This document shows positions 1 to 64,000 of a stretch of DNA of 64,000 nt, piece after piece (the first letter of the stretch is position 1; the number at the start of each line of letters is the position of its first letter). Source of the stretch: Streptomyces seoulensis (GTDB lineage Bacteria; Actinomycetota; Actinomycetes; Streptomycetales; Streptomycetaceae); the NCBI RefSeq assembly GCF_004328625.1, contig NZ_CP032229.1:4402001-4466000 (forward strand). The letters run 5' to 3'. Under the pieces are notes generated by a model. The model was given only the letters and a program-made list of their open reading frames with translations. It ran no database searches and was not told where the DNA came from. The position numbers and the translations under genes are program-made.

Positions 1-654
1 TTCGGGGTGCCGCTGCATGCCGACGCGGTGCAGGCGTTCGGCCAGGTGCCGGTCGGCTTCGCCGGCTCCGGGCTCGCCGCGATGACCGTCTCCGGCCACA
101 AGATCGGCGGCCCCTACGGCATCGGCGCCCTGCTGCTCGGCCGCGAGTACAGCCCCGTACCCGTGCTGCACGGCGGCGGCCAGGAGCGCCATGTCCGCTC
201 CGGCACGCTGGACGTGCCCGCCATCGCCTCCTTCGCGGTCGCCGGACGCCTCGCCGCCGAACGGCAGGAGTGGTTCGCCCGCGAGATCGGCACCCTGCGC
301 GACCGCCTGGTGGAGTCCGTACGGACCGCCGTCCCGGACGCGCTGCTCGGCGGCGACCCGGCGCCCGGCGGCCGGCTGCCCGCCAACGCGCACTTCACCT
401 TCCCCGGCTGCGAGGGCGACTCCCTGCTCCTGCTGCTGGACGCCCAGGGCATCGAGTGCTCCACCGGCTCCGCCTGCACCGCGGGCGTCGCCCAGCCCAG
501 CCACGTCCTCCTCGCCACCGGCACCGACCCCGACCTGGCACGTGGCACCCTGCGCTTCTCGCTGGGCCACACCTCCACCCAGGACGACGTGGACGCCGTG
601 GCCAAGACCATCGGGCCCGCCGTGGAACGCGCCCGCGCGGCCGGACTCGTCTAG
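1..654 (+). CDS. Cysteine desulfurase (NifS/IscS type), 5'-truncated
   Basis: The reading frame is open from the first base and ends at 654, so only the C-terminal ~217 residues of a PLP-dependent cysteine desulfurase are present. The PLP-binding lysine lies in [10 protein letters not shown] near residue 35, and the catalytic cysteine in the loop [11 protein letters not shown] near residue 160, which is the mobile active-site loop of the NifS/IscS family. The enzyme takes sulfur from cysteine as a persulfide. Its close neighbour mnmA needs that sulfur for tRNA 2-thiouridine, so a sulfur-relay partnership is a reasonable inference. The stop codon overlaps the stop of the convergent amidase gene inside one CTAG. 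Confidence 0.93.
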
Positions 655-1319
655 GACCTCTGGGCCGGGGTCTTCCCCAGCGTGGTACGGGCCCTGCGTG
701 CCAGCCGTATGTACCGGTCCCAGTCCCAGTGCGGGCCGGGGTCCGTGTGGTCCGTGCCCGGCACCTCGACATGGCCGACGACGTGCTCCCGGTCCACCGG
801 CATGCCGTACCGGGCGCATATCGCGGCCGTCAGCCGGGCCGAGGAGGCGTACATCGCGTCCGTGAAGGACTTCGGGTCGTCCACGAAGCCGACGTGCTCG
901 ATGCCGACACTGCGCTCGTTGAAGGACCGGTTGCCCGCGTGGAAGGCCACGTCCAGCTCGCGGATGAGCTGGGTGACGCGGCCGTCCGCGCGGACGATGT
1001 AGTGCGCCGCCGCCTGGTGCGCCGGATCCTGGAACACCTTCACCGCCGACGCGTAACCGCCCTGGGTGACGTGGACCACCACCCGGTCCACCGGGTAGTC
1101 GTCCGGGCGGTCCGCGTGCCGGTAGTTGGCCGGCGAGGCCGCCACCCAGCGGGCGCCCGCGAAGTCCACCGCGCCCGGCACCCGCTGCCGCTCCACCCCC
1201 GGCAGCCGCCAGTACAGCCGCGACAGCTCGTCGTGCGCCAGCAGCGCCGCCCCCGCGGCGGCCACCGCACCGCCGATGAGCAGCGCGCGCCGGCCCGGTC
1301 TGCGATCCCCGTCGTCCAT
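651..1319 (-). CDS. N-acetylmuramoyl-L-alanine amidase (Amidase_2 family)
   Basis: A 222-residue protein. The N-terminus ([18 protein letters not shown]) has paired arginines followed by a hydrophobic stretch, so it is probably exported or membrane-anchored, possibly by Tat. The rest matches the Amidase_2/PGRP fold: [12 protein letters not shown] carries the first zinc histidine, [10 protein letters not shown] and SVGIEHVGF are core strands, and [13 protein letters not shown] holds the last ligand region. It should cleave the bond between muramic acid and the stem peptide in the cell wall. The ATG at 1319 was chosen; a GTG two codons upstream is an alternative. It is divergent from mnmA and convergent with the cysteine desulfurase. 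Confidence 0.88.
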
Positions 1320-1415
1320 CTCCACCCCGTACGCCCCGATTCCGCCGTACCCCTCCTGATCACCAACGCACACCCGGCGTCCCCGGTTCCCGTCGCCCCG
1401 TACCCTGGAAGGGCT

Positions 1416-2540
1416 ATGACTGAGACCTCGCCGCGCCCCCTCCGCGTCCTCGCCGCCATGTCCGGTGGCGTGGACTCCGCCGTCGCCGCCGCGCGTGCCG
1501 CGGAAGCCGGTCACGACGTGACCGGTGTCCACCTCGCGCTCTCCGCGAACCCGCAATCGTTCCGGACCGGCGCGCGGGGCTGCTGCACCATCGAGGACTC
1601 CCGCGACGCCCGCCGCGCCGCCGACGTCATCGGCATCCCGTTCTACGTCTGGGACCTCGCCGACCGCTTCCGCGAGGACGTGGTGGAGGACTTCGTCGCC
1701 GAGTACGAGGCCGGCCGCACCCCCAACCCCTGCCTGCGCTGCAACGAGAAGATCAAGTTCGCCGCGCTGCTGGACAAGGCGCTCGCGCTCGGCTTCGACG
1801 CCGTCTGCACCGGCCACTACGCCAAGGTGCTGGTGGACGAGGACGGCAACCGCGAGCTGCACCGCGCCTCCGACATGGCCAAGGACCAGTCCTACGTGCT
1901 CGGCGTGCTGGACGACCGCCAGCTCGCGCACGCCCTGTTCCCGCTCGGGGACACCGTCACCACCAAGGACGAGATCCGCGCCGAGGCGGAGCGCCGGGGC
2001 CTGGCCGTCGCCAAGAAGCCCGACTCGCACGACATCTGCTTCATCGCCGACGGCGACACCCAGGGCTTCCTCGCCGACCGGCTCGGCAAGGCCGAGGGCG
2101 ACATCGTGGACGAGGACGGCAACCGCCTCGGCACCCACGAGGGCGCCTACGGCTACACCATCGGCCAGCGCAAGGGCCTGCGTCTGGGCACCCCTGCCCC
2201 CGACGGCAAGCCGCGCTACGTCCTGGACATCTCCCCGGTCACCAACACCGTCACGGTCGGCCCGGCCGCCGCCCTCGACGTCACCGCGCTGACCGCGATC
2301 AAGCCCCGCTGGTGCGGCACCGCGCCCGAGGGCCCCGGCACCTACACCGCCCAGCTCCGCGCGCACGGCGGCGAGACCGAGGTCGACGCCGAGCTGGTCG
2401 ACGGCGAACTCCGCGTCACCTTCACCGAGCCCGTCCGGGGCGTCGCCCCCGGCCAGGCGATCGTGCTGTACGACGGCACGCGCGTGGTCGGCTCGGCGAC
2501 CATCGCCACCACCACGCGGGCCACGGCCGCCGCGGTCTGA
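1416..2540 (+). CDS. mnmA: tRNA-specific 2-thiouridylase MnmA
   Basis: A 374-residue protein that thiolates U34 of tRNAs for Lys, Glu and Gln. The PP-loop ATP site is [14 protein letters not shown] near residue 15. The catalytic cysteines are in [12 protein letters not shown] and SHDICFI, and the tRNA-binding segment GHYAKV and the C-terminal beta-barrel domain are all present. Length is normal for the family. A TACCCT -10 box lies at 1401-1406, nine bases before the ATG, so the transcript leader must be very short. Sulfur probably comes from the cysteine desulfurase encoded just upstream. Confidence 0.96.
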
Positions 2541-2551
2541 GCCCGGCTCAG
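2537..2551. terminator. Small stop-to-stop hairpin between mnmA and hydrolase
   Basis: CTGAGC-CCG-GCTCAG is a perfect 6-bp inverted repeat that contains the TGA stop of mnmA on one strand and the TGA stop of the hydrolase gene on the other. There is no T-run on either side. It could slow or end convergent transcription, but it is short. Confidence 0.3.
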
Positions 2552-3372
2552 CCGGTGACGAAGTCGGCCAGTACCGGCGCGAGGAACGCCGGCTCGACCG
2601 CGTGCGTCTGCCCCTCCAGCACCGCGTACGCGCCGTCCGGCACCGCCTCCGCGACCGCCTGGGCGCCCGCCCGCAGCCACTCCGGGCTCAGGCTGCCCGC
2701 CGCCGACAGCACCGGCACCGGGACGTGGGAGAGCGGCTCCGCCGGGAGCAGCCCGTCGCCCATCAGGGCGGCGTCGTACGCCAGGCTCGGCGCGACCTGC
2801 TCCAGGCCGGGCCACATCGGGGACTGGCGGGCCCGCTGGATCATCTCCTCGCCCAGCCCGGTCAGCCGCAGGAACAGCTCCGCCGCCCCGCCCCGGTCGC
2901 CCGCCGCGAGGGCCACGTCCAGGGCGGCCGCGTAGGACAGCTGCCGTTCCGGGCCCTCGGGCAGGAAGTCGTTGAAGGGCACCTCGTAGACCGCCGCCCG
3001 GGTCACCGGCAGGCCGCTCGCGGCCGCCAGCAGCGCCAGCGCGCCGCCCGAGGACAGCCCGAAGAGGGCCGCCTCGCCGCCCACGGCCGCCATCAGCGCG
3101 GCCAGGTCCTCCACCTCGCGCTCGACCGCGTACGGCGCCGTGTCGCCGCTCGCACCCCGGCCCCGGCGGTCGTAGACGACGGCCCGGCAGCGGTCCGCGA
3201 GCGCCGCCGCCAGCGGCGCGAGCGTCAGCCCGGTGGACATCGCGCCACTGACCAGGATGACCGTGGGCCCCTCACCGGTCACGCGGTACGCGAGCGAGGT
3301 CCCGTCGACGGAAGTCGTCTTCTTGTCCATGTCCGTGGACACTGCCGTACGGGTGCCGGAGTCACCGGTCAC
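2548..3372 (-). CDS. Alpha/beta hydrolase
   Basis: 274 residues from a GTG at 3372; an ATG at 3330 (MDKKTTSVDG) gives a 260-residue form that begins just before the first strand. The alpha/beta hydrolase landmarks are visible: the oxyanion-side loop VSGAMSTG, the nucleophile elbow FGLSSGGALAL with serine, and a late histidine in EGQTHAVEP. No signal peptide is seen, so it is likely cytoplasmic. The substrate cannot be told from sequence. It lies 19 bases after the DUF427 gene on the same strand and probably shares its transcript. Confidence 0.85.
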   Translation of the reverse strand: MTGDSGTRTAVSTDMDKKTTSVDGTSLAYRVTGEGPTVILVSGAMSTGLTLAPLAAALADRCRAVVYDRRGRGASGDTAPYAVEREVEDLAALMAAVGGEAALFGLSSGGALALLAAASGLPVTRAAVYEVPFNDFLPEGPERQLSYAAALDVALAAGDRGGAAELFLRLTGLGEEMIQRARQSPMWPGLEQVAPSLAYDAALMGDGLLPAEPLSHVPVPVLSAAGSLSPEWLRAGAQAVAEAVPDGAYAVLEGQTHAVEPAFLAPVLADFVTG

Positions 3373-3391
3373 GACACGGCGCGCCGCGCGG

Positions 3392-3715
3392 TCAGGCCAC
3401 TTCGGGGGAGTAGAAGCAGTAGTGGTCCTTGATCCGGGCCACCTCCGGCTTCGGGTCCGGGTACGCCCACACCAGATCGGGCGCGTCCGGCAGCGACCAG
3501 TAGGACGCCGTGCCCTTGAAGGGGCAGTCGGTGTGGGTGTCCGAGGGAGTCAGCAGATCGAGCCGGACGTCCTTCGCGGGGAGGTAGTACCGGGGCGGAC
3601 AGCCCGTCTCGTGCAGCACGAGGGGCCGGTCGGTCTCCGCGAGCACCTGGCCGTCGTGCACGACGCGCACGCGCTGCTCGCCCTCTTCGATGGTGATCGT
3701 GTGTCCGTGTGCCAT
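3392..3715 (-). CDS. DUF427 family protein
   Basis: 107 residues beginning MAHGHTITIEEGEQ. The features of the DUF427 family are present: the strand VRVVHDGQVLAETDRPLVLHE, the segment YYLPAKDVRLDLL, the signature THTDCPFKGTASYW, and the C-terminal HYCFYSPEVA. The family has a small beta-rich fold with a conserved Cys-Pro-Phe-Lys loop, and its biochemical role is not established. The gene is transcribed away from the LOG-family gene, with 51 bases between their starts, and is probably co-transcribed with the hydrolase downstream. Confidence 0.85.
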   Translation of the reverse strand: MAHGHTITIEEGEQRVRVVHDGQVLAETDRPLVLHETGCPPRYYLPAKDVRLDLLTPSDTHTDCPFKGTASYWSLPDAPDLVWAYPDPKPEVARIKDHYCFYSPEVA

Positions 3716-3766
3716 ACCCGGACAGCACGGGCGGGGGCGCGGATGTTCCCGCGTACCGTGGGCGGC

Positions 3767-4306
3767 ATGAACATCTGCGTCTTCCTCTCCGCCGCCGACC
3801 TCGACGAGCGCTACACGCGCCCCGCGCGGGAGTTCGGGGAACTGCTCGGCAAGGGCGGCCACACGCTCGTCTGGGGCGGTTCGGACTCCGGCCTGATGAA
3901 GGTGGTCGCGGACGGCGTGCAGGAGGCCGGAGGCAGGCTTGTGGGCGTCTCCGTGGAGTTCCTGTCGGCGGTCGCCCGGCCCGGCGCGGACGAGATGGTG
4001 ATCGCCGCCGACCTCGCCGAGCGCAAGCGGCTGCTGCTTCAGAAGGCCGACGCCGTGGTGATCATGGTCGGCGGCACCGGCACCCTGGACGAGGCCACCG
4101 AGATCCTGGAACTGAAGAAGCACGGCCGCACCACCAAGCCCGTGGTGCTGCTCAACACCGCCGGCTTCTACGACGGCCTGGAGCAGCAGTTCCGCCGCAT
4201 GGAGGCCGAGGGCTTCCTGCCGCGCCCGCTGTCGGAGCTGATGCACTTCGCCGACGGGCCGGCCGCCGCCCTGGCCCACCTGGAGGAGTCCCTCGCCGCG
4301 GGCTGA
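3767..4306 (+). CDS. LOG family protein (TIGR00730, nucleotide 5'-monophosphate phosphoribohydrolase-like)
   Basis: 179 residues with the two LOG signatures: WGGSDSGLMKVVADG, equivalent to the usual GGxxGLMGxxA, and VGGTGTLDEATE, equivalent to PGGxGTxxE, which holds the catalytic glutamate. Family members release free base from nucleoside monophosphates, in some cases active cytokinins. The proline of the second motif is a valine here, a small departure from the plant-type enzymes. A TACCGT -10 box (3754-3759) lies seven bases before the ATG, so the message is probably leaderless. Confidence 0.85.
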   Translation: MNICVFLSAADLDERYTRPAREFGELLGKGGHTLVWGGSDSGLMKVVADGVQEAGGRLVGVSVEFLSAVARPGADEMVIAADLAERKRLLLQKADAVVIMVGGTGTLDEATEILELKKHGRTTKPVVLLNTAGFYDGLEQQFRRMEAEGFLPRPLSELMHFADGPAAALAHLEESLAAG

Positions 4307-4322
4307 TGCGACCATGGCGGGC

Positions 4323-5012
4323 ATGGCTACTCATGTGATCACCGGCGCCGGTTCCGGCATCGGCGCCGCCGTCGCCCGCAGGCTGCACGCGCGCGGGGAC
4401 GACCTCGTGCTGCACGCGCGCGACGCGGGCCGCGCCAAGGAACTGGCTGCCGAGTTCCCCGGCGCCACCACCCTGGTGGGCGACCTCGCCGACCCCGACA
4501 AGCTGTCCTGGGCCTTCTCCCACCAGTCCCTGCCGGACCGGGTGGACTCGCTGCTGCACATCGCCGGGGTCGTCGACCTCGGCGACGTCGGGGACCTCAC
4601 CCCCAAGTCCTGGCGCCACCAGCTGGGCGTCAACCTGATCGCGCCCGCCGAGCTGACCCGGCACTTCCTGCCCCAGCTCCGCACCGCCCGCGGCCAGGTG
4701 GTCTTCGTCAACTCCGGCGCCGGACTCAACGCGCACGCCGGCTGGTCCGCGTACGCCGCCTCCAAGCACGGGCTGAAGGCGCTCGCGGACTCGCTGCGCC
4801 AGGAGGAGCACGGCAACGGGGTCCGGGTCAGCTCGGTCTACCCCGGCCGCACCGCCAGCCCCATGCAGGCCAAGGTGCACCAGCAGGAGGGCAAGGAGTA
4901 CGACCCCGCGCGGTTCATCGACCCCGAGTCGGTCGCGGACACGATCCTGCTCGCCCTGGACCTGCCCCGGGACGCCGAGATCAACGACCTGACCGTGCGC
5001 CCCGGCCGCTGA
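4323..5012 (+). CDS. Short-chain dehydrogenase/reductase
   Basis: 229 residues from the ATG at 4323; an ATG three codons upstream (4314) is possible. It has the classical SDR motifs: the cofactor loop TGAGSGIG, the strand end LLHIAGVVD in place of NNAG, and the catalytic YAASK. FVNSGAG carries the serine step and VYPGRTAS the PG motif. The substrate is unknown. The lack of an acidic residue at the end of beta-2 (LHARDAGRAKE has R at the start of the helix) suggests NADP preference, which is inference. It follows the LOG gene by 16 bases and may be read from the same transcript. Confidence 0.88.
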   Translation: MATHVITGAGSGIGAAVARRLHARGDDLVLHARDAGRAKELAAEFPGATTLVGDLADPDKLSWAFSHQSLPDRVDSLLHIAGVVDLGDVGDLTPKSWRHQLGVNLIAPAELTRHFLPQLRTARGQVVFVNSGAGLNAHAGWSAYAASKHGLKALADSLRQEEHGNGVRVSSVYPGRTASPMQAKVHQQEGKEYDPARFIDPESVADTILLALDLPRDAEINDLTVRPGR

Positions 5013-5046
5013 CGCGCCCGTCCGCCGTACGGCATACCCTGCCGGG

Positions 5047-6054
5047 GTGAGTGAGAACACCCAGGTCACCTTCCCCGCGGCCACCGGCGTCGGCTCGATG
5101 CCCGGCGGGGACGCGCGCGAGACCGCCAAGACCGTCACCGGCAGCCTGGAGGACTTCCCGTACCTCGCCGAGCTGCCCGCGCGCGGCCCCGGCGCCGACA
5201 TGATCGGCCGCACCGCCGGGATGCTGGTCGAGCTGTACGCGCGCGTGGAGCCCAGCGGCTGGCGGCTGTCCGACCGGCCCGGCCGCGACACCCGGCGCGC
5301 GCACGCGTGGCTGCGCCAGGACCTCGACGCCCTGGAGGAGTTCACCCAGGGCTACGAGGGCGACGTCAAGGTGCAGGCGGTCGGCCCCTGGACGCTCGCC
5401 GCCGCGCTGGAGCTGCGCAACGGCGAGGCGGTGCTGTCCGACCCCGGCGCCTGCCGCGACCTCACCGCCTCGCTCGCCGAGGGCCTGCGCCTGCACCTGG
5501 CCGACGTCCGCCGCCGCATCCCCGGCGCCCGCGTGGTGCTCCAGCTCGACGAGCCCTCCCTCACCGCCGTGCTGCGCGGCCAGATCCGCACCGCCAGCGG
5601 CTACCGCACCCACCGCGCCGTGGACCGGCAGGTCGTGGAGTCCGGGCTGCGCGAGGTGCTCGGCGCGAGCGGCCCCGGCCCCACCGTCGTCCACTCCTGC
5701 GCCCCCGACGTGCCGTTCGCGCTGCTGCGGCGCGCGGGCACCGACGCCGTCTCCTTCGACTTCGGCCTGCTCACCGAGCGTGACGACGACGCGATCGGGG
5801 AGGCCGTCGAGGGCGGCACCCGGCTGTTCGCCGGTGTCGTCCCCGGCACGGATGCCGCATTGTCAGACCCTGCCGGTAGCGTCATGGGTGTCAGGACGCT
5901 GTGGCGCAGGCTGGGGCTGCGGCCGGGGCTGCTCGCGGAGGCGGTCACGGTCACGCCCACGTGCGGTCTCGCGGGTGCTTCCCCCGCCTACGCCCGCCAG
6001 GCGCTCGCCCACTGCGTCCGGGCGGCGAGATCCCTCGCGGACAACCCTGAGTAA
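5047..6054 (+). CDS. Cobalamin-independent methionine synthase-like protein (MetE C-terminal type)
   Basis: 335 residues, about half the length of full MetE; it corresponds to the catalytic C-terminal barrel only. The zinc ligands are visible: His and Cys in VVHSCAPD (about residue 220) and the last Cys in VTPTCGLAG near the C-terminus. QLDEPSL is the substrate strand. Short stand-alone MetE-like proteins of this kind are common in actinobacteria; whether they make methionine or serve another methyl transfer is unclear. The GTG start sits six bases after a TACCCT -10 box (5035-5040), so it is probably leaderless. ligA follows after 15 bases. Confidence 0.8.
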   Translation: MSENTQVTFPAATGVGSMPGGDARETAKTVTGSLEDFPYLAELPARGPGADMIGRTAGMLVELYARVEPSGWRLSDRPGRDTRRAHAWLRQDLDALEEFTQGYEGDVKVQAVGPWTLAAALELRNGEAVLSDPGACRDLTASLAEGLRLHLADVRRRIPGARVVLQLDEPSLTAVLRGQIRTASGYRTHRAVDRQVVESGLREVLGASGPGPTVVHSCAPDVPFALLRRAGTDAVSFDFGLLTERDDDAIGEAVEGGTRLFAGVVPGTDAALSDPAGSVMGVRTLWRRLGLRPGLLAEAVTVTPTCGLAGASPAYARQALAHCVRAARSLADNPE

Positions 6055-8265
<2,211 letters not shown>

Positions 8266-8273
8266 CGGTTGAA

Positions 8274-8313
8274 GGCCACCCGTACGGCGCATATCAGATG
8301 CATACGGGTGGCC
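8274..8313 (+). terminator. Terminator hairpin after ligA
   Basis: GGCCACCCGTA (8274-8284) pairs perfectly with TACGGGTGGCC (8303-8313), and inside it GCAT pairs with ATGC. No T-run follows, which is common for Streptomyces terminators. Confidence 0.7.
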
Positions 8314-8524
8314 CGTACGCATTCGGGCGACCGTCCACGACCGCTGCCCCAGGAGGCCCTCCGCGGCCTACTGTTGAGGGGTGCGCCCGCCGTGCCCAGC
8401 CGCGGCCGGTGCATCCCCGTGCCCGACAGCCGGCACGGGGAAGGCTTTCCACCGCCGAGCCGCTGAGGGTCCTCGGGGCCAGGGTCGCGTGGCGTGGGCA
8501 CCGCCGGCTGTGAGAGGGACGGGA

Positions 8525-10744
8525 ATGGAACCGACCGAGAGCGCCGCCCCCGGCTCACGACTGCGCCTGCGCCGCCGCGCGGGCGCGTGGCGGGGGAACC
8601 GGTGGACCGGGCACGGCAAGGACCGCGCGGCACCCGACTCCCGCGCCGACGGCGTCGATCCGCACGCGGCGTTGGTGCTCGCCGCCGACCTCGGGCCGCC
8701 GCTGGGCGGCGGGCGGCGCGCGTGGATACCCACCCTGCCCGCCGCCCTCACCGGAGCGGCCGGGCTCGCCCTCGGCGCCGGGCTCTACGGCGCCTTCAGC
8801 GGCGGCCACGCGCTCTTCCCCGCCGGTACGGCCGGGTGGGCGCTGGCGCTGCTCACCGGCCTCGTCGTCGGCCATCTCGTGATGCTGGGCCGGGCCCGCT
8901 GGAGCGGCGGCACCGCGTCCGGCGCCGCCCTCACCCTGGCCACCCTGCTGCTGTACGGCTGGGTCCCGGCCGGGCTGGTCAGCCTCACCGTCGTCGTCCT
9001 TGTCGGCGCCGCCCGGCGCAACTGCCGCCGCGAGGGTCTGCTGCACGGCGCGGTGGACATCCTCGCCATCGGCGCCGGCGCCCTGGTCCTCGGCGCCTTC
9101 GGCCGGGTCGGTACCGTCGAGGAGCCCTGGCGGCCCGCCAGTTGGGGACTCGGCACCGTCCCCGAGGTGATGCTCGCGGCGGGCGCCTACCTCGTCGTCG
9201 GCCGGGGACTGCTCTGGTACCTGCACGCCCCGCGCGCGGGCGGGGTGCCCACCATCGCCCGGACCGCGCTGGTCCGGCAGGGCCTGGTCGCCGTCGCCCT
9301 GCTCGGCATCGCGCCGCTGGTGTGCGTGGTCGCCGACGCCCGGCCGGCGCTGCTGCCGCTGTTCGTCATCCCGCTGATCGCCCTGGACTCCACCCTGTGG
9401 ATGGCGCGGGCCCGTGCGGAGGAGCAGTTGCGCGACCCGCTCACCGGGCTGCCCAACCGGCAGTGGCTGCTGGAGCGGATCTGGACCGCGCTGGACGACG
9501 CCGAACGCATCGGCGCGCGCTCGGCGTTGATGCTGATCGACCTCGACCGCTTCCGGTCGGTCAACGACACCCTGGGCCATCTCGCCGGTGACCGGCTGCT
9601 GTTGCAGATCGCCGACCGGCTGAAGAAGGCCCTGCCGGACGGGGCGGAGGCCGCGCGCCTCGGCGGGGACGAGTTCGCCGTCTTACTGCCGGTGGCCGAC
9701 TCCACCACGTCGGCCACCCGCATCGCGCGCGCACTGGTCACCGCGCTCGGCTCACCGCTCGACCTGGACGGACTCACGCTCGTGCTGGAGGCCAGCGCGG
9801 GTGTCGCCGTCTTCCCCGACCACGCGCTGGACGCCGAGGGCATGCTGCGCCGCGCGGACGTGGCGATGTACCAGGCCAAGCGGGACCGCTCCGGCGTGGA
9901 GGCGTACGAGTCCAAGCGGGACTCCAACACCCCCGACCGGCTCGCCCTGCTGGGCGATCTGCGCCGGGCGCTGGACGCGCGCGAGGTCCAGCTGCACTAC
10001 CAGCCCAAGGTCCGCTTCGACGGCCAGGTGGCCGGCCTGGAGGCCCTGGTGCGCTGGGTGCACCCGGAGCGGGGCAAGGTCCCGCCGGACGAGTTCATCG
10101 CGATAGCCGAGTCCTCCGGGCTGATGCCGCACCTCACCGAGTACGTGCTGGAGACCGCCCTCGCGCAGGTCGCCCGCTGGCGCGAGCAGGGGCTCCGGGT
10201 GCCGGTGGCGGTGAACGTCTCCCCCCGCGACGTGCACACCCCCGGCTTCGCCGGCTCCGTCGCCGCCCGGCTGGCCCGGCACGGGGTCCCGGCGGGGGCG
10301 CTCCAGCTGGAGATCACCGAGCACGTGTTGCTGGAGGACCCGCAGCGGGCCGCCGACACCCTGGCCGCGCTCGCCGGACACGGCGTGAAGATGTCCCTGG
10401 ACGACTTCGGCACCGGCTACTCGTCCCTGGTCCACCTGCGGCGGCTGCCGGTCAGCGAACTGAAGATCGACCGTTCCTTCGTGGCCCGGCTCGCGGTGGA
10501 CGCCGAGGACGCGGCGATCGTGCGCTGCACGGTCGACCTCGCGCACTCGCTCGGCCTGGTGGTCGTCGCCGAGGGCGTGGAGGACGACGAGACCTGGGAA
10601 CACCTGCGCGACCTGCGCTGTGACGCCGTACAGGGGTGGCTGGTGGCCGCCGCGATGCCGCCCGAGGAGACCACGGCCTGGCTCCAGGCCCGCGGCTCCC
10701 GTGGCTGGCAGCGCCCCCGCGCGGCGCTCCCGGCGGGGGAGTAG
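8525..10744 (+). CDS. rmdB: Membrane GGDEF-EAL protein, RmdB-like c-di-GMP enzyme
   Basis: 739 residues from the ATG at 8525 (GAGAGGGACGGG upstream). A short charged N-terminus is followed by about six hydrophobic segments (residues ~70-290), then a GGDEF domain with DPLTGLPNR near residue 304 and an intact GGDEF at ~380, then an EAL domain with EALVRW at ~506, LEITEH, DDFGTGYSSL, LKIDRSF and AEGVED. Both halves keep their catalytic residues. No RxxD inhibitory site precedes GGDEF (the place reads PDGA). The gene sits where S. coelicolor has SCO5495, which I recall as RmdB, a c-di-GMP phosphodiesterase acting in development; assignment rests on position and architecture. Confidence 0.88.
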   Translation: MEPTESAAPGSRLRLRRRAGAWRGNRWTGHGKDRAAPDSRADGVDPHAALVLAADLGPPLGGGRRAWIPTLPAALTGAAGLALGAGLYGAFSGGHALFPAGTAGWALALLTGLVVGHLVMLGRARWSGGTASGAALTLATLLLYGWVPAGLVSLTVVVLVGAARRNCRREGLLHGAVDILAIGAGALVLGAFGRVGTVEEPWRPASWGLGTVPEVMLAAGAYLVVGRGLLWYLHAPRAGGVPTIARTALVRQGLVAVALLGIAPLVCVVADARPALLPLFVIPLIALDSTLWMARARAEEQLRDPLTGLPNRQWLLERIWTALDDAERIGARSALMLIDLDRFRSVNDTLGHLAGDRLLLQIADRLKKALPDGAEAARLGGDEFAVLLPVADSTTSATRIARALVTALGSPLDLDGLTLVLEASAGVAVFPDHALDAEGMLRRADVAMYQAKRDRSGVEAYESKRDSNTPDRLALLGDLRRALDAREVQLHYQPKVRFDGQVAGLEALVRWVHPERGKVPPDEFIAIAESSGLMPHLTEYVLETALAQVARWREQGLRVPVAVNVSPRDVHTPGFAGSVAARLARHGVPAGALQLEITEHVLLEDPQRAADTLAALAGHGVKMSLDDFGTGYSSLVHLRRLPVSELKIDRSFVARLAVDAEDAAIVRCTVDLAHSLGLVVVAEGVEDDETWEHLRDLRCDAVQGWLVAAAMPPEETTAWLQARGSRGWQRPRAALPAGE

Positions 10745-10796
10745 CCCCCGGCTCCGGCCGGGGGAACGTTTCCCCTGACAGGCGCCCCGGGGAAAC
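10745..10796. terminator. Two hairpins after rmdB, possibly bidirectional
   Basis: CCCCCGGC-TCCG-GCCGGGGG (10745-10764) is a perfect 8-bp stem directly after the rmdB stop. A second inverted repeat, GTTTCCCC (10768-10775) with GGGGAAAC (10789-10796), follows. They would end rmdB transcription, and read on the minus strand they lie just beyond the 3' end of the RNA candidate at 10832-11007. Confidence 0.55.
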
Positions 10797-10831
10797 CGTT
10801 TAACGGTGACGGGCCCACGCCCCATAGGATT

Positions 10832-11007
10832 GGGGCTAGTCGTCCCCTTTCCGTCTGTCACGCGACGCCCGGCACGCACGCTCGCCGCGTTGCCGAATCG
10901 CCCACGTGGCTCCGCCACGAGGGCGCTCCGGCGCCTTGCGATCGCACGCACCGGACGCCGCGTGACCCGCCCTTCGGGCGGACGACGGAAAGAGGACGAC
11001 CAGCCCC
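10832..11007 (-). ncRNA. Candidate structured RNA: ~176-nt rod with a side hairpin, read on the minus strand
   Basis: Between rmdB and gatC lies a large inverted repeat. 10832-10855 pairs with 10984-11007 (24 bp), 10857-10864 with 10959-10966 (8 bp), and 10865-10885 with 10938-10958 (21 bp). The tip folds as CGCCC/GGGCG and GTGGC/GCCAC (10899-10925), and the right arm has an extra hairpin at 10967-10981 (CCGCCC-TTC-GGGCGG). On the plus strand the arms have eight A-C mismatches and no G-T. On the minus strand those same eight become G-U wobble pairs, leaving one true mismatch in 53 positions. This one-sided pattern suggests selection for a minus-strand RNA. No clear minus-strand promoter was found. 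A plus-strand TAGGAT (10825-10830) would instead start a gatC leader here, so direction is open. Confidence 0.5.
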
Positions 11008-11044
11008 GGCCCAACCACACTCACTCACCCCAGAGGATCGCTGC

Positions 11045-11341
11045 ATGCCTGGCATCACGCGCGAGGAGGTCGCCCACCTCGCCCGGCTGGCGCGTCTGGA
11101 GCTGAAGCCCGAAGAGCTCGACCACTTCGCCGGCCAGCTCGACGACATCATCGGCGCGGTCGCCCGCGTCAGCGAGGTCGCCGACCAAGACGTACCGCCG
11201 ACCTCGCACCCGCTCCCGCTGACGAACGTCATGCGGGCGGACGAGGTCCGTCCCTCGCTCACCCCCGCGCAGGCGCTCTCCGGCGCCCCCGCCCAGGAGC
11301 AGCAGCGTTTCAAGGTGCCGCAGATCCTGGGGGAGGACTAA
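11045..11341 (+). CDS. gatC: Aspartyl/glutamyl-tRNA amidotransferase subunit C
   Basis: 98 residues, the normal size for GatC, beginning [20 protein letters not shown] with the typical N-terminal helix. The central [17 protein letters not shown] and the late [12 protein letters not shown] are family features. GatC holds GatA and GatB together in the amidotransferase that converts Glu-tRNA(Gln) to Gln-tRNA(Gln), and Asp-tRNA(Asn) where needed. AGAGGA lies upstream of the ATG. gatA starts six bases after the stop, so the genes form an operon whose leader passes through the inverted repeat region if the promoter lies beyond it. Confidence 0.97.
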
Positions 11342-11347
11342 GAAGTC

Positions 11348-12837
<1,490 letters not shown>

Positions 12838-12841
<4 letters not shown>

Positions 12842-13077
12842 GCGCACTGAACAAGGCCAAGGGCTTCAAGCAGTCGAGGTCCGGCACGTACCTGTCCATG
12901 GCCGGCACCGCGTTCAGCGCGGTCGGCGTGGCCAAGCAGATCAAGAAGGCGCGCTCCGAGCAGGACACCCTGCGCCTGGTCGACGCCGCCGTGTCCGCCG
13001 TCGCCATCGTCACCGGCCTCGCCATCCTCTACCGCGAGCTGAAGCGGCTGGGCGACGACGACGTCCTGCTGGGCTGA
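12838..13077 (+). CDS. 79-residue membrane-associated protein between gatA and gatB
   Basis: The GTG at 12838 overlaps the gatA stop by four bases, so it is very likely translated, by coupling. The protein starts [20 protein letters not shown], is rich in lysine and arginine at its N-terminus, has a weakly hydrophobic helix [15 protein letters not shown], and ends with a clear membrane helix ([18 protein letters not shown]) before a charged tail. I do not recognise a family. Its place inside the gatCAB operon suggests a link to tRNA amidation or simply shared expression. gatB begins 16 bases later. Confidence 0.8.
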
Positions 13078-13093
13078 GAGGGAAGTTTTCACC

Positions 13094-14608
13094 GTGACCA
13101 CCACGACCGACCTGGTGTCGTACGAGGACGCGCTGTCGTCGTACGACCCCGTCATGGGCCTTGAGGTCCATGTCGAACTCGGCACCCACACCAAGATGTT
13201 CTGCGGCTGTTCGACCGAGCTGGGCGCCGAGCCCAACTCGCAGACCTGCCCGGTCTGCCTCGGCCTGCCCGGCGCGCTCCCGGTCGTCAACGCGACCGGC
13301 GTCGAGTCCGCGATCAAGATCGGCCTCGCGCTGAACTGCTCGATCGCCGAATGGTGCCGCTTCGCCCGGAAGAACTACTTCTATCCGGACATGCCGAAGA
13401 ACTTCCAGACCTCCCAGTACGACGAGCCGATCGCCTTCGACGGTTACCTCGACGTGCAGCTGGAGGACGGTGAGACCTTCCGCGTGGAGATCGAGCGCGC
13501 CCACATGGAGGAGGACACCGGCAAGTCGACGCACGTCGGCGGTGCCACCGGCCGTATCCACGGCGCGTCCCACTCGCTGCTGGACTACAACCGCGCGGGC
13601 ATCCCGCTCATCGAGATCGTCACCAAGCCCATCGAGGGCGCGGGCGAGCGGGCCCCCGAGGTCGCGCGCGCCTACGTCCGCGAGCTGCGCGAGGTCATCC
13701 GGGCCCTCGGTGTCTCCGAGGCGCGGATGGAGATGGGCCAGATGCGCTGCGACGTGAACCTGTCGCTGCGCCCGCACGGCCGCGAGAAGTTCGGTACGCG
13801 CTCGGAGACGAAGAACGTCAACTCGCTGCGCTCGGTCGAGCGCGCCGCCCGTTTCGAGATCATGCGCCACGCGGCCGTGCTCGACGGCGGCGGCACGATC
13901 ATCCAGGAGACCCGCCACTTCCACGAGGACACCGGGTCGACGACCTCGGGCCGCGTGAAGGAGGAGGCCGAGGACTACCGGTACTTCCCGGAGCCCGACC
14001 TCGTCCCGGTGGCGCCCTCGCGCGAGTGGGTCGAGAAGATCCGCGCCGCGCTGCCCGAGCTGCCGCTGGCCCGCCGTACCCGCCTGCTGGCGGAGTGGGG
14101 CATCTCGGCCACCGACATGCAGTCGATCACCAACGCCGGTGCGCTGGACCTGATCGTCGCCACCATCGACGCCGGTGCCGACGCGGCCTCCGCCCGCAAG
14201 TGGTGGATGGGCGAGCTGGCGCGCAGCGCCAACGAGTCCCAGAAGGCGCTGGACGAGCTGGCGATCACGCCGGTGCAGGTCGCGCGGGTCACCGAGCTGG
14301 TGAACTCCGGCGACCTGAACGACAAGCTGGCCCGCCAGGTCATCGAGGGCGTCCTCGCCGGTGAGGGCACGCCGGACGAGGTCGTGGAGAAGCGCGGCCT
14401 CAAGGTCGTCTCCGACGAGGGTGCGCTGACCACCGCCGTCGACGAGGCCATCGCCGGCAACCCGGCCATCGCGGACAAGATCCGCGGCGGCAAGGTGGCG
14501 GCGGCCGGCGCGCTGGTCGGCGCGGTCATGAAGGCCACCCGTGGCCAGGCCGACGCCGCCCGCGTCAAGGAGCTGATCCTGGACCGGCTGGGTGTGAGCG
14601 AGGGCTGA
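13094..14608 (+). CDS. gatB: Aspartyl/glutamyl-tRNA amidotransferase subunit B
   Basis: 504 residues from a GTG start. The family signatures are present: [19 protein letters not shown] near residue 19, the zinc-type cysteines in CPVCLGLPG, the kinase-site region [29 protein letters not shown] and [10 protein letters not shown]. The C-terminal YqeY-like tail domain binds tRNA. GatB activates the misacylated aminoacyl-tRNA with ATP and carries out transamidation. A strong terminator follows. Confidence 0.98.
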
Positions 14609-14622
14609 GTCCCGCGCCGAGA

Positions 14623-14655
14623 CGTGGCCCCGGAGGTGCATCCTCCGGGGCCACG
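14623..14655 (+). terminator. Rho-independent terminator of the gat operon
   Basis: A perfect 14-bp stem, CGTGGCCCCGGAGG paired with CCTCCGGGGCCACG, with a 5-base loop, followed by CCCGTTTT. It is one of the clearest terminators in the window. Confidence 0.9.
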
Positions 14656-14713
14656 CCCGTTTTCCGGGGGTCGCGAGGAGGCACCCGGGGCGAAGGCGCT
14701 ACGCTCGCCCGCC

Positions 14714-15079
14714 ATGAGTGGACGTACCGATTCCGTCGCCGGACCCGCCGAGGCAGAGGCCGAGGAGGAGGCGGCGGAACTGGCGGAACGGGCGGAGCCC
14801 GTCGTCCAGGACGAAGCGGAGACCGACGGCCACGACGAGGCCCGCCGCGCCCGCTGGCTCGCCACCGGCACCGGCGCCCTCCTCACCCTCGCCGGGACCG
14901 CCGCCGCCCTGCTCCGCCTGACCGGCACCGCCCCCGCCCTGGTCCCCGCCGCGTACGCCACCGGCGCCGCCGTCTGCGCGGCCGCCGCCCTCCTCGGCAC
15001 CCGGGGCCGCACCCGCCGGGCCCTCTGGCTGCTGATAGCCGGGACGATGATCATGGCCCTCGGCGACCAGTTCGACTGA
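14714..15079 (+). CDS. Small two-helix membrane protein, function unknown
   Basis: 121 residues. The first half is acidic and low complexity (AEAEAEEEAAELAERAEP); the second half has three hydrophobic stretches, LATGTGALLTLAGTAAALL, LVPAAYATGAAVCAAAALL and ALWLLIAGTMIMALG. No catalytic motif is seen. A TACGCT -10 box (14700-14705) lies eight bases upstream of the ATG, so the mRNA starts at or next to the start codon. Codon bias is typical for the window, which supports a real gene. Confidence 0.7.
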   Translation: MSGRTDSVAGPAEAEAEEEAAELAERAEPVVQDEAETDGHDEARRARWLATGTGALLTLAGTAAALLRLTGTAPALVPAAYATGAAVCAAAALLGTRGRTRRALWLLIAGTMIMALGDQFD

Positions 15080-15202
15080 GGCGTCCGCACCGGCACCGAG
15101 GGCTGGGCGGCGCCGGCCACCCGAGTGGCGCGCGGCCCGGGAAACCGCAGCGCACAGCGGGCGTTAAGACGCCTCTCAGACTCCGTCCGTACGGTGCCGG
15201 GC

Positions 15203-15742
15203 ATGGCTACGAAGACAGCGGAAGGCGCCGGGACCGAGACCGGCGCACAGCACGACGAGACGGTGGCGGAGACCGCCGTGACCGAGGAAGCCCAGGCAGC
15301 CGAACAGCCGGAGAGCGGCGAGGAGACGGCCGCCGAGCCGCGCCGCGCGTCCGGGGTCGGCCAGGGCGCCGGTGCCGTGGTGTCCGCCGCGCTCGGCCTG
15401 GTCTCGCTCAACGGCGGCTGGGTCGGCACCGTCGCCTCGGCCCGCGCCCAGCTCATGGGCCAGCTCAAGACGTCCTCCCAGGCGGGGGTCGCCCAGCAGA
15501 TCAAGGCGGTCTACGGCGACGCCTGGCACGCCACCGCCCTGTGGGCCGGCCTCTTCGCCGTGGCCGCGCTGGTCGTGGGCGTCGCGGTGCTCGCCCGCCC
15601 CGCGTTCGGCGCGCCGGGCCGGCCGCAGGCCCCGTGGATCAAGTCGGTCGCGTGGGGCGGTGTCGCGCTCGGCGTCATCGGCCTGCTGCTGGCCGCGCTG
15701 AAGTACTCCGACGCGCTGCTCGGTCTGCCCTCGGCGGGCTGA
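15203..15742 (+). CDS. Membrane protein of unknown function
   Basis: 179 residues. The first ~55 are acidic and likely disordered (TAEGAGTETGAQHDETVAET). Then come three likely membrane helices, around GAVVSAALGLVSLNGGWVG, ALWAGLFAVAALVVGVAVLA and VAWGGVALGVIGLLLAAL, separated by a soluble stretch with ARAQLMGQLKTSSQAGVAQQIK. The acidic head followed by helices resembles the gene just upstream, so the two may be distant paralogues or share a compartment. TACGGT (15190-15195) lies seven bases before the ATG, which suggests a leaderless message. No family recognised. Confidence 0.72.
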   Translation: MATKTAEGAGTETGAQHDETVAETAVTEEAQAAEQPESGEETAAEPRRASGVGQGAGAVVSAALGLVSLNGGWVGTVASARAQLMGQLKTSSQAGVAQQIKAVYGDAWHATALWAGLFAVAALVVGVAVLARPAFGAPGRPQAPWIKSVAWGGVALGVIGLLLAALKYSDALLGLPSAG

Positions 15743-15755
15743 CCCGCGCGCGAGC

Positions 15756-15780
15756 GGGGGCGGTGTGCCGCACCGCCCCC
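15756..15780. terminator. Bidirectional terminator between convergent genes
   Basis: GGGGGCGGTG (15756-15765) pairs perfectly with CACCGCCCCC (15771-15780) around a 5-base loop. It lies between the membrane protein gene and the convergent sugar dehydrogenase gene. Confidence 0.7.
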
Positions 15781-15781
15781 G

Positions 15782-16921
15782 TCAGCGGACCCGCAGCTCC
15801 AGCAGCCGGTCGTCGCCCTTCTTGGGGTCGCCCCGGCCGTCGGTGTTGCTGGTCAGCAGCCACAGCCGGTCCTGCCCGGCCGGGGCCACCGTGCGCAGCC
15901 GGCCGTACGTCCCGTCCAGGAACGCCTGCGGCGGGGCCGACGCCGAGGTGGAGCGCAACGGGACGCGCCACAGGCGCTCGCCCCGGAGGCCGGCCATCCA
16001 GATCACCCCGTCCACTTGGGCGATACCGCTCGGGGACGCGTCGTCGGTGTGCCACTGGGCCAGCGGATTCTGGAAGCGCGGATCGGAGCCCTTGCCCTCG
16101 GCGGCGGGCCAGCCGTAGTCGCCGCCCGGCTTGATCGCGTTCAGCTCGTCCCAGGTGTCCTGCCCGAACTCCGAGGCGAACAGCCGCTGTTGCCGGTCCC
16201 AGGCCAGACCCTGCACATTGCGGTGGCCGTAGGAGTACACCGGGGAGCGGCCGAGGGGGTTGCCCGGCGCGGGCTCGCCCTCCGGGGTGATCCGCAGGAT
16301 CTTGCCGCCCAGCGACTTCTTGTCGGGGGCCAGCCCGCTGTCGCCGCTCTCGCCGGTACCGATGTACAGCATGCCGTCCGGGCCGAAGGCGATCCGGCCG
16401 CCGTTGTGGATGTGGCCCTTGGGGATGCCCTTGAACACCGTGTCCGGGGCGCCCAGTTGGTCACCGGGGGCGCGCTTCTCGTCGTACCGGACGCGGACCA
16501 CACGGTTGTCGGAGGCGGAGGTGAAGCAGGCGTAGACCATGTGGTCCGAGGCGAAGCCGGGGGAGAGGGCGATGCCCAGCAGGCCGCCCTCGCCGGCGGG
16601 CTCGACCCCGGAGATCCGGCCGGTCACCGTCTTCTTGCCGGTCCTGGCGTCGATCCGGGTGAGGGTGGCGTCGTCGCGGGAGGAGACCAGCAGGTTCCCG
16701 TCGGGCAGCGGGGCCAGCCCCCACGGGCTCTTGAGCCCCTCGGCCACCGTCCGCAGCACCTTCACCGAGCCCTTGGCGGGCGGCGCGGTCTCCGACGGCA
16801 CGCTGACCGTCACCGTGTTCTCGTCGGGCGATCCCCGCCCGTCACCCCCGCCCGAGGAGCAGCCCGCGCCCAGCAGCAGCGTGGTCGCGGCGAGTACGGC
16901 GGGCACGGTTCGGCTTCGCAC
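15782..16921 (-). CDS. PQQ-dependent sugar dehydrogenase-type lipoprotein (glucose/sorbosone dehydrogenase family)
   Basis: 379 residues if started at the GTG at 16921, which has AAGGGA about nine bases upstream; a TTG two codons earlier (16927) is less likely because the same SD would be too close. A signal peptide with lipobox LLLGAGC ends at the lipid-anchored cysteine near residue 20, so the protein should be tethered outside the membrane. The propeller signatures SPWGLAPLPDGNLLVSSRD, GGLLGIALSPGF, HIHNGGRIAFGPDGMLYIGTG, YGHRNVQGLAWD and GGDYGWPAAEG match soluble aldose sugar dehydrogenases. PQQ biosynthesis genes are not in the window, so cofactor use is unproven. Confidence 0.88.
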   Translation of the reverse strand: MRSRTVPAVLAATTLLLGAGCSSGGGDGRGSPDENTVTVSVPSETAPPAKGSVKVLRTVAEGLKSPWGLAPLPDGNLLVSSRDDATLTRIDARTGKKTVTGRISGVEPAGEGGLLGIALSPGFASDHMVYACFTSASDNRVVRVRYDEKRAPGDQLGAPDTVFKGIPKGHIHNGGRIAFGPDGMLYIGTGESGDSGLAPDKKSLGGKILRITPEGEPAPGNPLGRSPVYSYGHRNVQGLAWDRQQRLFASEFGQDTWDELNAIKPGGDYGWPAAEGKGSDPRFQNPLAQWHTDDASPSGIAQVDGVIWMAGLRGERLWRVPLRSTSASAPPQAFLDGTYGRLRTVAPAGQDRLWLLTSNTDGRGDPKKGDDRLLELRVR

Positions 16922-17005
16922 GGTCAAGGTCCCTTCGAAGGGGTCGCACCGACACCGCTACCCCACCAGACGCACACCGTGCGCGTCAGCGGTTCCGCGA
17001 CAGAC

Positions 17006-18004
17006 CTAGTCCCACGATCCCAGCGCCGGAGGCAGTGCGGCCACCTCGGCGAGGTCCTCCGGGGTCAGCCGCAGCGCGGCCGCCGCCGCGTTCTCCCGGG
17101 CCCAGCGCTCCCGCTTGGTGCCGGGCAGCGCGATGACCTGCGGTCCCTGTGCCAGCACCCAGGCCAGCGCGACCTGTGCCGGGGTGACGTCCGCGCCGTG
17201 CCGGCGCGCGATACGCCGGAGCCCGGCCACGAGAGGCTGGTTGGACGCCATCATCTCGGCCGTGAAACGGGGGTGGCGGGCGCGCGGGTCGTCCGGTTCG
17301 AAACCCTCGCCCGGGGTGAGCGTCCCGGTGAGGAAACCATTCCCCAGGGGCATCGCCGCGAGGAAGCCGATGCCCCGCTCCGCACACCAGGGCAGCAGCG
17401 CGGTCAGCGCCTCCGGCGACCACACCGACAGCTCCGCCTGCACCGCGCTCACCGGGAACACCTGCTGCACCCGCTGCAACTGGCGCAGCGTGCCGTCGTA
17501 CAGCCCGGACCCGGGGCGGCGGCCGCCGCGCGCGCCGACCGCGCACAGGCCGAGCGCCCGGACCTTCCCGGCCCGCACCAGCTCCGCCATCGCGCCCCAG
17601 GTCTCCTCGACCGGGACCTCGGGGTCGGCGCGGTGCAGCTGGTACAGGTCGATGACGTCGGTCTGCAGGCGGCGCAGCGAGGCGTCGCAGGCCCGCTTCA
17701 CATAGCCGGGGCGCCCGTTGGCCACGATGTGCTGATCACCCACCAGCAGCCCGGCCTTGGTCGACACGAACGCGTCCGCGCGCCGCTCCCTCAGCACCCG
17801 GCCGAGCAGCAGCTCATTGGTGAACGGGCCGTACATGTCGGCGGTGTCCAGCAGGTCCGACCCGAGGTCCAGCGCCCGGTGCACGGCCCTGACCGACTCC
17901 TCGCCCCGCCGCCGCGACCCGCTGTACGCCCAGCTCATCGGCATGCACCCGAGCCCCACGGCCCCCACAGAGAGCGCCCCCGTGCCGATCCTCCTGCGCT
18001 CCAC
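17006..18004 (-). CDS. Aldo/keto reductase
   Basis: 332 residues from a GTG start preceded by AGGGAGG. The catalytic tetrad is complete: Asp and Tyr in LLDTADMYGP, Lys in FVSTKAG, His in LYQLHRADP. The NADPH-binding C-terminus IALPGTKRERWARENAAA is typical of the YajO/IolS-type group. Substrate unknown. It is divergent from the 2-hydroxyacid dehydrogenase gene, with 74 bases between starts that must hold both promoters. Confidence 0.92.
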   Translation of the reverse strand: MERRRIGTGALSVGAVGLGCMPMSWAYSGSRRRGEESVRAVHRALDLGSDLLDTADMYGPFTNELLLGRVLRERRADAFVSTKAGLLVGDQHIVANGRPGYVKRACDASLRRLQTDVIDLYQLHRADPEVPVEETWGAMAELVRAGKVRALGLCAVGARGGRRPGSGLYDGTLRQLQRVQQVFPVSAVQAELSVWSPEALTALLPWCAERGIGFLAAMPLGNGFLTGTLTPGEGFEPDDPRARHPRFTAEMMASNQPLVAGLRRIARRHGADVTPAQVALAWVLAQGPQVIALPGTKRERWARENAAAAALRLTPEDLAEVAALPPALGSWD

Positions 18005-18078
18005 CTGCCGCGAACCTCCCTCGAAGAGACCCCCAACCTAACGTCTGGTCCCACCCGCCCTGAACTAGCCTCCTGACC

Positions 18079-19017
18079 ATGACCCAAGACGTCTGGATGC
18101 CGATCCCGCCCGAGGAGATCAAGGGACTGCCCGAGGGGCTCGACTACTCGTTCTGGGACGGTGGGGCGTTCCCCGGTGACCCCGCCGACTGCGCGGTGTA
18201 CGTGGTCCCGTACATGAAGCCGCTGGAGGTGCGGACGCGTCCGCTGGAGCGGATGACCGGCCTGCGCGTGATCCAGACCCTCACCGCGGGCGTGGACGAC
18301 ATCACCGCGAACCTCTCCCTGGTCGCCCCCGGCGTCCAGCTCTGCAACGCCCGGGGCGTCCACGACACCAGTACCGCCGAGCTGGCTCTCACCCTCACAC
18401 TGGCCTCGCTGCGCGGGATCCCGGGGTTCGTGCGGGCGCAGGAAGAGGGGCGCTGGCAAGGGGAGTTCCGGCCCGCTCTGGCCGACCGGAACGTGCTCAT
18501 CCTCGGCTACGGGGCGATCGGTTCGGCCATCGAGGACCGGCTCGCGCCCTTCGAGGTGGAGCGCGTGACCCGGGTGGCGCGCTCCGGGCGCACCACCGCG
18601 CGCGGGGTCGTGCATCCGCTCACAGAACTTCCCCAACTGCTCCCGGAAGCCGACGTGGTGATCCTCGCGACGCCCCTCACCGACGAGACACGGGGCCTGG
18701 TGGACGCCGCCTTCCTGGCCCGCATGAAGGACGGCGCCCTGCTGGTGAACATCGCGCGCGGGCCCGTGGTCGACACCGACGCCCTGCTCAGCGAGGTGGA
18801 GAGCGGGCGCCTGACCGCCGCGCTGGACGTCACCGACCCGGAACCGCTGCCGCCGGGGCACCCGTTGTGGCGGGCGCCGGGCGTACTGATCACCCCGCAT
18901 GTGGGCGGCCCGAGTTCGGCGTTCCGGCCGCGCGCGGAGCGGCTCCTGGTGGACCAGTTGACCCGGTTCGTGAACCATGAGCCACTGCGCCACGTGGTCC
19001 TCACCACCGGGGCGTGA
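18079..19017 (+). CDS. D-isomer 2-hydroxyacid dehydrogenase
   Basis: 312 residues. The NAD fold has LILGYGAIGSAIE, and the three catalytic residues are visible: Arg in VNIARGPVVD, Glu in VTDPEPLPPGHPLW, and His in LITPHVGGPSS. Family members reduce 2-oxoacids or oxidise D-2-hydroxyacids; phosphonate and glyoxylate enzymes belong here too, and the precise substrate cannot be told. A TAGCCT -10 box (18066-18071) lies seven bases before the ATG, so it is probably leaderless. Confidence 0.92.
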   Translation: MTQDVWMPIPPEEIKGLPEGLDYSFWDGGAFPGDPADCAVYVVPYMKPLEVRTRPLERMTGLRVIQTLTAGVDDITANLSLVAPGVQLCNARGVHDTSTAELALTLTLASLRGIPGFVRAQEEGRWQGEFRPALADRNVLILGYGAIGSAIEDRLAPFEVERVTRVARSGRTTARGVVHPLTELPQLLPEADVVILATPLTDETRGLVDAAFLARMKDGALLVNIARGPVVDTDALLSEVESGRLTAALDVTDPEPLPPGHPLWRAPGVLITPHVGGPSSAFRPRAERLLVDQLTRFVNHEPLRHVVLTTGA

Positions 19018-19216
19018 GCCGTGCGTCGGCACCCTCCGCGACCCTTCAAGCGCGGTGTGTGCCCGCATAGTCGCTGGTCGTCACGGAGAGTAGAGAAGCT
19101 ATGTCCCTGAGTGACGATCCTGGTGTATCGTCCCGACAGGGGTGCGCCGCCGACCGATCGGCGCCGGGGACGAACATTTCAGCTCTGTGAGGGGGGCGAC
19201 GGGCGATGCACGGCCT

Positions 19217-22200
19217 ATGGACGAACGATCCGACGCGGCGGAGCCGCCGATGGCGACCCTGGCGTACGACCGCGCGCAGGCGCGAGCGGCCGATGAGCCG
19301 GCTCGCCCTGCACCCCCGGCCGGGCGCCCGGCGGAGGCATCCGCACCGGCCCCCGAGGGTCACTGGCGCGAGCCGCACCGGGAGGGCGCGGTGAGCGCGC
19401 CGCCGGTGACCACGACCGCGCTCGACGGGGCGCCCCGCGCGCCACAGCAGCCCGTCCGCACGCCCCCCACCCGGCCACCGGCAGCGGCCGGCGGCGGATC
19501 GCGGCTCACCCAGCAGCTCGCCCTCGCGGTGATCTGCGCGGCCTACGCGGTCGGCTCCGCCTTCGACTGGGGCAACGAACAACTCGCGCTGTTCATGGGC
19601 GACTTCGGGCTCAGCGCGGCGGCCGGCACCGCCGCCGTCTCCTGCTTCCTCTACGCCCGCACCCGCCGGGTCCGCTTCCGCCCCGCCTGGCTGCTCTTCG
19701 CCCTCTCCTCCGCGATGGCCGCCCTGGGCAACGCGGTCTGGGGGTGGTACGAGGTCGTCCTCGAACGCCCCGTGCCGAGCCCCAGCTACGCCGATCTGTT
19801 CTTCCTCTGCTTCGCGCCGCCCGCCATCGTGGGCCTGCTGGTCCTCGCCAAACGCCCGGTGAGCCGGGCCGGCTGGATCTGTCTCACGCTGGACGCCTGG
19901 CTCATCGGCGGCTCGCTGCTCACCCTCTCCTGGAGCCTGGCACTCGCCCAGACCGCCCGGATCGACGGCCCGAGCGTCGAGCACACCGCCCTCTCGCTGG
20001 CCTACCCGCTGCTGGACATCGTGCTGGTCAGCATGGTGCTCGCGCTGCACTTCCGGCGCAGCCCCGGCAACCGCACCGCCGTCAACACCGCGATCGGCGC
20101 CCTGGCGCTCACCGTGATGTGCGACGCGCTGTTCACCTCCCCGCTGCTGCACAGCAGTTACCGCTCCGGGCAGCTGCTGGACGCGGGCTGGTTCGCGGGC
20201 TCCCTGCTGCTCGCCTACGCCCCCTGGGCCGCACCCCGGGGGCGCGAGGGCGAGCGGGGCACGGCCGAGACCCGGGTCGTGCACGAGCACGTGCCGGGCC
20301 GGCGCGGCCCCTCCGCCGCGCAGGCGCACCCGCCCGGCACCGAGGGCCAGGGCCACCGGTACCCGTCCGGCAGGCCGCTCACCGGCTCGCTGGCCGCCCT
20401 CACCCCGTACCTCGCCGCCGCCGTCTGCACACTGGGCATCCTGTACAACGTGCTCAACGGACGCCGGCCCGACCACGTGGTGCTGATCACCGCGGGCGCC
20501 GTGGTGCTGGCCCTGGTGATCCGCCAGGGCATCATGCTGCTGGACAACATCACCCTCACCCAGGAACTGGCGCAGAAGGAGAACCACTTCCGCTCCCTGG
20601 TGCAGGGCTCCAGCGACGTCATCATGATCGCCGCCCCCAACGGCGTGCTGCGCTACGTCTCCCCGGCCGCCGCCGGGGTCTACGGCAGCAGCGCCGAGGC
20701 CCTGATCGGCACCGAACTGGCCGCGCTGATCCACCCCGAGGACCTGGGCTGCGTGGTGCACGAGGTGCGCCGCTTCCTGGCCGCCGACCCGCTGGCCGAA
20801 CCCACCACCCGTATCGAGTGCCGCTTCCGCTCCGGCCGGGGAGGCTGGCTCAACGTGGAGTCCACCGTCAACCGGCACCACGGCGGGCTGATCTTCAACA
20901 GCCGGGACGTAACCGAGCGGGTCCGGCTCCAGGCCCAGCTCCAGCACAACGCCGAGCACGACCCGCTCACCGACCTGCCCAACCGCGCCCTGTTCACCCG
21001 GCGCGTCCAGCAGGCCCTGTCCGGGCGCCGGGCCACCGACCGGGGCGCCGCCCTGCGCGGCACCGCCGTGCTCTTCATCGACCTCGACGGCTTCAAGGCC
21101 GTCAACGACACCATCGGCCACCAGGCCGGGGACGAGCTGCTGATCCAGGCCGCGCGCCGCCTCCAGGACTCCGTACGGCAGGGGGACACCGCCTCCCGGC
21201 TCGGCGGGGACGAGTTCGCGGCCCTGATCACCGGCGACGGCACCCGCGACCGCGCCGCCCGCGAGCGGCACATCCTGGAGCTGGCCGACCGGCTGCGGCT
21301 CACCCTCTCCCAGCCGTACGCCATCGACGGCAACGATGTCCGGGTGAACGCCTCCATCGGCGTCGCCTTCGCCGAACCCGGCCTCGGCGCGGGCGAACTG
21401 CTGCGCAACGCCGACCTGGCGATGTACCGGGCCAAGGCCGGCGGCAAGGGCCGGGTGGAGCTGTACAAGCCGCAGATGCAGCAGGACGTGGTCCGCAAGG
21501 CCGAGCTGGCCGGGCGGCTGCGCGCCGCACTGCACGAGGGCGAGTTCGCGCTGCTGCACCAGCCGGTGGTGTGCCTCAACGGCGGCCGGATCGCCTCGGT
21601 CGCCACCCACGCGCGCTGGCGCTCCGCCCAGGGGGTGCTGTTCACCCCGGCCGAGTTCCTGCGGGTGGCCGAGGACGGCGACCGTACGGCCGAGCTGGAG
21701 CGCTGGATACTCCAGGAAGCCGTCGAGCAGGCCGCCGAGCGGGCGGCCGGCGGCCTCGTCGTCCCGGTGTCGGTACGGATGAGCGCCCGGCGGCTGCTGG
21801 ACCGCTCACTGCCGCTCGGCTCCATCGAGGCGCTGCTGACCCGCCACGGACTGCCGCCCGGCGCGCTGATCATCGAACTGTCCGGCACCGACCCGAGGAT
21901 CTCCCTGGACGAGCTGGAGCGCCGCCTGACCGGGCTCAGCCGCCTCGGGGTGCGGATCGCGCTCGACGGCTTCGGCTCCGGCCACGCGGCCATCACGGCG
22001 CTGCGCAGGCTCCCCGTGGACATCCTCAAGCTCGACCGGGGGCTGATCGAGGGCGTGGTGGAGTCCGCCCGGCTGCACAAGATCACCAGCGGGCTGCTGC
22101 GCATCGCGGGCGACCTCGGGCTCCAGACCGTCGCCGAGGGCGTGGACCTGCCGGAGCAGGTGGTCGCACTGCGCGCCATGGGCTGTACGCACGGCCAGGG

Positions 22201-22396
22201 CATGGCGTTCGCCGGGCCGGTGGACGAGTACCGGCTGCGCCGGGCGCTCGCCTCCGGCCGCTTCCCGCTGCCGCACGCGCCCGCCGAACCGGTCTTCGCG
22301 GGCAAGGGCGCCGGGCTCTACTCCGGGTCCATGTCCACCGTCTTCGGCGGGACGGCGCTCCGCTCACATGATGAGACGGCTGTCCCACCCACTTGA
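19217..22396 (+). CDS. Membrane PAS-GGDEF-EAL protein with degenerate EAL domain
   Basis: About 1,059 residues from the ATG at 19217; ATGs at 19250 or upstream GTGs cannot be excluded because no clear SD is present. A proline-rich N-terminus leads into eight or so membrane helices (residues ~105-435), a PAS domain (HFRSLVQGSSDVIMIAAPNG, ~456), then GGDEF with DPLTDLPNR and an intact GGDEF at ~663. RQGD five residues before it is a proper inhibitory I-site. In the EAL half the signature is SVATHARW instead of xEALxRW, LEITES reads IELSGT, and DDFGTGYSSL reads LDGFGSGHAAI, so phosphodiesterase activity is probably lost. It sits at the place of S. coelicolor SCO5511, next to ilvB. Confidence 0.85.
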   Translation: MDERSDAAEPPMATLAYDRAQARAADEPARPAPPAGRPAEASAPAPEGHWREPHREGAVSAPPVTTTALDGAPRAPQQPVRTPPTRPPAAAGGGSRLTQQLALAVICAAYAVGSAFDWGNEQLALFMGDFGLSAAAGTAAVSCFLYARTRRVRFRPAWLLFALSSAMAALGNAVWGWYEVVLERPVPSPSYADLFFLCFAPPAIVGLLVLAKRPVSRAGWICLTLDAWLIGGSLLTLSWSLALAQTARIDGPSVEHTALSLAYPLLDIVLVSMVLALHFRRSPGNRTAVNTAIGALALTVMCDALFTSPLLHSSYRSGQLLDAGWFAGSLLLAYAPWAAPRGREGERGTAETRVVHEHVPGRRGPSAAQAHPPGTEGQGHRYPSGRPLTGSLAALTPYLAAAVCTLGILYNVLNGRRPDHVVLITAGAVVLALVIRQGIMLLDNITLTQELAQKENHFRSLVQGSSDVIMIAAPNGVLRYVSPAAAGVYGSSAEALIGTELAALIHPEDLGCVVHEVRRFLAADPLAEPTTRIECRFRSGRGGWLNVESTVNRHHGGLIFNSRDVTERVRLQAQLQHNAEHDPLTDLPNRALFTRRVQQALSGRRATDRGAALRGTAVLFIDLDGFKAVNDTIGHQAGDELLIQAARRLQDSVRQGDTASRLGGDEFAALITGDGTRDRAARERHILELADRLRLTLSQPYAIDGNDVRVNASIGVAFAEPGLGAGELLRNADLAMYRAKAGGKGRVELYKPQMQQDVVRKAELAGRLRAALHEGEFALLHQPVVCLNGGRIASVATHARWRSAQGVLFTPAEFLRVAEDGDRTAELERWILQEAVEQAAERAAGGLVVPVSVRMSARRLLDRSLPLGSIEALLTRHGLPPGALIIELSGTDPRISLDELERRLTGLSRLGVRIALDGFGSGHAAITALRRLPVDILKLDRGLIEGVVESARLHKITSGLLRIAGDLGLQTVAEGVDLPEQVVALRAMGCTHGQGMAFAGPVDEYRLRRALASGRFPLPHAPAEPVFAGKGAGLYSGSMSTVFGGTALRSHDETAVPPT

Positions 22397-22422
22397 CACA
22401 CGGTGCGCGCCGGGGGGAGGGT
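22393..22422 (+). promoter_or_regulatory. Candidate promoter of the ilvBNC leader
   Basis: TTGACA at 22393-22398 is a perfect -35 box, partly inside the stop region of the upstream gene, and GAGGGT at 22417-22422 is a weaker -10 (xAxxxT) at 18-base spacing. The expected start of transcription, 22429-22430, coincides with the ATG of the leader peptide. Confidence 0.55.
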
Positions 22423-22429
22423 CAATGCC

Positions 22430-22471
22430 ATGCGCACCCGAATTCTCGTACTTGGAAAGCGCGTCGGCTGA
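22430..22471 (+). CDS. ilvB leader peptide (13 residues)
   Basis: Encodes M-R-T-R-I-L-V-L-G-K-R-V-G. The run Ile-Leu-Val-Leu uses ATT, CTC, GTA and CTT, three of which are rare in this G+C-rich genome, as expected for a peptide that senses charged Ile, Leu and Val tRNAs. It is followed by competing hairpins, a terminator with six Ts, and then ilvB. Leader-peptide attenuation of ilvBNC is described in actinobacteria; this is a clear example. The start of transcription may fall on the ATG itself. Confidence 0.85.
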   Translation: MRTRILVLGKRVG

Positions 22472-22560
22472 GCTGGGGCTTCGTCGGACACCGTCCGGAA
22501 ATCCCAGCACCCCTCACCGACGCGCCCCCCTCGCCTGCCTTACGGCACGGGGGGTTTTTT
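22472..22560 (+). terminator. ilvB attenuator: alternative hairpins and intrinsic terminator
   Basis: GCTGGG (22472-22477) can pair with CCCAGC (22503-22508), enclosing the small hairpin CGGAC/GTCCG (22485-22497). Downstream, CCCCCC (22525-22530) and TGCC pair with GGCA and GGGGGG (22549-22554), and six Ts follow at 22555-22560. Stalled ribosomes on the leader peptide would change which hairpins form and let transcription run into ilvB. Confidence 0.85.
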
Positions 22561-22642
22561 GTTGCACGAGTGACCCTCGTGCGGCCCCCCGCTCCGCACC
22601 CAGACCGCCCGAACCTCGCAAACCCTCAAGCTCGAGAAGAGA

Positions 22643-24499
22643 ATGACGATGACCGAGCAGGCCACCGGGGCCCACCATCCGCAGCCGCGGCCCCGATCCG
22701 GAGGACAGCACTCCGCCCCCGTCGAGCACGTCACGGGAGCGCAGTCCCTCATCCGCTCGCTCGAGGAGGTCGGGGTCGACACCGTATTCGGCATTCCCGG
22801 GGGCACGATCCTTCCCGCGTACGACCCGCTGATGGACTCCCGGCGGGTGCGCCACGTGCTGGTCCGCCACGAGCAGGGCGCGGGTCACGCGGCCACCGGA
22901 TACGCGCAGGCCACCGGCAAGGTCGGCGTCTGCATGGCGACTTCGGGCCCCGGCGCCACCAACCTGGTCACCCCGATCGCCGACGCCAACATGGACTCGG
23001 TGCCGCTGGTCGCGATCACCGGCCAGGTCGTCTCCAAGGCGATCGGCACGGACGCCTTCCAGGAGGCGGACATCGTCGGCATCTCCATGCCGATCACCAA
23101 GCACAGCTTCCTGGTGACCAGGGCCGAGGACATCCCGAGGACGATCGCCGAGGCGTTCCACATCGCCTCGACCGGCCGTCCGGGGCCGGTCCTGGTCGAC
23201 ATCCCCAAGGACATCCTCCAGGCCCGGACGACCTTCTCCTGGCCGCCCGTGACCGACCTGCCCGGCTACCGCCCGGTGACCAAGCCGCACGCCAAGCAGA
23301 TCCGCGAGGCCGCCCGGCTCATCACCAGCGCCCGCCGGCCCGTCCTCTACGTCGGCGGCGGTGTGCTCAAGGCCGGCGCCACCGCCGAGCTGAAGGTGCT
23401 CGCCGAGCTGACCGGCGCCCCCGTCACCACCACCCTGATGGCGCTGGGCGCCTTCCCCGACAGCCACCCGCAGCACGTCGGCATGCCCGGCATGCACGGC
23501 TCGGTCACCGCCGTCACCGCGCTGCAGAAGGCCGACCTGATCGTCGCCCTCGGCGCCCGCTTCGACGACCGCGTCACCGGCAAGCTGGACAGCTTCGCGC
23601 CGTACGCCAAGATCGTGCACGCCGACATCGACCCGGCCGAGATCGGCAAGAACCGCGAGGCGGACGTGCCGATCGTGGGCGACGCCCGCGAGGTGCTCGC
23701 CGACCTGATCCAGGCCGTGCAGAAGGAGCACGACGAGGGCCACCGGGGCGACCACAGCGCCTGGTGGAGCGACCTGAACCGCTGGCGCGAGACCTACCCG
23801 CTCGGCTACGAGACCCCCGAGGACGGCTCGCTCTCCCCGCAGGCGGTCATCGAGCGCATCGGGCAGCTCGCCCCGGACGACACGATCTTCGCGGCGGGCG
23901 TCGGCCAGCACCAGATGTGGGCCGCCCACTTCATCCAGTACGAGAAGCCCGCGACCTGGCTCAACTCCGGCGGCGCCGGAACCATGGGGTACGCGGTCCC
24001 GGCCGCGATGGGCGCCAAGGCCGGACAGCCCGGCCGTACGGTCTGGGCGATCGACGGCGACGGCTGCTTCCAGATGACCAATCAGGAACTGACCACCTGC
24101 GCCCTGAACAACATCCCGATCAAGGTCGCCATCATCAACAACGGCGCCCTCGGCATGGTCCGCCAGTGGCAGACGCTGTTCTACAACCAGCGCTACTCCA
24201 ACACCGTGCTCCACTCCGGTCCCGACGGACCCACCGGTCCCAGCGCCGGCACCCGCGTCCCCGACTTCGTGAAGCTGGCCGAGGCGATGGGCTGCCACTC
24301 GATCCGCTGCGAGCGCCCCGAGGACCTGGACAAGGTCATCGAGGAGGCCAACGCGATCAACGACCGCCCGGTCGTCGTCGACTTCATCGTCCACGAGGAC
24401 GCGATGGTGTGGCCCATGGTCGCCGCCGGGACCTCCAACGACGAGGTCATGGCCGCGCGGGGCGTCCGTCCCGACTTCGGCGACGGCGACCAGGACTGA
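22643..24499 (+). CDS. ilvB: Acetolactate synthase large subunit
   Basis: 618 residues. Thiamine-diphosphate enzyme that joins two pyruvates, or pyruvate and 2-oxobutyrate, in the first common step of Val, Leu and Ile synthesis. The activating glutamate is in [14 protein letters not shown]-site residues lie in [12 protein letters not shown], and the ThDP/Mg motif is [14 protein letters not shown] with the matching NN in AIINNGALG. The start ATG at 22643 has AGAAGAG just upstream; an ATG two codons on is possible. It is the first gene of ilvBNC and is controlled by the attenuator upstream. Confidence 0.97.
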
Positions 24500-24538
24500 C
24501 CGAGGACCCGAGCGAGAGAGACCGAGAGAGACCACGAC

Positions 24539-26172
<1,634 letters not shown>

Positions 26173-26180
26173 CCCTCTGA

Positions 26181-26229
26181 GGCGGCCGGCGGCGGCACCC
26201 CCTGGCGGGGTGCCGCCCGCCCGGCCGCC
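26181..26229 (+). terminator. Terminator after ilvC
   Basis: GGCGGCCGG-CGGCGGCACCCC pairs with GGGGTGCCGCC-CGCCCGGCCGCC around CTGGC. This is a very stable G+C-rich stem of about 20 bp, separating ilvBNC from serA. A TACACT at 26237-26242 just after it could be a -10 box for serA. Confidence 0.75.
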
Positions 26230-26357
26230 GCGCCACTACACTGCTGCACAACCAACGCGTCAGGCCCACAGTGTCGTGCGTCTTCCACGCGGCTAGCACC
26301 CCTCCACCGCCAGCGGCCGTCGGGACGGCCGTCCGCTATGGACTTGTGAGGACTCAC

Positions 26358-27959
26358 GTGAGCTCGTACCCCAGTCGAAAAGCCACGGTACTCATCGCTG
26401 AAGAGCTGTCGCCCGCGACCGTGGACGCACTCGGGCCGGACTTCGAGATCCGGCACTGCAACGGAGCCGACCGCGCCGAACTGCTGCCCGCCATCGCCGA
26501 CGTGGACGCCATCCTCGTCCGCTCCGCGACCAAGGTCGACGCCGAGGCGATCGCCGCGGCCAAGAGGCTGAAGGTCGTCGCACGGGCCGGCGTCGGCCTG
26601 GACAACGTCGACGTCTCCGCCGCCACCAAGGCCGGCGTGATGGTCGTCAACGCCCCCACCTCCAACATCGTCACCGCCGCCGAGCTGGCGTGCGGTCTGC
26701 TCGTGGCCAGCGCGCGCAACATTCCGCAGGCCAACACCGCCCTGAAGAACGGCGAGTGGAAGCGCAGCAAGTACACCGGCGTCGAGCTGGCCGAGAAGAC
26801 CCTCGGCGTGGTCGGCCTCGGCCGCATCGGTGCCCTGGTCGCCCAGCGGATGTCCGCCTTCGGCATGAAGGTCGTCGCCTACGACCCCTACGTACAGCCC
26901 GCGCGGGCCGCGCAGATGGGCGTCAAGGTGCTGTCGCTGGACGAGCTGCTGGAGGTCTCCGACTTCATCACCGTCCACCTGCCCAAGACCCCCGAGACGC
27001 TCGGCCTGATCGGTGACGAGGCGCTGCGCAAGGTCAAGCCGACCGTGCGCATCGTCAACGCCGCGCGCGGCGGCATCGTCGACGAGGCCGCGCTGTACGC
27101 GGCGCTGAAGGAGGGCCGGGTCGCCGGCGCCGGGCTCGACGTGTACGCGAAGGAGCCGTGCACCGACTCCCCGCTGTTCGAGCTGGACCAGGTGGTCTGC
27201 ACCCCGCACCTCGGTGCCTCCACCGACGAGGCCCAGGAGAAGGCCGGTATCGCGGTGGCCCGCTCGGTGCGGCTCGCCCTCGCCGGTGAGCTGGTGCCGG
27301 ACGCGGTCAACGTCCAGGGCGGTGTCATCGCCGAGGACGTGAAGCCCGGTCTGCCGCTGGCCGAGCGCCTCGGCCGCATCTTCACCGCGCTCGCGGGCGA
27401 GGTCGCGGTCCGCCTCGACGTCGAGGTGTACGGCGAGATCACCCAGCACGATGTGAAGGTGCTCGAACTCTCCGCGCTCAAGGGCGTGTTCGAGGACGTG
27501 GTGGACGAGACCGTCTCCTACGTCAACGCCCCGCTGTTCGCGCAGGAGCGCGGTGTCGAGGTCCGCCTCACCACCAGCTCCGAGTCGGCCGACCACCGCA
27601 ACGTGGTCACCGTGCGCGGCACCCTCGCGGGCGGCGAGGAGGTGTCGGTCTCCGGCACGCTGGCCGGCCCCAAGCACGTCCAGAAGATCGTCGCGGTCGG
27701 CGACTACGACGTGGACCTCGCGCTCACCGAGCACATGGTCGTCCTCAGCTACGAGGACCGTCCCGGTGTCGTCGGCACCGTCGGCCGGGTCCTCGGCGAG
27801 GCGGGCATCAACATCGCCGGTATGCAGGTGGCCCGTTCCACCGCCGGCGGCGAGGCGCTGGCCGTCCTGACGGTGGACGACACGGTCACCCCGGCCGCGC
27901 TGGCCGAGCTGGCCGAGGAGATCGGGGCGACCTCCGCCCGGTCGGTCAACCTGGACTAG
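26358..27959 (+). CDS. serA: D-3-phosphoglycerate dehydrogenase
   Basis: 533 residues, the long type with an extra C-terminal pair of domains. GTG start at 26358; a GTG four codons upstream is an alternative. Catalytic landmarks are VARAGVGLDNVD, the NAD loop VVGLGRIGALVAQRM, Arg in NAARGGIVDEAAL, Glu in DVYAKEP and His in CTPHLGASTDEAQ. After an intervening domain comes an ACT domain, VLSYEDRPGVVGTVGRVLGE, which binds serine for feedback control. First enzyme of serine synthesis. Confidence 0.97.
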   Translation: MSSYPSRKATVLIAEELSPATVDALGPDFEIRHCNGADRAELLPAIADVDAILVRSATKVDAEAIAAAKRLKVVARAGVGLDNVDVSAATKAGVMVVNAPTSNIVTAAELACGLLVASARNIPQANTALKNGEWKRSKYTGVELAEKTLGVVGLGRIGALVAQRMSAFGMKVVAYDPYVQPARAAQMGVKVLSLDELLEVSDFITVHLPKTPETLGLIGDEALRKVKPTVRIVNAARGGIVDEAALYAALKEGRVAGAGLDVYAKEPCTDSPLFELDQVVCTPHLGASTDEAQEKAGIAVARSVRLALAGELVPDAVNVQGGVIAEDVKPGLPLAERLGRIFTALAGEVAVRLDVEVYGEITQHDVKVLELSALKGVFEDVVDETVSYVNAPLFAQERGVEVRLTTSSESADHRNVVTVRGTLAGGEEVSVSGTLAGPKHVQKIVAVGDYDVDLALTEHMVVLSYEDRPGVVGTVGRVLGEAGINIAGMQVARSTAGGEALAVLTVDDTVTPAALAELAEEIGATSARSVNLD

Positions 27960-27972
27960 GAAGCAGGACATA

Positions 27973-28017
27973 CCGGAGCGCCGGGCGGCCCCCCTCGCGG
28001 GCCGCCCGGCGCTCCGG
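27973..28017. terminator. Bidirectional terminator between serA and the MFS gene
   Basis: An 18-bp perfect stem: 27973-27990 pairs with 28000-28017 around a 9-base loop. The two genes converge on it. Confidence 0.85.
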
Positions 28018-28022
28018 CGTTT

Positions 28023-29561
28023 CTACGGCCGCTTCGCGTCCCGTCCGCGCAGGGTCAGCGCGGCGCCGACCGCGGCCAGCACCAGCACGCCCGCCCCGGC
28101 GAGGGCCGCCGTGTGCATCCCGGCGGTGAACGCCTCCCGCGCCGAGTCCAGCAGCGCCTGACCGGACCGGCCGGGCAGCCGGGCCGCGCCGGCCAGCGCG
28201 CCGCCGAGCGTCTCGCGGGCCTCCGCCGGGGCGCCGGACGGCATCCGGTGCCGGTAGACGGCCGCGCCGACCGAGCCCAGGACCGCCATGCCGAGCGCGC
28301 CGCCGAACTCCGTGGCCGTCTCCAGCAGGGACGAGGCGGTGCCCGCGCGCTCCGCCGGGGCGCTGCCCATCGCCAGGTCGGTGAGCTGGGACAGCACCAT
28401 CACCGCGCCGCAGGCCAGCACCCCGGCCCCGGCCAGGGCGAGCCAGAGCGAGTCGGTGCCGGTCAGCGCGAGCAGCCCGTACCCGGCGGCCGAGACCGCG
28501 AACCCGGCGGCGACCACTCGGCCCCGGTCCACGCCCCGGGCGACCAACGCGGCGGTGGAGGGCCCCGCGACCCCGATCAGCACCGAGGGCACCAGGCTCC
28601 ACAGCGCCGCCGACAGCGGGCTCTTGCCCAGCACCGACTGGAGGTACTGCGTGGTGAAGATCGCCGAGCCCAGCATGCCGAAGGCGGACAGCAGGGTCAG
28701 CACCACGGCCGGGGTGAAGCCCCGGTTCCGCAGCAGCGCGGGCGGCACCAGCGGGCAGGCGGCGGTGCGCTGGCGGTGCACGAAGAGGGCGGCGAAGAGC
28801 AGGCCGACCGTCACCGACATCACGTACCGCACGTGCCAGCCCTCGGAGGGGATCTCCTTCAGGCCGTAGATCACCGGGAGCACGGCGGCCAGCGAGAGCG
28901 GGACGCTGATCCAGTCGAAGCGGCCGGAGGCGGGGTCGCGGGACTCGGGGAGCAGGAACGGGCCGAAGGCCAGCAGCAGGAGCATCGCGGGCAGGTTGAC
29001 CAGGAACACCGAGCCCCACCAGAAGTGCTCCACCAGCACCCCGCTCATCACCGAGCCCAGCGCGATGCCGCCGGTCATCACCCCGGACCACAGTCCGATC
29101 GCCTTCGCCCGCTCGGCGGGGTCGGTGAACATCGTGCGCAGCAGCGCCATGGTGGACGGCATCAGGGTGGCGCCGCCGACGCCGAGGACCGCGCGGGCCG
29201 CGATCAGGGTGGTGGCGCTGTCGGCGTAGGCGGCGAGGACCGAGGCGGCGCCGAAGGCGGCGGCCCCCGCCAGCAGGAGCCGACGGCTGCCGACGCGGTC
29301 GCCGAGCGCGCCCATCGTCATCAGCAGGCCGGCCAGGACGAAGCCGTAGATGTCGAAGATCCAGAGCTGCTGGGTGCCGGTCGGGCGGAGGTCCGCGCTG
29401 ATCGCCGGGGTGGCGAAGTACAGCACGGACACGTCCATCGAGACCAGCAGCAGCGGCAGCATCAGCACGCCCAGTGCGGTCCATTCGCGCCGACCGGCAC
29501 GAACGGGGCTGTCCTGGAAGGGAGTCGGGGCGGTGGGCGTCGTGCTCTCCGGGTTCACCAT
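28023..29561 (-). CDS. MFS drug-efflux transporter (DHA2, 14-helix QacA/SmvA type)
   Basis: 512 residues from the ATG at 29561; a GTG six codons upstream (29579) is possible. Fourteen hydrophobic segments are visible. Motif A appears as GALGDRVGSRRLLL and motif C-like glycines in LGVGGATLMPSTMALL and SGVMTGGIALGSVMSG, as in QacA/SmvA proton-coupled exporters of cationic or aromatic drugs. It is transcribed divergently from a TetR regulator with a set of GTATA repeats between them, the classic layout of a repressor-controlled pump. Confidence 0.92.
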   Translation of the reverse strand: MVNPESTTPTAPTPFQDSPVRAGRREWTALGVLMLPLLLVSMDVSVLYFATPAISADLRPTGTQQLWIFDIYGFVLAGLLMTMGALGDRVGSRRLLLAGAAAFGAASVLAAYADSATTLIAARAVLGVGGATLMPSTMALLRTMFTDPAERAKAIGLWSGVMTGGIALGSVMSGVLVEHFWWGSVFLVNLPAMLLLLAFGPFLLPESRDPASGRFDWISVPLSLAAVLPVIYGLKEIPSEGWHVRYVMSVTVGLLFAALFVHRQRTAACPLVPPALLRNRGFTPAVVLTLLSAFGMLGSAIFTTQYLQSVLGKSPLSAALWSLVPSVLIGVAGPSTAALVARGVDRGRVVAAGFAVSAAGYGLLALTGTDSLWLALAGAGVLACGAVMVLSQLTDLAMGSAPAERAGTASSLLETATEFGGALGMAVLGSVGAAVYRHRMPSGAPAEARETLGGALAGAARLPGRSGQALLDSAREAFTAGMHTAALAGAGVLVLAAVGAALTLRGRDAKRP

Positions 29562-29605
29562 GCCGAGGAATGTACGCACGTATTAAACGCCTGTCTAGAA
29601 CGAAT

Positions 29606-29649
29606 GTATAAGTCACTCGTATAGGACGTGTGTATAGGACGCTTGTATG
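29606..29649. repeat. Four GTATA repeats at exact 13-bp spacing (likely operator)
   Basis: GTATA or GTATG begins at 29606, 29619, 29632 and 29645, each exactly 13 bp apart; the second and third copies share GTATAGGACG. The array lies in the gap between the MFS and TetR starts and overlaps the likely -35 (TAGGAC, 29635-29640) of tetR. It is probably bound by the regulator, although direct rather than inverted repeats are unusual for TetR proteins. Confidence 0.65.
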
Positions 29650-29670
29650 GACCGGGGTACGCTGGCCGGC

Positions 29671-30240
29671 ATGGGACACCGTGAGGATCTGCTCGAAGGC
29701 GCCAAGCGTTGCCTGCTGGCGAAGGGGTTCGCCCGTACCACCGCGCGCGACGTCGTGAAGGAGTCCGGCACCAACCTGGCCTCCATCGGCTACCACTACG
29801 GCTCCAAGGACGCCCTGCTCGCGCAGGCGTACGTGGCGCTGGTGGAGGAGGCGGGGGACACCTTCGGCGGGGCCGAGCCGGCGGGGGAGCCCGGCTCGCT
29901 GGAGCGCTTCCACTGGGTGTGGTCGAACGTCATCGCCGCGATGCGCGAGCCCGGTTCGGTCTTCCGGCTCAGCATGGAGGTCATGACCATCGAACTGCCC
30001 GAGGTGCGCGCCTACCTGGGCCGCGAGCAGCGCGAGGGCGGACGCGGCCTGGTCGCGCTGCTCACCGGCGTACCCGAGGACGAGGTCACCGACGAGAGCG
30101 CCGACACCCTCGGCGCCTTCTACCTCACCCTGATGACCGGCCTCATCGGCCAGTGGACCTTCGACCCGGAGACGGCCCCGGACGCGGACGCCCTCACGGC
30201 GGGACTGCGCCAGATCGTGGAGGGCGTCCGCAGGAGCTGA
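29671..30240 (+). CDS. TetR-family transcriptional regulator
   Basis: 189 residues from the ATG at 29671; an ATG at 29647 would add eight residues. The helix-turn-helix is near residues 20-45 (FARTTARDVVKESGTNLASIGYHYGSKDALL), the standard TetR N-terminal pattern, followed by an all-helical ligand domain. A TACGCT -10 box (29658-29663) lies seven bases before the ATG, so translation is probably leaderless. It very likely represses the divergent MFS pump and itself. Confidence 0.9.
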   Translation: MGHREDLLEGAKRCLLAKGFARTTARDVVKESGTNLASIGYHYGSKDALLAQAYVALVEEAGDTFGGAEPAGEPGSLERFHWVWSNVIAAMREPGSVFRLSMEVMTIELPEVRAYLGREQREGGRGLVALLTGVPEDEVTDESADTLGAFYLTLMTGLIGQWTFDPETAPDADALTAGLRQIVEGVRRS

Positions 30241-30244
30241 CCGC

Positions 30245-31510
30245 TCAGCCCAGCCGCGCCCGCTTCAGGGCCATGTGGAGCAGCAGGCGGTCCTCGCCGT
30301 CGTCCAGGTCCAGGCCGGTCAGGCGTTCCACGCGGCCCAGGCGGTAGTAGAGGGTCTGGCGGTGGATGCCGAGTTCGGCCGCCGCCCGGCCGGCCTGGCC
30401 CGCGCAGTCGAGGTAGACCTCGGCGGTGCGCGCCAGCTCCTGGTGGGCGGGGGAGAGCAGCGGCGCAGCCACCGGGTCCTGCACCGACCTCGGCGGCAGC
30501 GCGGACAGCAGCCGGTACGGGCCGATGCCCCGCCACTCGGCCACCGGCGCGAACCTCGGCTCGGCCAGCGCGGCCCGCGCCGCCGCCGACGCCTCCTGCC
30601 ACACCGTGCCCAACTCGGCCAGCCCGAGCCGGGGTTCACCCACGCCCACCCCGACAACGGCGCCCTCCGCCTCCTTGATCAGCCGCGCGGCCGCCACCAG
30701 CGCCGGGGCCGTCACCTCCGCGCTGCGCAGCCGCACCAGCACCGCGAGGCTCTGCGCGGTCGCGCCCCACGGCACCGTGCACAGCGCGGTGGCGTGCGGG
30801 ACGGTACGCGCCGAGGGGGCGTCGTCGGGGTCGGCGGAGAACCAGGGGGCGACGCAGACCACGGTGTGCGGGCCGTCCGCGCGCGGGCCGAGAGCGGTGC
30901 GCAGGTCGGTGACGGCCATGTCCCGCTGCCAGCCGTCCTCCGCCGTGAGCACCGCCCGCAGCTCCCGGCCGAGCCCCGCCCCCGCCCGCGCCTCGTCGGC
31001 GAGCAGCGCACCGATCCGCCCGGTCACCGGCATGGCGGCGGCGAGCTGGGCGTCGGTCGGGCCGGGGTCGTCGTCCAGCAGCCAGACGTAGCCGAGCACG
31101 ACACCCCGATGGCGTACCGGCAGGCAGATCCGGCCCCGGTAGACGCCCGCCTCCGGGGTGGGCGGGATGCGCACCGGGTCCGTCGCGCGGGTGATGCCGA
31201 AGCCCTCGAACCAGGCCCGGACCGCCGAGGTGGAGCGCCGGGTCAGGATCGAGCGGGCCCGCACCGGGTCCAGCGCGGTGGGGTCCAGCTCGCCCTCGCT
31301 GTCGTACGCGCCGAAGGCGATCAGCCCGAAGTCCCGGTTCTCCAGGGTCGCCGGGGCGCCCAGCAGCTCGGAGATCTCGTCCACCAGCTCCTGGTAGTCA
31401 TCTCTGTAATCGGCCGCCACCCGGGCATTCTGCCGCATATCCGAGCCCGCTTCATACATCTGTCTGAGAATCGGTGATCGGATGCGTGGCGTCTGTCGAT
31501 GGCTCACCAT
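30245..31510 (-). CDS. PucR/CdaR-type regulator beside proline catabolism genes
   Basis: 421 residues from the ATG at 31510, which has AGGGA eight bases upstream; internal ATGs at 31459 and 31438 are alternatives. The C-terminus carries the PucR helix-turn-helix: [44 protein letters not shown], as in purine and proline catabolism activators. The N-terminal half looks like a GAF/CdaR-type sensing region. It is divergent from proline dehydrogenase. Actinobacterial PruR/PutR-like proteins of this family activate proline use in response to proline; that role is inferred from the neighbours. Confidence 0.85.
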
Positions 31511-31513
31511 CGA
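31496..31513. promoter_or_regulatory. Palindrome at the start of the PucR-type gene, candidate operator
   Basis: TCGATGG-CTCA-CCATCGA is an 18-bp palindrome with 7-bp arms lying over the proposed ATG (31510) of the regulator and upstream of proline dehydrogenase. It may be the binding site for the regulator; if so, the true start may be one of the downstream ATGs. Confidence 0.4.
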
Positions 31514-31603
31514 AGAGATCCCTAGGTTTCACGGTGGTTCTCCGTGCCGTCCCCGAATCGTCGGGTCCCGGCCGTTTCGGTGCTTTTGTTGTGGAGGTGC
31601 CCC

Positions 31604-32584
31604 GTGCTGGGTCCCGTGATTCTCGCCGCCTCGCGCAGCGACCGGATGCGTCGCCTGATCTCGGCCGCCCCGGTGACCAAGCAGGTCGTCGACCGGTTCA
31701 TCCCCGGCGAGACCGTGGACGACATCGTCCCGGTCATCGCGAAGCTGACCGCCAGGGGCCTCCAGCTCACCATGGACGTCGTCGGCGAGGACATCACCAC
31801 CCCCGAGCAGGCCACCGCCGCCCGGGACGCCTACCTCGCGCTGGTCGACCACCTGAAGGACCTCGGCCTCGGCGAGCGGGTCGAGATGTCGGTGAAGCTC
31901 TCCATGTTCGGCCAGTCCCTCCCGTCGCCCACCACCGCCCTCAACGGAGGGCCTTCCGGGCCCGCAGCCGCATTCCAGGGCGGCCACGAGCTGGCCCTCG
32001 CCAACGTCCGCCCGGTCGTCGAGGCCGCCGCCGCCATCGGCACCACGGTCACCCTGGACGCCGAGGACCACACCACCCTCGACTCGATGTTCGCCATCCA
32101 CGAGGAACTGCGGAAGGACTTCCCGCAGACCGGCTGTGTCATCCAGGCGTACCTGTTCCGCACCGAGGCCGACGCCCGCCGCCTGGCCGCCGCCGGCAGC
32201 CGGGTCCGGCTGGTCAAGGGCGCCTACAAGGAGCCCGCCGAGGTCGCGTACCAGCAGAAGCACGAGATCGACAAGGCGTACGTGCGCGTCCTGAAGACGC
32301 TGATGGAGGGCGACGGGTACCCGATGATCGGGTCCCACGACCCCCGCCTCATCTCCATCGCCCAGGAACTCGCGCACCGCGCCGGCCGTAAGCTCGACGA
32401 GTACGAGTTCCAGATGCTCTACGGCATCCGGAGCGACGAGCACCTGCGGCTGGCCGCCGAGGGACACCGCATGCGTGTCTACACCGCCTACGGCACCGAC
32501 TGGTACGGCTACTTCATGCGCCGTCTCGCCGAGAAGCCGGCGAACCTCCAGTTCTTCGTACGCAGCATGATCACCAAGGGCTGA
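31604..32584 (+). CDS. Proline dehydrogenase (monofunctional)
   Basis: 326 residues from the GTG at 31604 with GGAGG seven bases upstream. FAD-dependent first step of proline breakdown to pyrroline-5-carboxylate. Family landmarks: VEMSVKLSMFGQSLPS, VTLDAEDHT, VIQAYLFRTEADARRL with RLVKGAYKEP, MIGSHDPRLI, FQMLYGIRSDEHLRLAAEGHRMRVYTAYG and the substrate arginines in FMRRLAEKPAN. The next gene encodes the second enzyme, as separate proteins rather than a fused PutA. Confidence 0.93.
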   Translation: MLGPVILAASRSDRMRRLISAAPVTKQVVDRFIPGETVDDIVPVIAKLTARGLQLTMDVVGEDITTPEQATAARDAYLALVDHLKDLGLGERVEMSVKLSMFGQSLPSPTTALNGGPSGPAAAFQGGHELALANVRPVVEAAAAIGTTVTLDAEDHTTLDSMFAIHEELRKDFPQTGCVIQAYLFRTEADARRLAAAGSRVRLVKGAYKEPAEVAYQQKHEIDKAYVRVLKTLMEGDGYPMIGSHDPRLISIAQELAHRAGRKLDEYEFQMLYGIRSDEHLRLAAEGHRMRVYTAYGTDWYGYFMRRLAEKPANLQFFVRSMITKG

Positions 32585-32624
32585 GCCCGAACAACCCGCT
32601 CAACGTAAAGGAGTTACGGTTCTC

Positions 32625-34256
32625 ATGGACGCTGTGACCCAGGTCCCCACCCCCGTCAACGAGCCGGTGCACGGCTACGCCCCCGGCAGCCCCGAGCGGG
32701 TCCGCCTGGAGGCCAAGCTCAAGGAGCTGGCCGAGAACCCCGTCGACCTGCCGATGACCATCGGCGGCGAGAAGCGGATGGGCGGCGGCGAGCCCTTCCA
32801 GGTGGTCCAGCCGCACAACCACAAGGCCGTCCTCGGCACCCTGCGCAGCGCCACCCGCGAGGACGCCCAGGACGCGATCGACGCCGCCCTGGCCGCCGCC
32901 CCGGCCTGGCGCGCGATGTCCTTCGACGACCGTGCCGCGATCATCCTGCGCGCCGCCGAGCTGCTCTCCGGCCCCTGGCGCGAGACCATCGCCGCCTCCA
33001 CCATGCTGGGCCAGTCCAAGACCGCCCAGCAGGCCGAGATCGACAGCCCCTGCGAGCTGGTCGACTTCTGGCGCTTCAACGTGCACTACGCCCGCCAGAT
33101 CCTGGCCGAGCAGCCCCCGGCCAACTCCCCGGGCGTGTGGAACCGCATGGACCACCGCCCGCTGGAGGGCTTCGTCTACGCGATCACGCCGTTCAACTTC
33201 TCGGCCATCGCCGCCAACCTGCCCACCGCGCCCGCCCTCATGGGCAACGTGGTGGTCTGGAAGCCGTCCCCGACGCAGACCCACGCCGCCGTGCTGCTGA
33301 TGCAGCTGCTGGAGGAGGCCGGGCTGCCCAAGGGCGTCATCAACCTGGTCACCGGCGACGGCATCGCGGTCTCCGAGGTCGCGCTGGAGCACCGTGACCT
33401 CGCGGGCATCCACTTCACCGGCTCGACCAAGACCTTCCAGTACCTGTGGAAGACGGTCGGCAACAACATCGAGAAGTACCGCGCCTACCCGCGCCTGGTC
33501 GGCGAGACCGGCGGCAAGGACTTCGTGGTCGCGCACCCCTCCGCCGACCGCGCCGTGCTCAAGACCGCGCTGACCCGCGGCTCCTTCGAGTACCAGGGCC
33601 AGAAGTGCTCGGCCACCTCCCGCGCCTACGTCCCGGCCTCCATCTGGAACTCCGGTTTCAAGGAGGAGTTCGCGGCCGAGATCGACGGCATCACCATGGG
33701 TGACGTCACCGACCTGTCGAACTTCATCGGCGCGGTCATCGACGAGCGCTCCTTCGCCAAGAACAAGGCCGCGATCGACCGCGCCGCCGAGGACCCCACC
33801 TGCACCATCGTCGCGGGCGGCTCCTACGACGACTCGGTGGGCTACTTCGTCCGCCCGACCGTCATCGAGTGCTCCGACCCCGACAACGAGGTCTTCCGCA
33901 CCGAGTACTTCGGCCCGATCCTCGCCGTGCACGTCTACGAGGACGACCGTTACGACGAGATGCTGACCCAGATGGAGTCGGTCTCGGACTACGCGCTCAC
34001 CGGCTCGGTCATTTCCAACGACCGCGCGGCGGCCGCGTACACGATGGAGAAGCTCCGCTACGCGGCGGGCAACTTCTACATCAACGACAAGTCCACCGGC
34101 GCCGTCGTCGGCCAGCAGCCCTTCGGCGGCGGCCGCGCCTCCGGCACGGACGACAAGGCCGGCGCCCCGCAGAACCTGATGCGCTGGACGCTGACCCGCG
34201 CCATCAAGGAGACGCTGGTCCCGCCGACCGAGTACGGCTACCCGCACATGGGCTGA
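32625..34256 (+). CDS. pruA: L-glutamate gamma-semialdehyde (pyrroline-5-carboxylate) dehydrogenase
   Basis: 543 residues, AAAGGAG upstream of the ATG. The catalytic cysteine is in FEYQGQKCSATSRAYV (~residue 325) and the general-base glutamate in LVGETGGKDFVV. NAD-site GSTKTFQ and the C-terminal QQPFGGGRASGTDDKAG fit the PruA group. It oxidises the semialdehyde to glutamate. It lies 40 bases after proline dehydrogenase and ends at a strong terminator. Confidence 0.96.
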   Translation: MDAVTQVPTPVNEPVHGYAPGSPERVRLEAKLKELAENPVDLPMTIGGEKRMGGGEPFQVVQPHNHKAVLGTLRSATREDAQDAIDAALAAAPAWRAMSFDDRAAIILRAAELLSGPWRETIAASTMLGQSKTAQQAEIDSPCELVDFWRFNVHYARQILAEQPPANSPGVWNRMDHRPLEGFVYAITPFNFSAIAANLPTAPALMGNVVVWKPSPTQTHAAVLLMQLLEEAGLPKGVINLVTGDGIAVSEVALEHRDLAGIHFTGSTKTFQYLWKTVGNNIEKYRAYPRLVGETGGKDFVVAHPSADRAVLKTALTRGSFEYQGQKCSATSRAYVPASIWNSGFKEEFAAEIDGITMGDVTDLSNFIGAVIDERSFAKNKAAIDRAAEDPTCTIVAGGSYDDSVGYFVRPTVIECSDPDNEVFRTEYFGPILAVHVYEDDRYDEMLTQMESVSDYALTGSVISNDRAAAAYTMEKLRYAAGNFYINDKSTGAVVGQQPFGGGRASGTDDKAGAPQNLMRWTLTRAIKETLVPPTEYGYPHMG

Positions 34257-34285
34257 CCGCCCCCGGGCTGAGTGCCCTCACGATC

Positions 34286-34324
34286 CGGCCCGGCGAACCC
34301 GCCCCGAACGGGTTCGCCGGGCCG
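34286..34324 (+). terminator. Terminator after pruA
   Basis: A perfect 16-bp stem, 34286-34301 with 34309-34324 (CGGCCCGGCGAACCCG and its complement), around a 7-base loop. Confidence 0.85.
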
Positions 34325-34356
34325 TCGTGCTGTCCGGCCGCTGCTAGCGTCCGCCC

Positions 34357-35022
34357 ATGGACGACAGCTTCTCCGCATCCTGGTCGGCTCTGCCGGCGGC
34401 GGTCGCGGGCCTCGCCGACGACGACTTCGGCCGGCCCTCCGGCTGCGTGGGCTGGCTGGTCCGGGACCTGGTGTGCCACCTCGTCATCGACGCCCAGGAC
34501 GTCCTGATCACCCTCGCCACCCCGGCCGGCACCGCGCCGACCCGCGACGCGGCGACGTACTGGACCGTCGGCCACACCCCGCCCACCGGCGACGACCCCC
34601 TGGACGCCCTCACCGTCCGGCTGGCGGCGGCCTACCAGGACCCGGCCCTGCTGCGGTTCCACCTGGACGACGTGGGCTCCGCCGCCGGCCGCGCGGCCCG
34701 CCTCGCCGACCCGGCCGCCCGCGTCGGCACCCAGGGCGAGGTCCTCACCGCCGGGGACTACCTCTCCGCGTACGTCCTGGAGTGGACCCTCCACCACCTG
34801 GACCTGACCGCCCACCTGCCGGACGCCCCGCCCCCGCCCCCGCCCCCGGAGACCCTGGCCGAGGCCCGCGCGCTGCTGGAGCGCGTGACCGGCGAGCACT
34901 TCCCCGCCGCACTGTCCGACCCGGACGCCCTCCTCGTCGCCACCGGCCGCCGGGCCCCGACGCCCGCCGAGCGGACCGCCCTCGGCCCCCTGGCCGCCCG
35001 CCTGCCGTTCGTCATCGGCTGA
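34357..35022 (+). CDS. Maleylpyruvate isomerase-like / mycothiol-dependent DinB-type protein
   Basis: 221 residues. The N-terminal four-helix segment FGRPSGCVGWLVRDLVCHLVIDAQDV carries a metal-type histidine, and YVLEWTLHHLDLTAHL carries two more, matching the mycothiol-dependent maleylpyruvate isomerase N-terminal (MDMPI/DinB) fold. A run of eight prolines (PDAPPPPPPPETL) links to a helical C-terminal part. The specific reaction is unknown. TAGCGT (34345-34350) lies six bases before the ATG, suggesting leaderless expression. Confidence 0.75.
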   Translation: MDDSFSASWSALPAAVAGLADDDFGRPSGCVGWLVRDLVCHLVIDAQDVLITLATPAGTAPTRDAATYWTVGHTPPTGDDPLDALTVRLAAAYQDPALLRFHLDDVGSAAGRAARLADPAARVGTQGEVLTAGDYLSAYVLEWTLHHLDLTAHLPDAPPPPPPPETLAEARALLERVTGEHFPAALSDPDALLVATGRRAPTPAERTALGPLAARLPFVIG

Positions 35023-35272
35023 GCCCCCGCCGGAAAACCGCAGGTGAGGCGAGGCGCCGTCTCAGATAGTAGGAAGTCCGAGTAACCATGCAGACAGGCG
35101 CGGCCCGGTCCCTTAGCTTGGGATGAGCCGAACGAATCGCTCCATCCAGCGAACGGCGGTAGCGAGCCGCGCCCCGCGCAGGCAACCCCTGCGGCGTGTG
35201 CTCCCCGCCCCTTCCGGCGTCTCACAGCTCACCGCTGCCGTGCAACCACTCTGTCGAAGGAGTCGATTTCCC

Positions 35273-35404
35273 ATGGCCGAGACGACCGTCCGCCGCCGCG
35301 TGCGCCACGCCTCCCGCTCGAACGACACCGACCGCGCCCAGGCCGCCGCCGCCCTCCAGCGCGCCCTCGACCGCCGGGACAACGGCGGCGAGACCGGCCA
35401 CTGA
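35273..35404 (+). CDS. 43-residue basic protein, unknown function
   Basis: Begins MAETTVRRRVRHASRSNDTD and ends DRRDNGGETGH; rich in Arg and Ala with a predicted helix (AQAAAALQRALDRR). A strong SD, GAAGGAG, lies nine bases before the ATG, and the codons follow the normal high-G+C third-position pattern, so I regard it as a real small gene. I know no family. Upstream, 35023-35272 holds no other gene; TAGCTT near 35114 could be a -10 box. leuB follows with its own promoter. Confidence 0.65.
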   Translation: MAETTVRRRVRHASRSNDTDRAQAAAALQRALDRRDNGGETGH

Positions 35405-35481
35405 GCCGTACCGGCCGCCACCGCTGTCCGTATCGCGGACAGTCCGTGTCATCACCTGGGACGCCGGAGTAGGGTGCCGAC

Positions 35482-36525
35482 ATGTCTCGCAGCATCGATC
35501 TCGCAGTGATCCCGGGTGACGGCATCGGCCAGGAGGTCGTGGCCGAAGGTCTCAAGGTCCTCTCCGCCGTCCTTCCTCAGGACGTGAAGCTGGAGACCAA
35601 GGAGTACGACTTCGGCGCCCGGCGCTACCGCGCCACGGGGGAGACCCTCACCGACGCCGACCTCGACTCCCTCAAGGCCCACGACGCCATCCTGCTCGGC
35701 GCCATCGGCGACCCGTCGGTGCCGTCCGGCGTGCTGGAGCGCGGCTTCCTGCTGAAGCTCCGGTTCGCCTTCGACCACCACGTCAACCTGCGCCCCTCCA
35801 AGCTGCTCCCCGGCGTCGCCACCCCGCTCGCCGGCCAGCCGGAGATCGACTTCGTGGTGGTCCGCGAGGGCACCGAGGGCCCCTACACGGGCAACGGCGG
35901 CACCATCCGCACCGGCACCGAGCACGAGGTCGCCACCGAGGTCTCGGTGAACACCGCCTACGGAGTCGAGCGTGTCGTCCGGGACGCCTTCGCCCGCGCC
36001 CAGGCCCGCCCGCGCAAGAAGCTCACCCTGGTCCACAAGAACAACGTGCTCACCTTCGCCGGGCACCTGTGGACCAACATCTTCAACAAGGTGGCCGAGG
36101 AATTCCCCGAGGTCACCACCGAGTACATCCACGTGGACGCGGCCACCATCTACCTGGTGACCGACCCCGCGCGCTTCGACGTGATCGTCACCGACAACCT
36201 CTTCGGCGACATCATCACCGACCTCGCCGCGGCCGTCTCCGGCGGCATCGGCGTGGCCGCGTCGGGCAACATCAACCCGGCCCGCACGTACCCGTCCATG
36301 TTCGAGCCGGTGCACGGCTCCGCCCCGGACATCGCCGGACAGGGCAAGGCCGACCCCACCGCCACGGTCCTCTCCGTCGCCCTGCTGCTGCGCCACCTCG
36401 GGTACGACACGGAGGCCGACCGCGTCGACACGGCCGTGGCCGCCGACCTCACCGAGCGCGTGGACCTGCCGCCGCGCACCACCGCCGAGATCGGCGACGC
36501 GCTCGTAGGCCGGGTAACCGGCTGA
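35482..36525 (+). CDS. leuB: 3-isopropylmalate dehydrogenase
   Basis: 347 residues. Third specific step of leucine synthesis; also acts on citramalate-derived methylmalate for isoleucine, which matters because cimA is nearby. Landmarks: [11 protein letters not shown], substrate arginines around [33 protein letters not shown], the metal aspartates in [17 protein letters not shown] and [24 protein letters not shown] (35470-35475) is six bases before the ATG, so the message is probably leaderless. A perfect terminator follows. Confidence 0.96.
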
Positions 36526-36541
36526 CCCGCAAGGCCCCCTG

Positions 36542-36581
36542 AAAGGGCCGCCGGGTCGCCTCAGGCGCCCGGCGGCCCTTT
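36542..36581 (+). terminator. Terminator after leuB
   Basis: AAAGGGCCGCCGGG (36542-36555) pairs perfectly with CCCGGCGGCCCTTT (36568-36581), a 14-bp stem with A-rich start and T-rich end, as in intrinsic terminators. Confidence 0.88.
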
Positions 36582-36813
36582 GTCGTACCCGCGCCGGATG
36601 CCACCATCGAGCACCGGGTCGTATTCACCCCGATTCCTTCCGGGGCCCCCGCCGCGCGATAATCGAACGCGGAGCCGCGATATGAGGGAATGCCCGGACG
36701 GCGTGAGCGCGGCCCGCCACCACCGGTGCCGCGCCCTGCCGGGGGTGACCCGAGGCACCGGCCGCCCCGCCGGAACCGCCCGTCCCACGCCAGGAAGAGA
36801 AGGTCTGCCGCCC

Positions 36814-37902
36814 ATGACGACGCCCACGATCGAGCTCAAGCCCTCCGCCCACCCGCTCGCCGCCGCGGAGCGCGAGGCGATCCTGACCAGCCCCGGCTTC
36901 GGCCGCAGCTTCACCGACCACATGGTGACGATCAAGTGGACCGAGGGCCGCGGCTGGCACGACGGCCAGCTCGTCCCGTACGCGCCGATCCCGCTCGACC
37001 CGGCCACCAACGTCCTGCACTACGCCCAGGAGATCTTCGAGGGCCTCAAGGCGTACCGGCAGCCCGACGGCACGGTCGCCACCTTCCGGCCCGAGCAGAA
37101 CGCCCTGCGCTTCCAGCGTTCCGCGCACCGTCTGGGCATGCCCGAGCTGCCGGTGGAGACCTTCCTCGAGGCGTGCGACGCGCTGATCGCCCAGGACATC
37201 GACTGGGTGCCCGCGCACGGCGGCGAGGAGTCCCTCTACCTGCGCCCCTTCATGATCGGCACCGAGGTCGGCCTGGGCGTGAAGCCGTCCAACGAGTACC
37301 TCTTCCTCGTCATCGCCTCCCCGGCCGGCGCCTACTTCCCGGGCGGCGTGAAGCCGGTGTCCATCTGGGTCTCCGAGGAGCGCGTCCGCGCCGTCCCCGG
37401 CGGCATGGGCGACGCCAAGACCGGCGGCAACTACGCGGCCTCCCTGCTCGCCCAGGCCGAGGCGGCCGCCAGGGGCTGCGACCAGGTCTGCTACCTCGAC
37501 GCCGTCGAGCACGAGTGGGTCGAGGAACTGGGCGGCATGAACCTGTTCTTCGTGTACGGCAACAAGATCGTCACCCCCACCCTGACCGGCTCCATCCTGG
37601 AGGGCGTCACCCGTGACTCCCTGCTGGCCGTCGCCCGCGACCTCGGTTACGAGGCCGAGGAGGGCCGCATCTCCCTCGACCAGTGGCAGCGCGACACCGA
37701 GAACGGCACCCTCACCGAGGTCTTCGCCTGCGGCACCGCCGCCGTGATCACCCCGGTCGGCACCGTCAAGCGGTCCGGCGCCGAGTGGCGGCAGAGCGAC
37801 GGCGAGCCCGGTGAGGTCACCCTCCGCCTCCGCGAGGCCCTGCTCGACATCCAGCGCGGCAAGAGCGAGGACCGGCACGGCTGGATGCACCGCATCGGCT
37901 AG
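36814..37902 (+). CDS. ilvE: Branched-chain amino acid aminotransferase
   Basis: 362 residues, class IV PLP aminotransferase. The PLP lysine is in [18 protein letters not shown], and [16 protein letters not shown] and [15 protein letters not shown] are further family signatures. It makes the last step of Val, Leu and Ile synthesis. AGAAGG lies upstream of the ATG. GATAAT at 36658-36663 is a possible -10 box that would give a ~145-base leader; the stretch 36582-36813 has no gene. A terminator follows. Confidence 0.96.
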
Positions 37903-37914
37903 TCACCCTTCGGC

Positions 37915-37945
37915 GGGACCGCCCCGGAGGCTCCTGGGCGGTCCC
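37915..37945 (+). terminator. Terminator after ilvE
   Basis: GGGACCGCCC (37915-37924) pairs perfectly with GGGCGGTCCC (37936-37945) and is followed by TTT. Confidence 0.8.
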
Positions 37946-38016
37946 TTTCCGGACCACGCGGGCCCGCATGGTGAGACACCCCGTGGGACGGCGGGGTTCT
38001 GTGCCAGACTTTCCCC

Positions 38017-38067
38017 GTGCTCTCGCTCACCATGATTATGGGCAGCAGGCGCGCCGGTCCGCAGTGA
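38017..38067 (+). CDS. Candidate leader peptide of cimA (16 residues)
   Basis: From GTG 38017: M-L-S-L-T-M-I-M-G-S-R-R-A-G-P-Q, or 11 residues from the ATG at 38032 (M-I-M-G...). It holds two Leu codons and one ATT Ile codon, a codon rare in this genome, and is followed by hairpins and a terminator before cimA, the first enzyme of the citramalate route to isoleucine. CAGACT (38005-38010) six bases before the GTG could be a -10 box, giving a leaderless start; no good -35 is seen. Confidence 0.55.
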   Translation: MLSLTMIMGSRRAGPQ

Positions 38068-38147
38068 CCACCTCGCACGACCACATGCGGGTGGCACCGT
38101 CGTCCTCGACCCGCGCGCAGACCTCTCGCACCCGCGAGGGGTTTTTT
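38068..38147 (+). promoter_or_regulatory. cimA transcription attenuator with a T-box-like antiterminator core
   Basis: Three alternative structures are visible. (1) CCACC-t-CGCA (38068-38077) pairs with TGCG-GGTGG (38086-38094). (2) GCGGG (38087-38091), the 7-base bulge TGGCACC (38092-38098), a short stem GTCG/CGAC around TCCT, and CCCGC (to 38114) reproduce the layout of the T-box antiterminator, whose conserved bulge is UGGNACC. (3) CCTCTCGC (38122-38129) pairs with GCGAGGGG (38134-38141), followed by six Ts, a terminator. GCGGGT could also pair with ACCCGC (38130-38135), opening the terminator. Either ribosome stalling or tRNA binding could be the switch. Confidence 0.6.
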
Positions 38148-38257
38148 CGTTTTCCGGCCCAACCGCAGCCGGGGGCGGAGCGCGAGGGACCATGGGGGGA
38201 ACGGTGGAGCCGGTCATTTCCGGTAAGACCGACATTCACAACAGGAGCCTTCAGACC

Positions 38258-39862
38258 ATGACCGCAACCAGCGAGCTCGACGATTCGTTCCACGTCTTCG
38301 ACACCACGCTGCGCGACGGCGCGCAGCGCGAGGGCATCAACCTCACCGTCGCGGACAAGCTGGCCATCGCACGGCACCTGGACGACTTCGGCGTGGGCTT
38401 CATCGAGGGCGGCTGGCCCGGCGCCAACCCGCGCGACACCGAGTTCTTCGCCCGCGCCCGCGAGGAGCTGCGCCTGAAGCACGCGGTACTCGTGGCCTTC
38501 GGCGCCACCCGCCGCCCCGGCGCCAAAGCCGCCGACGATCCGCAGGTCAGAGCGCTGCTGGAATCCGGCGCCCCCGTCGTCACGCTGGTCGCCAAGGCCC
38601 ACGACCGGCATGTGGAGCTGGCGCTGCGCACCACCCTCGACGAGAACCTGGAGATGATCCGGGACACCGTCGCCCACCTGCGCGCCGAGGGCCGCCGGGT
38701 CTTCGTCGACTGCGAGCACTTCTTCGACGGCTACCGCGCCAACCCCGCCTATGCCAAGGCGGTCGTCCGCACCGCCTCCGAGGCCGGCGCCGACGTGGTC
38801 GTCCTGTGCGACACCAACGGCGGGATGCTCCCGGCGCAGATCAGCGCCGTGGTCGGCACCGTCCTCGCCGACACCGGCGCCCGGCTCGGCATCCACGCCC
38901 AGGACGACACCGGCTGCGCCGTCGCCAACACCCTCGCCGCCGTGGACGCGGGCGCCACCCACGTCCAGTGCACGGCCAACGGCTACGGCGAACGCGTCGG
39001 CAATGCCAACCTCTTCCCCGTGGTCGCCGCGCTGGAGCTGAAGTACGGCAAGAAGGTCCTGCCCGACGGCCATCTGCGCGAGACCACCCGGATCTCGCAC
39101 GCCATCGCCGAGGTCGTCAACCTCACGCCCTCCACCCACCAGCCCTACGTGGGTGTCTCCGCCTTCGCCCACAAGGCCGGCCTGCACGCCTCCGCGATCA
39201 AGGTCGACCCGGACCTCTACCAGCACATCGACCCCGAGCGGGTCGGCAACACCATGCGGATGCTCGTCTCCGACATGGCCGGACGCGCCTCGATCGAGCT
39301 GAAGGGCCGGGAACTCGGCGTCGACCTCGGCGGCGACCGCGCCCTGGTCGGCCGGGTCGTCGAGCGCGTCAAGGAACGCGAGCTGAAGGGCTACACGTAC
39401 GAGGCCGCCGACGCCTCCTTCGAGCTGCTGCTGCGCGCCGAGGCCCAGGGCGCTCCGCTGAAGTACTTCGAGGTGGAGTCCTGGCGGGCCATCACGGAGG
39501 ACCGCCCCGACGGCACCCACGCCAACGAGGCCACGGTGAAGCTGTGGGCCAAGGGCGAGCGGATCGTCGCCACCGCCGAGGGCAACGGCCCGGTCAACGC
39601 CCTCGACCAGGCGCTCCGGGTCGCGCTGGAGAAGATCTACCCGCAGCTCGCCAAGCTGGAGCTGGTGGACTACAAGGTCCGCATCCTGGAGGGCGCCTCC
39701 GGCACCCGGTCCATCACCCGCGTGCTGATCTCCACCAGCGACGGCGCGGGGGAGTGGTCCACGGTCGGCGTGGCGGAGAACGTCATCGCCGCCTCCTGGC
39801 AGGCGCTGGAGGACGCCTGCACCTACGGGCTGCTGCGCGCGGGCGTCGAACCGGCCGAGTAG
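38258..39862 (+). CDS. cimA: (R)-Citramalate synthase
   Basis: 534 residues, the CimA/LeuA-like group (TIGR00977). AGGAG precedes the ATG at 38258. The aldolase-type active site begins FDTTLRDGAQREGINL; metal ligands lie in GIHAQDDTGCAVAN; HKAGLHASAIK is the second signature. The C-terminal regulatory LeuA_dimer domain (residues ~390-520) usually binds isoleucine. It condenses pyruvate and acetyl-CoA to citramalate, giving 2-oxobutyrate without threonine. With leuB, ilvBNC and ilvE in the window this supplies isoleucine. Controlled by the leader just upstream. Confidence 0.93.
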   Translation: MTATSELDDSFHVFDTTLRDGAQREGINLTVADKLAIARHLDDFGVGFIEGGWPGANPRDTEFFARAREELRLKHAVLVAFGATRRPGAKAADDPQVRALLESGAPVVTLVAKAHDRHVELALRTTLDENLEMIRDTVAHLRAEGRRVFVDCEHFFDGYRANPAYAKAVVRTASEAGADVVVLCDTNGGMLPAQISAVVGTVLADTGARLGIHAQDDTGCAVANTLAAVDAGATHVQCTANGYGERVGNANLFPVVAALELKYGKKVLPDGHLRETTRISHAIAEVVNLTPSTHQPYVGVSAFAHKAGLHASAIKVDPDLYQHIDPERVGNTMRMLVSDMAGRASIELKGRELGVDLGGDRALVGRVVERVKERELKGYTYEAADASFELLLRAEAQGAPLKYFEVESWRAITEDRPDGTHANEATVKLWAKGERIVATAEGNGPVNALDQALRVALEKIYPQLAKLELVDYKVRILEGASGTRSITRVLISTSDGAGEWSTVGVAENVIAASWQALEDACTYGLLRAGVEPAE

Positions 39863-39878
39863 CGGGCGCCGGCGGCGG

Positions 39879-40535
39879 TCAGGGGGCGCGCCAGACGTTG
39901 TCGAACGCGTCCTCCTCGATCCGCCGCCGCTGCCGTACCCCCTCCAGCTCGGTCAGCGCCTCGCCGAGGGCGGCGAGGACGACCGCCACCCGGTCGTCCA
40001 CCGTGTCGGCCTTGTCCTTCTCGGCATTCTCGGCGCTCTCGGCGTGCTCGGCCGTGGTGGCCGTCTCCTCGTGGTCCGGTTCCTCGATGCCGAGGGCGGC
40101 GGCGAGGCCCACCAGGAGCGGCTCGTGCCGGGCCCACCGGTCGGCCGCGTGCCGCCGGGCCTCGGAGTCGATCCGGTCCACCGAACGGTCGGCGCGCCGG
40201 AACAGCTGGCGCAGGCCCGAGCCCGAGGGCTCGGTGTGCTCCAGCTCGTCGCGGTAGGCGGCGGACAGCCCGTCCCCGCGCCGCCACAGCCAGTCCTCGG
40301 CGCTCTCGTACGGCTCCGTCCGGATCAGCGAGGCGGCCGCCTTGTCCAGCATCGGGTCGCCGGTGAGATGACCGGAGACGGGGACGACCTGCTCGTCCCG
40401 CAGGGTGACGACCTGGGCGAAGAGCAGGTCCAGCAGCTCCGCCGCGGCCAGCGCCAGCGACAGATCCCCCTGCTCCACGGGCCGGTCGGCGGGTACGTCC
40501 AGCGCGACGAACAGCAGATCCTGCGGTGTGGTCAT
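39879..40535 (-). CDS. GPP34 family protein (Golgi phosphoprotein 3-like)
   Basis: 218 residues from the ATG at 40535. MTTPQDLLFVALDVPADRPVEQGDLSLALAAAELLDL matches the N-terminus of the GPP34 fold, the bacterial relatives of yeast Vps74/human GOLPH3. An acidic low-complexity stretch (HEETATTAEHAESAENAEKD) lies near residue 160. Streptomyces have several such proteins, and their function is not well known; phosphoinositide binding is known for the eukaryotic ones only. It converges with cimA, 16 bases between stops. Confidence 0.8.
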   Translation of the reverse strand: MTTPQDLLFVALDVPADRPVEQGDLSLALAAAELLDLLFAQVVTLRDEQVVPVSGHLTGDPMLDKAAASLIRTEPYESAEDWLWRRGDGLSAAYRDELEHTEPSGSGLRQLFRRADRSVDRIDSEARRHAADRWARHEPLLVGLAAALGIEEPDHEETATTAEHAESAENAEKDKADTVDDRVAVVLAALGEALTELEGVRQRRRIEEDAFDNVWRAP

Positions 40536-40614
40536 CTCGGGCTCCCCGGTCACGGTCGGTACGGCGCGGGTACCACCATCGCCCGCGCCGGAAACCCGGG
40601 ACCGCCCGCCTCGG

Positions 40615-42483
40615 CTACCTCAGCGTCCACTTCTGGTTGGCCGCCCCGGTGCACGACCATATCTGGGCCCGTGCCCCGTTCGCCGAGGAGTTGTCCGTGA
40701 CGTCCAGGCACTTGTCCGCGGCGGTGTTCACCACGTCCCCGGTGGCCGTGTTGTACGACCAGCGCTGGGCGCCGGTGCCGTTGCAGTCGTAGAGCTGGAC
40801 CTTGGCGCCGTTCGCGGTCGACGCGGAGACCACGTCCAGGCACTTGCCGAGCGCCCGGACCGAGCCGTCGGCGGCGACCGTCCACTGCTGGGCGGTGCTG
40901 CCGTTGCAGTCGTAGAGCTGGACCGCCGTGCCGTTGGCGCTCGAACCGCCCGCCACGTCCAGGCACTTGCCCGTGAGCCCGGCGAAGGCGCCGGTGCGGG
41001 AGCTGTCGCCGGACTGGCCGCCGGCCCAGGTGAAGGTGGCCGAGGTGCGCGCGGGCAGCGTGTAAGTGGCGTGCTGTGCGCCCCAGTTGATGGTCACCTG
41101 CTTGGCCGAGCCGGCCCCGTTGTACGCGATCAGCGCCTTGCTGCCGTCCGGGTTGCGCCAGGCCACGTTGGGCACGGCGGAGGACGCGGTGGAGGCGATG
41201 CGCTGGGCGCCGGGGCGGACGAACTTGGTGAGGTGGCCCATGTCGTAGTACTCGACGGTGTAGTCCACGCTCCCGCTGCGGCCGTCGCCGTTGTGCACGG
41301 TGACCAGGCCGGTGCAGGTACCGCAGCCGCCGTTGTGCGGGCCCATGTTCTGGTCCACCGCGAGGGACCACTTGGTCACCGACTTCGCCCAGTTGCGGGT
41401 GTAGTTGATGATGTCGGAGAGGTCCTCGCGCTGCTGGTCGGCGATCCAGGTGCCGCCGGAGTGCTCGGTGGCGAAGGCGTCCAGCGCGGGGTACTGGTTG
41501 TGTACGGCCGTCTGCTTGGTGACGTCACCGCCGTAGCCGTGCCAGGCGATGCCGCCGAAGTTGGGGTGGCTGCGCACGGCCGCGTCGTCCACGGTCTGGG
41601 CCGCGTAGGAGTCGTAGGTGTCCCAGTTCCAGTCGTGCGCGAGCACCTTGGTGGAGAGCCCGGCCTGCTGGAGCTTGGGCAGCAGCTCGCTCTTGGTGAA
41701 GTAGGCGAGCCCGCTGGCGTTCCAGCTCATCGAGGGGTAGCCCGAGCAGCAGGTCGGCTCGTTCTGCGCGGTGACGTAGGAGACGGGCACGCCCTGGTCC
41801 CGGTAGCCCTGGAGGTACTTCACGAAGTACGAGGCGTAGGCGCCGTAGTCCTCCGCCTTCAGCCAGCCGCCGTTGAGCGAGCCGCTGTCCTTCATCCACG
41901 CCGGGGCGGTCCAAGGGGACGCCATCACGGTGAGGTCCGGGTTGAGCTGGCGGGCCTGTTTGGTGAGCGGGAGGACGTCCGCCAGGTCGTGGGCCAGGGA
42001 GAACTTGGCGAGCGAGGGGTCGGTCTGGCCGGCCGGCACGTCGTCGTAGGTGTAGCCGGAGCGGGCCAGGTCGGAGGCGCCCATCGGGTTGCGCAGGAAG
42101 GACAGGCCGATGCCGTCCGTGGGGGAGAACAGCTTGCGCATGGTGGCGTCCCGGGTCGCCTGGGACAGGGCGCCGCTGCTGTTCATCAGCCAGGCGGCGG
42201 TGTCGGTGAAGGAGGCCCCGCCGCCGGTGAAGGTCTGGTAGCGGGTGTTCTCGTCCACCGTGATGTTCTCGCCGCCGCCTCCGGCGCCGGCCGAGAAGGC
42301 GAACGGCGTCTGCGGCTCCAGACCGCGTACGACATGCCGTCCGGCGGAGTCGTCGGTGGTGGTCAGCCAGGCCGTGACCGGCTCACCGGCCGCGTGCGCG
42401 GCGGGGGTGGCCAGCGTGGTGATCCCGGCCGTCGTCAGCAGCGCGGCCAGCAGCAGCCGGGCCGGACGCAGGGGTCGTCTCAT
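40615..42483 (-). CDS. Secreted GH30 glycosidase with ricin-type CBM13
   Basis: 622 residues. Signal peptide MRRPLRPARLLLAALLTTAG...AAHA. The GH30 barrel (residues ~40-490) has the acid/base glutamate in VTAQNEPTCC and the nucleophile in FATEHSGGTW; FTGGGASFTDTAAWLM and MASPWTAPAWMKDSGSLNGG are typical of glucosylceramidase or endo-1,6-beta-glucanase members. Then come three beta-trefoil repeats with QQW, QRW and QKW motifs, a CBM13 lectin domain for polysaccharide binding. It acts outside the cell, probably on beta-1,6-glucan. Divergent from a GH3 gene, so a shared regulator is likely. Confidence 0.92.
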   Translation of the reverse strand: MRRPLRPARLLLAALLTTAGITTLATPAAHAAGEPVTAWLTTTDDSAGRHVVRGLEPQTPFAFSAGAGGGGENITVDENTRYQTFTGGGASFTDTAAWLMNSSGALSQATRDATMRKLFSPTDGIGLSFLRNPMGASDLARSGYTYDDVPAGQTDPSLAKFSLAHDLADVLPLTKQARQLNPDLTVMASPWTAPAWMKDSGSLNGGWLKAEDYGAYASYFVKYLQGYRDQGVPVSYVTAQNEPTCCSGYPSMSWNASGLAYFTKSELLPKLQQAGLSTKVLAHDWNWDTYDSYAAQTVDDAAVRSHPNFGGIAWHGYGGDVTKQTAVHNQYPALDAFATEHSGGTWIADQQREDLSDIINYTRNWAKSVTKWSLAVDQNMGPHNGGCGTCTGLVTVHNGDGRSGSVDYTVEYYDMGHLTKFVRPGAQRIASTASSAVPNVAWRNPDGSKALIAYNGAGSAKQVTINWGAQHATYTLPARTSATFTWAGGQSGDSSRTGAFAGLTGKCLDVAGGSSANGTAVQLYDCNGSTAQQWTVAADGSVRALGKCLDVVSASTANGAKVQLYDCNGTGAQRWSYNTATGDVVNTAADKCLDVTDNSSANGARAQIWSCTGAANQKWTLR

Positions 42484-42622
42484 GGGGCGCCGCCCTTCGA
42501 AGAGGTGGGGGGAGGGGGCAACAGCGGCGTGCGAGCCGTGAGTAAATGACGGCTCCGGGGCCGCGTCAAGGGGTCGCGCATTCAGAAGCCGAACGCACAA
42601 CTCAGATGAATCTTGAGCGAGT

Positions 42623-42635
42623 TGACGCAGCGTCA
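42623..42635. promoter_or_regulatory. Palindrome between GH30 and GH3 genes, candidate operator
   Basis: TGACGC-A-GCGTCA is a perfect 13-bp palindrome in the 246-bp divergent gap, preceded by GAGT so that its first bases also read as a -35-like TTGACG. Another TTGACG lies near 42652. The palindrome could bind a sugar-responsive LacI-type repressor, but it does not match the CebR site I know. Confidence 0.4.
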
Positions 42636-42729
42636 CGTCACGTGCGAAGGGTTGACGGGGATCAGGGGACCCCAGTTCACTCAAGCCGTGAGCTAAGTCA
42701 TGAGTGATCCCAGAGCCGAGGGAAGGTCC

Positions 42730-45700
42730 ATGCGCAGAACCGCCCTGCTCGTCTCCACCGCTCTGCTGACCGCACTGCTCCCGCTGGCCGGAGGCATCGC
42801 CACCGCCTCCGGCGCCGACGGTCCCGACCCGGCACCCGTGCCGGTCGACCGCTTCGAGGGCGAGGTGCCCTTCGCCGCCCAGCCCGCCGAGGGCATCTTC
42901 ACCTGGGGCGGCGACAGCGACGACCCGCCCACCCTGGCGCTGACCGCCCGCCCGGATGCCCCCGAGGGCGCCAAGGTGCTGAGCGGAAGCTACGACATCA
43001 GCGGCTACGGCGGCTTCACCCACGACTACGCCGCCACCGCCCCCGCCCACGACTGGTCCGCCCACCGGGGCATCCGCCTGTGGTGGGAGGGACATAACAG
43101 CGGCAAGAAGATCACCTTCGAGATCAAGGACGGCGGTGCGCACGGCGAGGCGTCCGAGCTGTGGACGACCTCCTTCGCCGACGACTTCACCGGCTGGAAG
43201 CGGATCGAGCTGCCGTTCTCCGCGTTCACCTATCGCACGGACTACCAGCCCGTCGGCGGCATCGACCACGTCCTCGGCCTCACCCGGATGTGGGGCTACG
43301 CGGTCACGCTGCCCACCGGCGTCAAGGGCCGCTTCGCCATGGACGGCGTCGAGCTGTACGGCGCCGCCGACCCGGCGCTGCGCGCCTCCGTCACCACCGA
43401 CGCGGCCGTCCGTCCGGTCGAGGAGGGCGGTACGGCGAGCGTCCGCGTCACCCTGGCCACCACCGACGCGGCTCCCGTCACCTCGCCGGTCACCGTCGCG
43501 TACGCCACCGGCGAGGGCACCGCCCGCCCCGGCAAGGACTACACCCCCGTCTCCGGCACCCTCACCTTCCCGGCCGGCACCCCCTCCGGGACCTCCCGGA
43601 CGGTGAGGGTCACCACCCTGAAGGACCGCACCGCCGAGTCCGCCGAGACCATCCCGCTCGGGCTCACCGTCACCGGCGCCAAAGCCCCGGCGGAGAACCC
43701 GAAGATCGTCATCGACGCCCACGGACTGCCGTACCTGGACGGCAAGTTGCCGGTGCGCAAGCGGGTCGCCGACCTGCTCGGGCGGATGTCGCTCGCGGAG
43801 AAGGCCGGGCAGATGACCCAGGCCGAGCGCGGCGCGGTCTCCGACCAGAACGACATCGCCGCCTACGACCTGGGCTCACTGCTCTCCGGCGGCGGCTCCA
43901 CGCCCACCCCGAACACCCCGGCCGCGTGGGCGAAGATGATCGACGGCTTCCAGCTGCGCGCCCAGGCCACCCGGTTCCAGATCCCGCTGATCTACGGCGT
44001 CGACGCGGTCCACGGCCACAACAACCTCACCGGCGCCACCGTCCTGCCGCACAACATCGGCATCGGCGCCACCCGCGACCCCGAACTCGCCCAGCGCGCG
44101 GGTGCGGTGACCGCCTCCGAGGTCCGCGCCACCGGCATTCCCTGGGACTTCGCGCCCTGCCTGTGCGTCAGCCGCGACGAACGCTGGGGCCGCTCCTACG
44201 AGTCCTTCGGTGAGGACCCGGCGCTGGTGAAGTCGATGGAGACCGTGATCCAGGGCCTCCAGGGCCGCGCCGACGGCCGCGACCTGGCCCGCGCCGACAA
44301 GGTGCTGGCCACCGCCAAGCACTTCGTCGCCGACGGCGGCACCGCCTACGGCTCCTCCACCACCGGCACCTACACCGTCGACCAGGGCGTCTCCACCCTC
44401 ACCCGGCAGCAGCTGGAGGCCGTCCACCTCGCGCCCTACCAGGACGCGGTCGACCGGGGGGTGGGCACCGTGATGCCCTCGTACTCCTCGCTCGACGTGG
44501 TCGGCGACGGACGCGGCCCGGTCAAGATGCACGCCCGCGCCGACATGATCAACGGCGTGCTCAAGGGCCGCATGGGCTTCGACGGGTTCGTCATCAGCGA
44601 CTGGAACGCCGTCGACCAGCTCCCCGGCGACTACCCGACCCAGGTCCGCACCTCGGTCAACGCGGGCGTCGACATGATGATGGTCCCCTATACCTATAAG
44701 GAGTTCACCGCGGCCCTGACCGCCGAGGTGAAGGCCGGCCGGATCAGCGAGCGGCGGATCGACGACGCCGTCTCCCGCATCCTCACCCAGAAGTTCCGCC
44801 TCGGACTCTTCGAGCACCCCTACGCCGACACCTCCGGCGCCGCCGCCATCGGCTCCCCGGCGCACCGGGCCGTCGCCCGCGAGGCCGTCGCCGAGTCCCA
44901 GGTGCTGCTGAAGAACTCCGGCGACCTGCTGCCGCTGCGCAAGAGCCAGAAGGTGTACGTCGCCGGGTCCAACGCCGACGACATCGGCAACCAGTCCGGC
45001 GGCTGGACCATCACCTGGCAGGGCTCCTCCGGCGACATCACCAAGGGCACCACCATCCTGGCCGGCATCCGCGAGGCCGGCGGGAAGGTCACCTACTCCA
45101 AGGACGCCTCCGCGCCGACGGCCGGGAACGACGTGGGCGTGGTCGTCGTGGGGGAGACCCCCTACGCCGAGGGTGTCGGGGACGTGGGCAACGGCCATGA
45201 GCTGACCCTGTCCGCCGCCGACCGGGCCACCGTGGACAAGGTGTGCGGCGCCATGAAGTGCGTGGTCCTCACCGTCTCCGGCCGCCCGCTGCTCATCGGC
45301 GACCGGCTCGGGAAGATCGACGCCCTGGTGGCGTCCTGGCTGCCGGGCACCGAGGGCGCCGGCGTGGCCGACGTGCTCTACGGCAAGCGGCCCTTCACCG
45401 GCCGGCTCCCCGTGACCTGGCCGCGCGGCGTGGCCCAGCTGCCGATCAACGTCGGCGACAAGGCGTACGACCCGCAGTACCCCTACGGATGGGGCCTGAC
45501 CACACGGGCCGCGTCCAAGGCCAGTGCGCTGGCCACACTCGGCAAGGCGGCCGCCACCGCCGAGCGCCGGCACGACGACCGCCGGGGGCGTGACCTTGTG
45601 AACCAGGCCCGGCTGATCGTCCAGCAGAAGGTGGGCCAGCGGATCACGGCGGCCGTGTCGAAGCCCTTCGCCGAGGCCGACCACGCGCTGGTGACCGGAC

Positions 45701-45753
45701 GGTACGGAGAGGCACTGATCAAGCTGCTCCAGGCGTACCGGGCGGCCCGCTGA
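42730..45753 (+). CDS. Secreted multi-domain GH3 beta-glucosidase
   Basis: 1,007 residues from the ATG at 42730 (GGGAAGG upstream). Signal peptide MRRTALLVSTALLTALLPLAGG. Order: a CBM11-like beta-sandwich (~25-215; WKRIELPFSAF), a Calx-beta domain (~220-320; VAYATGEGTARPGKDYTPVS), the GH3 barrel (~345-680; MSLAEKAGQMTQAERG, KHFVADGG, nucleophile Asp in GFVISDWNAVDQ), the GH3 C-domain (~690-910; DVGVVVVGETPYAEG, WLPGTEGAGVADVL), and a C-terminal helical domain (~920-1007) I do not recognise with certainty. It should release glucose from beta-glucans, fitting its divergent GH30 partner. The Calx-beta insert is unusual. Confidence 0.92.
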   Translation: MRRTALLVSTALLTALLPLAGGIATASGADGPDPAPVPVDRFEGEVPFAAQPAEGIFTWGGDSDDPPTLALTARPDAPEGAKVLSGSYDISGYGGFTHDYAATAPAHDWSAHRGIRLWWEGHNSGKKITFEIKDGGAHGEASELWTTSFADDFTGWKRIELPFSAFTYRTDYQPVGGIDHVLGLTRMWGYAVTLPTGVKGRFAMDGVELYGAADPALRASVTTDAAVRPVEEGGTASVRVTLATTDAAPVTSPVTVAYATGEGTARPGKDYTPVSGTLTFPAGTPSGTSRTVRVTTLKDRTAESAETIPLGLTVTGAKAPAENPKIVIDAHGLPYLDGKLPVRKRVADLLGRMSLAEKAGQMTQAERGAVSDQNDIAAYDLGSLLSGGGSTPTPNTPAAWAKMIDGFQLRAQATRFQIPLIYGVDAVHGHNNLTGATVLPHNIGIGATRDPELAQRAGAVTASEVRATGIPWDFAPCLCVSRDERWGRSYESFGEDPALVKSMETVIQGLQGRADGRDLARADKVLATAKHFVADGGTAYGSSTTGTYTVDQGVSTLTRQQLEAVHLAPYQDAVDRGVGTVMPSYSSLDVVGDGRGPVKMHARADMINGVLKGRMGFDGFVISDWNAVDQLPGDYPTQVRTSVNAGVDMMMVPYTYKEFTAALTAEVKAGRISERRIDDAVSRILTQKFRLGLFEHPYADTSGAAAIGSPAHRAVAREAVAESQVLLKNSGDLLPLRKSQKVYVAGSNADDIGNQSGGWTITWQGSSGDITKGTTILAGIREAGGKVTYSKDASAPTAGNDVGVVVVGETPYAEGVGDVGNGHELTLSAADRATVDKVCGAMKCVVLTVSGRPLLIGDRLGKIDALVASWLPGTEGAGVADVLYGKRPFTGRLPVTWPRGVAQLPINVGDKAYDPQYPYGWGLTTRAASKASALATLGKAAATAERRHDDRRGRDLVNQARLIVQQKVGQRITAAVSKPFAEADHALVTGRYGEALIKLLQAYRAAR

Positions 45754-45813
45754 CCAGCACGACAAGTCCGTACATCTGACCGAACAGGGGAGGCTTCGGG
45801 TAGCGTCGGGAGC

Positions 45814-47190
45814 ATGAAGGCCGTGCTCCCGCCCCGCGCCCGAAGCCTCCCCGCGCTCGTCCTCGCGGCGCTGGCGCTGGCCCTGGTGCCCCTGTTCGCG
45901 TTCGCACCCGCCGCCAGTGCCGTCACCAGCGCCTCCACCATCGGCCAGGCCCTGCGCAAGAGCCCGGTCTACGTCGACCCGGCCGCCTCCGGGCAGCTCT
46001 CCCGTGCCGACGCCGACGCCCTCGCCAAGAAGATCAAGGACGCCGGCAAGCCGGTGTTCGTCGTGGTCCTCCCCGCCGATTACCCGACCCGGAGCGTCCT
46101 GCGCGACGTGCGTGCGGCCACCGGCATCACCGGTCTGTACGGCATCCGGGTCGGCGACCGCTTCGCCGCCGGAGCCGACCCCTCGGTCATCTCCGCCACC
46201 GCCCGGCAGAACCTGGTCTCCAGCGTGCAGGGTGAGGGCGCCAAGGCCCAGCTCACCGACTTCACCGACCGCGCACTGGACACCGTGCGCGGCCACGCCC
46301 CCTCCACCTGGGGCTCCTCCGACAACGGCGGCGGGGTCTCCACCACCGCGCTGATCGTCGCCGGGGCGGTCGTGGTGGCGGGCGGCGCCGGGGTCTACAC
46401 CCTCAGCCGTCGCAACCGCCGCCGCCGCGAGGCGGAGCAGCAGGCCGCGCTGGAGCGGCTGCGGGTCGTCGTGGACGAGGACATCACCGCCTTCGGCGAG
46501 GAACTCGACCGCCTCGACTTCCAGCCCGGCGAACCCGGCGCCGACGACGCGATGCGCACCGACTACGAGAACGCGCTCAACGCCTACGACGACGCCAAGC
46601 GCCGCATGGCCGAGGCCCGCAAGCCGGAGGACGTCCGCGGGGTCACCGAGGCGCTGGAGGACGGCCGGTACTCGCTGGCCGTGCTCGCCGCCCGCCGGGA
46701 GAAGCGGCCGCTGCCCGACCGGCGCCCGCCCTGCTTCTTCGACCCCCGGCACGGCCCCTCCGTCACCGACGCCGCCTGGACCCCGGCCGGCGGCAGCACC
46801 CGTGAGGTGCCGGTGTGCGCGGCCGACGCCAACCGGCTCGCCGACGGCCACGAACCGGCCGCGCGCGAGGTGGAGACCGAGTACGGCCGCCGCCCCTACT
46901 GGGACGCGGGTCCCGCCTACGGCCCCTGGGCGGGCGGCTACTTCGGCGGCGGCCTGCTGCCCGGCCTGCTCGCGGGCACCCTGCTCGGCGGCATGATGTC
47001 CACCCCGTCCTACGCGGCCGACTTCGGCGGCGGATACGGCGACTTCGGGGACCAGGGCGGTTTCCAGGGCGGCGACATGTCCGGTACCGACTTCGACCCC
47101 AGCGGGTTCGGCGACGGCTTCGGCGGCGGGGACTTCGGCGGGGGCGGCGACTTCGGGGGCGGCGGGGACTTCGGCGGCGGAGGCTTCTGA
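45814..47190 (+). CDS. Exported TPM-domain-like membrane protein with Gly-Asp-Phe repeats
   Basis: 458 residues. Signal peptide MKAVLPPRARSLPALVLAAL...SAV; an extracellular TPM-like domain (~40-160; SPVYVDPAASGQLSRADADALAK), one membrane helix (TTALIVAGAVVVAGGAGVYTL, ~180), a basic stretch RRNRRRR, then a cytoplasmic helical region. The C-terminus is glycine-rich and ends in four GGGGDF-type repeats (DNA 47124-47187). A Cys pair (PPCFFDPRHG, VPVCAAD) might bind a metal. TAGCGT (45801-45806) lies seven bases before the ATG; leaderless expression is likely. Function unknown. Confidence 0.8.
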   Translation: MKAVLPPRARSLPALVLAALALALVPLFAFAPAASAVTSASTIGQALRKSPVYVDPAASGQLSRADADALAKKIKDAGKPVFVVVLPADYPTRSVLRDVRAATGITGLYGIRVGDRFAAGADPSVISATARQNLVSSVQGEGAKAQLTDFTDRALDTVRGHAPSTWGSSDNGGGVSTTALIVAGAVVVAGGAGVYTLSRRNRRRREAEQQAALERLRVVVDEDITAFGEELDRLDFQPGEPGADDAMRTDYENALNAYDDAKRRMAEARKPEDVRGVTEALEDGRYSLAVLAARREKRPLPDRRPPCFFDPRHGPSVTDAAWTPAGGSTREVPVCAADANRLADGHEPAAREVETEYGRRPYWDAGPAYGPWAGGYFGGGLLPGLLAGTLLGGMMSTPSYAADFGGGYGDFGDQGGFQGGDMSGTDFDPSGFGDGFGGGDFGGGGDFGGGGDFGGGGF

Positions 47191-47214
47191 GCCCTGCGGA
47201 GTCCTGACGCGCGT

Positions 47215-47255
47215 GAGCGCCCCGTTCCCTCCCGTCAGGGAGGAGCGGGGCGCTC
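47215..47255. terminator. Bidirectional terminator between TPM and YceI genes
   Basis: GAGCGCCCCG..CCCTCCC pairs with GGGAGG..CGGGGCGCTC, about 17 bp with a single-base bulge, loop GTCA. The two genes converge here. Confidence 0.8.
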
Positions 47256-47284
47256 GTGCGTGGTGCGGCCGGACCGCCGTCGGC

Positions 47285-47884
47285 TCACGCGTTCTTGATG
47301 GCCGACACGTCGAAGTTGAGCTTGATCTTGTCGGAGATCAGCACGCCGCCCGTCTCCAGGGCCGCGTTCCAGGTCAGGCCCCACTCCGAGCGCAGCAGCT
47401 CGGCCTTGCCCTCGAAGCCGACGCGCTCGTTGCCGAACGGGTCGGTGGCCGCGCCGTTGAACTCCAGGTCGATGGTGATCGGCCGGGTCACGCCGAGGAT
47501 GGAGAGGTCACCGGTGACGCGGTAGTCGTCGCCGCCGAGGGACTCCGCGCCCGTGGAGCGGAAGGTCATCGTCGGGAACTCGTCCGTCTTGAAGAAGTCG
47601 GCGGACTTCAGGTGGGTGTCGCGGTCGGCGTTGCCGGTGTCGATGCTGTCCATCACCACGTCGAGCGTCGCGGTGGACTTGGCCGGGTTCTCGCCGTCCA
47701 GGTGCAGCGCGCCGGTGAACTCCGTGAAGCTGCCCTTGACGTTGGTGACCATGGCGTGCCGCGCGGTGAAGCCGATCGAGGTGTGCGCGGGGTCGATGGT
47801 GTAGTCGCCGGTCAGCGTGGCGAGGCCGCTGCCCGCGGCGGCGGTGGTCTCGGGGGTGCTGTCCTTGCGGCCGAAGATACCCAT
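47285..47884 (-). CDS. YceI family protein
   Basis: 199 residues from the ATG at 47884 with AAGGAG nine bases upstream. The YceI lipocalin-like barrel is clear: YTIDPAHTSIGFTARHAMVTNVKGSFTEF at the start, FFKTDEFPTMTFRST in the middle, DLSILGVTRPITIDLEF, and GFEGKAELLRSEWGLTWN late. These proteins bind isoprenoid-like lipids. No signal peptide is present, so it is cytoplasmic as in many actinobacteria. A palindrome in its promoter region suggests MarR-type control. Confidence 0.92.
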   Translation of the reverse strand: MGIFGRKDSTPETTAAAGSGLATLTGDYTIDPAHTSIGFTARHAMVTNVKGSFTEFTGALHLDGENPAKSTATLDVVMDSIDTGNADRDTHLKSADFFKTDEFPTMTFRSTGAESLGGDDYRVTGDLSILGVTRPITIDLEFNGAATDPFGNERVGFEGKAELLRSEWGLTWNAALETGGVLISDKIKLNFDVSAIKNA

Positions 47885-47928
47885 GGTGTGCTCCTTGAGA
47901 GTCGTAGCGGGGAGTCGGCGAGGAGTCT

Positions 47929-47942
47929 GTTTAACGTTCAAC
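47929..47942. promoter_or_regulatory. Near-palindrome upstream of yceI, candidate MarR-type operator
   Basis: GTTTAACGTTCAAC matches its own complement at 12 of 14 positions with AACGTT at the centre. It lies 45 bases upstream of the yceI start in an A+T-rich patch. MarR/OhrR-type sites look similar. No regulator gene is adjacent. Confidence 0.45.
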
Positions 47943-48134
47943 AAACTCGACGTGTGCCACCGTAGACCCATTCAGTTCGGTTTTCAACCATCATCCGATG
48001 CGTGTTTTCAGTCTCGCGCGGAGTCACCGCCGACGCCCTCTGGCGGACGCGCGTAGAACTCAGGCACCATCTGTCTGCACCACCTGCACAGCCGCCCCAC
48101 AGCAAGCACGGCCAACCGCAGGAAGGGTCAATTC

Positions 48135-48632
48135 ATGAAGGTCCGCTCCGTCCTGACCGCGCTCGCCCTCGTCGTCGCCCCGGGCGTCGCCGTGGTCGGC
48201 ACCGCATCCGACGCCTTCGCCGTCTCCAAGATCAGCCACGCCACCGCCACCCAGATGTTCCGCGACGTCGGCCTGACCTGGTCGTCCTCCGGCGGCTGCT
48301 CCGACCGGCAGAACTCCACCTGTACGTCGTTCGACCAGCTCAACCTCTCCACCGCCCAGGGGGCCCAGACCCTGAAGCGGTCCAGCGGCTGCGCGCTCAA
48401 CATCACCGGCGGTACCGAGGTGGGCCACGCCTCCGGCACCTACTCGCACTACAACGGCTACAAGCTGGACTTCGGCAAGGTCTCCTGCATGACCTCGTAC
48501 ATCAAGAACAACTTCAGCTACATCGGGCTGCGCGGGGACGGTGCGCCGCAGTACCAGTCCGGGTCGGGCAACATCTACGCCGACGAGGGCAACCACTGGG
48601 ACGTCCTCTACTACAACTGCGGCGGCTGCTGA
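48135..48632 (+). CDS. Small secreted peptidase, M15 (D-Ala-D-Ala carboxypeptidase)-like
   Basis: 165 residues. Signal peptide MKVRSVLTALALVVAPGVAVVGTASDAFA, then a ~135-residue domain. SHYNGYKLDF fits the M15 zinc pattern SHxxGxxxD, with His and Asp ligands spaced HxxxxxxD, and EGNHWDVLYY near the C-terminus fits the ExxHW element that gives the catalytic glutamate and third ligand. Four cysteines at the N-terminal side (GGCSDRQNSTC, SGCAL, SCM) plus a terminal CGGC suggest disulfides. Likely a cell-wall peptidase outside the cell; substrate inferred from fold. AAGGGTC precedes the ATG. A terminator follows. Confidence 0.7.
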   Translation: MKVRSVLTALALVVAPGVAVVGTASDAFAVSKISHATATQMFRDVGLTWSSSGGCSDRQNSTCTSFDQLNLSTAQGAQTLKRSSGCALNITGGTEVGHASGTYSHYNGYKLDFGKVSCMTSYIKNNFSYIGLRGDGAPQYQSGSGNIYADEGNHWDVLYYNCGGC

Positions 48633-48643
48633 GCCGACGCGCG

Positions 48644-48692
48644 CCGGACGGCGGAAGGTAGGGTGGCGAAGGCGCCCCGTTCCGCCGTCCGG
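48644..48692 (+). terminator. Terminator after the M15-like gene
   Basis: CCGGACGGCGGAA (48644-48656) pairs perfectly with TTCCGCCGTCCGG (48680-48692), 13 bp, around a 23-base loop. Confidence 0.7.
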
Positions 48693-48910
48693 GTGTCTCC
48701 GTGTCACTCCGGGGATGGCATGTCCCACCCAGGAATCCGAGGGGCTGTGACACCCCCCACTTTGTGGCAGCCCTACAAAGACGGCGCCCTCTGAGCAGTC
48801 GGAACGCCTGCATCGCGGCCCGGTTCTGTTCGGTCGTACCAGGAAAACGCTCCGGAGACTGTACGGAGTCGACGGCCTGGTTTTCGCGTGGTCCTTCGTA
48901 TGGTCACTAC

Positions 48911-50494
48911 ATGACCGTTTTGGAAGAGACGACGGGTGAGCCGGCGGACGCGCGCGGGCGGGTCGCCGAGCTGCACGTGATCCGGGCGCAGGCCATGGCG
49001 GGCCCGAGCGAGAAGGCGACCGAGGCGCAGCACGCCAAGGGCAAGCTGACCGCCCGGGAGCGCATCGAGCTGCTGCTGGACCCGGGCTCCTTCCAGGAGG
49101 TCGAGCAGCTGCGCCGGCACCGCGCCACCGGCTTCGGCCTGGAGGCCAAGAAGCCGTACACCGACGGTGTCATCACCGGCTGGGGCACGGTGGAGGGCCG
49201 CACGGTCTTCGTCTACGCCCATGACTTCCGCATCTTCGGCGGCGCGCTGGGCGAGGCCCACGCCACCAAGATCCACAAGATCATGGACATGGCCATCGCG
49301 GCCGGTGCCCCGCTGGTCTCGCTCAACGACGGTGCCGGCGCCCGTATCCAGGAGGGCGTCTCCGCGCTCGCCGGGTACGGCGGCATCTTCCAGCGCAACA
49401 CCAAGGCGTCCGGCGTCATCCCGCAGATCTCCGTGATGCTCGGCCCCTGCGCGGGCGGCGCGGCCTACAGCCCCGCCCTCACCGACTTCGTCTTCATGGT
49501 CCGCGAGACCTCGCAGATGTTCATCACCGGCCCGGACGTCGTCAAGGCGGTCACCGGCGAGGAGATCACCCAGAACGGCCTCGGTGGCGCCGACGTGCAC
49601 GCCGAGACCTCCGGCGTCTGCCACTTCGCGTACGACGACGAGGAGACCTGCATCGCGGAGGTGCGCTACCTCCTCTCGCTGCTCCCGCAGAACAACCGCG
49701 AGAACCCGCCGCGCGTGGAGTCCTCCGACCCCGCCGACCGGCGCGGCGACGTGCTGCTCGACCTGGTCCCGGCCGACGGCAACCGGCCCTACGACATGAC
49801 CAAGGTCATCGAGGAGCTCGTCGACGACGGCGACTACCTGGAGGTCCACGAGCGCTGGGCCCGCAACATCCTGTGCGCCCTGGGCCGCCTCGACGGCCAG
49901 GTGGTCGGCATCATCGCCAACCAGCCGCAGGTGCTGGCCGGCGTGCTGGACATCGAGGCGAGTGAAAAAGCTGCGCGCTTCGTGCAGATGTGTGACGCTT
50001 TCAATATCCCGATCATCACGCTGCTGGACGTGCCGGGCTTCCTCCCCGGTGTCGACCAGGAGCACGGCGGGATCATCCGGCACGGCGCGAAGCTGCTGTA
50101 CGCCTACTGCAACGCGACCGTGCCGAGGATCTCGCTCATCCTGCGCAAGGCGTACGGCGGCGCCTACATCGTGATGGACAGCCAGTCCATCGGCGCCGAC
50201 CTCACCTACGCCTGGCCCACCAACGAGATCGCCGTGATGGGCGCCGAGGGCGCGGCCAACGTCATCTTCCGCCGCCAGATCGCCGACGCCGAGGACCCCG
50301 AGGCGATGCGGCAGAAGATGGTCAAGGAGTACAAGGCCGAGCTGATGCACCCGTACTACGCGGCGGAGCGCGGCCTGGTCGACGACGTGATCGACCCCGC
50401 CGAGACCCGCGAGGTGCTGATCAGGTCCCTGGCGATGCTGCAGTCCAAGCACGCCGACCTGCCCTCCCGCAAGCACGGCAACCCCCCGCAGTGA
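48911..50494 (+). CDS. accB: Acyl-CoA carboxylase beta (carboxyltransferase) subunit
   Basis: 527 residues. Two crotonase-like halves: ELLLDPGSFQEVEQL and the acyl-CoA-binding GPCAGGAAYSPALTDF in the first, VPGFLPGVDQEHGGIIRHGAKLLYAY and LRKAYGGAYIVMDS in the second. It moves the carboxyl group from biotin to acetyl- or propionyl-CoA. Synteny and the accE partner point to the essential acetyl-CoA carboxylase beta subunit known as AccB (SCO5535) in S. coelicolor. TATGGT (48899-48904) lies six bases before the ATG, so the message is likely leaderless. The alpha subunit is not in this window. Confidence 0.93.
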   Translation: MTVLEETTGEPADARGRVAELHVIRAQAMAGPSEKATEAQHAKGKLTARERIELLLDPGSFQEVEQLRRHRATGFGLEAKKPYTDGVITGWGTVEGRTVFVYAHDFRIFGGALGEAHATKIHKIMDMAIAAGAPLVSLNDGAGARIQEGVSALAGYGGIFQRNTKASGVIPQISVMLGPCAGGAAYSPALTDFVFMVRETSQMFITGPDVVKAVTGEEITQNGLGGADVHAETSGVCHFAYDDEETCIAEVRYLLSLLPQNNRENPPRVESSDPADRRGDVLLDLVPADGNRPYDMTKVIEELVDDGDYLEVHERWARNILCALGRLDGQVVGIIANQPQVLAGVLDIEASEKAARFVQMCDAFNIPIITLLDVPGFLPGVDQEHGGIIRHGAKLLYAYCNATVPRISLILRKAYGGAYIVMDSQSIGADLTYAWPTNEIAVMGAEGAANVIFRRQIADAEDPEAMRQKMVKEYKAELMHPYYAAERGLVDDVIDPAETREVLIRSLAMLQSKHADLPSRKHGNPPQ

Positions 50495-50709
50495 CCGAGA
50501 CCCCGGAGACCACCGCCATGACCAGTGCCGACATCCGCGTCGAAAAGGGCCTCGCCGACCCCGAGGAAGTGGCCGCCATAACGGCCGTCCTCCTCGCCCG
50601 CGCCGCCGCCCGCCCCGCCGAGGCCCCGTCCCACCGCCCCCGCCCCCGCGCGGGCTGGCGCCGCCTGGAGCGAGAAGGCGGCTTCCGAGCCCCGCACAGC
50701 TGGCACTGA
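50491..50709 (+). CDS. accE: Acyl-CoA carboxylase epsilon subunit
   Basis: 72 residues from the GTG overlapping the accB stop in GTGA, which supports coupled translation; an ATG at 50518 is an alternative start. IRVEKGLADPEEVAAITAVLLAR is the conserved epsilon core, and the basic C-terminus RPRAGWRRLEREGGFRAPHSWH is typical of AccE/PccE. The subunit binds the beta hexamer and raises activity of actinobacterial acyl-CoA carboxylases. Confidence 0.92.
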   Translation: MTETPETTAMTSADIRVEKGLADPEEVAAITAVLLARAAARPAEAPSHRPRPRAGWRRLEREGGFRAPHSWH

Positions 50710-50728
50710 GCCCCACCACACCCCACAG

Positions 50729-50760
50729 GGCCCCGTCTCTCCCCTCGGAGAGGCGGGGCC
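50729..50760. terminator. Bidirectional terminator between accE and the NACHT gene
   Basis: GGCCCCGTCTCTCC (50729-50742) pairs with GGAGAGGCGGGGCC (50747-50760) with one wobble, around a 4-base loop. Both genes end into it. Confidence 0.85.
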
Positions 50761-50774
50761 TCGGCGTTCGTCCG

Positions 50775-53700
50775 TCAGCGGATGAGTACTCGGAGGTCCG
50801 GCGCCCGCAGCGGCTCCATGTCGGCAGGGAGAACGCAGTGGCTCAGGCCCACGATCCCTTGCCGGAGCGGGAACCGCTGGAGGCTGGACACGTCGATGTT
50901 GGCGAGATCCAGATAATTGAGCTCGGGCAGCGTAGCCAGAGTGTGGAATCCGGAGGGTAGGCACGGTTCGTCGGCGTTCAGATACACGTACTCAATGCAC
51001 GGGTGATCGGCGACAAAGGAGATGTCTGTACCGGGCAACGCTCCGAACATGGACAGTGCGTGCAGCGTTGGGGCCAGAGGCAGACCTTCGAGGACAGGAA
51101 TGTCTTCGAGAACGAACCTCAGACTGACGAGCCCGTTCATACGCTCCAGGATGGCTTGCCCCTTCAGGGGGCCGACGGACATGAGACTGAGTATGGACAG
51201 GGTGTCATGCGAGGCCAACGGGGAAAGATCAGCACCGCTCTGCACCTCCTCCACATCGAGTTCGGTGAGCGGGGGAAGCCGTTCCAACTCCATGAACTCC
51301 GCGAAGGGATAAGTGATCCTCAGCCTGGAGACCGGCAGCCGGGACGCCGCGCGCACCTGTCCGGAGTGCGAAATGCCGAGCACATGCTCCTCAAGGGGCA
51401 ACGCTGAGAGGATCGCGTCGGCGTACGCGTCGGCATCGAAGTAACGCCACGCTGAAATCAGTGCCCTGGTGACCTCATGGCGCTCGTCGCCGGAGTACTC
51501 GGTCAGCAGTCCCAGCGCCTCGGGACCGCCGATCAGCGATGTCGTCCGGATCGTCTGGATGGCCTGATTGTCCGTCAACCCCGCAAGTGAGCGCGGTAGC
51601 TTGCGCAGCAGGCTCGTTCCTACCGCCGCCAGCCCGGCCGGGTCCGTGGTCCGGCGAGGCGGCAGCAGTGCGCGCACCGCCGCGTCCACGCGCCCCGCCA
51701 GCTCCTGGGACAGCTGCGGCACCGTCTCCTGGCAGGATGCCGCCAGCAGGCGCAGCTTTCGCGCGTACCGGGGTTCGGCGGTGGCCCGGTCCAGGATGCC
51801 TCCCAGCAGCTCCTCCCGCTGCGGCCGATTCGCGTGGCCCGCCGCCATGATGATCGTCTCGCGCCACAGGTCCAGGTGGGCTCGCTCGACCAGGTTGCCG
51901 ATGCGGTCCTCTTCGGCGGCCTCCTCCGCCGCCAGGTACTCCTGGAAGGTGCGGTGGACGAAGTCCAGGCGGCCGAGGGTGGGGGAGCGGAGGATGCCGG
52001 AGCGGGCGCGGAGGCTTTCCAGGACCGCTCTGCCGTCCTCCTCGTCCAGGTGCCGCATCCCCGCCAGCTTCCGGCCGACGTGGACCGCGGCCTGGTCCAG
52101 GGAGATCTCGCTGCGGTTGTTGTCCGAGAGGCGCCACGCGAGGTCCCGCAGCAGGACCACCTTGTCGCCCAGGCTCAGCCCGCTGTCCACCGCGCTCGGC
52201 ACATTCCGGTCCGCGTCCCGCTCGTGGACCAGCGTGTGGAGGGCGTTGCGGTACAGCTCCATACGGTCGCGCGGAAGCTGACTGCCCCGGTTGAGGTGCA
52301 TCGCGCACAGCATGGCCGCCAGCAGCGGAGTCCCCGCCAGGGATTGGAGGTGCGGCCGGTCCTTCAGGCTGTTCAGCAACGACTGCTCGTACCGCGGAAG
52401 TTCGTCCACCGGGCACGGCAGCTCCTCGCCCAGCTCACGCACCGCCTGATGCCACTGCCGGACGAATGCCGCCAGGTCGGGCGGCGTCATCCGGTCCAGG
52501 TGCAGCGCGGTGAACTTCTCCCGGCGCAGCCAGTCCGCGCCCGCCGCCGCCGGACGCGAGGTCACCACCATCCGCACGTCGGGATACGCGGCCAGCAGCT
52601 TGCGCAGCCACTCCCTTACGCCTCGCCGCTCGGCGTCGAGGAGCTCGTCCACCCCGTCGATCAGCAGCAGCGCCCGCCCGTCGGTCAACTGGCGCTCCAC
52701 CCACGCCTTCGGCATCACCCCGGTGATCTGCCCGGCCACCGAGTCGAGCATCGCCTCCGGCGCTGGCAGCGCCCGCCCGCTGTACTCCCGCAGCTTCACG
52801 AAGACCGGCGTCAGACCGTTCCAGCCGGCCAGCTCCCCGGTGAACGCGCCCCGCGCCGCCGTGACCGCCAGCCACTGCAGCAGCGTGGTCTTGCCGGACC
52901 CCGCCTCACCCCGGAGCAGCACTCGTGTAGGCCCGCCGAGCGCGGCCTCCACCCGCATCCCGGCGCCCTCGCCCCCGGAGTTCTCCCAGTCGCTCATGTC
53001 CGGCCGGAGCAGCGGCAGCGCACGCCGCGCCCCCTCGCGCCGCCCCCGTATCTCGTCCCCCGTCGCCCGCAGGCTGACGTACGCCACCGAGAGCCGCACT
53101 TGCGCCCCCGCCTGGTCCGAGGTGCGCCGGAACAGCTCCACCTCGTCCAGGGTCGTGCTGACCAGCTCCAGATACCGGCGCCGGAACTCGCCGTCCCGGT
53201 CCGTGCCCTCGGGTGCGAACAGCGACCGGTCGGGCAGCCGTTGCAGCACCCGCGCGATCTCCGCGCCCAACGACGTAGTCCGCGCCAGCAGTTCACTGAG
53301 CGCCCGCTCCTCGAAGACGGGCAGCCCCCGCACGATGCGCACGTAGTACTCGACGCACTCCGCGAACAGCATCTCGTACAGCCGGGTCTCCGCCTCGCCG
53401 AGGCCGACCGGCGGACGTGCCGCCCCCGTGAGCCGCCGCACGATCTCCGCGGGCCTCGCGTCCGCCGCCAGGATCGCCTCGTCGGAGAGGTCCGCCGCCG
53501 CGAAGGTGTCGCACACCGCGTCGATCGCGGCCTGGCGGCTGTTCTCCTCCATGCCGGGGAACTCGCGCTCCAGGAACGGGGCCAGCCGGTCGTAGACCGC
53601 GTCGGCCATCTCGTCGAACTGCCGCTCCACACCCCGCTGGAAGCGCAACCCGGACACCCGCACCCGGATCAGCTCGGACATGTCCATCCGGCGCTCCTGC

Positions 53701-53786
53701 TCACGGCGCTTGCCCCCGAGCCACATCTGGGCGGCCGCCTTCGCCACGGTCGAACCCAGCCGCAGCGCCGCTGTCTCCCCCACCAT
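50775..53786 (-). CDS. NACHT-domain NTPase with leucine-rich C-terminus (bacterial NLR-like)
   Basis: 1,003 residues from the ATG at 53786, which has GGAGGGGG a few bases upstream; an ATG five codons earlier (53801) has no SD. The N-terminal ~280 residues are helical (LGSTVAKAAAQMWLG...VSGLRFQRGVERQFDEM), like a NACHT N-terminal helical domain. The NACHT ATPase has Walker A RGEAGSGKTTLLQW (~290), Walker B LLLIDGVDELL (~372) and sensor MVVTSRPAA. After a helical middle, residues ~800-1003 are degenerate leucine-rich repeats (LTELDVEEV, LSILSLMSV, LNYLDLANI). Related bacterial NACHT proteins protect against phages. It stands alone, flanked by terminators; the LRR-coding end is visibly less G+C-rich than the rest. 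Confidence 0.85.
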   Translation of the reverse strand: MVGETAALRLGSTVAKAAAQMWLGGKRREQERRMDMSELIRVRVSGLRFQRGVERQFDEMADAVYDRLAPFLEREFPGMEENSRQAAIDAVCDTFAAADLSDEAILAADARPAEIVRRLTGAARPPVGLGEAETRLYEMLFAECVEYYVRIVRGLPVFEERALSELLARTTSLGAEIARVLQRLPDRSLFAPEGTDRDGEFRRRYLELVSTTLDEVELFRRTSDQAGAQVRLSVAYVSLRATGDEIRGRREGARRALPLLRPDMSDWENSGGEGAGMRVEAALGGPTRVLLRGEAGSGKTTLLQWLAVTAARGAFTGELAGWNGLTPVFVKLREYSGRALPAPEAMLDSVAGQITGVMPKAWVERQLTDGRALLLIDGVDELLDAERRGVREWLRKLLAAYPDVRMVVTSRPAAAGADWLRREKFTALHLDRMTPPDLAAFVRQWHQAVRELGEELPCPVDELPRYEQSLLNSLKDRPHLQSLAGTPLLAAMLCAMHLNRGSQLPRDRMELYRNALHTLVHERDADRNVPSAVDSGLSLGDKVVLLRDLAWRLSDNNRSEISLDQAAVHVGRKLAGMRHLDEEDGRAVLESLRARSGILRSPTLGRLDFVHRTFQEYLAAEEAAEEDRIGNLVERAHLDLWRETIIMAAGHANRPQREELLGGILDRATAEPRYARKLRLLAASCQETVPQLSQELAGRVDAAVRALLPPRRTTDPAGLAAVGTSLLRKLPRSLAGLTDNQAIQTIRTTSLIGGPEALGLLTEYSGDERHEVTRALISAWRYFDADAYADAILSALPLEEHVLGISHSGQVRAASRLPVSRLRITYPFAEFMELERLPPLTELDVEEVQSGADLSPLASHDTLSILSLMSVGPLKGQAILERMNGLVSLRFVLEDIPVLEGLPLAPTLHALSMFGALPGTDISFVADHPCIEYVYLNADEPCLPSGFHTLATLPELNYLDLANIDVSSLQRFPLRQGIVGLSHCVLPADMEPLRAPDLRVLIR

Positions 53787-53837
53787 CGCATCCCCCTCCA
53801 TGCCACAGGAGGACCAGTGTGGCAGCGGGGTACGACA

Positions 53838-53871
53838 AAGGGGCCCCTTCCGGTGTGGAAAGGGGCCCCTT
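53838..53871 (-). terminator. Terminator after the first conservon
   Basis: AAGGGGCCCCTT occurs twice (53838-53849 and 53860-53871) with 10 bases between; being self-complementary, the two copies can pair with each other in a 12-bp stem. It lies past the cvnD stop (minus strand) and before the NACHT start. Confidence 0.75.
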
Positions 53872-53883
53872 GACGTGGAGCGG

Positions 53884-54465
53884 CTACCGCAGGCGGGCCA
53901 TCAGCGCGTGTTCGACCAGGGTGATCAGGGCGCTCTTGGCGTCCGCGCGGTGGCGGGCGTCCGTGGTGATGATGGGGGCGTCCGGGCCGATCTGGAGGGC
54001 CTCGCGGACCTCGTCGGGGTTGTAGGGCTGGTTGCCGTCGAAGCCGTTGAGGGCGATGACGAACGGCAGGCCCGAGTTCTCGAAGTAGTCGACCGCGGGG
54101 AAGCAGTCGGCCAGGCGCCGGGTGTCGACCAGCACGATGGCGCCGATGGCACCGCGTACGAGGTCGTCCCACATGAACCAGAAGCGGTCCTGACCGGGCG
54201 TACCGAAGAGGTACAGGATCAGGTCCTGGTCCAGGGTGATGCGGCCGAAGTCCATGGCCACCGTGGTGGTGGTCTTGTCCCCGGTGTGGGTGAGGTCGTC
54301 GATGCCCGCCGACGCGGACGTCATGACGGCCTCGGTACGCAGCGGGTTGATCTCCGAGACGGCCCCCACGAACGTGGTCTTGCCCACGCCGAAGCCGCCC
54401 GCCACCACGATCTTCGCGGAGGTGGTGGAGCGGGAAGGACCGCCGCTAGAGCTTGCGAAGTCCAC
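53884..54465 (-). CDS. cvnD: Conservon Ras-like small GTPase CvnD (copy 1)
   Basis: 193 residues. GTP-binding motifs: P-loop VAGGFGVGKTTFVGAV near residue 20, the switch II GTPGQDRFWFMW in place of DxxG, and the base-recognition segment VIALNGFDGNQP, with N but a GFDG variant of NKxD. The MglA/Rag-like fold works with the roadblock and kinase-like partners of the same cluster at the membrane. It overlaps cvnC by 20 bases. Nearly identical to the second copy at 59322-59897. Confidence 0.93.
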   Translation of the reverse strand: MDFASSSGGPSRSTTSAKIVVAGGFGVGKTTFVGAVSEINPLRTEAVMTSASAGIDDLTHTGDKTTTTVAMDFGRITLDQDLILYLFGTPGQDRFWFMWDDLVRGAIGAIVLVDTRRLADCFPAVDYFENSGLPFVIALNGFDGNQPYNPDEVREALQIGPDAPIITTDARHRADAKSALITLVEHALMARLR

Positions 54466-55018
54466 TGAGCACCCTTTCGAGCAGTGTCACGTCTGGCTGG
54501 CCGCCGGCGTTCTCGTCGCCGCCGGGCTGATGGATGGCGACCAGGCCCGCCTCCGCCAAGTCGGCGACGAGAATCCTGGCCACGCCGAGGGGGATCGTGA
54601 GCAGGGCCGAGATCTCGGCCACCGACTTGATCTCCCGGCACAGGTTGCAGATCCGCTGATGCTCGGGCAACTGCCCCTGCATCTGGTGCGGTGCTGCGGT
54701 GGTGTGCACCAGCGCCTCGATGGCGAGCTGGTAGCGCGGGCGGGTCCGGCCGCCGGTCATGGCGTACGGACGCACCAAGGGGTTGCTGGCGCCGGTCGAG
54801 GCGGCCGCGGGCTCCTGGCGCCGCGGCGGCTGTACCGGCTGGATGCGCGGGGCCGACGGCTGGTCGTACGGCGAAGGGCCGGGGCCCTGCGGCGCGTACG
54901 GCTGCCTGCGGTCCGGGACGGAGGGAAAGTCGTATCCGTTCGCCGAGCCGCCGTCCTGTCCCTGTGCGGGACCGTACGACCAGTTGCCCGAAGACGGACC
55001 GCCTGGGGGTGTTGCCAC
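54446..55018 (-). CDS. cvnC: Conservon DUF742 protein CvnC (copy 1)
   Basis: 190 residues: a proline/glycine-rich N-terminal ~80 residues (YAPQGPGPSPYDQPSAPRI) followed by the DUF742 domain, VRPYAMTGGRTRPRYQLAIEALVHTT...PEHQRICNLCREIKSVAEISALLTIPLGVARILVADLAEAGLV, which has a winged-helix look. It ends LLERVLSGLRKL, as does the second copy, which lacks the long N-terminal tail. Part of the cvnA-B-C-D complex. Confidence 0.9.
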   Translation of the reverse strand: MATPPGGPSSGNWSYGPAQGQDGGSANGYDFPSVPDRRQPYAPQGPGPSPYDQPSAPRIQPVQPPRRQEPAAASTGASNPLVRPYAMTGGRTRPRYQLAIEALVHTTAAPHQMQGQLPEHQRICNLCREIKSVAEISALLTIPLGVARILVADLAEAGLVAIHQPGGDENAGGQPDVTLLERVLSGLRKL

Positions 55019-55111
55019 TTTCTCCTCCTCCGACTGTGCCGGGCACCATCGCTGTGGAGCCGCGTCCCAAGACCTTACGGCCCCGGGACGCGAACGCGCA
55101 CCGTCCGCTTG

Positions 55112-55525
55112 TTAGTTGAGAAGGCTGCCCTGGAGTTCCGCCCGGAGATCCGGGGTCAGGACCGTGCCCGCACGGTCCACCAGAAGGGCCATCTCGTACC
55201 CGATGAGGCCGATGTCCGCCTCCGGGTGGGCCAGGACCGCGAGCGACGAACCGTCGGATACGGACATGATGAACAGGAATCCCCGCTCCATCTCCACAAC
55301 CGTCTGGTTCACGCTGCCCCCCTCGAAGATGCGGGAGGCGCCTGCCGTCAGGGACGTCAGACCGGATGCGACGGCCGCGAGCTGGTCGGCGCGGTCGCGG
55401 GGGAAGCCTTCGGACATCGCCAGAAGGAGTCCGTCGGCGGAGACCACCACGGTGTGGGACACACCCGGAGTGTTGTCCACGAAGTTGGTGATCAACCAGT
55501 TAAGGTTCTGTGCCGCCTGGCTCAT
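55112..55525 (-). CDS. cvnB: Conservon roadblock/LC7 protein CvnB (copy 1)
   Basis: 137 residues from the ATG at 55525. MSQAAQNLNWLITNFVDNTPGVSHTVVVSADGLLLAMSEGFPRD is the roadblock/LC7 start; the rest is a compact alpha/beta fold ending TPDLRAELQGSLLN. These MglB-like proteins act on or regulate the small GTPase CvnD. It starts ten bases after cvnA. Very similar to the copy at 60388-60801. Confidence 0.93.
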   Translation of the reverse strand: MSQAAQNLNWLITNFVDNTPGVSHTVVVSADGLLLAMSEGFPRDRADQLAAVASGLTSLTAGASRIFEGGSVNQTVVEMERGFLFIMSVSDGSSLAVLAHPEADIGLIGYEMALLVDRAGTVLTPDLRAELQGSLLN

Positions 55526-55535
55526 CGGGCTCACA

Positions 55536-58500
55536 CTAACGCTCCTGGTCGTAGGTGCTGTCAGGCCCACCGTGCTGATGGTTGGTGGCCTGGCCGTTCG
55601 TTTCACTGCCTGCGCTGCGTCCGCGCTGGACGCCTCGACGCAGGTTGCTCAGCCTGCCCCGGACATCCTCCGGGGCGCGGGAGACCTGTGGGCCCCCCTG
55701 AGGGGTGCTCTCGGCGGTGCCCTCGACCAGATTGGCCTTGGGTACCCGCCGCGGCAGGCCGGAGGACGTGACCCCGCCCGCCTTGGGCTTGCGCAGCTGC
55801 GAAGCCTGCTGCCAGCGCTCGTCGTTCGCCGAGCGCCAGTCGTCGGGGCCGGTGCCCGCCGCGGCCGGAGCCTCCTGGCCGCCGTGCGACGCGCCGCCTG
55901 CTCCGGCGGAGCCGTTCAGCCCGCCCGAACCGTTCAGCCCGCCCGAACCGTTCAGTCCGCCCGAGCCGTTCGACCCGTTCGGGCCGTGCAGCCCGTTGGA
56001 GGCGAGGCCGCTGGAGCCCAGTCCGCCCGAACCGTTCACGTTCAGGCCGCCGGAGCCGCCCTGCGGGGCCGAGCCGCCCGCACCACCGCGGCGGGGCAGA
56101 CCCGCGTTGGTGACACCGCCCGCGGCCGGACCGCCCGGCGCCGGACGCTCGAAGCCTCCGTGGCCGTTGGACCCCAGGTCACCGGGGTCGGCGGCCTGCT
56201 CCTGCTCCGGCTCGCCAGCGTACTGGGCGGGGTAGCCGTTCTGGAAACCGTTCTGCTGGGGCCAGTCGTCCTGGAAGGACTGCTGCCGGTTGTCGTACGA
56301 GCCGCCGAAGGCGTCACCGGCAGGCGTGTTCTGGCCCTGCTGGGGGTAACCCGACTGCGGGAAGCCACCGTTGGCGGAGAAACCGTCGTTCTGCGGGACG
56401 GAGCCGTCCTGCCCGAAGTACTGCTCGTCGTAGGCGGGCTGCTGCTGCTCCTGGTACGCCTGCTGGTCCTGGTAGGCGTCCGGCCGGCGCTGCTCGGGGA
56501 AGCCGGAGCCGTTCTCGGCGTAACCGCCGGGCGTCTGGCCGAAGCCGTCCTGGTAGCCAGGGCGGCCGCCCTCGGCGCCGTCCTGCTGGCCGGGGTGCGC
56601 CTGGGCCTCCAGGGCCGCCCGGCGCTCCTCGCGCTCCAGGGAACGGCCGACCGGGTCCAGACCGCGCAGGTCGTCGGGCACCTCGGTGTAGCGGCTGTCG
56701 TCGAAGCCCAGCTCCGCCGCCGTGCGCATCGGCTGGGCCGGCGCCTGCGGCTGGGGGCTGAAGCTCTCGCCGCCGAACTGCTGCTCCGGGATGATCTGCG
56801 AGACCGTGAACTCCTCGCGGTCCAGCTGCGTCTCGCCGCCACCACCGTGGGTGATCGCGTCGGGCAGCATGACCAGGGAGGTCGTACCGGCCTGCTCGCC
56901 CGAGGGGCGGAGCTGGACGCGGATGCCGTGCCGGTCGGACAGCCGGCCGACCACGAACAGACCCATGCGCTGCGAGATCGCGGCGTCCACGGTCGGCGGG
57001 TTGGCCAGCTTGTGGTTGATGTCCGCGAAGTCCTCGGCGGTGAGGCCGATGCCCTTGTCGTGGATCTCGATCATCACGCGGCCGTCGGGGAGACGGGTCG
57101 CGGTGACGCGGACCTTGGTCTGCGGGGAGGAGAACGTGGTGGCGTTCTCCAGCAGCTCGGCGAGCAGGTGCACGAGGTCGGTGACCGCGCGGCCGTGGAT
57201 CTCGGCCTCCGGGACGCCGGACAGCTCGATGCGCTCGTACTGCTCCACCTCGGAGGAGGCGGCGCGCAGCACGTCGACCAGCGGGACCGGCTGGTCCCAG
57301 CGGCGGCCGGGCTCCTCGCCGGCGAGGACCAGCAGGTTCTCGCCGTTGCGGCGCATACGGGTGGCCAGGTGGTCCAGCTTGAAGAGGTTCTCGAGCTGGT
57401 CCGGGTCGGCCTCGTTGTTCTCCAGGTCGGTGATGAGGGTCAGCTGGCCCTCGATCAGCGACTGGTTGCGGCGCGACAGGTTGGTGAAGATCGCGTTGAT
57501 GTTGCCCCGCAGCAGCGCCTGCTCGGAGGCGAGCCGCACCGCCTCGCGGTGGACCTGGTCGAAGGCGCGGGCGACCTCGCCGATCTCGTCCTTGGTGTGG
57601 ATCGGGATCGGGGCGACCCGGGTGTCGACCCGGCCGGGGTCGGTACGGGAGAGCTGGTCGACCAGCATCGGCAGCCGCTGCTCGGCGATGCCGAAGGCGG
57701 CGTTGCGCAGCTGGCGCATCGCGCGGCTCATCTGACGGGCGACCGTACCGGCCAGGATGAAGGCCAGCAGCAGGACCAGGATGACGGCGACACCGGTGAT
57801 GATCGCGGAGTTGCGCGCGTCGTCGGCGATGGCGGAGGCGTCGCTCACCGCGCGGCCGGCCATGTCGGACTCGATGGAGCGGTACGCCTTGAACTTCAGC
57901 GTGTTGACCGCCCACCAGTTGGCCGGGGTGATGCCCTGCACGGCGAGCTGCTGCCGCTCCACCGGGTCGGTCGAGCTGAGCTGGACCACCGCGGCGACCA
58001 TCTTGGTCGGGTCCGACGGCGGCGCCTTGTAGGAGGGGTCCTTGGCCTTGGCCTCGGCGACCATCGCGGCACCCTGGTTCTGGATGTCGCGCTTCTCCTG
58101 CTCCAGCCGGTCGGCGTCGGCCTGGGTGCCACCGCCGATGTACTCACCGGAGGCGATGCCCTCCAGGTAGGCGTAGGAGGAGAGGGCCACGCGCTGGCTC
58201 GCCAGGTTCGGCGCGTCCGGGCCCGGCTTGATCAGCATGTGCATGCCGATCGCGCGCTCCAGGGACAGCGCCGACTTCGTCAGGGAGACCGCGTAGACGG
58301 TACGGCCGTAGGACGTGATGTTCCCGGTGCCCAGGCCCAGCTCGTTGGCGAACTCCATGAGCGGGTGGGCGACCTTGACGTAGCCCTCCTCGGTCTGGAC
58401 GCCGGTGAACTTCGGGCCGTAGGCGCCCGCGCGCAGCGTCTGGAGGAAGGGCTCGGACTCGCGGAAGAGCTTGAGGCGGCGCTCCAGACCGGGCTTGGCC

Positions 58501-58955
58501 GGCATGTTCTGGGCCGCCCGGTTGAAGGCGGCGGCGGCCTGGTCGGTGTTCTTGCGGGCCGCGTCGACCGTCGCCTTGTCCTGCGCGGTGGCCGCCTTGC
58601 CCTTGAGCAGGGGAGCGGCGCTGCTGTCACGTTCGTTGTAGAGCGCGTCGGCGTAGGAGAGGGACGCCTGCACCAGGACCGCGGTGTTCTCCGCGTCCTG
58701 GGCGTCCTGCCAGGTGTCGATCGAGTGCTTCACCTGGAAGCCGCCCATGACGAGGGCGACCAGCACGGGTATGAGCAGGATCGCGTTCAGCCTGGTCGGC
58801 ACACGCCAGTTGCGCGGGGAGAAGCGGCCCCCGCTGGACCCGGAAGCGGCCTCCGGCTCCGGTCCGGCCACCACGGGGGTGGGCGCCGCAGCGCGCGGCG
58901 GCGGGGTGAAGTTGCCCCGTGCCGACGGCTCGGGACCGTTCTTGCTTCGCCTCAC
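55536..58955 (-). CDS. cvnA: Conservon sensor kinase-like protein CvnA (copy 1)
   Basis: 1,139 residues from the GTG at 58955 (GAGAGG upstream); a GTG ten codons earlier (58985) is also open. Two membrane helices (~50-70, ILLIPVLVALVMGG; ~380-400, AIITGVAVILVLLLAFILAG) bound an extracellular nitrate/nitrite-sensing-type helical domain. Then HAMP (VARQMSRAMRQLRNAAFGIA), a dimerisation region, and HATPase_c with ELLENATTFSSP (N box) and IHDKGIGL (G1). No clear phospho-accepting histidine H box is seen. The last ~400 residues are a disordered Gln/Gly/Pro-rich tail with GSGGLN repeats. Heads the cluster. Confidence 0.92.
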   Translation of the reverse strand: MRRSKNGPEPSARGNFTPPPRAAAPTPVVAGPEPEAASGSSGGRFSPRNWRVPTRLNAILLIPVLVALVMGGFQVKHSIDTWQDAQDAENTAVLVQASLSYADALYNERDSSAAPLLKGKAATAQDKATVDAARKNTDQAAAAFNRAAQNMPAKPGLERRLKLFRESEPFLQTLRAGAYGPKFTGVQTEEGYVKVAHPLMEFANELGLGTGNITSYGRTVYAVSLTKSALSLERAIGMHMLIKPGPDAPNLASQRVALSSYAYLEGIASGEYIGGGTQADADRLEQEKRDIQNQGAAMVAEAKAKDPSYKAPPSDPTKMVAAVVQLSSTDPVERQQLAVQGITPANWWAVNTLKFKAYRSIESDMAGRAVSDASAIADDARNSAIITGVAVILVLLLAFILAGTVARQMSRAMRQLRNAAFGIAEQRLPMLVDQLSRTDPGRVDTRVAPIPIHTKDEIGEVARAFDQVHREAVRLASEQALLRGNINAIFTNLSRRNQSLIEGQLTLITDLENNEADPDQLENLFKLDHLATRMRRNGENLLVLAGEEPGRRWDQPVPLVDVLRAASSEVEQYERIELSGVPEAEIHGRAVTDLVHLLAELLENATTFSSPQTKVRVTATRLPDGRVMIEIHDKGIGLTAEDFADINHKLANPPTVDAAISQRMGLFVVGRLSDRHGIRVQLRPSGEQAGTTSLVMLPDAITHGGGGETQLDREEFTVSQIIPEQQFGGESFSPQPQAPAQPMRTAAELGFDDSRYTEVPDDLRGLDPVGRSLEREERRAALEAQAHPGQQDGAEGGRPGYQDGFGQTPGGYAENGSGFPEQRRPDAYQDQQAYQEQQQPAYDEQYFGQDGSVPQNDGFSANGGFPQSGYPQQGQNTPAGDAFGGSYDNRQQSFQDDWPQQNGFQNGYPAQYAGEPEQEQAADPGDLGSNGHGGFERPAPGGPAAGGVTNAGLPRRGGAGGSAPQGGSGGLNVNGSGGLGSSGLASNGLHGPNGSNGSGGLNGSGGLNGSGGLNGSAGAGGASHGGQEAPAAAGTGPDDWRSANDERWQQASQLRKPKAGGVTSSGLPRRVPKANLVEGTAESTPQGGPQVSRAPEDVRGRLSNLRRGVQRGRSAGSETNGQATNHQHGGPDSTYDQER
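55911..55975 (-). repeat. 18-bp tandem repeat in the cvnA tail
   Basis: Three near-identical 18-bp units (CCGTTCAGCCCGCCCGA with one flexible base) encode repeated GSGGLN in the disordered tail of CvnA; a fourth unit is diverged. The number of copies may vary between strains. Confidence 0.8.
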
Positions 58956-59321
58956 TCGACCAACAACCTCTCGGCGGGTCGGCACCTGTCGTGCCGCAGT
59001 CTCTCAGAGCCCGGTTCCTCTTCGACCACTCAGTACGTCTTTGACCCCTGGGCAGTTCAGGCATTCCAGCATGTCGACCTGGGCAGTAACAAACGGAGGT
59101 GGCGCCGTTGTAAGCAGCAGATAAAACGGGTCATTACCGAGCGAGCCCCGCAAAAGGCAAGGGCTTTGTGAGCGCAGCGGTACCGGTCGACCGCGTCGCG
59201 TGGCGAACTACGGCATTTCCTCTGCCGAACTGTTATGAACACCGGAGCCGACCGTGTCAAAGGCCACAGCCGGCTCCGGGTGAGCTACGACAACTGCCTT
59301 ACGGCAGATCGCACTTGGGCC
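58956..59321. other. 366-bp gap between the two conservons: terminator and promoter region
   Basis: No gene seen. CCGGAGCCG (59242-59250) and CGGCTCCGG (59271-59279) form a perfect 9-bp stem that would end transcription of the upstream conservon (minus strand). CTGCC-TTA-CGGCAG near 59296-59310 is a smaller hairpin. 59085-59160 is relatively A+T-rich and is the likeliest place for the promoter of the copy-1 cluster, although no convincing -35/-10 pair was found. Confidence 0.6.
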
Positions 59322-59897
59322 CTACCGCAGGCGGGCCATCAGGGCGTGCTCGACCAGGGTGATCAGCGCGCTCTTGGCGTCCGAACGGTGCCGGGCGTCG
59401 GTCGTGATGATCGGCGCGTCGGGTCCGATCTGGAGGGCCTCGCGGACCTCGTCGGGGTTGTAGGGCTGCTGGCCGTCGAAGCCGTTGAGGGCGACGACGA
59501 ACGGCAGACCCGAGTTCTCGAAGTAGTCCACGGCCGGGAAGCAGTCCGCGAGCCGGCGCGTGTCGACCAGCACCACCGCGCCGATGGCGCCGCGCACGAG
59601 GTCGTCCCACATGAACCAGAAGCGGTCCTGACCGGGCGTACCGAAGAGGTACAGGATCAGGTCCTGGTCGAGGGTGATGCGGCCGAAGTCCATGGCGACG
59701 GTGGTCGTCGTCTTGTCCCCGGTGTGGGTGAGGTCGTCGATGCCCGCGGACGCGGACGTCATGACGGCCTCGGTGCGCAGCGGGTTGATCTCCGAGACGG
59801 CGCCCACGAACGTGGTCTTGCCCACGCCGAAGCCGCCCGCCACCACGATCTTGGCGGAGGTCGTGGCCCGCCCCGAGTCAGAGCTTGCGAAGTCCAC
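59322..59897 (-). CDS. cvnD: Conservon Ras-like small GTPase CvnD (copy 2)
   Basis: 191 residues, differing from copy 1 mainly in the first 12 residues (MDFASSDSGRATTSAK) and a few conservative changes such as GAVVLVDTRR and FVVALNGFDGQQP. P-loop GGFGVGKTT and GTPGQDR are the same. Overlaps cvnC by 20 bases exactly as in copy 1. Confidence 0.93.
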   Translation of the reverse strand: MDFASSDSGRATTSAKIVVAGGFGVGKTTFVGAVSEINPLRTEAVMTSASAGIDDLTHTGDKTTTTVAMDFGRITLDQDLILYLFGTPGQDRFWFMWDDLVRGAIGAVVLVDTRRLADCFPAVDYFENSGLPFVVALNGFDGQQPYNPDEVREALQIGPDAPIITTDARHRSDAKSALITLVEHALMARLR

Positions 59898-60276
59898 TGA
59901 GCACCCTTTCGAGCAGCGTCACATCGGGAGCGCCGCCGTTGTTCTCGTCGCCGCCCGGCTGGTGAACGGCGACCATGCCGGCCTCGGCGAGGTCGGCCAC
60001 CAGAATGCGGGCCACGCCGAGGGGCATGGCCAGGAGCGCGGAGACCTCCGCGACCGACTTGACCTCCCGGCAGAGGTGGCAGATGCGCTGGTGCTCAGGG
60101 AGCATTCCCATCAGCGCTGCCGGGTCGGCCGTGGTGCTGATCAGCGCCTCGATGGCGAGCTGGTAGCGCGGCCGGGTCCGGCCACCGGTCATCGCGTAAG
60201 GACGTACCAGTGGCTGGTCGCCCTCGTCGCCGTACGGTTCCGCGTACGGATCATGAGAGGCGTTGGGCGGGGTCAT
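59878..60276 (-). CDS. cvnC: Conservon DUF742 protein CvnC (copy 2)
   Basis: 132 residues: a short N-terminus MTPPNASHDPYAEPYGDEGD, then DUF742 with VRPYAMTGGRTRPRYQLAIEAL and HQRICHLCREVKSVAEVSALLAMPLGVARILVADLAEAG. It lacks the ~60-residue proline-rich tail of copy 1, so the two clusters differ most in this protein and in cvnA. The 111-bp gap to cvnB upstream has no gene. Confidence 0.9.
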   Translation of the reverse strand: MTPPNASHDPYAEPYGDEGDQPLVRPYAMTGGRTRPRYQLAIEALISTTADPAALMGMLPEHQRICHLCREVKSVAEVSALLAMPLGVARILVADLAEAGMVAVHQPGGDENNGGAPDVTLLERVLSGLRKL

Positions 60277-60387
60277 GAATCCTCCGGGCGGGACAGCAAG
60301 TTGGTCAGTCGTGCCGTCTGACGGGGCCGGTGGGGGGATTGTGGCGGCCGGACGGTTGTTTCGTGTGCTGGGTGGTGCCGGGGTGGG

Positions 60388-60801
60388 TCAGTGGAGCAGA
60401 CTGCCTTGTAGTTCGGCGCGCAGGTCCGGGGTGAGTACCGCACCCGCGCGGTCGACGAGCAGCGTCATCTCGTAGCCGACGAGGCCGATGTCGCACTCGG
60501 GGTGCGCGAGCACGGCGAGGGACGACCCGTCCGAGACGGACATGAGGAACAGGAAGCCGCGTTCCATCTCGACGACGGTCTGCGCCACGCTGCCACCCTC
60601 GAAGATCCGGGACGCCCCGGCCGTGAGAGAGGTCAGGCCGGACGCGACGGCCGCCAACTGGTCGGCTCGGTCCCTCGGGAAGCCCTCGGACATCGCCAGC
60701 AGAAGGCCGTCGGCGGAGACCACCACCGTGTGCGACACCCCTGGGGTGTTGTCCACGAAGTTGGTGATCAACCAGTTCAGGTTCTGTGCCGCCTGGCTCA
60801 T
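60388..60801 (-). CDS. cvnB: Conservon roadblock/LC7 protein CvnB (copy 2)
   Basis: 137 residues from the ATG at 60801, almost the same as copy 1 (MSQAAQNLNWLITNFVDNTPGVSHTVVVSADG). Differences include PECDIGLVGYE, which puts a cysteine where copy 1 has alanine. It starts nine bases after the end of cvnA. Confidence 0.93.
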   Translation of the reverse strand: MSQAAQNLNWLITNFVDNTPGVSHTVVVSADGLLLAMSEGFPRDRADQLAAVASGLTSLTAGASRIFEGGSVAQTVVEMERGFLFLMSVSDGSSLAVLAHPECDIGLVGYEMTLLVDRAGAVLTPDLRAELQGSLLH

Positions 60802-60810
60802 CGGACTCAA

Positions 60811-63800
60811 CTAACGCTCCTGCTGGTGAGTGGGGCTCGGGAAGCTGCCGGTCTGGCCGCCCCCGGCCTGACGGCCCTGAGCGATACCCCGACGGAGATT
60901 GGTCAGCCGGCCGCGTACGTCGTCAGGCGCACGGGAGACCTGCGGACCGCTGTGGTGCTGTTGCTGCTGTGCCGTGCCCGGGACGAGGTTCGCCTTGGGC
61001 ACACGGCGCGGCAGACCGGAGGTGGTGACACCGCCCGCCGCGGGCTGCCGTACGCGCTCCGCCTGCCGGACGAGTTCGTCGTTCGGAGAGGTGCGCCAGG
61101 AGCCGGTGGTGGACGACGACTGCTGCGGGGCGGGCGCGGGGGCCTGCGCCTGCGGCTGCTGAGGGGCGGCCGGAGCGGACTCCGACTGCTGCTGCTGTTC
61201 CTGCTGGAACCAGTTGGTCTCCAGCGTGTCGTACAGCGGGGTACGGCCGTCACCGGAGTTGCCGGCCGGGGCCGGGGGCAGCGCCCAGTTGTCGGCCGGC
61301 GCCTGACGCGCCGGACGCTGCGGGGCGGCGGGCCGCTGCTGCTCGAACTGGCCGGTGTTCGCGGCCTGGTTCGGGTTCTGCGCGGCCTGCCCGCCGTTCT
61401 GGTGCTGCGCCTGCCGGGCGGGCAGCGCGTGCTGGCCGGTGTTGCCGGCCTGGTACGCGTCATAGCCCTGCTGGACCGGGAACTGGCCGGTGTGCTGCGG
61501 GGCCTGGGGATTCTGCTGGCCCTGCTGCTGACCCTGGGGGCCGCCGAACAGGTCGGGGCGGGTGTACTCGTCGCCGCCCTGCTGCCGTCCGTAGCCGCCC
61601 GCCTGCGGGGCGCCCGGCTGCTGGTACTGGCCCATGTTCTGCGGGTCGCCCGCACCCGGACGCTGGAACTGGCCCGTGTGCTGGGCCCCGTTGGCGCCGG
61701 GCCGGGCGAACTGCCCGGTGTGCTGCTGCTGGTCGCCCGCGCCGTAGAGGTCCTGGCGGGGGAAGCCGCCGGTCTGCGAGGGGTCCTGCGCGTCGATGCG
61801 GGGCATCTCGGCGGTGCCGCCCATGCCGTGGCGGTCGTCGATGCGCGGCATGCGCGCGGTCTGCGACGGGTCCTGCTCGTCATGGCCGCGCGGCACGTCC
61901 AGCGAGGCACGCGAGGCGGGGTTGCCGCCGGGCAGCTCGGCACGCGGGCCGCCACGCGGCGGCAGCTGCGGCTGACGTCCCTGCTCGGCACCGGCACCGG
62001 CGCCACCGCGCTGCTGCTGGGCCGGGCCGCGCCCGCCGAAGGGGTCCTGCTGCTGGCCGCCGGGGTTCGCGGTGTGCATGCCCTGCGGGGCACCCGGCGC
62101 CTGGCCGGCCGGGGCCGGACGGTTCTGCTGGCTCTGCTGGTTCTGCTGGCCGGGCTGGTTCTGCTGGAAGGCACCGGGACCCTGCGGGCCACGGGCGCCA
62201 CCGGGACCGCCGGGGCGGCCGCCGTTCTGGCCGTTGCCGGGCAGCGCCGCACGCGGGCCCTGGCCCGCGCCGACCTGGCCGCGCTGGCCGGGGCCGCCGG
62301 CCAGGAGTCCACCGGCCGCCGGGGCGCCGCCGAGGGCACCGCCACCGCCACCGCCGTTGTTCCGGCGCGCCGCCGCGGCACCGGCCGCGGCCTGCGCGGC
62401 GGCGGGACCGCCGCCGGAGCCGCCGCCGGCCTTGCCCGGAGCGGGCTTCTTGCCGCCCTGGGCGACGTCGACGGGCAGCATGACCAGCGCGGTCGTACCA
62501 CCGGAGTCGGACGGGCGGAGCTGGATGCGGATGCCGTGGCGCTGCGACAGCCGGCCGACCACGAACAGACCCATGCGGCGGGAGACCGACACGTCCACGG
62601 TGGGCGGCGCGGCGAGGCGCTCGTTGATCGCGGCGAGGTCCTCGGGGGAGAGGCCGATGCCGGTGTCGTGGATCTCGATCAGCACGCGGCCGTCGGGCAG
62701 CGCGTGACCGGTGACCTTGACCTTGGTCTGCGGGGAGGAGAACGAGGTGGCGTTCTCCAGCAGCTCGGCCAGGAGGTGCACGAGGTCGTTGACGACGCGG
62801 CCGGCGACCTCGGTGCCCGGCACCGACGCCAGCTCGATGCGCTCGTACTGCTCCACCTCGGAGGCGGCGGCGCGGAGCACGTCGACCAGCGGGACCGGGC
62901 GGGTCCAGCGGCGGCCGGGCTCCTCACCGGCGAGGACGAGGAGGTTCTCGCCGTTACGGCGCATGCGGGTCGCGAGGTGGTCGAGCTTGAACAGCGAGGA
63001 GAGCTGGTCCGGGTCGGCCTCGCGGGACTCCAGCTCGGAGATGAGCGAGAGCTGACGCTGGATCAGGCCCTGGGAGCGGCGCGAGAGGTTGGTGAACATC
63101 GCGTTGACGTTGCCTCGCAGCAGCGCCTGCTCGGCGGCGAGCCGGACCGCCTCGTGGTGCACCTCGTCGAAGGCCGCGGCCACCTGGCCGATCTCGTCCC
63201 GCGAGTGCACACCGACCGACTCCACGGACGTGTCGACGTCCTGCGGGTCGGACTCGGAGAGCTGCTTGACCAGCTCGGGCAGACGGTCCTGGGCGACCTT
63301 GGTGGCGGTGTCCTGGAGGCGGCGCAGCGAGCGGATCATGGACCGGGCCACGACGAACGCGCCGACCAGCGAGACGCCGAGCACGAGCAGGATCAGCACA
63401 CCCGAGAGGATCGCCTCCTGCTCGGAGGTCGCCTTCAGCTGGCGGGCCTTCTGCTCCATGCTGTCGAGCAGCTCGTGCTCGATCTTCTTCATCTGCTGGA
63501 TCTTGGTGGAGCTGTCGTCCATCCAGTCCAGGTACGAGCGGGCGGGCTGTCCGGCCACGCCGTCGCGGGAGTCGAAGACCCGCTTGGCGTAGAGGTCGGC
63601 CGCCTGGATCGTCGGGTTGTTCTCGTCGATGGGCTTGAGGATCTCCTCGGCGCCCTGGCTCGCGTAGACCTTGCGGAAGATGTTGAGCTCGGAGCTCTCG
63701 CTGTCGTACGCGGCCTCGCCGTAGAGGCGGTCGTTGGTCGACAGGTCGCCCTTGGTGGCGTTGCTGGCGGGCAGGGCGGCCGCGATGACGGCTCGCTGCA

Positions 63801-64000
63801 CCGACGCGTACTCCTTGGCCGAGGAGAACGCGGCCAGGGCGCGGGTGCGCTGGATCATCTCCGGGTTGCTCGACGCCTCGGCCATGTCCTGGGAGAGGTC
63901 GATGAGCTGGCTGATCAGCCGGTGGTACGCCTCGACGGTCTGGGTCGAGTTGCCCTCGGAGGTGTACGCGTCCCGGCGGATCTTGCCGAGCGCGTCGAGC
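60811..64000 (-). CDS. cvnA: Conservon sensor kinase-like protein CvnA (copy 2), N-terminus beyond window
   Basis: About 1,062 residues are visible; the frame is open to the window edge, so the start and first membrane helix are missing. Visible parts: end of the extracellular helical domain, membrane helix AILSGVLILLVLGVSLVGAFVV, HAMP, HATPase_c with ELLENATSFSSP and IHDTGIGL, then a long Gln/Gly/Pro-rich disordered tail with repeated HTGQF and GQFxRPGA motifs. The C-terminal GGVTTSGLPRRVPKANLVPGT and GRLTNLRRGIAQGR are nearly shared with copy 1, so the extreme C-terminus is probably a binding motif. Confidence 0.92.
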   Translation of the reverse strand, partial: LDALGKIRRDAYTSEGNSTQTVEAYHRLISQLIDLSQDMAEASSNPEMIQRTRALAAFSSAKEYASVQRAVIAAALPASNATKGDLSTNDRLYGEAAYDSESSELNIFRKVYASQGAEEILKPIDENNPTIQAADLYAKRVFDSRDGVAGQPARSYLDWMDDSSTKIQQMKKIEHELLDSMEQKARQLKATSEQEAILSGVLILLVLGVSLVGAFVVARSMIRSLRRLQDTATKVAQDRLPELVKQLSESDPQDVDTSVESVGVHSRDEIGQVAAAFDEVHHEAVRLAAEQALLRGNVNAMFTNLSRRSQGLIQRQLSLISELESREADPDQLSSLFKLDHLATRMRRNGENLLVLAGEEPGRRWTRPVPLVDVLRAAASEVEQYERIELASVPGTEVAGRVVNDLVHLLAELLENATSFSSPQTKVKVTGHALPDGRVLIEIHDTGIGLSPEDLAAINERLAAPPTVDVSVSRRMGLFVVGRLSQRHGIRIQLRPSDSGGTTALVMLPVDVAQGGKKPAPGKAGGGSGGGPAAAQAAAGAAAARRNNGGGGGGALGGAPAAGGLLAGGPGQRGQVGAGQGPRAALPGNGQNGGRPGGPGGARGPQGPGAFQQNQPGQQNQQSQQNRPAPAGQAPGAPQGMHTANPGGQQQDPFGGRGPAQQQRGGAGAGAEQGRQPQLPPRGGPRAELPGGNPASRASLDVPRGHDEQDPSQTARMPRIDDRHGMGGTAEMPRIDAQDPSQTGGFPRQDLYGAGDQQQHTGQFARPGANGAQHTGQFQRPGAGDPQNMGQYQQPGAPQAGGYGRQQGGDEYTRPDLFGGPQGQQQGQQNPQAPQHTGQFPVQQGYDAYQAGNTGQHALPARQAQHQNGGQAAQNPNQAANTGQFEQQRPAAPQRPARQAPADNWALPPAPAGNSGDGRTPLYDTLETNWFQQEQQQQSESAPAAPQQPQAQAPAPAPQQSSSTTGSWRTSPNDELVRQAERVRQPAAGGVTTSGLPRRVPKANLVPGTAQQQQHHSGPQVSRAPDDVRGRLTNLRRGIAQGRQAGGGQTGSFPSPTHQQER

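Follow-up and report, generated by a model that had tools for sequence, protein, structure and literature searches.

The closest described counterparts of the repeat discussed here are ERIC, Correia/NEMIS and RUP, which, in the available portions of the papers that treat them (PMC2229807, PMC3049150), are small elements of 100-200 bp with terminal inverted repeats and TA at their ends. According to the same portions, their transcripts are predicted to form long stem-loops, they are thought to be mobilised by insertion sequences (IS) with similar ends, and the effect of ERIC depends on its orientation. REPINs, as far as the available part of their description goes, are palindromic, dispersed and non-autonomous (PMC3116915). 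Short transcripts at palindromes have been described in S. coelicolor, and the accessible part of that paper does not name the repeat family reported here (PMC4681348). A literature search by title and opening of the abstract, with subscription journals mostly outside it, found no description of the family. The window analysed here is a stretch of 64,000 nucleotides from Streptomyces seoulensis (NZ_CP032229.1, positions 4,402,001 to 4,466,000), which holds a large inverted repeat just upstream of gatC. With a probability of roughly 0.85, we take this repeat to be a non-autonomous miniature transposable element (MITE) that is mobilised in trans by an IS5-family transposase, with a fold of one strand that is selected on the element.

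The inverted repeat lies at 10832-11007, where the first-pass annotation had placed it, and all of its plus-strand mismatches are A-C. Folds of both strands, the dispersed copies and the empty sites described below identify the whole of it as one copy of a MITE-like element whose sense strand is the minus strand. This strand folds at -149.4 kcal/mol (z -14.1) with 67 Watson-Crick and 9 G-U pairs, against -114.8 kcal/mol (z -7.6) for the plus strand, and on neither strand did any of 200 shuffles fold equally well; the large repeat with minus-strand wobbles is therefore real. DNA folding parameters give the same asymmetry (-83.6 versus -69.2), so that energy does not favour RNA over single-stranded DNA (ssDNA). 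Eight G-U pairs fall in the long stem, as had been counted, although this stem has 48 pairs and not 53, and the ninth lies further in (10928/10896). A side hairpin on the 5' arm (10967-10981, minus strand; columns 33-48 of alignment A1), common to one branch of the family, and a variable, capped tip hairpin (10899-10925, minus strand) are both present in the minus fold as described. On the sense strand the copy opens with a decayed 5' terminal inverted repeat at 10984-11003, CTGG then TCGTCCTCTTTCCGTC, recognised by eye against fuller ends such as that of L016, and closes with a 3' terminal inverted repeat at 10836-10855, read on the plus strand as CTAG then TCGTCCCCTTTCCGTC; the outer limits of both are presumptive. 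Between them is a conserved core of about 100 nt (10862-10961, minus strand), which alignments A1 and A2 find in common among copies with unlike ends and which model R1 matches exactly here. Within the core, the fold and the alignment place two tandem U-G/G-U wobble steps, with a 5' arm at 10945-10950 and a 3' arm at 10873-10878 (both minus strand). On the minus strand, a terminator-like site at 10998-11011, where the element has its 5' edge, overlaps the element stem and is probably a by-product of it.

The element is flanked on the left by the gene of a GGDEF-EAL protein (8381-10744, plus strand; PF00990 and PF00563), for which rmdB is the earlier reader's name, and on the right by gatC (11045-11341, plus strand; PF02686), to which it is antisense. 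A probable -10 box of gatCAB, TAGGAT, was recognised by eye at 10825-10830, and a conserved gatC leader occupies 11008-11044 (both plus strand). When the 30 best-matching gatC loci of 101 genus genomes were read, TAGGAT was present in all 30. The site is empty in 26 of these loci, where the leader follows directly after the box, within a few bases; it is filled in three (S. seoulensis, G084 and G061), where the element stands between the -10 box and the leader; and in one (G007, L190) there is a relic with only a piece of an element end. In this relic, GGGACGACTAGCCCC, the element has seemingly been lost, and the short G runs at its edges would fit a slipped-strand deletion. Further filled sites came from the genus search, in G020 and G005 (L010 and L013), and L164 has the same flank. 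With the element between the -10 box and the leader, the gatCAB message should start inside the element, judging by the position of the box. Insertion thus explains why the gatCAB operon has an odd leader. Upstream of TAGGAT, many of the loci L173-L202 have a motif like AAACCGTTT(A/C)ACGG, which may be a -35 region or an operator.

The repeat forms a dispersed family. In S. seoulensis itself, a covariance model of the core has 37 matches, and BLAST with the 176-nt sequence finds 17 places, window copy included. At family level the core model matched 75 of 101 genomes, from 12 of the 17 genera; a genus search with a 311-base query matched 93 of 101 genomes, an upper figure, as this query includes flanking DNA and some matches are perhaps to the flank only. 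An exact 20-mer of the core occurs in at least 118 stretches of public genomes, and among the 80 matches listed 77 are from Streptomycetaceae (Streptomyces, Wenjunlia and Actinacidiphila), the remaining three being from Nocardioides, a Micrococcales MAG and Rhodopirellula, the last of which looks like chance. The core copies outside Streptomycetaceae, in Nocardioides baculatus (L055) and the Micrococcales MAG (L124), lie in differing surroundings. The element is also found on plasmids, with 34 records made up of 31 from Streptomyces, 2 from Streptantibioticus and 1 from Embleya. No phage record matched by blastn, a result that gives no support to a phage origin. A pattern scan of viral contigs left 0 of 120 loci, among the matches listed, that passed the fold filter, a filter insensitive enough to pass only 5 of 30 genome loci. 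As the repeat is common in the genus, annotators of streptomycete genomes could mark it.

Most of the elements are about 160-190 bp long and consist of terminal inverted repeats around the core of about 100 nt. What the copies have in common is the core, while their terminal repeats fall into many sequence types. In nine pairs of elements, core identity of 93% or more goes with end identity of 60% or less, most sharply in L015 and L021 (core 98%, ends 44%). Counts of ends and of folding energies are based on loci L009-L134, of which 105 of 126 were delimited and 96 were 140-195 nt long, with L135-L172 left out; the 96 elements include near-identical copies, the Micrococcales MAG copy and a few badly delimited elements. 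A TA-type end is found on both sides in 41 of them (40 without the misparsed L029), where the TA is part of the end pattern and no independent proof of target duplication, and 11 have an identical TNA triplet (TGA, TAA, TCA or TTA) on both sides. The other 44, the window copy among them, are unclassified by end pattern. Terminal inverted repeats with target duplication are thus found for the family, and the duplication is unreadable in the window copy. Called stop codons of neighbouring genes coincide with 44 element ends (40 TAG and 4 TGA, counted by hand over 112 copies with flanks), so that the sites often overlap stops. Several cores (L062, L075, L077, L098, L115, L141, L142, L159 and L165) carry in their tips a further palindromic repeat of roughly 40-50 nt with the form TGGGGGTCCCCC...CGAAGCCGAGAG...TGGGGGAGG, so that one repeat is nested in another. 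Shortened derivatives are present in S. seoulensis as L208, L217 and L228, with both ends still in L208 (42 bp) and L228 (87 bp).

Some IS5-family insertion sequences have ends like those of the element. An IS of about 862 bp in S. seoulensis (L222) has at least 18 terminal nucleotides at one end that are identical to those of copies in the same genome, and its other end differs from them at 2 of 13 positions. It has a match to PF13340 at 5262079, and reading of the translation suggests a transposase split over two frames. When 30 loci of PF13340, an IS5-family transposase, were scanned for ends, nine had ends of the TAG... kind like those of the element, L248 had another kind, and the rest had no convincing ends. 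For the window copy's own ends, which are decayed, no IS with such ends was found. At 5377028-5379440 of the S. seoulensis genome (G000:C1; L231, L243 and L040), an IS5-family element of about 890 bp, whose 16-nt ends match perfectly, is present twice in opposite orientations, and one of the two abuts a MITE copy.

The one-sided wobble is a trait of the whole family. In the 37 aligned sense strands of A1, RNAalifold predicts 73 pairs, and 97.6% of the cells are paired, a share that falls to 32-48% on sliding one side; 43 of the 73 pairs have changes on both sides, a number reached in 0 of 500 shuffles. The force of these counts is limited by the fact that the structure was predicted from the same alignment on which it was scored and that copies within a genome are non-independent. 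The sense strands hold 286 G-T and 10 A-C cells, so that the mismatch asymmetry of the window copy is real and stronger family-wide; the chance of 1 in 256 that had been attached to it in the first-pass annotation is an invalid probability, because the wobbles are inherited within the family and not independent. Dropping pairs with more than 10 G-T rows leaves 48 G-T against 9 A-C cells, in 22 against 8 columns. At columns 29/164 there are 12 rows with C-G, 12 with U-A, 11 with U-G and none with C-A. The two tandem wobble steps include fixed pairs: all 37 rows have GU at 66/144 and UG at 69/141, where invariance of the 5' arm is partly by choice, since 18 of the 37 rows were found by an exact 20-mer of that arm; the 3' arm is unselected. 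In helix 5, which is made up of the inner stem and tip, 12 of 13 pairs are changed on both sides, and the five aligned copies from the gatC locus keep most of the helix, with paired changes. Any terminal inverted repeat would show pairing in its outer stem, and compensatory change can be mimicked by template switching in quasi-palindromes. In 96 of 96 elements of the first set the sense strand is the better-folding of the two, by a median of 26.5 kcal/mol, as it is in 25 of 25 elements from other classes, by a median of 13.5, while among 300 simulated decayed hairpins the strand named as sense was the better one in 57%. A folded single strand thus appears to be under selection. A direct-repeat DNA-binding site in place of pairing was rejected on a subfamily in S. 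seoulensis that has a one-base insertion in each arm, C against G, which by eye keeps the pair and not a shared site. A peptide-coding core was also rejected, as tip lengths vary freely and not in threes.

The copies are also oriented with respect to replication. Among the best-scoring copies listed for 17 genomes in which dnaA lies well inside the chromosome, 179 point toward dnaA (5' to 3') and 84 point away (p 4.7e-9). The IS5 transposase genes of the same 17 genomes, counted over the matches listed on main contigs, are divided 75:67 (p 0.56), and the difference between element and transposase orientation has a Fisher p of 0.0036. The element count includes insertions common to related genomes, and it draws on the own-genome BLAST and phylum model matches for S. 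seoulensis and on matches to the 311-base query for G049, with none listed for G080. An earlier count relative to the contig centre gave 97:50 among the copies listed in 11 genomes, and the reference was changed to dnaA because dnaA is off-centre in G012 and G007, both of which are outside the 179:84. With these two added, the copies listed number 206 against 110, and the majority is toward dnaA in 16 of 19 genomes, those without the bias being G066 (23:27), G394 (1:4) and G012 (24:26). In G460, 18 listed copies of equal score (68.2 bits) already lean 14:4 by hand count, a lean that insertion bias accounts for no less well than later loss. The direction of neighbouring genes is unlikely to be the cause, since among 112 copies with flanks, with genes called by GC3 only and counted by hand, tandem gene contexts were same-way in 25 and opposite in 26; six of the 26 are one gatC insertion, without which the ratio is 25:20. 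Stop codons are fused to the left end in 24 cases and to the right end in 20 (also counted by hand over the 112 copies). A terminator or 3'-end stabiliser with a preferred direction was rejected on these two comparisons. Copies in the favoured orientation have the weaker-folding strand as the lagging-strand template. This suggests formation of the sense hairpin at forks, with a cost to the cell, although a bias at insertion could also account for it.

Searches within Actinomycetota gave matches to the core model in 16 of 296 genomes and to a loose pattern of the internal loop in 40 of 396, many of the single matches being plainly chance. The pattern reversed, as a control, had at most one match per strand in any genome listed, against at least three for the true pattern in ten genomes outside the genus, from four families. 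From these deep relatives, 40 multi-copy or suggestive loci were examined, of which 27 were delimited by terminal repeats and 25 were long enough for scoring. Their elements keep GCAAGGCG and AACGCNGC around a variable hairpin, and many have very different ends, for example CTAGTGCACC. It is possible, with the odds somewhat against it, that the family belongs to a phylum-wide mobile module, a one-strand fold with the internal loop GCAAGGCG..GG / AACGCNGC closed by variable hairpins, which would have been fitted repeatedly with the ends of different IS5-type transposons. Such a module would be a structured nucleic-acid parasite of transposases, with an orientation preference set by replication, and, if real, a new class of structured mobile element whose identity is its fold and not its ends. 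Whereas the definition of a MITE commonly rests on its ends, this family has changing ends and a constant core, which is constrained on one strand and present in several classes of one phylum. Two questions are made testable, namely what use the folded strand is to a parasite of transposases, and why copies point to the origin and IS5 transposase genes do not.

The family has the features by which MITEs are recognised, that is, many dispersed copies, terminal repeats with duplication, ends in common with a resident IS and an empty site in relatives. In the mechanism we favour, an IS5-family DDE transposase from a resident IS would recognise the terminal repeats in trans and insert the element at TA or TNA targets, often at stop codons. 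The sense strand of the conserved core would form a long hairpin in which the internal loop and the tandem wobble pairs are fixed, and this one-strand fold would be kept by selection on the element and not on the gatC locus. RNA is our first choice for the form in which the folded strand acts, at about even odds, with ssDNA as a less probable second. The same fold as ssDNA is likely to be costly at the replication fork, which would explain why copies mostly avoid placing the strong-folding strand on the lagging-strand template. The gatC copy would have inserted in antisense orientation, with the -10 box on one side and the leader on the other, in an ancestor shared by a few species. The gatCAB message would then be expected to carry an additional hairpin at its 5' end, where any function is putative at most.

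Two rival explanations concern the gatC locus itself. It is very improbable that the hairpin of the minus strand constitutes an RNA gene specific to this locus and antisense to gatC, which was the earlier reader's proposal. The proposal has the strong fold and the right kind of wobbles at the locus, and a helix kept by paired changes among the five gatC-locus copies, and to this extent it was right that the fold belongs to one strand and that its pairing is maintained. What it does not fit is the preset test of presence, since the repeat is absent from 26 of the 30 gatC loci read, or the 37 model matches in the genome, and it was set aside on the dispersed copies and empty sites. No match in the window attains the gathering score of an Rfam family, and at E values up to 10 over 10700-11060 there are four weak matches, none of them to 6S RNA; the likeness drawn to 6S, and with it a 6S or other known RNA, was therefore rejected. 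The hairpins on the rmdB side, which had been suggested as the 3' end of such an RNA, belong to the flank and were not observed beside the other copies in the genome. A promoter scan of 10700-11120 on both strands found no promoter-like site, on the minus strand or elsewhere, but it used the sigma-70 consensus only and missed the likely gatC promoter as well, so it says little. It is somewhat easier to imagine, if still unlikely, that gatCAB has taken over the gatC copy as a cis-regulatory hairpin in its leader, given that the message should begin inside it and that the five aligned orthologous copies keep most of the helix, with a sixth (L164) having the same flank. Against recruitment, the distribution over the gatC loci is patchy, the message would have the plus-strand sequence with its A-C mismatches, and several outer pairs of L013 are broken or misaligned in A1.

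The remaining rivals concern what the fold is for. The selected form may be ssDNA, with the sense strand folding during replication or transposition and being recognised as a hairpin, while the ends are also used by IS5 transposases. Hairpin recognition in single-stranded DNA is known from REP or IS200-like systems. An orientation bias relative to replication and none relative to genes would be natural here, as would the same strand asymmetry in the DNA fold, and the neutral orientation in tandem gene contexts means that read-through transcription seems not to matter. However, in the favoured orientation the sense strand belongs to the leading-strand template and not to the lagging-strand template, where single-strand exposure is longest, and the ends and flanks fit DDE transposases; we consider ssDNA as the selected form possible but doubtful. 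Alternatively, no fold may be selected at all, the palindromes being kept symmetric by template switching together with a strand-biased mutation, which on the sense strand could be from C to T. At the gatC locus, clusters of multi-base changes that recur as mirror images in the two arms, seen by eye, resemble the product of template switching. Template switching should nevertheless erase tandem wobble steps, yet two of their pairs, at 66/144 and 69/141, stand in every row of A1, and elements of other actinobacterial classes, whose arms are unlike, have the same internal-loop motif, which makes this explanation improbable.

Taken as a mobilised element with a selected one-strand fold, the Streptomyces repeat resembles ERIC, Correia/NEMIS and RUP, as the available portions of their descriptions present them, in its small size, terminal inverted repeats, TA ends, long stem-loop and IS with similar ends. 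It is set apart from them, by description and not by sequence, in having one core with many unlike ends, two types of flank (TA and TNA), fixed wobbles on one strand, a bias toward dnaA and a presence in several classes of one phylum. With IS5-family insertion sequences of Streptomyces that bear PF13340 it has in common the kind of ends seen in nine of 30 loci, and copies in S. seoulensis match a resident IS over at least 18 nt at one end; unlike them, it carries no transposase, and their genes are without its orientation bias. REPINs are mobilised by RAYT transposases. The Streptomyces element is palindromic, dispersed and non-autonomous, as REPINs are in the part of their description available, and differs from them in having ends that resemble those of DDE-type IS5 elements. 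The family is thus of the bacterial MITE kind, to which it adds exchangeable ends, a one-strand wobble and an orientation relative to replication.
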